A stretch of DNA of 35,493 bases. Source: Ktedonobacterales bacterium (lineage in GTDB: Bacteria; Chloroflexota; Ktedonobacteria; Ktedonobacterales; DATBGS01). Under the pieces are notes generated by a model. It saw only the letters and a program-made list of their open reading frames with translations, was not told the origin of the DNA and ran no database searches. Positions 1-35,493 of this stretch are shown here, in pieces. Every line of letters starts with the position of its first letter. The stretch's first letter is position 1. The translations under genes and the position numbers were made by a program. Location: the NCBI GenBank assembly GCA_036557285.1, contig DATBHW010000079.1:1-35493 (forward strand), read 5' to 3'.

Positions 1-1
1 G

Positions 2-106
2 GACGACCTGCACGAGACCCAAGCCAGCCGCTGCTTGACGCTTCAGGCAAACCCTGAGCGTATCTGTGGCCTCACCGCCTTCCATTGGTGGCCGCAACTC
101 GCATGA
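2..106 (+). CDS. C-terminal tail of an unrecognised protein (partial)
   Basis: An open frame enters from the left edge and ends at a TGA at 104-106, giving 34 residues ending in FHWWPQLA. The aromatic-rich end looks protein-like, but I do not recognise the family. No start, domain or motif is visible. It could be a chance open frame, so the call is weak. Confidence 0.3.
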   Translation, partial: DDLHETQASRCLTLQANPERICGLTAFHWWPQLA

Positions 107-393
107 TAGCACTGCTATTTAACAGGATTTGGTATAAGACCCCACAAGGACAAGCCACCTCGCCTGTTTCTTAGGACGGAATCTAGTGGAGGGACGGGGT
201 TCAACCCGTCTGTTGGCATGCGCGAGCCTATCCACAGGCTAAGTTGAGCATAAACTAGCACATGCCCAAAAATCAGTCAAGCATAGACAACGGGGCGAAA
301 GGCCTCACCAAGGGCAAGCGTGGAAACACCGGCATTCATGCGTCAGAAGGAAGCGCCGTGAAGTTTAAACCGCTCTTTCAAAACGGCGCAGCA
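107..393. other. Non-coding stretch with two small hairpins
   Basis: I see no credible gene here. A plus-strand frame running from 262 is the antisense shadow of the selenoprotein gene. Two short inverted repeats are present: 193-210 (6-bp stem GACGGG/CCCGTC, 6-nt loop) and 225-240 (5-bp stem AGCCT/AGGCT). They lie downstream of the minus-strand gene that ends at 394 and could help end its transcript, though neither has a T-run. Confidence 0.4.
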
Positions 394-1119
394 CTACTCC
401 CGCACAATCTCCCCGGTGCCTTCAATGGCTGGATCGCGCGCATATTCTGGATAGGCGATGTCCCAGATAATGCCAGCCTCGATTCGTGCCTCCCAGCGTC
501 TGAGCGCATCCAGCACCACCTTGCGCTGAAGGTCTTTTTGGAACGGCCCGCCCGTACAATCTCCCAACGTAAAGCCCACCGGATGGATGGCGCGCGGTGG
601 CCCCATCTGCCTCGAAGCTTCCGGCACAAGGGTGATGAGAACCGTTGGAATAGCGAGCATCTCTAACTCACGTTGAATCGCTACGACCGTGCGATGGCAG
701 AGCGGTCAGCCAGCGGTGAGCAAGACCGCATCAGCCGAGGAACGCTCGATGAGACGGGCCATCTCTGGCGCGGCGCGCTCGTAGAGGTCTTTGAGTAGCT
801 GGCTATACCCCATAAAGCCCAGGTGCCGGTTACTGATCCCTTTAATCACACCCTCGGCAGCCAGTTCGCGCAGGCGATCAATCGGAAAGACGCAGTTGAT
901 GTCCTGGTCGGCGTGGCGGTGATCGTAATGCTCATGTGTGACCATGAGATCGCCACTTTCCACATCGCCAGGTAGCTCGCGCCAGGTATTATCGCCTTCA
1001 AGTTTATATGGCTCCTGGCTGCGCAAATGGATACCTGCTGTGCTGACCAGAGCAAAGGTGCTGGCGCTTAACTCAAGCCTGCGTGGAGTATAGGGAATAC
1101 AGCGGCGCGACATTGCCAT
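394..1119 (-). CDS. GrdB/PrdB-family selenoprotein (in-frame UGA read as selenocysteine)
   Basis: The frame starts at ATG 1119 after an AGGTGA ribosome site with a 6-nt gap. It runs 137 codons to a TGA at 708-706, then stays open without a frame change to TAG at 396-394. Read through, it is 241 residues, close to my recollection of the length of the D-proline reductase subunit PrdB. The N-terminal half has family-like patches (TAGIHLR, THEHYDHRHADQD, VFPIDRLREL, FMGY). The UGA is residue 138, in the context LLTAG-U-PLC, a U-x-x-C redox motif at the position where GrdB/PrdB proteins carry selenocysteine. The sequence after the UGA is family-like too (AIPTVLITLVPE, then PPRAIHP and GFTLGD). Family members use the selenol in reductive cleavage of C-N bonds or other dithiol-linked reductions; the substrate here is unknown. 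The alternative is a pseudogene with a nonsense mutation. The conserved second half and the hairpin after the UGA argue against that. Confidence 0.8.
677..695 (-). promoter_or_regulatory. Bacterial SECIS-like hairpin just after the in-frame UGA
   Basis: Reading the minus strand, nucleotides 11-29 after the UGA form a stem ATCGC/GCGAT, a bulged A, two more pairs AC/GT, and an apical loop GGUC. The GGU begins 18 nt after the UGA. This spacing and loop closely match the E. coli fdhF SECIS, which also has an apical GGUC loop and one bulged base. In bacteria SelB binds this element to deliver Sec-tRNA. The fold was found by eye and not scored. Confidence 0.7.
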
Positions 1120-1140
1120 AACGGATCACCTGAAAACAAC

Positions 1141-1165
1141 GAGCGGACAGATATGCTGTCCGCTC
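1141..1165 (-). terminator. Hairpin between peroxiredoxin and selenoprotein genes
   Basis: A perfect 10-bp inverted repeat (GAGCGGACAG/CTGTCCGCTC) has a 5-nt loop. On the minus strand it is followed by GTTGTTTTC. It lies just after the peroxiredoxin stop and 22 nt before the selenoprotein start. It may end most peroxiredoxin transcripts while letting some through. Confidence 0.65.
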
Positions 1166-1184
1166 CTGATCTGCTGCTCACTAA

Positions 1185-1670
1185 TTAGAGCTTACGCAGC
1201 ACGTCAAAAAGCTCTTCGTTGTCTGGCGCTTCAACGATGGGGCGATGAACATGAATCCAGCGAATCTTGCCCTCTTTGTCAACCACAAAAAGTGCTCGCT
1301 CTGCCATGCCAAACTCGTGCATTACTCCGTACTGCTGGGCAACGGCAGCATGCGGGTAGAAATCCGAGAGCAGGGGATAGGTCATCTGGTACTGCTTCGC
1401 CCAGGCATTCAGCGCGTGGCGGGCATCGGCACTCACGCCAATCACCTGGGTATCGTAGCTGTTAAAGCGCGCTAACTCCGCTTCATACGAAGGCATCTGC
1501 GCCGAGCAGGTACCGCTGAAAGCAAACGGGAAGAACGCCAGCACCACATTCTTTTTGCCACGAAAATCGCTCAGGGTCACTTTTTCACCACTGGCGCTCG
1601 TCAGCGTAAAATCTGGAGCCAGATCGCCAACCTTCAACGTCGGCGTCTCGGCAAGGCTTGGGGAACTCAT
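1185..1670 (-). CDS. 1-Cys peroxiredoxin, AhpE/BCP-like
   Basis: This 161-residue thioredoxin-fold peroxidase reduces hydroperoxides through a peroxidatic cysteine. The family pattern [10 protein letters not shown] opens the protein, followed by the active-site stretch [14 protein letters not shown] serine sits two residues before GTC where many members have threonine. This is the only cysteine in the chain from this start, so it must be regenerated by an outside thiol. [18 protein letters not shown] and [13 protein letters not shown] resemble mycobacterial AhpE. The start at 1670 has GGAGG six nt upstream; a longer frame to 1694 lacks such a site. The gene precedes the selenoprotein gene on the same strand, 65 nt apart, with a hairpin between them. 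Confidence 0.9.
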
Positions 1671-1794
1671 ACAGAACCTCCGTGATAGCCGCATCCTGCA
1701 AGCGGATGCCAGTACTCAAAATCAGAAAGCAGACCCATTTCCCACCCAGGCGCGCATGGCATTAACAGTGCGCCCTATGGCTCATCCTTCAGAA

Positions 1795-1824
1795 ATTGTA
1801 ACATTGCCAGATAAACAAAGTCAA
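1795..1824 (-). promoter_or_regulatory. Sigma-70-type promoter for the peroxiredoxin gene
   Basis: On the minus strand TTGACT (1824-1819) and TACAAT (1800-1795) are 18 nt apart. They lie about 125 nt upstream of the peroxiredoxin start, in an otherwise gene-free stretch between divergent genes. Confidence 0.5.
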
Positions 1825-1877
1825 AAAAGGCTGGCTCCCCCTGGGCTATCTGCCTGCGGCTCTGGCGTTGGTATTCA

Positions 1878-1906
1878 TTGACAGAGCAAGTTCTTTGCGC
1901 TAGGCT
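1878..1906 (+). promoter_or_regulatory. Possible promoter for the GT-C membrane protein
   Basis: A perfect TTGACA at 1878-1883 is followed 17 nt later by TAGGCT (1901-1906), a weak -10. Transcription would start near 1912, upstream of the ATG codons at 2005 and 2032. The rest of 1671-2004 shows no gene. Confidence 0.4.
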
Positions 1907-2004
1907 GAGCAAGGTTTTTGTACCAGAGCAGCGTATGTCTTTCTTGCGGAAGCAGCGCCTTGCAGCGCATACTAGAAGCAAGCAATTTCAGCAATCAGAG
2001 AGTC

Positions 2005-3627
2005 ATGGGGCAGTTTTTTCAGAATCCGAGCATGAGCCAGAGTCGCGGGCGCCTGCGCACGCTCATGCTCGCCTTTTGTGGCACAGGCTCACTGGGCATC
2101 TTTTTGCTTCTCACCCTCAGCTATCCTCTGGAAAAGGACATTCGCTTCCCGCTGGCCGACATCGGCTCGCTGAGCCATTATGCGCCAGGAGTTGCTACCC
2201 TGTTTGGCCTCTTCATGCTCCTGCTGATCGCCTTTTACCTCAGCGCCTGCTGGATGATACGCCGCGCGGCCAGTTCCACCACGGGTCTCTCTGAGCGAGC
2301 GGCGCAAATGATTGTCATCTTCCCCATTCTGGCGATGCTCATACTCGCGCATCTCTATCCGATTACCTCACTTGACAGCATCAATCAGGCGATTCAGGTA
2401 CGGGTGCTGACCGTCCATCACGCCAACCCCTTGATCATTCCAGCTTCCAACTTCTCAGACGACCCATTCACCACCTACGACGATGCCCAGAACCTTCCCT
2501 CGCCTTACGGCCCGCTCTGGGTCTTCCTCGGCTCCGGGCCTGCGCTGCTGGCGGGCAACAACCTGCTGGCGCTGGCGCTGCTGGAAAAAATGATGCCCAT
2601 CCTGTTTGCCCTGGGCTGTCTCAGACTCATCTGGCTGATCGCCTCCAGAAGTGCACCGCATCGCCGCTGGCAGGCGTTGCTGCTCGTAGGCTGGAATCCG
2701 CTCCTGCTGTTAGAAACGGCTGGCAACGGTCACAACGACAGCATCCTGCTGTTCTTCGTGCTGCTTGCTTTCTACGCACTCATCGTCGGCCCACGCTGGC
2801 TTACCCTACCCGCGCTCGCCCTGGCTGCCCTGATCAATAGCCTCACGCTCATCTTCCTGCCGCTGTTCGTCGTCACTCTCTGGCGCAGTTCCCCGCAGGC
2901 GCGCCGGGCAATCACCCTGCCTGGCAGCGCCGCCCTCGCTGTGGCGCTGTTGAGTGCAGCCTTGCTGCCCTTTGGCGGCTCGGATGCCCTTGGCAGCCTC
3001 CTTCAGCCTGCCAACCATTATGCCACTTCCCTACCAGCCATGCTCTATGGTTTCTTACAGCCTTTCTATGACGAGCTTTTCGCCGATATGATTGTCAAAG
3101 CGTTGGCAGCCGGTTGCTTTGGAATCTGGTATCTGGTCATGCTCTTCCGCCTCGCGCGACGGACTACCCTCCCGCCGTCAAGCGATAAGAGCATAGCTCC
3201 TGCCGCGCTCATCACCGCCGGGTACGAAGTCACCTTCTGGTTCTTCGTCCTGGCCGCGCTCGGCTTTCACCCCTGGATGATTCTCTGGCTGGTCCCCTTT
3301 GCTGCCCTGGAGAGCAATTTGCTGCCCTGGGTACGCACAACAGTGCTGGCAGCCTGCGGATTGTTGGCCCCCGTTATCCTGATTTTCATCAGCAATGGCG
3401 CGTTAGTCACCGGAGCGATGGAGCCATTCACCATACAATTGATCGCTACCCTCGCGCTCTTTGGCCCGGCGCTGGTGGCGCGCTCGCTAGAAGCTATCTC
3501 CCAGCGGCGTCGTTTGCAGGTGGCCCTGGCCGCAAAAGACGCCGAACTGGCGCAGCTTCAGAGTCAGCTTCACCGCACAGGCGCTCTTGAGAGCCAGCGC
3601 ACGCCAGAAAAGCGCCGCCTGAGTTAA
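2005..3627 (+). CDS. GT-C-type membrane glycosyltransferase, MptA/MptB-like
   Basis: An integral membrane protein of 540 residues with about 12 hydrophobic segments. The stretch LLETAGNGHNDSI inside the membrane region resembles the motif (G-x-x-HND) of polyprenol-phosphate-mannose-dependent mannosyltransferases such as mycobacterial MptA/MptB. SPYGPLW in an early loop is also typical. Such enzymes move a sugar from a lipid carrier to a glycolipid on the outer membrane face. The C-terminus is a charged helix (about residues 495-540) with Arg- and Gln-rich, coiled-coil-like content. The start is uncertain: ATG 2005, ATG 2032 and TTG 1918 are all in frame, and none has a strong ribosome site. 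The sugar and acceptor cannot be read from the sequence. Confidence 0.7.
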   Translation: MGQFFQNPSMSQSRGRLRTLMLAFCGTGSLGIFLLLTLSYPLEKDIRFPLADIGSLSHYAPGVATLFGLFMLLLIAFYLSACWMIRRAASSTTGLSERAAQMIVIFPILAMLILAHLYPITSLDSINQAIQVRVLTVHHANPLIIPASNFSDDPFTTYDDAQNLPSPYGPLWVFLGSGPALLAGNNLLALALLEKMMPILFALGCLRLIWLIASRSAPHRRWQALLLVGWNPLLLLETAGNGHNDSILLFFVLLAFYALIVGPRWLTLPALALAALINSLTLIFLPLFVVTLWRSSPQARRAITLPGSAALAVALLSAALLPFGGSDALGSLLQPANHYATSLPAMLYGFLQPFYDELFADMIVKALAAGCFGIWYLVMLFRLARRTTLPPSSDKSIAPAALITAGYEVTFWFFVLAALGFHPWMILWLVPFAALESNLLPWVRTTVLAACGLLAPVILIFISNGALVTGAMEPFTIQLIATLALFGPALVARSLEAISQRRRLQVALAAKDAELAQLQSQLHRTGALESQRTPEKRRLS

Positions 3628-3945
3628 AGAAAAGTTGACGATAGATTCTTTCCTCCCTTATACTACTACTTCGGGAACTACTTCAGAAGTAGCTCCCGAA
3701 GTAGTAGTTCCTCTGTAGCAGGTATATCTATAGGCGCAAACTGAAACAAACCACCTTACACGGATTGCTCCCAAATATGGCTATCTTTGGATAACGCCTG
3801 GATAGCGCCCCTGATAATCAATCTTTGCCGCTCACGTTATTTGCGAGAAAGGAGAAGCTGGCCGCTCACCCTCAGCCAACGGGCTGAGGATCATTGAAGC
3901 ATCAGCGCCGCACATCGCGCCCTCTGTTCCGGCCAGCGCACCCAG
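3628..3945. other. Gene-free leader region with two hairpins and a short direct repeat
   Basis: No gene is visible between the GT-C protein and the aminotransferase. It holds a long hairpin (3662-3708), a tight tetraloop hairpin at 3870-3889 (8-bp stem CCTCAGCC/GGCTGAGG, loop AACG), and two copies of GCCGCTCAC at 3827 and 3861. The second hairpin ends 56 nt before the aminotransferase start and may be a leader control element. I could not match it to a known riboswitch. Confidence 0.4.
3662..3708. repeat. Long near-perfect hairpin
   Basis: A perfect 15-bp inverted repeat spans 3662-3676 and 3694-3708. Inside it a further 7-bp inverted repeat (CTACTTC/GAAGTAG) follows after one mismatch. The arms are built from repeats of CTAC and CTACTTC. 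It lies 34 nt after the GT-C stop and may serve as its terminator, but no clear T-run follows (TCCTCTG). Confidence 0.6.
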
Positions 3946-5085
3946 ATGGTTCAGACACCTAACCAGAAAGAAATTAACCTGCGCATCCCCGGACCCACAC
4001 CCGTTCCGCCCGTTATTCTTCAAGCAATGGCCCGTCCGATGATTGACCATCGCGGCCCTGAGTTTGCCGACATTTTGACCCGCGTCACGGGTCGGCTCAA
4101 ATATTTTTTCCAGACCAGTGCTGATATTCTGTGCTTCCCTTCCTCTGGCAGCGGCGCAATGGAAGCCGCCGTAGTCAACCTCTTCTCGCCAGGCGACGCG
4201 GTAGCGGCTATCACCATCGGCGCGTTTGGCAATCGTTTCGCCAAAATCGCCGAAACCTTTGGCGTCAACGTCACCCGCATTGACTTCCCCTGGGGGCAGG
4301 CCGCCGACGCGCAAACAGTGATGGAGCGGCTTGCAGGCATCGCTGGCCTGCGCGGCGTCATTATGACTCATAACGAGACTTCCACAGGCGTCACGAACGA
4401 CATACAAACGCTCGCCGAAGCTATCCGCGCGCGCTATCCTGATACCCTTCTCGCCGTCGATGCCGTCAGTTCGCTGGGCTGCGTTGATCTGCGTATGGAC
4501 GAGTGGAATCTGGATGTTGTCTTCACCGGCTCTCAGAAGGGTTGGATGGTTCCGCCTGGGCTGGCAATGATTGGCGTGAGCGAGCGCGCCTGGAAGGCGA
4601 ACCAGCAGGCGCGCATGCCGCGCATGTATTGGGATTTTGCCTGGGCCAGACGCAGCCTGGAGAAAGGCCAGACACCCTACACGCCGCCTGTCTCGCTCTT
4701 TTTTGGCCTGGATGTCGCTCTGGAGATGATGCAGGCCGAGGGCCGCGAAGCCATCTTTGCCCGCCACCAGACTGTCGCCAATCTGACGCGCGCCCGTGCC
4801 AGAGAAATTGGCCTGGAATTGTTGGCCGATTCGGCATATGCCTCCAATACCGTCACAGCTATCAAAGCCCCAGCAGGCATCGAGGTCAAGGCGCTGCGCA
4901 AAGCCTTGCGTGAGCAAGATCGCTTGGTGATCGCTGGCGGCCAGGAGCAGCTAGAAGGCAAGATTGTACGTATCGGGCATCTAGGCTACGTCCACGAGCC
5001 TGAAATCAACGCCACTATGGATGCGCTAGCGCGGCAGCTAATCGCCCTTGGCTATCAGGTTCCATCGTCAGCCAGGCCGCGCTAG
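3946..5085 (+). CDS. Class V PLP aminotransferase (serine-pyruvate/alanine-glyoxylate type, possible phosphoserine aminotransferase)
   Basis: A 379-residue fold-type I aminotransferase. It opens with the family signature LRIPGPTPVPP and has SGSGAMEAA, THNETSTGV, the PLP-ring aspartate D172 in LAVDAVSSLG, and the Schiff-base lysine K198 in TGSQKGWMVPPG. RIGHLGYV near the C-terminus is also typical. Family members interconvert alanine, serine and glyoxylate or pyruvate. Because serA starts 18 nt downstream in the same operon, the likely job is the transamination step of serine synthesis from 3-phosphohydroxypyruvate, in place of SerC; the alternative is serine-glyoxylate metabolism. No good ribosome site precedes ATG 3946, but the protein starts sensibly there. 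Confidence 0.88.
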   Translation: MVQTPNQKEINLRIPGPTPVPPVILQAMARPMIDHRGPEFADILTRVTGRLKYFFQTSADILCFPSSGSGAMEAAVVNLFSPGDAVAAITIGAFGNRFAKIAETFGVNVTRIDFPWGQAADAQTVMERLAGIAGLRGVIMTHNETSTGVTNDIQTLAEAIRARYPDTLLAVDAVSSLGCVDLRMDEWNLDVVFTGSQKGWMVPPGLAMIGVSERAWKANQQARMPRMYWDFAWARRSLEKGQTPYTPPVSLFFGLDVALEMMQAEGREAIFARHQTVANLTRARAREIGLELLADSAYASNTVTAIKAPAGIEVKALRKALREQDRLVIAGGQEQLEGKIVRIGHLGYVHEPEINATMDALARQLIALGYQVPSSARPR

Positions 5086-5103
5086 CGCAGGGGAGCTTCG
5101 TTC

Positions 5104-6732
5104 ATGACACAACCGGAACAGACGCCAGGCCGCGTGCTGGTGGCTGATCGCATCGCGCAGGAGGGCATGGAATATCTGCGCAAGGCGCAGTTGCAGGTTG
5201 ATGAGCGCATCGGCCTGAGTCCAGAACAGTTGATCGCCATTCTCGGCGAGTATACCGCGCTGGTCGTGCGCAGCGAAACCAAAGTCACTGCCCCCATTAT
5301 CGCCGCTGGCAAACAGTTGCGCGTCATTGCACGGGCGGGCGTGGGCGTTGATAACATTGACCTTGAGGCAGCCACCAGCGCCGGTATCCTGGTGGTCAAC
5401 TCGCCAACCGGCAATATCGTGGCGGCGGCTGAGCATGCCATTGCCATGCTTCTAGCGATGGCCCGCCACATTCCGGCGGCTCACACCGCCCTGAAAGAGG
5501 GCCGTTGGGAGCGCAGCCGCTACCTAGGCGTGGAGATTCGGCACAAAACGCTGGGCATTGTTGGTCTGGGCAAAGTTGGCGCGGAGGTCGCCCGGCGCGC
5601 CAAAGGGCTGGAGATGCGCATCATCGCTACCGACCCGTTTGCCTCGCCTGACCTGGCCCGCTCGCTTGGTGTCGAACTGCTCTCGATGGATGAACTGCTG
5701 GCTCAATCTGATTTCGTGACCATCCATTCCTCGCTGAACGCCTCAACCAGGGGGTTACTTGGCGCGCGTGAACTGGGGCTGCTGAAGCCCCAGGCGCGGA
5801 TAGTCAACTGTGCGCGCGGCGGCATTATTGACGAGGCCGCCCTGCTGGCGGCGCTGAAAGAGGATCGCCTGGCAGGAGCGGCGCTGGATGTCTTCAGCAG
5901 CGAACCCCCAGGCAATGACCCGGTGCTGGCTGAACTGCTGGCGCATCCGCGTGTCATCGTCACACCGCATCTGGGCGCATCCACCGAAGAGGCGCAGGTG
6001 ATGGTAGCCCTGGACGTGGCCGAGCAGGTCGTCTCTGTCCTCAATAGCGGCCCGGCGCGCGGCGCGGTCAATGCCCCGCTCATTTTGCCGGAAACTCTTC
6101 AAGCCATCCAGCCCTATATGGGGCTGGTCGAGAAAATGGGGCGGCTCTATACCCAGTTGCACCCAGGCCCGCTGCATTATGTGGAACTGGCGTGCAGTGG
6201 AGGAATTGCCTCGCTGGACCTGCGCCCGCTCAAAGTGGCTCTTATCAAGGGACTGCTTGAGTCTATCTCGGATGCGCACGTCAACATGGTCAACGCGCCC
6301 AGCATCGCCAAACAATGGGGGCTGGAAGTGACCGAGCGCACCAGCACCGCGCCCGAACACTACGCCAATCTGGTGACGCTGCGCGTGTATGATGGCAAAG
6401 AGCATTCTCTGGCAGGAACCATTACCTGGGACGAAGAGCGCATCGTGCGGGTGGACGGCTATGTAACAGATTTTGCGCCCTGTGGCTATATCCTGATTTG
6501 CCGCAACCTGGATCGTCCGGGGATGATTGGCCGCGTCGGAACCATTCTGGGCAATGCGAACGTCAATATCCGCGATATGGATGTCGGCCCCCAGGGTACT
6601 GACCGCGACGCCCGCCGCCCGCGCGGCCAGGCATTGATGGTCCTGTCGCTGGATGATGCCGTTCCCACCTGGGCGCTCGACCAGATTCGTGAGACACAGG
6701 ATATTTCGGATATGACGATGGTCAAGCTCTAG
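5104..6732 (+). CDS. serA: D-3-phosphoglycerate dehydrogenase
   Basis: A 542-residue long-form SerA that oxidises 3-phosphoglycerate to 3-phosphohydroxypyruvate with NAD, the first step of serine synthesis. The substrate-binding half contains ARAGVGVDNID. The nucleotide fold has GxGxxG at 154-159 (VGLGKVG). The catalytic set is R238 (CARGGIID), E267 (SSEPP) and H289 (TPHLGAST). An intervening (ASB) domain spans about 320-455, and a C-terminal ACT domain from about 463 (ILICRNLDRPGMIGRVG) is the usual site for serine feedback. The ACT domain has an Arg/Asp-rich insertion (GTDRDARRPRGQ). AGGGGAG lies upstream of ATG 5104. It is cotranscribed with the preceding aminotransferase. Confidence 0.96.
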   Translation: MTQPEQTPGRVLVADRIAQEGMEYLRKAQLQVDERIGLSPEQLIAILGEYTALVVRSETKVTAPIIAAGKQLRVIARAGVGVDNIDLEAATSAGILVVNSPTGNIVAAAEHAIAMLLAMARHIPAAHTALKEGRWERSRYLGVEIRHKTLGIVGLGKVGAEVARRAKGLEMRIIATDPFASPDLARSLGVELLSMDELLAQSDFVTIHSSLNASTRGLLGARELGLLKPQARIVNCARGGIIDEAALLAALKEDRLAGAALDVFSSEPPGNDPVLAELLAHPRVIVTPHLGASTEEAQVMVALDVAEQVVSVLNSGPARGAVNAPLILPETLQAIQPYMGLVEKMGRLYTQLHPGPLHYVELACSGGIASLDLRPLKVALIKGLLESISDAHVNMVNAPSIAKQWGLEVTERTSTAPEHYANLVTLRVYDGKEHSLAGTITWDEERIVRVDGYVTDFAPCGYILICRNLDRPGMIGRVGTILGNANVNIRDMDVGPQGTDRDARRPRGQALMVLSLDDAVPTWALDQIRETQDISDMTMVKL

Positions 6733-6736
6733 CCGC

Positions 6737-7465
6737 CTAGAGCTTATCGCGGCGAACACGCCGACCAAACCACCACGAGAGCGCCAGCATCGGCGGCGCG
6801 AGCAGCGCCAGCGTGAAAAGAAGCGCCTGATGCTGACTCAACTGGAGATGGGACCAGATGGCTTGCAGGGGAAACCAGCACACGGCAACCGCCATCGGAT
6901 ACCCCAGCAAGCCTATGACCAGCAGACCTTGCCCTAGATTGCGAAGCTCCTCAAATACCATCATAGAAAACGGGCGGCGGTAGACAAAGAGCGGCGTCAC
7001 GGGAAGCTTGCCGGTGGTTGGGGTAATAGCCGGCCAGTCTCCAGTCGAAACCTTCACACTGGGTATCTTGCTCTGCATTCGACTCACCGCTGCTTGCCTG
7101 GACCGACGAGGCGCGACCTCATCATCCTGCTCAGGAGGACGTGGAATCGGCGTGGCGGCGCTCACGGCGCGCTGTCGCCCGGTAGTCGTGCGTCTGGTCA
7201 TGCTCTGCTGTGCCTGCGCCGCCAGTTGCTGGCGCGCGGCCTCGCGTTGGCGAGTGCTGTCATAGACACGGCGCTGGGCAGCGTTGCCGATGACGCTGTA
7301 TGCAAGATTGAGTTCACGCATCCGCTCGGAGGCATCGGGTCCGGCATAAACATCGGGGTGATATTTGCGGGCCAGCCGCCGGTAAGCGGCTTCGACTACC
7401 TCTTCTTCGGCAAGAGGATCAACTTGCAAGATTTTGTAGTAATCTGGCGAAGGTATGCCGGACAT
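6737..7465 (-). CDS. J-domain protein with C-terminal membrane segments
   Basis: A 242-residue protein with an N-terminal J domain (about 8-70) carrying the HPD motif at 36-38, in YHPDVYAG. J domains stimulate ATP hydrolysis by DnaK-type Hsp70. A Gln/Arg/Pro-rich linker (about 72-150) follows, without the G/F region or zinc centre of true DnaJ. Two hydrophobic segments near the C-terminus (about 178-200 and 212-233) suggest membrane anchoring, ending in positively charged RRVRRDKL. AAGGA lies upstream of ATG 7465. It is convergent with serA, with only 4 nt between the stops. The client is unknown. Confidence 0.85.
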   Translation of the reverse strand: MSGIPSPDYYKILQVDPLAEEEVVEAAYRRLARKYHPDVYAGPDASERMRELNLAYSVIGNAAQRRVYDSTRQREAARQQLAAQAQQSMTRRTTTGRQRAVSAATPIPRPPEQDDEVAPRRSRQAAVSRMQSKIPSVKVSTGDWPAITPTTGKLPVTPLFVYRRPFSMMVFEELRNLGQGLLVIGLLGYPMAVAVCWFPLQAIWSHLQLSQHQALLFTLALLAPPMLALSWWFGRRVRRDKL

Positions 7466-7712
7466 CTTTCTGCTTCCTTACGCGCCAGGAAACCTGACTG
7501 GATCAACAAAGACATTACGTGTGGCAAAAAGTGGTCCATACTCGTCTGGTCTGCCAGTTTCAGCCTTTGGGGAGGCGTTTGCTCCTCTCAGTGCCTCGAA
7601 TATAGCAGATCAAGCAGGGAATAGCAACCCTTCTTATCATTACCATGTGCTACACCCGCTCGAAGAATGCTAAAATATATCAGCAGTCCTACGCGCAATG
7701 AGGAGCGGAATG

Positions 7713-8606
7713 ATGCAATCAAAAGTCTTACTAAACAGCCAATTGCCCTGGAAACTTTTCAGCAGGGGCAAAGTCCGTGATACCTACGATCTTGGCGAGC
7801 AGCTTTTGATGGTTACAACTGACCGCCTTTCGGCGTTTGATGTCGTCTTGCCCAATGGCATCCCAGGCAAAGGCGAGGTCTTAACCAGATTATCCGCCTT
7901 CTGGTTTCGTGAAACCGAGAAACTGATCCCCCATCATTTTATCAGCGCAGACCTCAAGGATTACCCTCCAGAGGCGCAAAAGTACCGCGACCAACTGGCA
8001 GGGCGCTCCATGCTCATCAAGAAAGCACACCGGCTCAATTTTGAGTGCATCGTGCGCGGCTACCTGGCCGGATCAGCCTGGAAAGACTACCAACAGACGG
8101 GGATGGTCTCCGGCATTCGACTCGCGCAGGGTCTGCGCGAAGCGGAGCAGCTACCCGAACCCATCTTCACTCCCTCCACCAAAGCGGAGCAGGGGCATGA
8201 CGAGACGATTACCCTGGAGGAGATGAAAAACCACCTGGGCGAAGAGCTAGGCCAGGCGCTGGCGGATACGAGCCTGGCAATCTATACCTATGCCGCCAAG
8301 CTGGCCCTGGATCGTGGCATTATCATTGCCGATACCAAGCTGGAGTTTGGGCTGCTTAACCATCAACTTCTGCTGATTGATGAAGTCCTGACCCCGGATT
8401 CTTCGCGTTTTTGGGCGGTTGGTGATTATACCCCCGGCCAGTCGCCGCCAGGCTTCGATAAGCAGTTTGTGCGTGACTATCTGGAACACATCGGCTGGAA
8501 TAAACAGCCGCCCGCGCCCGCGCTGCCCCCCGACGTGATCGAAGGAACCGCGCAGCGCTACCGCGAGGCGCTGCAATGGTTGACCGGTGAGGACATCAGC
8601 GGCTGA
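7713..8606 (+). CDS. purC: SAICAR synthetase (phosphoribosylaminoimidazole-succinocarboxamide synthase)
   Basis: A 297-residue ATP-dependent ligase of purine synthesis that joins aspartate to CAIR. Typical stretches are FSRGKVRDTYDLG, TDRLSAFDVVLPNGIPGKG, ECIVRGYLAGSAWKDYQ, STKAEQGHDE, IADTKLEFG and DEVLTPDSSRFW. It is the longer form seen in yeast and many bacteria, not the short E. coli type. Three ATGs cluster at the start; AGGAG at 7701-7705 best fits ATG 7713 with a 7-nt gap, though 7710 is possible. No other pur genes lie nearby. A TAAAAT at 7671 could be a -10 box, but no good -35 is visible. Confidence 0.97.
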   Translation: MQSKVLLNSQLPWKLFSRGKVRDTYDLGEQLLMVTTDRLSAFDVVLPNGIPGKGEVLTRLSAFWFRETEKLIPHHFISADLKDYPPEAQKYRDQLAGRSMLIKKAHRLNFECIVRGYLAGSAWKDYQQTGMVSGIRLAQGLREAEQLPEPIFTPSTKAEQGHDETITLEEMKNHLGEELGQALADTSLAIYTYAAKLALDRGIIIADTKLEFGLLNHQLLLIDEVLTPDSSRFWAVGDYTPGQSPPGFDKQFVRDYLEHIGWNKQPPAPALPPDVIEGTAQRYREALQWLTGEDISG

Positions 8607-8646
8607 CGCCGAATCAGCCGCCCGCACCCGGCATTCTCGTGTTTTT

Positions 8647-10101
8647 TTACTTCGATGAGCCAGCCGTCGCTCCTGCCGCCGCAGAGGCTTCTTCTCTGAG
8701 TAGCTCCCTCAGCGCGTGTGGGGAAGCTGGTTTCTGTGCGGAACGGCTGCGCAAACGGAACAGGTCAAAGAGATAGATCACGACGAAAAGCGCCAGCAAC
8801 AGATTGCGCCAGGCGATAGCCGGATAAAATGCCGGAACCGAGGGCGCTTCGGTGATGTAATGCCGGACTCCGTACAGATACGGATAGATGGCGGTGGTCA
8901 GCAGCGAGATGAGGAGCCAGGAAACAAACCAGAAGAGCCTATCCAGCCCGATAGCATAGGCCATGAGTGGGGCCAGCCAGATAAAGTACTGCGGGCTGAA
9001 GACCTTGCCAGTCAGAATGATAACCAGCAGCACCGCGACAAACGCCTGTTTGAGAGAGAGCTTACCCCGCCACTGCATCCAGGCGACCCCAGCCACGCCA
9101 GCCACCATCAGCCCCAGGAAGAGGGGCGAGAGCAGGCTCGTCATAGGGCCAGGCGGTGGACCATAATAGGTCGAACATCCTCCCAGCGCGCGCTCATAGA
9201 CGTTGAGCGACCCGAACTGAAACGCGGTGCAGATGGGATGTCCCAGCAAAGAAGCCACCCACAAGAGACTGGCCGGAGCCGACTCAATCTGAATAGGCCG
9301 GAAGGTAAAGTAGTTGAGCGGGCTGAGCGCGCCCTCCGCATTCACAAGCAGAGAGGCCAGGAAAACGCCAGCGCAGGCTGCCGTGAAGGTACCCACGCCG
9401 ACGAGCCGTTTCCAATGCAAGAGCGGCTCTGACCGGCTGCGCTGCTCGGCCAGAAACAGCGGCAGAAGCAATGGGAGCGGATAGAGCTTCAGCATAACCG
9501 CGAGAGCCAGCAAGACATACGCCCAGGTGAAACGCCCACGCACCGCTGCCACCAGGCAGAACAGGGTAAACGCCGCCGGAACGAGATCAAAGCGGCTGAC
9601 GGCGGTCCCCCAGGCGCCCAGTACCAGATAGGCTGCAAACGCCAGCGATGCGCCGCGTGGGCCGACCCGCCCCAAATACCAGTAAAGGCCCGCAGCCAGC
9701 AGCGCCATCCAGACGGCGAACCCGATCTCAAACCAGGGTCCAGGTGTCAGCAGCGTCAGCGAAAAAGGAAGCAGCGCCAGGGCAGGATATTCGCGCGGAA
9801 GCGTATGAAATGGAAGCAGAGAGGCATAGCTCTGGATGAAATCGCAGGAGGTATCGGCAGGATAGTTAGAACCACCGAACCAGAAAGCCGAGGCATAGCA
9901 TTGATACTTGGCAACATCGGTATAGGGCAAGAAATACACGAACGAACTGCCACCAAGAAGCAGACCGCACATCAAAAGCATTGGAAGAAGACTGATCCAC
10001 CCTCTACCCGCCAACATATCTGAGGACCAGCGCCGCCAGCGGGATGGAAGCTGCCCATCCTGCTGGGATGCCGCGAGGGTTGTTGGTTCAACCGTCTGCA
10101 T
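8647..10101 (-). CDS. GT87-like (DUF2029) multi-pass membrane glycosyltransferase
   Basis: A membrane protein of 484 residues with roughly 10-12 hydrophobic segments. The order REYPALALLPF, then SRFDLVPAAFTLF, then KLYPLPLLLPLF, then GKVFSPQYFIWLAPL is characteristic of GT87/DUF2029 glycosyltransferases, the family that includes mycobacterial PimE. These use a polyprenol-phosphate sugar, with catalysis on the outer face. The acceptor is unknown. ATG 10101 is chosen because AGGAG lies five nt upstream; a GTG at 10119 overlaps that site. It sits 24 nt downstream of the CpXC gene, so the two are probably cotranscribed. The C-terminus is an Ala/Ser-rich tail. Confidence 0.75.
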   Translation of the reverse strand: MQTVEPTTLAASQQDGQLPSRWRRWSSDMLAGRGWISLLPMLLMCGLLLGGSSFVYFLPYTDVAKYQCYASAFWFGGSNYPADTSCDFIQSYASLLPFHTLPREYPALALLPFSLTLLTPGPWFEIGFAVWMALLAAGLYWYLGRVGPRGASLAFAAYLVLGAWGTAVSRFDLVPAAFTLFCLVAAVRGRFTWAYVLLALAVMLKLYPLPLLLPLFLAEQRSRSEPLLHWKRLVGVGTFTAACAGVFLASLLVNAEGALSPLNYFTFRPIQIESAPASLLWVASLLGHPICTAFQFGSLNVYERALGGCSTYYGPPPGPMTSLLSPLFLGLMVAGVAGVAWMQWRGKLSLKQAFVAVLLVIILTGKVFSPQYFIWLAPLMAYAIGLDRLFWFVSWLLISLLTTAIYPYLYGVRHYITEAPSVPAFYPAIAWRNLLLALFVVIYLFDLFRLRSRSAQKPASPHALRELLREEASAAAGATAGSSK

Positions 10102-10125
10102 CTTTGCTCCTAAGAACACTATCCT

Positions 10126-10818
10126 TCATTGTCTGGGCGCGAGTTCGCGCATAATCGCCCCAATCGCCCGGCGCGGACCATAGAGCCAGACCGTATACTC
10201 GCCAGGCTCATCATCTATTTCTACCTGGCAGTTCATCTGGCGAGCCATCTCGCCCGCAATGGCGAGCAGACGCTGGCGTTCTTCTTCGCGCTTGCTCTTG
10301 CTGCTCAGCGCCAGCTTCCCAAGCCGTTCCTCCGGCGAGAGCAACCCGGTGACTACTTCACAAAGCTGCTCCACCCCAAATATCACCTGAAGCGGCGGCG
10401 CGTCGCCTTGTGGCTCTCCAGCGCCCGACAGAATCTCCAGAGCCACCCCCTCATCATCCTCCGCTTCCCCAGTGCTTGCGCGGGTGGGCCTCTCCTGATG
10501 CTGAAGAAGCAAACTCTGCTCCACTGCGACAGCATACGCTCGCCGTAACTGCTGAAGCAGCCCCGCGCGCTGCTCCTCCGGGAGATCAGCGCGTGGGTCT
10601 ACATAGGCAAAAAGCCCGCGCGCCACATCATGGTAGAGAAAAGGACGCGCAATGGCTGCGCGCCTGCCACAATGAGGACAGGTCGCCACGTTCAGCAATC
10701 CCGCCAGCAAGGTATAGAGCAACTGCGGCTCAAGGGTGACATTCACCGCTTCATAGATCGGCGTAGTAAAGCTTGTTCCACAGGCACAGGTAAATCTGTA
10801 CGCAATTGATCGATCCAT
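10126..10818 (-). CDS. CpXC-domain zinc-binding protein
   Basis: A 230-residue soluble protein. The first 60 residues match the CpXC pattern: C11-x-C13-G, a VNVTLEPQLLYTLLAGLLN core, then C47-P-H-C50-G, which should bind one zinc ion. The domain is widespread but its function is not established. The rest is acidic with a helical patch (LSSKSKREEERQRLLAIAGEMARQ). ATG 10818 is taken because the family motif follows at once; a TTG at 10833 is possible and neither has a strong ribosome site. It lies directly upstream of the GT87-like gene and may be coexpressed with it. Confidence 0.75.
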   Translation of the reverse strand: MDRSIAYRFTCACGTSFTTPIYEAVNVTLEPQLLYTLLAGLLNVATCPHCGRRAAIARPFLYHDVARGLFAYVDPRADLPEEQRAGLLQQLRRAYAVAVEQSLLLQHQERPTRASTGEAEDDEGVALEILSGAGEPQGDAPPLQVIFGVEQLCEVVTGLLSPEERLGKLALSSKSKREEERQRLLAIAGEMARQMNCQVEIDDEPGEYTVWLYGPRRAIGAIMRELAPRQ

Positions 10819-10833
10819 AGTTAGACAGGGCAA

Positions 10834-11149
10834 CGCCTGATATGCCTCGCGCCTCAGCGTCTTCTAGCAGAGGAAGCAGGTAATCGCCAGGTGATCTGCA
10901 TCGGCGCCCAAACCCCTCTATGCAGAACGAACAGAAAAGGAAAACAATCACATTCCAGAAACGCATCCCATCAGCAGCATTCCATCCAGGGAGTATATCA
11001 CAGGCTCAGCGCCACAAGCCAGATAGAAGCAAGCCAGCGAGGCCGGACAGATAGCCCGACCTCGCTGGCTGTGTTGACCCCCGGCAGAAGAAAGGACCAG
11101 ACTACGAAAAGACCAGACTACGAAAGAAACCGGCTACGAAAGGAGGCGA
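10834..11149. other. Gene-free region with terminator and tandem repeat
   Basis: No gene is visible. The stretch next to the phosphoesterase stop holds a 16-bp-period tandem repeat and a strong hairpin, each listed separately. The remainder (about 10834-11030) should contain the promoter of the CpXC gene, but I see no convincing boxes. Confidence 0.5.
11033..11069 (-). terminator. Hairpin terminator of the secreted phosphoesterase gene
   Basis: A perfect 10-bp stem, GCCAGCGAGG (11033-11042) with CCTCGCTGGC (11060-11069), encloses a 17-nt loop. On the minus strand it is followed by TTGCTTCT. It lies about 80 nt after the phosphoesterase stop. Confidence 0.6.
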
Positions 11150-11157
11150 TTACGAAA
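11095..11157. repeat. Four-copy 16-bp tandem repeat abutting a stop codon
   Basis: The heptamer TACGAAA occurs at 11103, 11119, 11135 and 11151, exactly 16 bp apart. The intervening sequence is partly conserved; GACCAGACTACGAAA occurs twice and the others have diverged. The phosphoesterase TAA (11152-11150) lies within the last copy. The function is unknown. Confidence 0.7.
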
Positions 11158-13297
11158 CGCTTTCCGCCAACTGATGGACCTGCTCCAACAGGCTTCGCGC
11201 CTGGCTGATAAGCTGCTTGGCCGCACCCTCATTGAGGGCCTGGCCGTCGAATGCAGCCCCTTCCAGCATCGAGATCATTTGTCCAGCCAGATTGTCGCGC
11301 TGCGTGGTGAACTGCGCAAGCTGGCTTTCCAGACTGGTATAGGTGCTATCGCCTGCCGAGTTACTCTTCAGCGCCGCTGTCGAGATGACCAGGCTATCAA
11401 GCCCAAGCTGCTGCACCGTAGCGTTGATCTCCTTGTAGGCCTCAGCCAGCCGACGCAGCGTCTCGTGGTGGGCCTTCAGGCTCTTCGGCAGCGCCGATGG
11501 GTTAATGAACTCGAAGAGGACACGCCCATCATGCGCATAATCGTCCTTCAGATGCAGCAAGGCCAGCATCGTGGGGCGCGTATCTGTGTGGTCAGACCAG
11601 ATTTGGTCAGTCACGCCCAGATGGCGGATGCCCGGCCCCACCATGCCTAGCCAATTTGTGACGATCTCTGGCTGAACATCTCCATGATTCCAGGCAAAAC
11701 CCGGATTTTCCGTCACGCAGGGCGACGTGCAATTGCGGGCGCCAGCGAACAGGAAGTAATTGGGGTCCGCAAACAGCGTGAACGTCGGTGTTCGCGCCGG
11801 ATCAGCGGTAATCATGTGCAGCAGGTTCATCTCCACCGGGTCAGCCATAAACGCCGTCAGGTGGTCCGTATTGCCTGTGATCGGATTCACTGCTGTTAGT
11901 TGCCCGGTAGCCTGCTCAAAAGCGCGTGTGATCGGGTCGGTGCGAGCAGGGTTGCCAGTAATGTAGACCGTCGGCGCGTCATCGCTATGCACGGTGAACG
12001 GGGTCGTAATGCCCTGCTGGGTCGCCAGCAGTCCAGCGAGATTGGTATTGATCTCGCCAATCTTACTGTACGTGCAGGGAACCGTCACACCATCGCAGTC
12101 AGCCGGGCTTGGCGGGCCGCCGGCAAAATGGTCACCCTCATCCACCGTAAAGACGAATAGGGTATTGCTCTTATTGATGCCATCGTTGGCAAGCCGCGTA
12201 AAGAACTTGCCGAACGCATCATTATAAGATGCTAGCGCCGACACGTAGCCAGCCGCCCCGGGGCCGAATGCCGGGCCGCTGGGATGGGCATCATGCGCGT
12301 CCGAGATATAAGCGTATGTCACCGGCACGCCATGCTCCTGCATTGCTGCCACATAACCCAGCGAGACAGATGCCGACATGCCATCGAAGCCAGGGAAACC
12401 GATATGGCCGCCTGGATCCTGAATGACATTGCCGTTCAGGTCGGTCAGCGGGCCATTGGGGCTGATCTGTGGAGCCACGTACTTGTGACCAAACAACCCC
12501 ATGTAGCCATTGTAGCCGCCAGGCTCATCCGGCAGCAGATCAGGCTCGCCGGTATTTGCCGACGAACAAAGAGCGTTCCCCTGGGCGCAATGAACGCCGA
12601 TGCCCACAAAATCAGCAAACGCCTGCGTGGGATTGGATGCAACCTCTTGCGCCTGGGGCGAATTGGCCCCAAAGACCGTCGGGATGTCAGTGGCAATATT
12701 TTCTAGAATGGTGTTGGCCGTGGCAACACCGCCCCAGTTGCAGCCGTCGCGCGTATAGGGTACCCAGGGGGCAGGCGTATTCTTGCCAGCGGCGGTCAAC
12801 ATGTTGAACGTCGTATCTGTGGGGGCCGAGGTCGTCGGGTCAAAGATCGGGTCGGTCCAGTAGGCGAACGACACTCCCAGATTAGTTGTGCCGTTTGGGT
12901 TGAAGTAGCGGTAGCTGTTGCTTACCGGCACGCCATGCTGGTTGGGATAGACCCCCGTGAGTGAAGTGAGAATGCCTGTCGCTGTGTGCGAGATCAGCAC
13001 AGTATGGTGGTTGTCATCGAGAACGCCGTTATCTTTGATGAAGTTGAGCAGGTTGGGCATCTGCTCCAGGTCCGAGGGAACATTGGGGTTGTCGCGCATA
13101 AAGTGGGTGTTGTCGAACTGAATATAGATGACGTGTTGAATCTGGCCGTCCGGGCCAAGCTTGCAGGAACTGCCATCCGCCGCGTGGGCGTTGGGGTGAA
13201 CAAGCTGCGCTGCTCCCATCAGCCCAAACAACACCAGCACGACTGCGGCAGCGATGCGAGCAATAGGTTGCCGCCAGACAAGAACCATCCGATCCAT
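11150..13297 (-). CDS. Secreted alkaline-phosphatase-superfamily phosphoesterase
   Basis: A 715-residue exported protein. The signal peptide has a hydrophobic core at 15-31 and a likely cut after AHA (37-39). The metal-dependent phosphatase fold is suggested by YIQFDNTHF near the mature N-terminus, the nucleophile region SHTATGILTSLTGVYPNQHG, the metal ligands in FTVDEGDHFAGG, and late histidines in WNHGD and WSDHTDTRP. Enzymes of this superfamily cleave phosphate or sulfate esters; the substrate is not readable here. The final 100 residues form a helical, Gln/Ala-rich extension. Several cysteines suggest disulfides, consistent with export. AAGGAGG lies four nt before ATG 13297. It appears monocistronic. 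Confidence 0.82.
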   Translation of the reverse strand: MDRMVLVWRQPIARIAAAVVLVLFGLMGAAQLVHPNAHAADGSSCKLGPDGQIQHVIYIQFDNTHFMRDNPNVPSDLEQMPNLLNFIKDNGVLDDNHHTVLISHTATGILTSLTGVYPNQHGVPVSNSYRYFNPNGTTNLGVSFAYWTDPIFDPTTSAPTDTTFNMLTAAGKNTPAPWVPYTRDGCNWGGVATANTILENIATDIPTVFGANSPQAQEVASNPTQAFADFVGIGVHCAQGNALCSSANTGEPDLLPDEPGGYNGYMGLFGHKYVAPQISPNGPLTDLNGNVIQDPGGHIGFPGFDGMSASVSLGYVAAMQEHGVPVTYAYISDAHDAHPSGPAFGPGAAGYVSALASYNDAFGKFFTRLANDGINKSNTLFVFTVDEGDHFAGGPPSPADCDGVTVPCTYSKIGEINTNLAGLLATQQGITTPFTVHSDDAPTVYITGNPARTDPITRAFEQATGQLTAVNPITGNTDHLTAFMADPVEMNLLHMITADPARTPTFTLFADPNYFLFAGARNCTSPCVTENPGFAWNHGDVQPEIVTNWLGMVGPGIRHLGVTDQIWSDHTDTRPTMLALLHLKDDYAHDGRVLFEFINPSALPKSLKAHHETLRRLAEAYKEINATVQQLGLDSLVISTAALKSNSAGDSTYTSLESQLAQFTTQRDNLAGQMISMLEGAAFDGQALNEGAAKQLISQARSLLEQVHQLAESVS

Positions 13298-13759
13298 AGG
13301 GCCTCCTTAGTCATACAACACTGAGCTGACAATCATCGGTCGCCACATGGAAGGTCACGCTATTCAGTTGTCGCCGGGGGAAAGTGAACCAAAAGCGCAA
13401 GGTTGATCAAGGAGTTTTTGCGCTCGTCCTTAATAATACAAAGAAGCGTGAAGCAAAACAAGCGCCAGGTTTAGGGCAGGTTTCAAGGATAAAGAGGCGC
13501 CTGGGCGAGCGAACGACCGATAGCACGCCCCAATCCCAGCAAAACAAAAGCCAGAGTTTCTATAGCACAGGCAAGTAAAGAATGGGTGAAGAATAAGTAA
13601 AAAGGGCTACTCGAACCCGTCATGAGGAAAGTGCTGACCATGCAGCGCCATCCACGTGCTATACTAATTCTGTAGTTGTAGCAAAGAAAACTACAAAATT
13701 CATGGCTGAAACCCTGGACATCTTGACGTACCCGCTGTATAATATTGTAGGTGTGAAAC
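13298..13759. other. Gene-free divergent regulatory region
   Basis: I see no credible gene; short open frames here lack ribosome sites and family features. The region separates the minus-strand phosphoesterase from the plus-strand TnpA-like gene. It holds an inverted repeat TGTAGTT/AACTACA (13671-13695, 11-nt spacer), a possible operator, and a strong promoter at 13715-13743. Another inverted repeat AGCGCAA/TTGCGCT lies near 13394-13424. Confidence 0.5.
13715..13743 (+). promoter_or_regulatory. Sigma-70-type promoter for the TnpA-like gene
   Basis: TGGACA (13715-13720) and a perfect TATAAT (13738-13743) are separated by 17 nt. Transcription would begin about 10 nt before ATG 13760, giving a very short leader that just includes AGGTG. 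The inverted repeat at 13671-13695 lies immediately upstream. Confidence 0.6.
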
Positions 13760-14212
13760 ATGGACATACAGAATTATCAAAGCTGGCGGATTACCTACCA
13801 CTTCGTCTGGGAGCCAATGCGCTCAAAGCCGTGTCTCGTTGGCATGATAGCGGAGCGATTGCAGACGCTCATCCGGGAAAAAGCGAGCGGCGTTTCTTTT
13901 GAGCCGTTGGCAGTGATCATCCTGCCTGATCGCGTCTATCTGGCGGCTGCCGCGCCACCAACTCTTTCCCCTCACCACATCGTTTGCCAGGTGAAGGCGT
14001 ATACATCGCGGGTTTTGCGTGATGAATTTCCCGAACTGACGCGCATTCCCACGCTCTGGACACGCGCCTATCTGGTGATGACGGGGGAAGCCATTCCCAT
14101 CGAGGAGGTATTCCAGCGTTATGAAGCCATGCAGCAACCTCGACGACCACGCGGACGGCCACGCAAAGTAGGGCCACCATCCGACGAAGAGGACGACTCC
14201 CCTCCCGTCTGA
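13760..14212 (+). CDS. TnpA (IS200/IS605, Y1 transposase)-like protein lacking HUH, with AT-hook-like tail
   Basis: A 150-residue protein. Residues about 5-122 align in pattern with IS200/IS605 TnpA: WRITYHFVWEPMRSKPCLVG at the start (usual form YHLVWxxKYRRPVL), APPTLSPHHIVCQVKAYTSRVLRDEFPEL in the middle, LWTRAYLVMT, and a late tyrosine Y121 in EEVFQRYEAM. The metal-binding HUH motif, normally PDHVHL, reads PDRVYL here (R58, Y60), so both histidines are gone and single-strand nicking should be lost. After the fold comes PRRPRGRPRK (127-136), an AT-hook-like minor-groove motif with GRP at 132-134, then an acidic tail. No TnpB and no obvious element ends are nearby. I infer a domesticated DNA-binding protein. 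AGGTG precedes the ATG by six nt. Confidence 0.75.
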   Translation: MDIQNYQSWRITYHFVWEPMRSKPCLVGMIAERLQTLIREKASGVSFEPLAVIILPDRVYLAAAAPPTLSPHHIVCQVKAYTSRVLRDEFPELTRIPTLWTRAYLVMTGEAIPIEEVFQRYEAMQQPRRPRGRPRKVGPPSDEEDDSPPV

Positions 14213-14295
14213 ATCCTGGCGGGCTTTCTGGACCGCAGGCCAGGCGAGAAGAGGAACTACCACACCCAACCGAAAGAGTAGGATAGATTAAAAAC

Positions 14296-16575
14296 ATGCA
14301 AAAATGTGAACGCTGCCAGACCAACGACGCGCGGGTCCGCCTGGATACCCTCGTCAATGGTCGCCGCGAGCAGCATTACTTCTGCCAGCCATGCGCCGAA
14401 GAACTGCTGGGAGGCGATCTGAATAGCCTTTCTGGCATCGGTGGCAACTCCCTGGGCGGCCTCTTTGGCAATGCTGGCGGCGCAGGTGGGGCAACGCCTT
14501 TCGGCTTCAGGCCAGGCGCGGCTGGCACAGGCACTGCTCAGAGAAATGCCGATAAGAATAGTAAGACGCCTACTCTCGACCAATTCGGGCGCGATCTGAC
14601 CGCCGAGGCCCGCGATGGCAAGCTTGACCCTGCCGCCGGGCGCGAGCGCGAGATTCGCCGTGTGCTGACGGTGCTGGGCAGGCGTCAGAAGAATAACCCG
14701 GTGCTGATTGGCGAGCCAGGCGTTGGCAAAACGGCCATCGTCGAAGGTATTGCGCGTCGCATCGCCGAAGGCAACGTCTCAGGCAACCTGCGCAACGCGC
14801 GCATCGTCGCGCTGAGCATGGGTGGGATGGTTGCCGGCGCGATGTTCCGGGGACAGTTCGAGGAGCGCATCAAGCAGGTGCTTGAGGAAGTGCGCCAATC
14901 ACCTAACGTCATTCTCTTCATTGATGAACTGCATACCGTCGTTGGCGCGGGCGCAGCCGAAGGGGCGGTTGGCGCGGGTGATCTGCTCAAGCCAGCCCTG
15001 GCGCGCGGCGAACTGCGCTGTATTGGCGCAACCACGCTTGACGAGTATCGCAAGCATGTGGAGAAGGACGCAGCCCTGGAGCGACGCTTCCAGCCGATCA
15101 TGGTTGGTGAGCCGTCTGTCGAGGAAGCCATCGCCATGCTGCGCATCGTGCGCGAAAACTACGAACATCACCACGACGTAAAAATTACCGACGAAGCCAT
15201 TGAGGCGGCTGTGCGGCTCTCAGACCGCTATATCAATGATCGTTTCCTGCCGGACAAGGCCATTGATGTCATGGACGAGGCCGCTTCATCGCTCCGGCTG
15301 GAGGCTATCGAGCGCGGATTGCTTGGCCCTGAAGCCGTCAGCGACCTGGAGAAGCAGATTGCCGACATTCAGGCCGAAAAAGAGGCCGCAGCCCTGGCCG
15401 AAGAGTACGAGCGCGCCGCCAAACTGCGCCAGCGCGAACTCAAAGTACAGGAGCAGCTAGAGGAAGCGCGCGCAAAAGCCGGGCAGATCGCCACCATGAT
15501 GGTGACGCCAGCGGATGTCGCCAAAGTGGTTGAGGGCTGGACCGGCGTACCAGTCAGCCAGATGCTGGAGGGCGAGCGAGCGAACCTGCGCCACCTGGAA
15601 GACGACTTGCGCAAGCGCGTCATCGGCCAGGACGAAGCGATCAGCGCCGTCGCGCGGGCCATCCGCCGCTCGCGGGCTGGCTTGAAAGACCCACAGCGAC
15701 CTATCGGGTCGTTCCTGTTCATGGGGCCAACCGGCGTCGGCAAGACTGAGCTTGCCAGGGCGCTGGCGGCCACCATCTTTGGCAGCGAAGACGCCATGAT
15801 CCGGCTGGATATGTCGGAATACATGGAACCACATACCGTCTCGCGGCTCTTTGGCAGCCCACCAGGCTACGTAGGCCACGACGAGGGCGGTCAGTTGACG
15901 GAGCAGGTGCGGCGACGTCCGTACAGCGTGATCTTGCTGGACGAGGTTGAGAAGGCCCATCCAGAGGTCTTCAACGCGCTGTTACAGATTCTGGATGATG
16001 GCCGCCTGACCGACGGCCAGGGGCGAACGGTGGACTTCAAGAACACCGTCGTCATCATGACCAGCAACGTGGCAACCGCCGAATTGAAGCGCGCTGCCAA
16101 CATTGGCTTCCTGCCCACACACTGGGGCGACGCAACCAACGAGCGCGAGAGCGAGGAGGCGCAGCGCAAGGCCAAAGCGATAGAGGGGCTGCGACGGGCG
16201 TTCCGTCCAGAGTTCCTGAACCGTATTGACCAGATCGTTGTCTTCCACGCGCTGGGCCGCGCCGAACTGCGGCAGATCATCAACCTGCTGCTGGCAAAGG
16301 TGCAGGAGCGACTGGCCGAACAGGGCATCACGTTGGAGTTCGGTGACGACCTGCGTGACTTCCTGATGGCTGAAGGCGTGGATGAGGAGTTTGGCGCGCG
16401 GCCTCTGCGCCGGGCGATCCAGACCCACATTGATGACGCGCTGGCCGATGCCCTGCTGGCTGGCGCCCTCCAGCCGGGGCAGACCGGCGTATTGACCGTT
16501 CAGGACGGCAAGGTGCTGGTGAGCGCACATGGCGAGCCGCGCATCACCGCCGCCGAGCCAGCCAGAGCCGCATAA
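14296..16575 (+). CDS. ClpE-like AAA+ unfoldase with N-terminal zinc finger
   Basis: A 759-residue Hsp100 ATPase that should unfold proteins for ClpP. The N-terminus is a C4 zinc motif (C4-x-x-C7, C30-x-x-C33), then a Gly-rich linker (about 36-90), in place of the double Clp-N domain of ClpA/ClpC. This is the ClpE plan. AAA-1 has Walker A GEPGVGKT (139-146) and [13 protein letters not shown]. The middle region has a UVR-like helix ([17 protein letters not shown]). AAA-2 has Walker A GPTGVGKT (477-484) and Walker [12 protein letters not shown] (D549/E550). The loop IGF (603-605) fits the ClpP-docking tripeptide, and a C-terminal D2 small domain follows. AGGATAG lies upstream of the ATG. It starts 83 nt after the TnpA-like gene and may be cotranscribed. 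No CtsR or CIRCE site was seen. Confidence 0.93.
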
Positions 16576-16604
16576 CCTATAACCGTCTGTACCGTTTCCT
16601 TATA

Positions 16605-16641
16605 CCGTCGCCCCTTCGGTATCAAACCGAAGGGGCGACGG
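16605..16641. terminator. Strong bidirectional terminator after the clpE-like gene
   Basis: A perfect 16-bp inverted repeat (CCGTCGCCCCTTCGGT at 16605-16620, its complement at 16626-16641) has a 5-nt loop. On the plus strand CATGTTTTA follows. It lies between the convergent clpE-like and nucleotidyltransferase genes and can serve both. Confidence 0.8.
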
Positions 16642-16647
16642 CATGTT

Positions 16648-17643
16648 TTACGAGTCTTCCGTCCTGCTGATGTTTACGGCTTCGTCGGTAAAATCAGCAG
16701 CACCCTGTCGCAGATCATCCAACCGTCTTGCGGCTATCTCAACACTTTCCTGGACCTGCTCATCCACCAGCGGCCACTGGCGCTGCACCCACAGCGCATG
16801 ACGTATGAAGGGAAGATGGGCATCGGCCAGTTCGTTGAGCAGATAGGTCCGATACTGGAGTAGAAAGATTTGTTCCCACTCGCGCACCTGGGCGCAAAAC
16901 GCACGAAGTTGGAGACGGGCCTCTGGCGGCTCAGGAATGAGGTAATTCCACTGACCCCGCACCACATCAAACAAGTACTCAAGCATGGTTGCCCCTGTTG
17001 GAGCATCTCCCCAGGCGCGATAGAGCCGCACACAGTCCTGCTTGCGCGCTACATACTGTCCTGTTTTCCACGCCAACAAGGCAGTTGCCACCCACCCAAG
17101 CGTGCGCATGATGTTCCGCGCCGAAAGTGCCTGCTGTCCATCGGGCAGAACGACCCATCGGTTCACATACCCGTAAAACTCATCTTTGGGGTTCGGATAT
17201 GGCGCCGAGAGCAGGACTGGTTTCGGGCGCGTATAGACAGCATTCATCAACCAATAAGCGGCGTGCATCCGATCATGCGTCCATTGGGCTATGGAGAGCA
17301 GGGGGTAACGCTGACAGATGTCCGTCCCAAAGAGCAGCTTTCCAGCCAGCTTGAGCGTCGGAGCGATCCCCTGAGACAACTCAGATGCGTCATATACGCT
17401 GACATCGAACGAGACAAGCGTATTGGGATAGCGTTCTGACCAGAGTGTCGGCGAGGGCAGCGTACCAGTCTGGGCAACGATTACCATATCAATGTCGCTC
17501 GTCACCACCGCGCTGCCGTCGGTGTGGCTGCCCTGGAGATAATAAGCCAGTATGCGGTGAGGATAGGTTGTCTCGTAGAGCGCCACGAAGCGGGTGAGCG
17601 ATTCATCAATGATGGGATGATTGACAGAGAAGAATACCTTCAT
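16648..17643 (-). CDS. DNA polymerase beta-superfamily nucleotidyltransferase-domain protein
   Basis: A 331-residue protein. Residues 30-82 show the nucleotidyltransferase pattern LQGSHTDGSAVVTSDIDMVIV: G38-S39, D50-x-D52, with D80 (SFDVSV) as a possible third carboxylate. These residues bind metal and NTP in minimal nucleotidyltransferases such as aminoglycoside adenylyltransferases. The remaining 230 residues are largely helical and Trp/Tyr-rich, as in a substrate-binding helical domain. The acceptor could be a small molecule such as an aminoglycoside, or a protein; the sequence does not decide. An AGG-containing site precedes ATG 17643. It is convergent with the clpE-like gene. Confidence 0.7.
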   Translation of the reverse strand: MKVFFSVNHPIIDESLTRFVALYETTYPHRILAYYLQGSHTDGSAVVTSDIDMVIVAQTGTLPSPTLWSERYPNTLVSFDVSVYDASELSQGIAPTLKLAGKLLFGTDICQRYPLLSIAQWTHDRMHAAYWLMNAVYTRPKPVLLSAPYPNPKDEFYGYVNRWVVLPDGQQALSARNIMRTLGWVATALLAWKTGQYVARKQDCVRLYRAWGDAPTGATMLEYLFDVVRGQWNYLIPEPPEARLQLRAFCAQVREWEQIFLLQYRTYLLNELADAHLPFIRHALWVQRQWPLVDEQVQESVEIAARRLDDLRQGAADFTDEAVNISRTEDS

Positions 17644-17822
17644 TAGACCTGCCCTTGGGGTATACTACTGTTACGATGGTGCTCTATCTCCATAATCCTC
17701 TGGCAGCGTCATCCTTAGCTCCCATCTTAACTATAGCAGATCAAAGGGCCTCGTAGCTTTGAGCAGGTAAAGCCGAATAGAAATTACATGCTGCCCAAAG
17801 CCAGACAAAACAGGAGGTTATC

Positions 17823-18542
17823 ATGGAGCTTCGCCAGGCGGTTGTGGCAATTACCGGCGCGAGCCGGGGCATTGGCCGCGAGACGGCGCTCGCCTTTGCG
17901 CAGGCAGGCGCACACATCGTCGGCGGCTCCCGCGACCTGGTCGCGCTGGCAGAGGTCCAGGCAGCCGCGCTGGCCGCAGGCGCGCCTGGCGCACTGATGC
18001 TGCCGCTGGATGTCTGTCAGGCGGCAGCGTGCCAGCAGTTTATCGATCAGGCTGTCAAAACTTTTGGGCAGATCGATATTCTCGTCAATAATGCGGGGCT
18101 GGGCTACTATGGCCCCGTCACCGCGACCAGCGATGCCGAATGGGACGCCACCATACGCACCAACGTAGACGGCGTGTTCTACTGCACGCGCGCGGCCCTG
18201 CAACCTATGCTCGCGCGCGGCTCCGGCCAGATCACCATGCTCTCATCGGGCCTGGGCAAACAGGCCCGCGCAAACCAGGCCGCCTACTGCGCCTCGAAGT
18301 TTGCCATCCAGGGCTTCGCCGAGGCGCTGCGCCAGGAAGTACAGCCCCAGGGGATTCGTGTAACGCTCATCGCCCCAGGCTTTGTCGCTACCGAGTTCCG
18401 CGCCACGCATCTCAACCGCCCTAACGTCCCCCCTCCAGAACAGATGCTCACTGCTCGTGATGTCGCTGAAGCCATCGTCTGGGCCGCCCAGGCATCCGCA
18501 ACCGCGCTCCCCTCTGAAATCGTATTGCTGCCAGGAAGATAG
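17823..18542 (+). CDS. Short-chain dehydrogenase/reductase (SDR)
   Basis: A 239-residue classical SDR oxidoreductase using NAD(P)H. It has the cofactor motif TGASRGIG (11-18), NNAG after IDILV, MLSSGLG with the catalytic serine, and Y155-CAS-K159. IAPGFVATEF is the usual post-active-site loop. R15 together with SRD after the second strand leans toward NADP. The substrate is unknown. CAGGAGG lies five nt before the ATG. It appears to be a single-gene unit; the ArsR-type gene follows 156 nt downstream on the same strand but has its own promoter. Confidence 0.93.
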   Translation: MELRQAVVAITGASRGIGRETALAFAQAGAHIVGGSRDLVALAEVQAAALAAGAPGALMLPLDVCQAAACQQFIDQAVKTFGQIDILVNNAGLGYYGPVTATSDAEWDATIRTNVDGVFYCTRAALQPMLARGSGQITMLSSGLGKQARANQAAYCASKFAIQGFAEALRQEVQPQGIRVTLIAPGFVATEFRATHLNRPNVPPPEQMLTARDVAEAIVWAAQASATALPSEIVLLPGR

Positions 18543-18582
18543 GCATTCGCTCCCGCTCTTCCTGGGTAATTCATCAATAATT

Positions 18583-18594
18583 TATCAATGAACC
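18583..18594 (+). promoter_or_regulatory. Upstream half-site matching the ArsR-type operator
   Basis: TATCAATGAACC here is identical to 18654-18665, the left arm of the operator palindrome, and lies 71 bp upstream of it. It may be a second, weaker binding site. Confidence 0.45.
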
Positions 18595-18625
18595 GTAATT
18601 AATTTCTCAATCTGGCGTGAAAGGG

Positions 18626-18654
18626 TTGACAGGGGGATTTCTTTCAGGTAATAT
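18626..18654 (+). promoter_or_regulatory. Promoter of the ArsR-type regulator
   Basis: A perfect TTGACA (18626-18631) and TAATAT (18649-18654) are 17 nt apart. The -10 box touches the left arm of the operator palindrome, so a bound repressor would block initiation. Confidence 0.8.
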
Positions 18655-18686
18655 ATCAATGAACCTTTATATGGGATTCATTGATA
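18654..18686. promoter_or_regulatory. Palindromic operator for autoregulation
   Basis: TATCAATGAA (18654-18663) and its exact complement TTCATTGATA (18677-18686) flank a 13-nt spacer. It overlaps the -10 box and start site of the regulator gene beginning at 18699. ArsR/SmtB proteins typically bind AT-rich inverted repeats in this position. Confidence 0.8.
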
Positions 18687-18698
18687 TAGGATTTCTTG

Positions 18699-19094
18699 AT
18701 GCAAGCAAATGAACCCATAGAGCAGGCTGAAAGAGGCGTAAGGGCCACTATGAGTGAATGGCTGGAAGTGAGTGAATTAAAGACCATGCTGCGGGCGCTG
18801 GCCGATGAAGCTCGACTCAACATCGTGCATCACCTGGCAGGGCAGGGCGAGGTCAACGTCACCGAGATTTGTCAATCGCTGGATATTAAGCAGCCGTTGG
18901 TTTCCTGGCACCTGGCGATGCTGCGTCGGGCAGGGCTGGTGCGCAGAAGGCGCCTTGGTCGCCAGGTATACTGTTCCCTGGACTTAGCGCGCTTCCAACG
19001 CTGCCAGCAATGGCTGGCCTCACTCATCGAACCAGGCGCCAGCGCCCCGGACACGGCAAATCTGGAATTACAGGGAGAGCGCGTGCAACCCTGA
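18699..19094 (+). CDS. ArsR/SmtB-family winged-helix transcription regulator
   Basis: A 131-residue regulator. The winged-helix core spans about 25-100: LKTMLRALADEARLNIVHHLAG, then the recognition segment EICQSLDIKQPLVSWHLAMLRRAGLV, then the wing RRRLGRQVYCSLD. It lacks the ELCVCDL metal-binding helix of arsenic/cadmium sensors (EVNVTEIC instead), so the signal may not be a metal. ATG 18699 has AGGA seven nt upstream; a second ATG at 18750 with AAGGG is also plausible. The palindrome at its promoter suggests autorepression. The other target genes are not evident here. Confidence 0.88.
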   Translation: MQANEPIEQAERGVRATMSEWLEVSELKTMLRALADEARLNIVHHLAGQGEVNVTEICQSLDIKQPLVSWHLAMLRRAGLVRRRRLGRQVYCSLDLARFQRCQQWLASLIEPGASAPDTANLELQGERVQP

Positions 19095-19300
19095 CCACGC
19101 CACGGGTATAGTCCCTATCTGATAGCTTCACAGCGTTAGTTTGTGTCGGAGCTTTGCTGCTGTCCAGCTCCAGGCAGCACGCGGCGCGTCATCTCTTTGG
19201 AGCAAACGGGCAGGTAAGGGCTGGGAAGTCCGGCGCACAAAGGCCCAGGAACATGACCTGGATCATCACTGATTGGAAACTTGAGAAGGAGACACGTACT

Positions 19301-20461
19301 TTGAGTAAGAACGGGAAAGTGAAGGTAGCCATCATCGGTGTAGGAAACTGCGCCTCATCGCTGGTGCAGGGGGTTCACTACTACCGCGACGCCCACGAAG
19401 ATCAGTTCATCCCTGGTCTGATGCACGTGAATCTGGGGGGCTACCACATCCGCGACATCGAATTTGTAGCCGCCTTCGATATTGATCAGAACAAAGTTGG
19501 CAAAGACCTGGGCGAAGCGATCTATGCCACGCCAAACAACACCTATAAATTTGCCGATGTTCCCAGGTTGGGCGTGAATGTCAGCCGGGGCATGACACAC
19601 GATGGCCTGGGCAAATATCTCTCCAGGATCATCACCAAAGCCCCTGGCTCGACAGTGGACATGGTGAAAATCCTCAAAGACACTGGCGCAGATGTTGTCG
19701 TCAACTACCTGCCAGTTGGCAGCGAAACGGCCACCAAATGGTATGTCGAGCAGATCTTGCAGGCGGGCTGCGGCTTTGTGAACTGTATTCCCGTCTTCAT
19801 TGCCCGCGAAGCCTACTGGCGCGCCCGCTTTGAGCAGGCCAGGCTCCCCATCATCGGCGATGACATCAAGAGCCAGGTTGGCGCTACTATTGTCCATCGC
19901 ATGCTCACCCGCCTCTTCCGCGAGCGCGGCGTGCGCCTGGAGCGTACCAGTCAGCTCAACGTTGGCGGCAACACCGATTTCCTGAATATGCTGGAGCGCG
20001 AACGTCTCGAATCCAAGAAAATCTCCAAGACCAACGCTGTCACCAGCCAGCTTGACTATGATCTGGGTGAAGAGAACGTTCACATCGGCCCCAGCGACTA
20101 CGTTGCCTGGCTCACCGACCGCAAGTGGGCCTACATCCGTTTGGAGGGGCGCACCTTTGGGGATGTACCGCTCAATGTCGAACTCAAACTGGAGGTCTGG
20201 GATTCCCCCAATTCCGCTGGAGTCGTCATTGACGCCATTCGCTGCGCGAAGCTGGCGAAAGATCGCGGCATCGGCGGCGCGCTGCTCGGTCCCGCCGGCT
20301 ACTTTATGAAGTCCCCGCCGATTCAGTATCATGATGAAGAGGCTCGCCGGATGACCGAAGAGTTCATCACTGAACACAGCGGCGCCGAACAGGAAGTGAA
20401 GGGCAACGGCAAGCGCGAAGTTGAGCCAGAGGTTGTCCACGAGCTACCCAAGCATAGCTAG
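19301..20461 (+). CDS. ino1: Inositol-3-phosphate synthase (Ino1)
   Basis: A 386-residue enzyme converting glucose-6-phosphate to 1D-myo-inositol 3-phosphate with bound NAD. It opens with [16 protein letters not shown] (NAD motif G13-x-G-NCASS), has [25 protein letters not shown], the segment NYLPVGSE, and the active-site stretch [12 protein letters not shown], all typical of the short bacterial/archaeal form seen in actinobacteria. TTG 19301 is chosen because AAGGAG lies nine nt upstream and the protein then begins as its relatives do; an upstream ATG at 19253 would add 16 odd residues. The C-terminal 30 residues are a charged tail. It heads a block of phosphatidylinositol genes on the same strand. 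Confidence 0.95.
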
Positions 20462-20480
20462 CCAGGTAACGATGGGAGGG

Positions 20481-20508
20481 TACAGAGATCACACCCTGCA
20501 TCTCTGTA
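20481..20508 (+). terminator. Hairpin after ino1
   Basis: A perfect 9-bp stem (TACAGAGAT/ATCTCTGTA) with a 10-nt loop lies 20 nt after the ino1 stop. It is followed by CTCCTCATCC rather than a T-run, so it may be a weak terminator or an mRNA end-protecting structure. Another small hairpin (GCGTCT/AGACGC) lies near 20632-20646 before the next gene. Confidence 0.4.
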
Positions 20509-20682
20509 CTCCTCATCCGCTGATGTATCTCCCCGCATCTCTCATCCGTTGTAGAGGCAGAGAGATCGGCAAAGCAATAAAAGCCCTGAAGCCTTGCGAG
20601 GAGACGAACCAACGTTATTTCCTGGCTTTACGAGCGTCTCGCAGACGCCTCATTCCTCAAACTGACTAGAAGGTAGTGCGGC

Positions 20683-21588
20683 ATGATCTACTGGCTGCTC
20701 CGCAGCGCAACCTGGCTGGTTCGCTGGATACCCGGCAAACCGCGTCGAGTCATCGGTGGACTCCTGTGCGTGGCAGCCTACTGGTGTTGGCCCGAAAAAC
20801 GGCGCAACACCATCAACAACATGGCGCACATCCTGGGGCGTCCCGCTTCTGATCGCCAGGTACGACAGTTAGCGCGCCGCTCCTGGGGCAATTATGGCCG
20901 CTATCTGGGAGACTTCTTTAATTTCCCAAATGTAACCAGGCCGCAACTGTTGTCGCGTCTGGTTGATATATCCCCAGCCGCCGGCGGCTGGGTTCAGATT
21001 GCTAAAGAAGGACTGGCGCGGGGCAAAGGGATCATCATTGCCACCGCCCACTTTGGGAACTGGGACGTAGCTGGCGCATTGGTCGCGTCGCGTATCTCCA
21101 TGGCTGCCATTGCCGAAACATTTCCAGACCCACGTGTCAACGCGCTGGTACAGGGGCAGCGCGCCGAAAAAGGCATTCGTGTGATCCCAATGGAAGGCGT
21201 CGGCGCAAGGAAAGTGCTGCAAGCTCTCAAAAACAACGAGGCAGTCGCTATTGTGTTTGATCGCCCTATGACCGCCAAAGATGGCGTACCAGTCACCTTC
21301 TTTGGCAGCACAACCTATGTCCCAGGCGGCGTTGCCGCCCTGGCGCTCAAAGCTGGCGCAACCATCATGCCTGGCTTTGCCTGGTACGCCGAGGAAATAC
21401 CCGGCTCTTACTATGGCAAAGCCGGTCGCCCGATCATCGCTGAGCCGGTTCCCGGCAAAACCACCGCCGAGCAGGTGGTGGAAATAACACAACAGATGTG
21501 CGACGCGCTCGAAGCGATTATCCGCGAAGCGCCTGACCAATGGTATATGTTTCGCTCATTCTGGCCGAAGGAGAAGACCTCAAGATGA
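20683..21588 (+). CDS. HtrB/LpxL-type lysophospholipid acyltransferase, PatA-like (first copy)
   Basis: A 301-residue membrane-associated acyltransferase. The acyltransferase signature H-x4-D is present as H123-FGNW-D128 in IIIATAHFGNWD. Other family stretches are KRRNTINNMAHILG, FDRPMTAKDGVPVTFFG and PDQWYMFRSFW. The N-terminus has a hydrophobic segment for membrane contact. Relatives acylate lipid A, or in actinobacteria acylate phosphatidylinositol mannosides (PatA). Given ino1, pimA and PIP-synthase neighbours, a PIM-type acceptor is the better guess. AAGGTAG lies upstream of the ATG. Its stop overlaps the next start by 4 nt (ATGA). Confidence 0.88.
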   Translation: MIYWLLRSATWLVRWIPGKPRRVIGGLLCVAAYWCWPEKRRNTINNMAHILGRPASDRQVRQLARRSWGNYGRYLGDFFNFPNVTRPQLLSRLVDISPAAGGWVQIAKEGLARGKGIIIATAHFGNWDVAGALVASRISMAAIAETFPDPRVNALVQGQRAEKGIRVIPMEGVGARKVLQALKNNEAVAIVFDRPMTAKDGVPVTFFGSTTYVPGGVAALALKAGATIMPGFAWYAEEIPGSYYGKAGRPIIAEPVPGKTTAEQVVEITQQMCDALEAIIREAPDQWYMFRSFWPKEKTSR

Positions 21589-22565
21589 AGTACTGGCTCT
21601 TTCGGGTTGGTCTCGCAGTTATCCCACACCTTCCGCAGCGACTGGCGCAGCAAGGCGCGCTGGCGGCTGGCTGGCTCCTCTGGATACTGCTGCCGGGGCC
21701 GCGCCGACAGGTGAGCGAAAACCTGCGCCATGTGCCGCGCCTGGCGGCAGATCCGCCAGTGCTGCGCCGGGCCGTGCGGAACGTTTTCGGGAACAGCATC
21801 TTAAACTATGTTGATTTCTTCCGGCTGAGCACTGTGAGCGCGGCTGAATTGGCCGATTACTGGGAGGTGAGCGGCCTGGAACATCTGGACGCGGCGCTGG
21901 CAAAGGGGCGCGGCTGCATTCTGATTAGCGGCCATCTGGGAAACTTCGATTATGCCATGCGCCACTTCATCAATCTGGGCTATACGATCACCGTCACCCA
22001 GGAACGCCTCAAGCCAGAGCGGCTGCACGAACTCGTGATGCAGGCCCGCAGCACCCCTGGGGTACACTGGGCGCCGGTGGACTCGGCCAGCGGGCTGCGC
22101 CAACTTTTCAGTGCCCTGCGCCGTAATGAAGTAGTGATTATGCCAGCAGACCGTGATATTCAAGGGCATGGGGAAATCGTCCCACTCTTTGGCGCGCCAG
22201 CCCGTCTGCCCCCTGGTGGGGTACAACTCGCCCAACGGACAGGCGCTGCGCTCCTGGGTGTTTTTCCTCATCGCAAAGGGCTGGCACATGGGCATGGTGA
22301 GGTTGTCCCCTTGCCAGTGTTGACTGCTGAAGAAGAGGCTGCCGAGCCAGACCCGCTGCGCCAGAACCTGCATCGGGCGGCAAAGCTCCTGGAACAACAA
22401 ATTGAGCGTAATCCAGAGCAATGGGTCGTCTTCCAGCCAATCTGGTTGGCTGAACCAGCCGCAGCGCCCATTGGGCCTGACGGAGCAGATACCCTATCGC
22501 TTCAGCAGCCGGAGTCAGCCGCGCCCCAACACAACGAAAATCTGCAAACGCATCATGTCTCATAA
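21585..22565 (+). CDS. HtrB/LpxL-type lysophospholipid acyltransferase (second copy)
   Basis: A 326-residue paralogue of the preceding gene. It carries H117-LGNF-D122 in ILISGHLGNFDYA, then VIMPADRDIQGHGEIVPLFG and PEQWVVFQPIW, the equivalents of the first copy's motifs. The start ATG 21585 overlaps the upstream stop in an ATGA junction, so translation is probably coupled. The two copies are clearly diverged, suggesting two different acceptor positions or acyl chains. The last 50 residues form a Gln/Pro/Ala-rich tail beyond the usual family length. Confidence 0.88.
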   Translation: MKYWLFRVGLAVIPHLPQRLAQQGALAAGWLLWILLPGPRRQVSENLRHVPRLAADPPVLRRAVRNVFGNSILNYVDFFRLSTVSAAELADYWEVSGLEHLDAALAKGRGCILISGHLGNFDYAMRHFINLGYTITVTQERLKPERLHELVMQARSTPGVHWAPVDSASGLRQLFSALRRNEVVIMPADRDIQGHGEIVPLFGAPARLPPGGVQLAQRTGAALLGVFPHRKGLAHGHGEVVPLPVLTAEEEAAEPDPLRQNLHRAAKLLEQQIERNPEQWVVFQPIWLAEPAAAPIGPDGADTLSLQQPESAAPQHNENLQTHHVS

Positions 22566-22597
22566 TCCATTCTTGACAGAACCTTAACACTTGTCTG

Positions 22598-22626
22598 ATG
22601 ACAGAAAACACATCACAGCATACAAT
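22598..22626 (+). promoter_or_regulatory. Promoter upstream of the PHP-domain gene
   Basis: ATGACA (22598-22603) and TACAAT (22621-22626) are 17 nt apart, each one mismatch from consensus. A second possible -35 (TTGACA, 22573-22578) lies upstream without a good -10. The PHP gene starts about 120 nt downstream. It would allow the second half of the lipid block to be expressed separately. Confidence 0.5.
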
Positions 22627-22751
22627 GACAGAAACCGAATATCGATCACACAAATTGGCAAACGAGTGGGGCGTGATAACCAGCACGTCACGGCCACCCG
22701 AACCCATCATAACCAGCAGATGTACTCTCTGGAGAGGAAACACAACCACCT

Positions 22752-23699
22752 ATGGACGCGAAGCAAGGGATGTCGGATAAAACACCCAGGACAATCGCCT
22801 GGGAGAACCTATCGGGTCAGCCAGCCATTATGCCTCTTGGCCGGGCAGATGTGCATATGCACAGCGTCTACAGCGACGGGTTAGGCGCTATACAAGACAT
22901 CCTTGCCTTCGTCAGCCAGCAGCGCGACCTGGATGTGATTGCTATTACCGATCATAACACCATCGAGGGCGCTCTGCGCGCCCGTGAGCTTGCCTGCAAA
23001 CAGCGCGCCAGCTTTGAGGTCATTGTCGGCGAAGAGGTAAGCACTCGTGAAGGCCATCTGCTCACGCTGTTCATCGAACGGCGCATCCCGCCAGGTTTGA
23101 GCGTCGAGCGCAGCATTGAACTTGCCCATGAGCAGGGGGGCATCGCCATCATCGCTCATCCCTTCAACCGTGTCTTTCGTCACAGCATCCAGCGCGAGGT
23201 GGTGAATCGGCTGAAACATGCGGCTTTTGAAGCACAGCCCGACGGGATTGAAACACTGAACGGGAGCTTTGCAGGCATCGGCTCATCCCGGTTGGCAATG
23301 GCCCGCAATCGCCAGCGGTATGGGTGGCCTGAAACGGGAAGCAGCGACGCCCATACCGTCACAGCCATTGGCTGCGCCTTCACCTGGTTTGCTGGAACGA
23401 GCGCAGATGATCTGCGCGCCTCCCTGCTGGACTGCACCACCATGCCTGGTGGACGGTTCTGGCAGACCTATGAGTATTGGCAGCTTGCAAGTCATTGGGC
23501 GCGTAAAGGACGGCCAGGTCGCCCAACTCGCAGCGAGCGTCTGCGTCGGCTTGGGCAGTCAGAGCATCTGGCGCTGCTTCGGCATTTTAGCCAGATCGCC
23601 CGACGCCCCCTGGCGGAGCGGCACTCCCAACAACCGGCAGCAGCGATTGATGCGCCTGAAAGCAGCATTGAGCAGGATGTTCGGCGACGCCAGCGATAG
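22752..23699 (+). CDS. PHP-domain metal-dependent phosphoesterase
   Basis: A 315-residue protein with a PHP domain over about 31-250. The metal ligands are visible as H35-x-H37 (ADVHMHSVYSDG), D-H in AITDHNT, E in VGEEVST, H in IAHPF, and D-x-H in GSSDAHT. PHP enzymes hydrolyse phosphate esters (histidinol phosphatase, 5'-3' exonucleases, trpH-like). The C-terminal 65 residues are Arg/Gln-rich and probably disordered. It sits between the acyltransferases and the PimA-like gene, so a phosphatidylinositol-phosphate phosphatase role is conceivable but unproven. ATG 22752 lacks a close ribosome site; ATG 22770 after AAGGG is an alternative. Confidence 0.85.
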   Translation: MDAKQGMSDKTPRTIAWENLSGQPAIMPLGRADVHMHSVYSDGLGAIQDILAFVSQQRDLDVIAITDHNTIEGALRARELACKQRASFEVIVGEEVSTREGHLLTLFIERRIPPGLSVERSIELAHEQGGIAIIAHPFNRVFRHSIQREVVNRLKHAAFEAQPDGIETLNGSFAGIGSSRLAMARNRQRYGWPETGSSDAHTVTAIGCAFTWFAGTSADDLRASLLDCTTMPGGRFWQTYEYWQLASHWARKGRPGRPTRSERLRRLGQSEHLALLRHFSQIARRPLAERHSQQPAAAIDAPESSIEQDVRRRQR

Positions 23700-23788
23700 A
23701 AATGGAGCTTTCGGCTTTTAACAACGTCCAGAGTGTAGAGTTACTATAGAGGAGATGGGCAACCACGCAGCGGCGAGCATCGTCCTGG

Positions 23789-24991
23789 GTGGACCCAACG
23801 AATGTTGTGAAAATAGGCTTTGTCTCACCGTATGATTGGAGCTTTGAAGGTGGTGTACGCAGCCACATCACGCAGCTAGCCGCCGAGCTAGAACGGATGG
23901 GGCACACAACAGGCATCATCACCTCAGCCACTGGAGAAAAAGGTCGGCGCCGCGAACCTAAAGTCGAAAAACTTGGGTGGGCCATGCCTATCCCCTGGAA
24001 TGGGTCAATTGCGCGGATTGCCGTCTCCCCGCTGCTTGCCCGCCAGACCAGAGCGGTCCTGGAGCGCGAACAGTTTGATGTTATTCACCTGCACGAGCCG
24101 CTGGCCCCGGCCCTGCCGCTCACCACCCTGCATGTCCTCAAGGGCTTGAATACGGTCAGCGTCGGCACCTTCCATGCCTTCGCCCCCAATAATCTCGTCT
24201 CCATGCCGCGCCTTTCCTACGCTTCGGGGCGTGTCGTACTGCGGCGCTATTTCAACCGTCTTGACGGGCATATCGCCGTCTCGCCTGCCGCTTATCAGTT
24301 TGCCAGCCGCTATTTTCCTGGGCATTATCAGATTATCCCAAATGGTGTCGATCTGCATCGTTTCAGCGTCCAGGCTGAAGCCCTGCCCCAGTTTGCCGAC
24401 GGGAAGCTCAATATCCTATATCTGGGGCGTATCGAACCGCGCAAGGGCCTCAAATATCTGGTGCAGGCCATCCCCCAGATTCGCGCCCGCTATCCCCAGA
24501 CGCGCTTCATCATCGGGAGCGATGGCCCCCAACGGTCCCACTACGAAAAACTGGTGCGTCGGCATGGCTGGCCGGATGTCGTCTTTACCGGGCGCGTACC
24601 CGACGAAGAGCTTCCACGCTATTATGCCAGTTGTGACCTCTTTTGCGCCCCCAGCACCGGCAGCGAAAGTCAAGGTGTGGTATTATTGGAAGCGATGGCT
24701 TCAAGCAAACCAGTCGTTGCTTCCAATATTGATGGCTATCGGGATGTCATCCGTAATGAAGCAGATGGATTCCTGGTCGCGCCACGGAATAGCGAAGCAC
24801 TGGCTGGGGCTATCTGCCGGTTGTTGGGCGATATGACATTGCGCAGAACGATGGGAACAAGTGGGCGCGAGCATGCCGGGGAGTTTTCCTGGCCTCGGAT
24901 TGCCAACCGTATTGTTGACTATTACCAGGTACTCATCGAACAACATGCGTACAGCAAGACCCCACAACATAATCTTTTTGCCCTCTTATAG
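23789..24991 (+). CDS. pimA: GT4 glycosyltransferase, PimA-like phosphatidylinositol mannosyltransferase
   Basis: A 400-residue GT-B glycosyltransferase. The N-terminal half resembles mycobacterial PimA closely in pattern: KIGFVSPYDWSFEGGVRSHI, the distinctive PIPWNGSIAR (PIPYNGSVAR in PimA), FDVIHLHEP and VGTFHAFA. The C-terminal half has IPNGVDLHRF, LGRIEPRKGL and the nucleotide-sugar motif ESQGVVLLEAMAS. PimA adds the first mannose from GDP-mannose to phosphatidylinositol at the inner membrane face. GTG 23789 is used; GTG 23807 would make the protein begin like PimA (MKIGF). Neither has a clear ribosome site; an AGGAG lies far upstream near 23750. The PIP-synthase gene follows 49 nt downstream. 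Confidence 0.85.
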   Translation: MDPTNVVKIGFVSPYDWSFEGGVRSHITQLAAELERMGHTTGIITSATGEKGRRREPKVEKLGWAMPIPWNGSIARIAVSPLLARQTRAVLEREQFDVIHLHEPLAPALPLTTLHVLKGLNTVSVGTFHAFAPNNLVSMPRLSYASGRVVLRRYFNRLDGHIAVSPAAYQFASRYFPGHYQIIPNGVDLHRFSVQAEALPQFADGKLNILYLGRIEPRKGLKYLVQAIPQIRARYPQTRFIIGSDGPQRSHYEKLVRRHGWPDVVFTGRVPDEELPRYYASCDLFCAPSTGSESQGVVLLEAMASSKPVVASNIDGYRDVIRNEADGFLVAPRNSEALAGAICRLLGDMTLRRTMGTSGREHAGEFSWPRIANRIVDYYQVLIEQHAYSKTPQHNLFALL

Positions 24992-25040
24992 CATAATGAA
25001 GGGGCTGTAGGGAGAGAGCAAAAAGGGAAGAGGAATTGGT

Positions 25041-25799
25041 ATGATCGGAACCCGTGTCCAGCAATTTATGCGGCGCCTGGTTGAGCGAGCAATGCAACCA
25101 CTGGCTCGCACTGGCATCACCCCCAACATGCTGACACTCATCGGTCTGCTTCTTACCATCTTCACAGCAGGAGTCATCGCGTTCAACCACCTGCGGATTG
25201 GTGGTATCCTGGTGCTTGGCGCTGGAATCTTTGATATGTTTGATGGTGCCATGGCCCGCGTCAGTCAGAAAAGCTCCAAGTTCGGCGCTTTCTTCGATTC
25301 TACGCTGGATCGCTATGCCGAAGGATTACTCCTGCTGGGAATCATCATCTATGCGCAGCTTCACCTGCCAACCCAGCGCATCATTGGCGACATCACCACC
25401 GCGAATCTAGTCGTCTGGTTGACCTATATCGCGGCGCTGAGTTCGCTCATGATTAGCTACACGCGAGCGCGGGCGGAAGGGCTGGGGCTGGAATGCAAGA
25501 TGGGTTTGCTGGCACGCCCTGAACGGGTTATTCTGCTGGCGGCTGGGCTGCTGATTGGGGGCCAACCAGGGTTGCTCTGGACCATGCTGGTGATGGCCGT
25601 CCTCACGACGATTACCGCCATCCAGCGCATTGTCCATATCTGGCGGATTACCCGCCCCCCAAAGGCCGACCCGGCAATTGCCACAGAGACGGTCAAGAGT
25701 AGGAACACCCAGCCCCAGCAGCAAACCAGCGAACAGCACAGAAAATCATGGCGAGCCATGGCAAAAAGACTGAAAACAGAGCAGCCCCTCGAAAGTTAA
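25041..25799 (+). CDS. CDP-alcohol phosphotransferase, phosphatidylinositol-phosphate synthase type
   Basis: A 252-residue membrane enzyme with about six hydrophobic segments. The CDP-alcohol phosphotransferase signature is complete: D65-x2-D68-G-x2-A-R-x8-G82-x3-D86-x3-D90. It condenses CDP-diacylglycerol with an alcohol phosphate. The N-terminus LARTGITPNMLTLIGLLLT and the cluster context (ino1, pimA, acyltransferases) point to the actinobacterial type that uses inositol 3-phosphate to form phosphatidylinositol phosphate; phosphatidylglycerophosphate synthase is the main alternative. The last 45 residues are a Gln/Lys-rich cytosolic tail. AGAGGA lies six nt upstream of ATG 25041. Confidence 0.88.
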   Translation: MIGTRVQQFMRRLVERAMQPLARTGITPNMLTLIGLLLTIFTAGVIAFNHLRIGGILVLGAGIFDMFDGAMARVSQKSSKFGAFFDSTLDRYAEGLLLLGIIIYAQLHLPTQRIIGDITTANLVVWLTYIAALSSLMISYTRARAEGLGLECKMGLLARPERVILLAAGLLIGGQPGLLWTMLVMAVLTTITAIQRIVHIWRITRPPKADPAIATETVKSRNTQPQQQTSEQHRKSWRAMAKRLKTEQPLES

Positions 25800-26324
25800 G
25801 ATTGAATAATGGAGCCAGTTTCTTTGGATTGATTGGAGTGGTGGGTAGAGCAACATCCCGCACATCGGCCAGAAAGCCCAAAGCCAGGCGCTCGGCAGGA
25901 TAGCGCTATGTATGGCATCTCTGGCAGGCGCGAACCCCTTCAAGGGCAAAGCGGGTTAACGGAAGCAACGTAATACCGGCGACGCTTCGCTGGAACAGAT
26001 CAGAAAGCGCCTATTGGAATCCCTTGGGTGGATGCGGGGAGACAAGATGAGATGGAGTGACAGACGAAGAATTAGAGCGCTCCTTCTCTCTCAGCAGCAT
26101 CGAATTTTCCTCTGCTCGCTGTCCCCTGAACAGCCTGGGACCAATCACTTGCAGGCAACTCTGCTTTCAGCCAGCACGTCTTGCTGCGGTTACATCTCCC
26201 GGCCAGCATCGCTCCTGCACATAGAGCCGCTCTATGCTTCCTCCTGCGCCAGTGAGGCCGTCTTGAACGCGCCAGACAGCGGGAATCGTATACCTACAAG
26301 CAACACCAGAACAGGATGATCTTC
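25800..26324. other. Gene-free stretch
   Basis: About 520 bp between the PIP-synthase and NYN genes. Short open frames occur on both strands (for example 26014-26319 on the plus strand) but lack ribosome sites, family motifs and typical composition. No tRNA or strong hairpin was recognised. It probably holds the 3' end of the lipid operon and the NYN promoter. Confidence 0.4.
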
Positions 26325-28361
26325 ATGGAATCAGAACACACGCAAGTTTCACCTTCTCACGCAGAACCGGGCGCTTCCGATACCCAGGACGCCGCATATA
26401 CAACACCCGGCCAGAACGGCCAGCCCGAACAAGAACTCCCAAACACCGAGGGTTCTCAAAACGAGGCGACCAGCGCCGGTCGGCACCGCAGGCGGCGGCC
26501 TCCGCGTGGGGGCGCTCGCAGAAGCCGCTCCGCCGCAGGAGAGCAAAGTAACGAAGAAGGCGACCACTCAGAGGCTTCCGCTGAAACCGAGGGCCTGAGC
26601 GAAACGCCCCCGACGAGTACCGAGCCAGCCAGGGAAACGCAAATCAGCGCCGAAACCGCTGAAGCCAGCGGGGCTGTGGAGTCAACCGCCCCGGCAGGTG
26701 ATCTCTGGCAGCCCGAAGCCGAGACCTCCACCTCGCCAGCGAGCGCCGAGACGACCTGGGGCTTTCAGCGTTGGCGCGAGCAACCGCCTACCGATTGGAA
26801 CCCTTTTCTCCCTCACACCTCGGAGGCGCAGTCGGCATTCACCCTTCCCATCGAGTCGGGCGACGTAACCGGGGGCTACGACACGACTGCCCTCAGCGGC
26901 GCTGCAATTGAAACACCGCCGGAAGTTAGGGGAGAGATCAGAGCATCCGCGCCAACCCAGGATGTCACGCCAGAAGCCTCAGCAGCGCCTGGTGCGCCTG
27001 AGCAGACAGACGAAACATCTCAAGAAACCGTGAGAGCGCCGCTCTCTGGTGTCGAGGTCCGTCCGCCACGCCGCTATCGTTTTGATCGCCCCAGCTCAAC
27101 CACCCGCGAGACGCCTCGGCCCACAGCACAGCAAGGGATACAGGCGAGCGAGGCCCATGCCGCACCCACACGCGGCGCGGCTCCTGCTACCGGGAAAGGG
27201 CGCAGAGCGCCTTCCTCTGCTGGCAAGGAGACGGCCATAGAGGCTCCAGCAGACCACGCGCTGGAGGCAACCATCGAACGCGAGATGACGGAAACGCCAG
27301 AGATTGAGGCCGATGTCGTTGCCGGAGAGGATCTGGCGCGCGCCACTCAGGCGGCGCTGGAGGAAGAGGTGGCTGAAGCACTGGAAAGCTTCACAGCTGC
27401 CCCCGAACAAGCTCCAGGGCCGCGATCAGGGCGACGACGACGACGACGCCCCACCTCGCCAGCAGCCAATGCGCCCGCAGCCACTTCCGACGCAACAGAA
27501 AAGGCCCAGCCGCCCGCGCCGCTGTCGGCTCCTGCGCAATCCCAGGCGCCCCAACCTTATGTCGCGCCTGCGCCCCAGCCGTATCAAGTCGCCAATGGCT
27601 TACAGCAACTCAATCAGCCCCAGAGTCCCTTTGCCGGACCAGAGCCTTCTTCGGCGCGTGGTTTTGGGCCGGTGCCACGCGGCGTTGCCATGCCAGCGGA
27701 GCGCGGTGTGCGTATGCCTCGCCCTGAACGCACAGTAGAAACGGGGAACATTTCGGCAAATCAGCTAGCTCTGATTTTCACCCAGGCCATCCAACAGCAA
27801 ACAGATCGCCTGCTCATGGAATTGCGGCGCAGCCAGGGTACACCAAGTATGACGGTGAACTTCCCCCCGATGCCCTCTAATGAACGCATCGGGGTCTTCG
27901 TGGATGTCGCCAATCTGCTCTATTCTGCCCGCAACATGCGCCTCGCCATTGATTTTGGACGGCTGCTTGATTTCTTGCGCGGCAATCGCCGCCTCGTGCG
28001 CGCCCATGCGTATTGTCCTACCAGCCCCGATCCGCGCGCCGAGCAGATGTTCCTCGATGCCGTCAAAGGGCTGGGCTATCGCATCACCACGAAAAACTAC
28101 AAGACGTTTTCCAGCGGGGCTAAAAAGGCCGACCTGGACCTGGACCTCTGCATGGATATTGTACGCCTCGTTGATTCAGGAGCCGTCGATTGCATTTCGC
28201 TGGTGAGCGGCGACAGCGATTTCTTGCCACTGCTGGAATATTGCTCCGATCATGGCGTGCGTGTCGAGGTGGCTGCCTTCGATGAGGCGACAGCCTCCAT
28301 TCTGCGCCAGAGCTGTGATCTCTTTATCAACCTCTCAATGGTAGAGGAGATTCGCGCCTAG
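26325..28361 (+). CDS. NYN-domain (LabA/DUF88-like) putative ribonuclease with long disordered N-terminus
   Basis: A 678-residue protein. The last 160 residues form a NYN domain: IGVFVDVANLLYSARN with D527, then KADLDLDLCMDIVRL, then SLVSGDSDFLPLLEYC with D630 and D632. These acidic residues match the PIN-like metal nuclease centre, and family members cut or bind RNA. The first 500 residues are low-complexity Glu/Ala/Thr/Pro/Gln sequence with basic patches (RHRRRRPPRGGARRSR near 48-63, GRRRRRRP near 368-375), suggesting disordered RNA- or partner-binding regions. A helix just before the domain (about 475-505, ANQLALIFTQAIQQQ) may oligomerise. ATG 26325 has AGGA eight nt upstream; ATG 26316 is possible. 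Confidence 0.88.
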   Translation: MESEHTQVSPSHAEPGASDTQDAAYTTPGQNGQPEQELPNTEGSQNEATSAGRHRRRRPPRGGARRSRSAAGEQSNEEGDHSEASAETEGLSETPPTSTEPARETQISAETAEASGAVESTAPAGDLWQPEAETSTSPASAETTWGFQRWREQPPTDWNPFLPHTSEAQSAFTLPIESGDVTGGYDTTALSGAAIETPPEVRGEIRASAPTQDVTPEASAAPGAPEQTDETSQETVRAPLSGVEVRPPRRYRFDRPSSTTRETPRPTAQQGIQASEAHAAPTRGAAPATGKGRRAPSSAGKETAIEAPADHALEATIEREMTETPEIEADVVAGEDLARATQAALEEEVAEALESFTAAPEQAPGPRSGRRRRRRPTSPAANAPAATSDATEKAQPPAPLSAPAQSQAPQPYVAPAPQPYQVANGLQQLNQPQSPFAGPEPSSARGFGPVPRGVAMPAERGVRMPRPERTVETGNISANQLALIFTQAIQQQTDRLLMELRRSQGTPSMTVNFPPMPSNERIGVFVDVANLLYSARNMRLAIDFGRLLDFLRGNRRLVRAHAYCPTSPDPRAEQMFLDAVKGLGYRITTKNYKTFSSGAKKADLDLDLCMDIVRLVDSGAVDCISLVSGDSDFLPLLEYCSDHGVRVEVAAFDEATASILRQSCDLFINLSMVEEIRA

Positions 28362-28691
28362 CACCTGGAGCGCCCCACCATTTAGCAACAACGAGTCCAA
28401 CAGCCGAGAGAAGGAACAGCAGTTCCCCTCTCTCGGCTGTTCTCTGCATGGACGTGATGCCGACAGCAGTTTCAACACCGCTTTGCAGGTACGACTCGGG
28501 CGCTTCATTCAAGCATGCAGCAAAAACATAGGACTTTCAGTATAGCCCATCCGTCAGGCGCGCGCCACTAAAATACCTCTCTTCCCGCACAGCGCCGTAT
28601 CTACAATGATGGCTGGTCAATAACCCGCTGTGATACCATCAGAAACAACGATTACCTAACAGAAGACGCCTGCTCCGGCAAAGAACAGTGT
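28362..28691. other. Gene-free stretch with a terminator
   Basis: Between the NYN and histidine kinase genes. It holds the hairpin at 28399-28441. No gene, clear promoter boxes or other repeat was seen in the remaining 250 bp. Confidence 0.45.
28399..28441 (+). terminator. Hairpin terminator after the NYN gene
   Basis: A perfect 13-bp inverted repeat (AACAGCCGAGAGA at 28399-28411, its complement at 28429-28441) continues inside with GGAAC/GTTCC around an AGCA loop. TCTCTGC follows, a weak T-rich stretch. It lies 37 nt after the NYN stop. Confidence 0.6.
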
Positions 28692-30101
28692 ATGCTAACA
28701 GGGCCACCTTTCCAAACCGTAACGATTGCCCAATACGCGCTCTATGATGGAGCACTGAGTCCCTTGCTCATGCGTCTGGCGGAGCGCCTGCGCTTTGAGC
28801 GCCTTTTCGTTGCTCTGCTGACCTTCGCTGAGAGCGGCGACCGAACGCTTCAAGGCGCAGTTGGCCTGAATGTTTCGCAAGAGGCGCTCGCGCACTTGGC
28901 GATCTCGCTTTCCGCCGAGACTGAACCGTTGGCCCGCGTTGCGCTGACCGGCACAACGCTTGTTTCTGAAGAGGATTTGCACAGCAATTACGATCACCAG
29001 GCATTGCAGGAACTGGTAGGGGAGTATGGCTGGGTGGCGGCGCCGATTCCCTATCTCCCTGACCTTCCCATCCAGGTTATTGATGGCTTGCCGCCACCCA
29101 AACCTGCTTTCGCATCCGATCTGAACCAGGAGAAGAACGCCAATATCGCTCTGCCAGCGCGCGGAGTGCTGGTGGCCGCGCGCTCGTCTTCGCTCAGCCC
29201 ACAGGATATGGCGCTGCTCGAAATGGTAGCGGGGCAAATAGGCGCTGCGCTGCTCGGTCTGGAGGCAGGCCAGGCCGCGCGCATGGACGAATTAGAAGAA
29301 GGGCGCATCCGCCAGCAGCTTTTTGAATCGGAAAAGTTAGCCGCCACTGGCCGTCTAACCGCTTCTATCGCTCACGAGATCAATAACCCGCTGGAAGCTA
29401 TTAAAAACGCGCTGTATCTGCTGGTAGCCCGCTCACAGCCAGAAGACCCCCAGCGAGAATTCCTGGAACTGGCCCAACACGAAACTGAGCGCGTCTCGCG
29501 CATCATCCGACAGATGCTTGGCGTAGCCCGACCATCCGCCAGCATGGCGCTCACCGATGTCAATCGGGTGGCCCAAGAGACGCTCGCCCTCATAGAGCCG
29601 CAATTGCAGCGGCGACAAATTATCACCAGCCTGGAGTTAGACACGACACTCCCGCCGATTATGGCTTCCGCCGATCAGCTTAAGCAAGTCTTTCTGAACC
29701 TCTTCTTGAACGCGCGCGACGCCATGCCACACGGCGGCGGTCTGCTCATCCAGACCCGTATTGCCAGGCTGTACGATAACATCATGCTGGCCGATAAATA
29801 TCTGGTGGTGCGGGTGCGCGACGATGGCGAAGGCATCCCCGAAGAGATTCGCGCACGCGTGTTTGAGCCATTTTTCTCAACCAAAGGCGCGCGACGCGGC
29901 TCCGGCCTGGGTCTCTGGGTATGCCAGGAGATTATCCGCAGCCACGGCGGCCAGATTTATATCAACAGCAAAGTGGGCAAAGGCGCCACCTTTCTGGTTG
30001 GCTTGCCGCTGCCATCTGAAAGCCAAATAGAGCATCCAGGCCAATCAGAAAAACAAAAAGCCTGTTCTATCTGGAGTACGGAGGAATCGCATGAGTCGTA
30101 G
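28692..30101 (+). CDS. Sensor histidine kinase with GAF-like input domain
   Basis: A 469-residue cytosolic kinase without membrane segments. The first 200 residues look like a GAF-type sensor (ERLRFERLFVALLTF..., MALLEMVAGQIGAALLGLE). The phosphoacceptor H228 lies in the H-box SIAHEINNPLEAIKN. The ATPase domain has NLFLNARDAMP (N-box), DDGEGIPEE (G1), FEPFFSTK (F) and GSGLGLWV (G2). It should autophosphorylate and pass phosphate to a receiver, most simply one of the two genes downstream. Its end overlaps the next start by 11 nt. No ribosome site is obvious before ATG 28692. The signal is unknown. Confidence 0.92.
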   Translation: MLTGPPFQTVTIAQYALYDGALSPLLMRLAERLRFERLFVALLTFAESGDRTLQGAVGLNVSQEALAHLAISLSAETEPLARVALTGTTLVSEEDLHSNYDHQALQELVGEYGWVAAPIPYLPDLPIQVIDGLPPPKPAFASDLNQEKNANIALPARGVLVAARSSSLSPQDMALLEMVAGQIGAALLGLEAGQAARMDELEEGRIRQQLFESEKLAATGRLTASIAHEINNPLEAIKNALYLLVARSQPEDPQREFLELAQHETERVSRIIRQMLGVARPSASMALTDVNRVAQETLALIEPQLQRRQIITSLELDTTLPPIMASADQLKQVFLNLFLNARDAMPHGGGLLIQTRIARLYDNIMLADKYLVVRVRDDGEGIPEEIRARVFEPFFSTKGARRGSGLGLWVCQEIIRSHGGQIYINSKVGKGATFLVGLPLPSESQIEHPGQSEKQKACSIWSTEESHES

Positions 30102-31389
30102 CATCCCACCGCTGCCATTAGAGGCAGAGGATCAAGCCCACACCCTCGCCAATGCCCTGACACCACCTATCGGTCAGGGGCGCATCCTGGTGGTTGATGA
30201 TGAGCCGGGTGTCCTGACCACCATTCAGGCGATCTTGAAAATGGAGGGCTACGACGTTCGAGGCGCTGCCAGCGGCCATGATGCCCTCAACATCTTGCGC
30301 GAACAGGCGTTTGATCTCATCCTGACCGACCTGCGCCTGGGCAGCGATGACGGCCTGGAAATGCTGGCTGAGCTACGCAAGCTGGCCCCGGATACCGTGG
30401 CGATTGTCCTCACCGGCTACGCCTCACTTGAATCGGCTATCGAGGCGATGCGCCAGGGAGCCTACGACTATCTGGTGAAGCCAACCGATGTAGAAGAGTT
30501 GAAGCTGACCGTTGCCCGCGCCCTGGAGCGCCAGCGACTCCAGCGCGAGCTGGCCGAGCGTGTGGGCGAACTGGAATCAGCCAACCAGAAGATTCAGCGA
30601 TTCAACAGCGACCTGCGCCGCCAGGTAGGCGCGGCCACTGAGGCGTTACAGCAAAAGATCGACGAGCTTGCCCAGGCCAAAGCAGCTCTGGAAGACGCCC
30701 AGCAGCAGCAGAACCTCTTCCTGGCAATGGTGGCCCACGAACTCATGAATCCAGCCACTGCGATTATTGGCTACGCGCAATATGCTGGGCAGCCCAACCA
30801 GAAACCTGAACGCATCACGGGCAGCATCGGCTCTATCGTCAGCCAGGGTGAGCGTCTGAAACGCCTCATTCGGGATCTTCAGGATATATCTCGGCTCGCC
30901 ACCGGCCAGTTTGAGTTGCAGCGCACATCCTGTGATCTCTTCGCCCTGGTAAGCGACACCATCGAACAGTTCCGTTCTACCCACACCAGCCATCACTTCA
31001 CCTTGATCACGCAGGAAGACGCTAGCAATCTCCAGGGAAGCTATGATCGGGATCGTATCATCCAGGCATTTGGCAACCTGCTGGATAATGCCGTCAAATA
31101 CTCTGACTCTGACACAATGGTCACGGTTCGCCTCTGGACTGACGAAGGATGGGACTGCCTGAGCGTCCATGACGAAGGAATGGGCATCGCCCCAGAAGCC
31201 CAGGCGCACCTCTTCAAGCCGTTTGGGCGGCTGGAGCCAGCGCGCTCACGCAAAATCAAGGGCAGCGGGCTTGGCCTCTATATCACCAAGGGTATTATCG
31301 AGGCGCATGATGGGCAGCTTTTGATCGAAAGCGGCGAGGGAACCACTACGGGCGCCACCTTCACCCTCAAATTCCAACACGCCAGGTAA
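30091..31389 (+). CDS. Receiver-histidine kinase fusion protein
   Basis: A 432-residue protein with a receiver domain first and a kinase second. The receiver (about 30-150) has the acidic pair in VVDDEP, the phosphoacceptor D80 (LTDLRLG) and K133 in LVKPTD. A coiled coil (about 155-205, LERQRLQRELAERVGELES...) leads to the kinase, with H216 in MVAHELMNPATAIIGY, GNLLDNAVKYS, HDEGMGIAPE, FKPFGR and GSGLGLYI. It likely receives phosphate from the upstream kinase and uses it to control its own kinase. GGAGG lies six nt before ATG 30091. It overlaps the preceding gene by 11 nt. Confidence 0.92.
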   Translation: MSRSIPPLPLEAEDQAHTLANALTPPIGQGRILVVDDEPGVLTTIQAILKMEGYDVRGAASGHDALNILREQAFDLILTDLRLGSDDGLEMLAELRKLAPDTVAIVLTGYASLESAIEAMRQGAYDYLVKPTDVEELKLTVARALERQRLQRELAERVGELESANQKIQRFNSDLRRQVGAATEALQQKIDELAQAKAALEDAQQQQNLFLAMVAHELMNPATAIIGYAQYAGQPNQKPERITGSIGSIVSQGERLKRLIRDLQDISRLATGQFELQRTSCDLFALVSDTIEQFRSTHTSHHFTLITQEDASNLQGSYDRDRIIQAFGNLLDNAVKYSDSDTMVTVRLWTDEGWDCLSVHDEGMGIAPEAQAHLFKPFGRLEPARSRKIKGSGLGLYITKGIIEAHDGQLLIESGEGTTTGATFTLKFQHAR

Positions 31390-31622
31390 CTGCCCAGCCA
31401 GGGGTTCGCTTGAACTCCTGGCACACTTCTTGCAGCAGCAGAGCTAACAGGGTCTGGAGCGATCTCTCGCTTTCCTGCGTTGACCTTCATCCGCACAGGA
31501 GGTATCTCCAGCAGCAGATAAAGCGGGGAACGTTACCCTTGCGCAAGCGACTCGTCAGAGATAATAGTTCTACCAATACCTCTTGTCTCTGTGAATCATC
31601 CTTGTCTATAAAGGATTCTATG

Positions 31623-32057
31623 ATGACAGCACCAGTCCTTGTAGCTGATGACGACCCCGATATTCTTGATCTGATTACCGCTTTGCTTAACCAGGAAGGC
31701 TTCCAAACAGTTACTTTTAGCGATGGCCTGGCAGCCTTGCATTGGATCAGGACACAGCGCCCGGCGCTCGCCATTATTGATCTTTCAATGCCGGTGCTGG
31801 ATGGCCGCGAATTGATCGAACGCTTGCGTAAAGAGCCAGGCGACCCATTGCCAGTGATCGCTATGAGCGCCTCCATCTACGATCCGCCCTCTGAGCTGCT
31901 TCAGGCCGACGCCTATCTTACCAAACCCTTCGACCTGGAGGAACTGCTGGAACAGGTCAAATACCTCACAAGCCGCAAGGGCGAACCAGACGCGCGCAGC
32001 GCCGAAGATTATGCCTCGTTGGCTCCGGTCAGGCAAAGCAGCGCCGACGTTCACTGA
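31623..32057 (+). CDS. Single-domain response regulator
   Basis: A 144-residue receiver domain with no output domain. VLVADDDPDILDL holds the acidic pocket, D53 in IIDLSMP is the phosphoacceptor, and the conserved lysine is in YLTKPFDLEEL. The last 25 residues are a short polar tail. Such proteins act by binding a partner or relaying phosphate. It follows the two kinases on the same strand after 233 nt. AAGGA lies upstream of two adjacent ATGs (31620 and 31623); the second has the better gap. The open frame extends further upstream but without receiver-like sequence. Confidence 0.9.
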   Translation: MTAPVLVADDDPDILDLITALLNQEGFQTVTFSDGLAALHWIRTQRPALAIIDLSMPVLDGRELIERLRKEPGDPLPVIAMSASIYDPPSELLQADAYLTKPFDLEELLEQVKYLTSRKGEPDARSAEDYASLAPVRQSSADVH

Positions 32058-32337
32058 GCAGCAATCATCTGGCTATCCTGAACATTTCTACAGGGCGCGC
32101 GCTGTACCCTTTGCGGGGAGAAAAACTGGAGAGAACACAGGCGACACGCCAGCATAAACCGGCTATACTTTTCCACAGAGGCCAGGGAAGCTGGAGGCAG
32201 GCAAAACCAGGAGACGCGCTTTTTCAGAAACTCTACGCTGAGCGCGTGTTCGCCGCGCCAGCTTTCCCAGCCCTGCAATAGATAGAGAAGAGACGGGTAT
32301 CGGCGGGTATCAGGTTTTTCAGAAGGGAACAGCACCT

Positions 32338-32622
32338 ATGGCCGCATGGGAATATAAAGTCGCCTATATTGATTATCGTGGGCGTATCTCGTCCGAGGGC
32401 CAGGAAACACTTATCAGTGGGGAAGAGCGCCGCAGCACCTTTGCCCGGCGCTATCTTGACGCCCTGGGTCACGAAGGCTGGGAACTGGTAGGCATCCAGC
32501 CACTCTCTCCCCAGTCCGCCTATTACATCTTCAAGCGCCCGGCAACAGAGGGCGGCTCCTCAACCAGTGCGGGCGCGGCAAGCACAGAAGCTTCCGGCCC
32601 TACCAAAGTGGAGGAAGCCTAG
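32338..32622 (+). CDS. DUF4177-like small protein
   Basis: A 94-residue protein. The first 68 residues carry the DUF4177-type pattern: AWEYKVAYIDYRG at the start, then RYLDALGHEGWELVGIQPL and a final strand YYIFKRP. The function of the family is unknown. The tail is Ser/Ala/Glu-rich and probably disordered. GAAGGG lies about 11-12 nt upstream of the ATG. The 280 bp before it contain no gene; ACGCGCT and AGCGCGT near 32214-32250 form a loose inverted repeat. Confidence 0.8.
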   Translation: MAAWEYKVAYIDYRGRISSEGQETLISGEERRSTFARRYLDALGHEGWELVGIQPLSPQSAYYIFKRPATEGGSSTSAGAASTEASGPTKVEEA

Positions 32623-32739
32623 CAAGCAAAACTGCTTATAACTCCAAAGACCACAACAAAACGAGACGCTTCATCTAGCGCGTGAGGCGTCTCCTGCTTC
32701 TCTCCTGTGCGCGACGCTCTCCTGGATACGCCTTCTCCG

Positions 32740-33891
32740 TCAGAGGCTTACCGGGCGCTCGCCCAGCGTTACTCGAATGGCCGTCTGATTTGAGTCACGA
32801 GCAACAGTCAGCTTCACCTTTGTTCCCGGTTTCTGACTCAAGGTCAGAGCGGCAAGATCACCGCTGTTGGCAATAGCCTGATCGTTAACAGCAAGAATCA
32901 CGTCGCCAACTCGAACTCCCGCCTGCTGTGCCTGGCTCTTGCCCGAAGCATCCTTAGCAAAACCGGCAACCAGAACCCCCCTCTGCACAGAAAGGCCATT
33001 CGCAGCGGCAAGTTGAGGCGTGACATCTTGCCCCGCAATGCCCAGAAATCCCTGGCCCGTCGTTATCAGCCTGCCATGCTGAATAAGCTGCCGGGTGACA
33101 AACTGCACGCGGTTAGAGGGGATGGCAAAGCCAATGCCATTGGCTGGAGCGCCTATGGTTGGATCAACTGCGGCCAGCGTGGGAATGCCAATCAGCTGCC
33201 CTTGCAGATCGACCAATGCGCCTCCGCTGTTGCCTGGATTGATGGGCGCGCTGGTCTGGATTAACCCCACCAGCGTCTGGGCCGGGCCATTTGGCCCCTC
33301 GCTGGCCGAACGATTCAGCGCGCTCACAATGCCAAGGGTAGCCGTCTCCTCCAATCCTAACGGGCTGCCAACAGCTACAGCAAATTGGCCGACTTCCACT
33401 TTGGAGGAGTCTCCAAAACTGATCGGCTGTAGTTTGCTGACCCCAACCTTGAGAACTGCCAGATCATCCTGCGGGTCTTCGCCGATTAGCCTGGCCGAAA
33501 CAATCTGATTCGCGCCAATGCGCACACGAAAGTTGGTAAAGCCGCGCACTACATGATCGTTGGTCACGATAAAGCCATCGCTCGTCAAAATCTCGCCCGA
33601 ACCAATCGCTCCTCCTGCCGCGCTAAATCCCTCAATCTCAACCACCGATGGCTGCACCGCATCAATCACTGTGATCACGTTCTGCTGAAGGTCGCTGGCC
33701 CCTGGAGAGATGGTCGTGGGCGGGCGAGCGGTTTGCGCTGGCTGGTTTGCGGTATATTCTGAACTGACACACCCGGACAGCACGATAGCTAGCAGAATGA
33801 TGAACGTCAATAAAAAAATGCCGCGCGGTCTCAGAGGCCATGCAGGTCCAGATGGCTCACACTCCGATGAAGCGGTATCCTGAGCGGGCAT
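32740..33891 (-). CDS. HtrA/DegP-type serine protease lipoprotein with PDZ domain
   Basis: A 383-residue S1C protease. After a 24-residue cytosolic stretch comes a hydrophobic segment ending in the lipobox LSGC (C41), so the protein is probably lipid-anchored outside the membrane. The trypsin-like domain (about 70-275) has the triad H113 (TNDHVV), D143 (DDLAVLKV) and S222 (NPGNSGGALV). One PDZ domain (about 285-380, QGFLGIAGQDVTP, AGVRVGDVILAVNDQAI) follows. HtrA proteases degrade misfolded envelope proteins. ATG 33891 has GGAGGAGG five nt upstream; the frame extends to 33930 without a ribosome site. It diverges from the rhodanese-MoeB gene. Confidence 0.93.
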   Translation of the reverse strand: MPAQDTASSECEPSGPAWPLRPRGIFLLTFIILLAIVLSGCVSSEYTANQPAQTARPPTTISPGASDLQQNVITVIDAVQPSVVEIEGFSAAGGAIGSGEILTSDGFIVTNDHVVRGFTNFRVRIGANQIVSARLIGEDPQDDLAVLKVGVSKLQPISFGDSSKVEVGQFAVAVGSPLGLEETATLGIVSALNRSASEGPNGPAQTLVGLIQTSAPINPGNSGGALVDLQGQLIGIPTLAAVDPTIGAPANGIGFAIPSNRVQFVTRQLIQHGRLITTGQGFLGIAGQDVTPQLAAANGLSVQRGVLVAGFAKDASGKSQAQQAGVRVGDVILAVNDQAIANSGDLAALTLSQKPGTKVKLTVARDSNQTAIRVTLGERPVSL

Positions 33892-34036
33892 AGAATCCTC
33901 CTCCAGAGCAAGAGAGCACTGCCCCGGCAAGTCTCAGCAAAAGAACCTTGCCAGAGTCTTACATAATCTATGCCACGCATCGTGTCAAAGGGAGCAGGCC
34001 AACAAAAACAACACGCTCATCAGCTTTGATCGCTGC

Positions 34037-34065
34037 TTGACAAAATGGCGCAATAATGCTATTTT
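34037..34065 (+). promoter_or_regulatory. Promoter of the rhodanese-MoeB gene
   Basis: A perfect TTGACA (34037-34042) and TATTTT (34060-34065) are 17 nt apart, about 95 nt upstream of the start codon. It lies in the divergent gap between the HtrA and MoeB-like genes. Confidence 0.6.
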
Positions 34066-34160
34066 TACCTTGTGCTTCATAAAGTAAAGCGATAGATTTT
34101 ATCAAGTTCGACACCTGCCAGAACGACTGGCGCGAGCAGTTGAAAGAAGGTCATCCAGGT

Positions 34161-35324
34161 ATGGCTATGGGTACTTCCTCCCGCGAATTGATGCGCCGGG
34201 CGCGAAGTGAAATCAAAGAATGGAATCCGACTGAAGTCAAAAGTCGGCTGTCAGAGGGAGACTATACGCTGGTTGATGTGCGCGAAAAGCATGAGTGGGA
34301 CGAAGGCTACATCCCCGGCGCGATTCATGTCCCGCGTGGGTACCTCGAACTTGATATTGAAGAAGCAGTACCCGATAAAGACAAGCCGGTGATTCTGTAT
34401 TGCGCGGGTGGCGTTCGCTCTGTCCTGGCAGCCGATACCCTGAAGCGTATGGGCTATCGTGAGCCGGTATCTATGGCTGGCGGTTTTGGCATGTGGAAGG
34501 GGCTGGGGTATCCATTCACACAACCACGTGTGCTGACTCAGGCGCAGGCCAGGCGTTACAGCCGCCATTTGCTGGTGCCAGAGGTCGGCGAGCAGGGCCA
34601 GATGAAACTGTTGGACGCCAAAGTCCTGCTGATCGGCGCGGGCGGCCTGGGGTCGCCAGCGGCCTATTATCTGGCCGCCGCGGGCGTAGGGACGCTGGGC
34701 ATCATAGACGCCGACATCGTGGACGAGAGCAACCTCCAACGCCAGATTCTGCATAACACCAGCCGCATTGGTCGCCTGAAGGTTGATTCGGCGCGCGAGA
34801 CTATCGAGGCGCTCAACCCCGATAGTAAGGTCGTGACCATCAATGACCGCCTCACTAAAGAAAACGTGGCCGAACTGATCGCCGGCTACGATATTATTCT
34901 GGATGGCACTGACAATTTCCCCACGCGCTATCTGCTGAATGACGCCTCAGTCATGGCAAACAAGCCGGTGGTGCATGGCAGCGTCTTCCGCTTCGAGGGG
35001 CAGCTTACCGTCTTTAAGCCCTATGATGGGCCATGCTATCGCTGCCTCTATCCTGAGCCACCGCCCGCCGCGCTGGCTCCTAGCTGCGCCGAAGCAGGCG
35101 TGCTGGGGATTCTGCCGGGCATCGTCGGGATGCTTCAAGCCAGCGAGGTTATCAAGCTCATTCTGGAAAAGGGCGACCCGCTCGTCGGGCGTCTGCTCAC
35201 GTTTGACGCGCTCAGCGCCGAGTTTCAGGAATTGAAGCTCTATCGTGATCCGCAGTGTCCGGCCTGCGGCGCAAACGCCCACCCGGAAAACCTGCCAACT
35301 TACGAGGAGATTTGCGCGCTCTAG
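34161..35324 (+). CDS. Rhodanese-MoeB/ThiF fusion (sulfur carrier protein adenylyltransferase/sulfurtransferase)
   Basis: A 387-residue fusion. The N-terminal rhodanese domain (about 20-115) has LVDVREKHEWDEGYIPGAIHVP and active-site C81 (LYCAGGVRS). The E1-like domain (about 130-375) starts with RYSRHLLVPEVGEQGQ, has the ATP loop GAGGLG (159-164), DADIVDESNLQRQ and DGTDNFPTRY, then the cysteine in APSCAEAGVLG and zinc-ligand pairs in CYRCLYP and CPACGA. MoeB/ThiF-type enzymes adenylate the C-terminus of MoaD/ThiS-like carriers, and the rhodanese adds sulfur for molybdopterin, thiamine or cysteine synthesis. ATG 34161 and 34167 are both possible after an AGGT site; a TTG at 34140 is less likely. 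Confidence 0.92.
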   Translation: MAMGTSSRELMRRARSEIKEWNPTEVKSRLSEGDYTLVDVREKHEWDEGYIPGAIHVPRGYLELDIEEAVPDKDKPVILYCAGGVRSVLAADTLKRMGYREPVSMAGGFGMWKGLGYPFTQPRVLTQAQARRYSRHLLVPEVGEQGQMKLLDAKVLLIGAGGLGSPAAYYLAAAGVGTLGIIDADIVDESNLQRQILHNTSRIGRLKVDSARETIEALNPDSKVVTINDRLTKENVAELIAGYDIILDGTDNFPTRYLLNDASVMANKPVVHGSVFRFEGQLTVFKPYDGPCYRCLYPEPPPAALAPSCAEAGVLGILPGIVGMLQASEVIKLILEKGDPLVGRLLTFDALSAEFQELKLYRDPQCPACGANAHPENLPTYEEICAL

Positions 35325-35353
35325 GCGGGCGTTCCTACCAGGGCGTGAACACC

Positions 35354-35493
35354 ATGAGTCATCCCGAATTTTCTCTGCTGTGTTGTTTTGCTGGCAGGAT
35401 GCGCGAAGGCCGCCTGTGTAGCGCCGCCGTCCCGGCGGCCAAACGCTGGCACGTGGAAACGCTGAACGGGCAGCCCTGGTCGCCGGTGAGGCG
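35354..35493 (+). CDS. Unrecognised open frame running off the right edge (partial)
   Basis: An ATG 29 nt after the MoeB-like stop opens a frame with no stop before the window ends (46 codons: MSHPEFSLLCCFAGRM...). No clear ribosome site precedes it. The later part passes through a GC-rich hairpin that looks like an interspersed repeat, so it may not be a true gene. I do not recognise a family. Confidence 0.25.
   Translation, partial: MSHPEFSLLCCFAGRMREGRLCSAAVPAAKRWHVETLNGQPWSPVR
35423..35439. repeat. GC-rich REP-like hairpin
   Basis: GCCGCCG and CGGCGGC form a perfect 7-bp stem with a 3-nt loop. It occurs just inside the right edge. Short GC palindromes of this kind are common as dispersed elements in GC-rich bacterial chromosomes, but only one copy is visible here. 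Confidence 0.4.

Follow-up and report, generated by a model that had tools for sequence, protein, structure and literature searches.

We analyzed a window of 35,493 nucleotides, the whole of one contig stretch from a Ktedonobacterales bacterium (Chloroflexota), and found that the minus-strand frame at positions 394 to 1119 is almost certainly a genuine selenoprotein gene whose full-length product of 241 residues carries selenocysteine (Sec) at codon 138. The predicted protein is an orphan, stand-alone PrdB-like selenoprotein and not a D-proline reductase; it is most likely a thiol/selenol oxidoreductase, as opposed to one half of that enzyme. Directly upstream lies the gene for an AhpE-like one-Cys peroxiredoxin. 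Our preferred proposal, to which we give somewhat less than an even chance, is that in Ktedonobacterales the PrdB-like UxxC protein recycles or assists this neighbor.

A single frame reads through an in-frame UGA

An earlier note on this DNA had described one frame running from 1119 to 394 across a single TGA and continuing for 103 codons beyond it, and rereading of the sequence bore this out. The frame opens with ATG at 1119 and closes with TAG at 396-394. The TGA at 708-706 is its sole interruption, with no other stop and no frameshift, and it lies in the context LLTAG-U-PLCHRTVV, followed by 103 sense codons before the TAG. In profile searches, the half preceding the TGA matched positions 20 to 147 of the PrdB model TIGR04483 (E = 2.6e-35), and the half following it matched positions 151 to 234 (E = 7.6e-10). 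Because the two halves match consecutive stretches of the same model, the region is read as one gene and not two. Automated annotation would split or miss such a gene, and the Pfam GRDB match stops at the UGA.

The earlier note had also placed the UGA in a U-x-x-C motif (here U-P-L-C) at the Sec site of the reductase family, and had proposed asking whether U or C occupies residue 138. The predicted Sec indeed aligned with that of PrdB. Codon 138 was TGA or TGC/TGT, never a codon for another residue, in 37/37 aligned homologous loci. Some of these loci represent one genome that is present in both of two collections, and the set contains 21 distinct sequences; a Cys ortholog is found, for example, in Tengunoibacter tsumagoiensis (L038). 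The window protein is 64 to 77% identical to its orthologs from 26 further genomes of the order, and distant Chloroflexota homologs have TGA at the equivalent site. In a phylogenetic tree, the Cys copies are nested within the Sec copies, with about five changes of the Sec/Cys label; well-supported branches force at least three such changes, and the outgroup copies are all Sec. Purifying selection acts on the gene downstream of the TGA, with a median pN/pS of about 0.27 among nine UGA copies.

A covarying hairpin follows the UGA

A predicted SECIS hairpin lies immediately downstream on the minus strand (positions 677 to 695). Its stem, AUCGC/GCGAU, pairs nucleotides 14 to 18 with nucleotides 28 to 32, counted after the U of the UGA, and is extended by AC/GU; the predicted fold leaves nucleotide 27 (window position 682) bulged and presents GGUC at 688-685 as the apical loop. 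In the Ktedonobacterales copies, this loop sits about 21 nt from the UGA, a placement much like that in the SECIS of Escherichia coli fdhF. An Rfam scan of the whole window returned no match.

The nucleotides right after the UGA are constrained, by these comparisons, beyond what the protein would need, and synonymous sites there are frozen in the UGA copies only. Among nine distinct UGA copies, 5/7 codons for residues 142 to 148 were invariant, compared with 4/78 comparable columns elsewhere (Fisher, 7e-5), and 12 Cys copies had no excess of invariant codons over the same residues. The most variable site in the hairpin region is the predicted bulge. Across 26 Chloroflexota sequences, compensatory changes were seen in 4/5 stem pairs, and covariation reached 0.738, compared with 0.203 when the sequences were shuffled and no more than 0.148 when they were slid. 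That first count used ungapped sequences picked by hand and left out five misfits of one subgroup; with the five added, the value was 0.597 versus 0.228 shuffled, still far above both controls.

The genome encodes selenocysteine machinery

The earlier note had called for a search for selA, selB, selC, and selD. The protein genes were all found in the organism's own genome with scores above the curated cutoffs: SelA (580 bits), SelB (351 bits, in a single 667-residue frame), and SelD (387 bits). The selD gene (L018 around 1531; G000:C22:48471-49397) also contains an in-frame TGA, which falls within the active-site motif SCAG-U-ASK and precedes a stable hairpin; selD is predicted to be a second selenoprotein gene of this genome, outside the window.

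The remaining component, tRNA-Sec, was not found in the organism's own draft with Rfam, with a covariance model built from 15 relatives (the model-based scans scored the best 150 candidates), or with two DNA patterns scanned over the whole assembly on the assumption of conserved letters. ARAGORN confirmed a tRNA-Sec in 15/20 relatives. It was present in seven of the eight scanned relatives that have a UGA copy of the PrdB-like gene, and none was found in three genomes that have a Cys copy in place of Sec (G002, G014, and G017). The draft is 96.9% complete in 82 contigs, and we infer that the missing tRNA-Sec reflects an assembly gap. Gene order could not place it in one, since the order around tRNA-Sec in relatives is kept within one family only.

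The failure to find tRNA-Sec in the draft is the one observation that would favor reading the TGA as a premature stop, the product of gene decay or of a sequencing error. An identical TGA recurs in independent genomes, however, and both purifying selection and a covarying SECIS continue past it. This explanation, which we consider highly improbable, was rejected on the alternation of TGA with Cys codons, the selection after the TGA, and the covarying hairpin. Near-cognate read-through, with the UGA decoded as some other amino acid such as Trp, is less probable still: the alternative residue at position 138 is always Cys, a SECIS and SelA/SelB/SelD are present, and the other genes of the window are ordinary open frames under table 11. 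Four independent lines support the Sec reading: the TGA/Cys alternation, the synonymous constraint after the UGA, the covarying hairpin, and the SelA/SelB/SelD genes with the second in-frame TGA in selD. They also support the earlier note's claim that the organism encodes selenocysteine.

The product is related to PrdB, with no PrdA partner detected

The GrdB/PrdB type that had been assigned to the protein was upheld at the superfamily level, where PF07355 (GRDB) scored 35 bits against a gathering cutoff of 22, but not at the level of true PrdB. The TIGR04483 score was 179.5 bits against an equivalog cutoff of 300, and a real PrdB run as a control scored 422.6 bits. Given a score under that cutoff, we regard the protein as a relative of PrdB and not as PrdB itself. 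It resembles PrdB, the 26-kDa Sec subunit of D-proline reductase, in size, in the position of the Sec within UxxC (TAG-U-xxCHR context), and in sequence, where alignments covering 90% of the length show about 40% identity with PrdB from clostridia and enterococci. It differs in having UPLC where PrdB has UGTC, in adjoining a peroxiredoxin, and in belonging to a lineage that is not a known Stickland fermenter.

PF09338, the profile for PrdA/GrdE, had no match in 24 genomes (the organism's own and 23 relatives); the profile recognizes a real PrdA protein at 79 bits and had no match in any control genome either. No prd gene is present in the window. With no PrdA/GrdE partner detected in the 24 genomes, Stickland reduction of D-proline is unlikely, which fits the earlier proposal of a protein that has no visible reductase partner and a role outside this fermentation. 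The identity to PrdB and the shared Sec position would be expected of a true PrdB subunit engaged in Stickland fermentation, but the TIGR04483 score and the missing PrdA speak against this possibility, which we judged very remote and rejected.

The protein is also related to GrdB, GrdF, GrdH, and FarB (of the glycine, sarcosine, betaine, and fluoroacetate reductases; PF07355), with which it shares a homologous C-terminal domain containing UxxC. Those proteins are about 430 residues long and have GrdE-type subunits (and GrdA) as partners, whereas the protein described here is half that length, with no such partner detected. Several other Chloroflexota genomes (G387, G196, G314, G357, and G284) contain three to six PrdB-like genes each, nearly all with one in-frame TGA; these multicopy genomes are predicted to hold an expansion of orphan PrdB-like selenoproteins.

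In an AlphaFold model (pLDDT 88), the protein adopts an alpha/beta fold in which residue 138 immediately precedes a helix. A search for sequence relatives of known structure found none. A Foldseek search with the model gave no significant match (best E, 0.024), and a second structure comparison gave a general alpha/beta resemblance only (best Z, 9.3, over a chain of 471 residues), so the fold offers no hint of function.

A one-Cys peroxiredoxin adjoins the gene in Ktedonobacterales

The gene directly upstream, on the same strand (1185 to 1670; likely start, ATG 1670), encodes an AhpE-like one-Cys peroxiredoxin (AhpC-TSA, 125.6 bits), an association that the earlier note does not mention. Its best solved relatives are Mycobacterium tuberculosis AhpE. 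Cys53, in P-x-x-x-S-x-x-C, is the only invariant Cys, and there is no conserved resolving Cys; with a single invariant Cys, the enzyme would need an outside reductant. M. tuberculosis AhpE is reduced by mycothiol/mycoredoxin, and the reductant of AhpE outside mycothiol users is an open question (PMC8945050).

Within Ktedonobacterales, an AhpE-like peroxiredoxin was near the PrdB-like gene in 14/18 loci. At the genome level, it lay no more than 4 kb away in 19/26 Ktedonobacterales genomes, in both same-strand and convergent arrangements. The peroxiredoxin was encoded by 26/27 genomes with the PrdB-like gene versus 9/20 without it (Fisher p = 9e-5, a test that ignores kinship). The nine genomes with the peroxiredoxin and without the PrdB-like gene indicate that the link is not obligatory. 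No peroxiredoxin neighbor was found at 40 distant Chloroflexota loci; the link holds only in Ktedonobacterales, which counts against a partnership. A further point on that side is a 10-bp perfect hairpin between the two genes (minus strand, 1141 to 1165; GAGCGGACAG-CATAT-CTGTCCGCTC, followed by the T-rich GTTGTTTT). It forms in the computed fold, and its sequence is not conserved in relatives; it is possibly a terminator or attenuator, which would split the gene pair.

Two observations were made in other Chloroflexota. At L145, L146, L148, and L149 (G137, G144, G116, and G293), four genomes of one genus in a family other than that of the window, the gene immediately upstream of a distant PrdB-like selenoprotein gene encodes thioredoxin. 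In another genome, an AhpE-like peroxiredoxin homolog with 47% identity (G048:C231:14155-14619) contains one in-frame TGA and may be a Sec-containing version of the proposed partner.

Proposed function of the PrdB-like protein

The proposal that the protein recycles the peroxiredoxin draws on gene order, co-occurrence, the single Cys of the peroxiredoxin, and the thioredoxin gene upstream in the four genomes above; the step that makes the peroxiredoxin the partner is one that we infer from gene order and co-occurrence alone. In the predicted sequence of events, SelB bound to the hairpin 14 to 32 nt past the UGA would deliver Sec-tRNA at codon 138, and the resulting Sec-x-x-Cys redox pair would sit where a helix of the alpha/beta fold begins. 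Peroxide would oxidize the single Cys of the peroxiredoxin to a sulfenic acid, the selenolate of the PrdB-like protein would attack this sulfenic acid, and the Cys of UxxC would resolve the resulting selenenyl sulfide. Cellular thiols or thioredoxin are candidate donors for resetting the pair. Copies with Cys would still catalyze this reaction, at a lower rate, so that Sec could be replaced by Cys repeatedly. The stricter version, in which the protein is the dedicated reductant of the AhpE-type peroxiredoxin and the two form a peroxide-detoxification pair, seems to us rather unlikely.

The main rival, which we rank close behind peroxiredoxin recycling and likewise hold as tentative, also accepts a selenoprotein and makes it a stand-alone small-molecule reductase, whose selenolate would attack a polarized C-X, S-S, or O-O bond as in GrdB, PrdB, and FarB; the adjoining peroxiredoxin would then share only regulation or place. 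In its favor are the relationship to PrdB/GrdB, in which the substrate is attacked by Sec, and the proposal that GrdB-like FarB cleaves the C-F bond of fluoroacetate (PMC10838667). The mixed neighbors in distant Chloroflexota and the up to six copies per genome would suggest diverse substrates. It is weakened by the lack of a pyruvoyl/GrdE-type partner to polarize a substrate and by the recurrent peroxiredoxin neighborhood, in which changing gene orientation suggests selection for proximity.

If peroxiredoxin recycling is correct, the PrdB/GrdB fold, so far known from the reduction of Stickland substrates, would also serve as a protein-reducing selenol enzyme in a lineage of soil Chloroflexota. 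The arrangement would parallel that of AhpE with mycoredoxin-1/mycothiol, where a one-Cys peroxiredoxin also needs an outside reductant, with a protein bearing a two-residue redox motif again the proposed reductant. Here, however, that reductant would be a PrdB-like selenoprotein in place of a glutaredoxin fold.

Relation to known PrdB-labeled proteins

Earlier ocean surveys had shown UxxC selenoproteins labeled PrdB to be abundant: the excerpts considered here of the Sargasso Sea and GOS papers list 42 (PMC1088965) and 235 (PMC2398784) sequences, respectively. These "Proline reductase PrdB" proteins resemble ours in the UxxC motif and in having Cys homologs. They were named proline reductase by homology, and the same excerpts do not discuss a stand-alone state, a link to a peroxiredoxin, or Ktedonobacterales (PMC1088965, PMC2398784). 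Reviews count D-proline reductase among the selenoprotein families (PMC13188914, PMC9312934). Our literature search found no paper on a PrdB-like gene in Ktedonobacteria or on its pairing with a peroxiredoxin. What appears to be new is the occurrence in the Ktedonobacterales lineage, the recurrent exchange of Sec for Cys, and the proposed partnership with a peroxiredoxin.

The matter extends beyond this order in that few selenoproteins are more common in ocean-surface metagenomes than the PrdB-labeled UxxC proteins, yet the name suggests a role in anaerobic proline fermentation. An orphan protein of this kind, for which no PrdA could be detected, with several natural exchanges of Sec for Cys and a recurrent peroxiredoxin neighbor, would give PrdB-like proteins a concrete, testable partner. 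The copies also form a natural Sec/Cys series for asking what Sec gains over Cys.

Elsewhere in the window, a plus-strand run at 19154 to 25799 encodes an inositol-1-phosphate synthase, two lipid A-type acyltransferases, a PHP protein, a group 1 glycosyltransferase, and a CDP-alcohol phosphatidyltransferase; by analogy, it resembles the phosphatidylinositol (mannoside) cluster of Actinobacteria.
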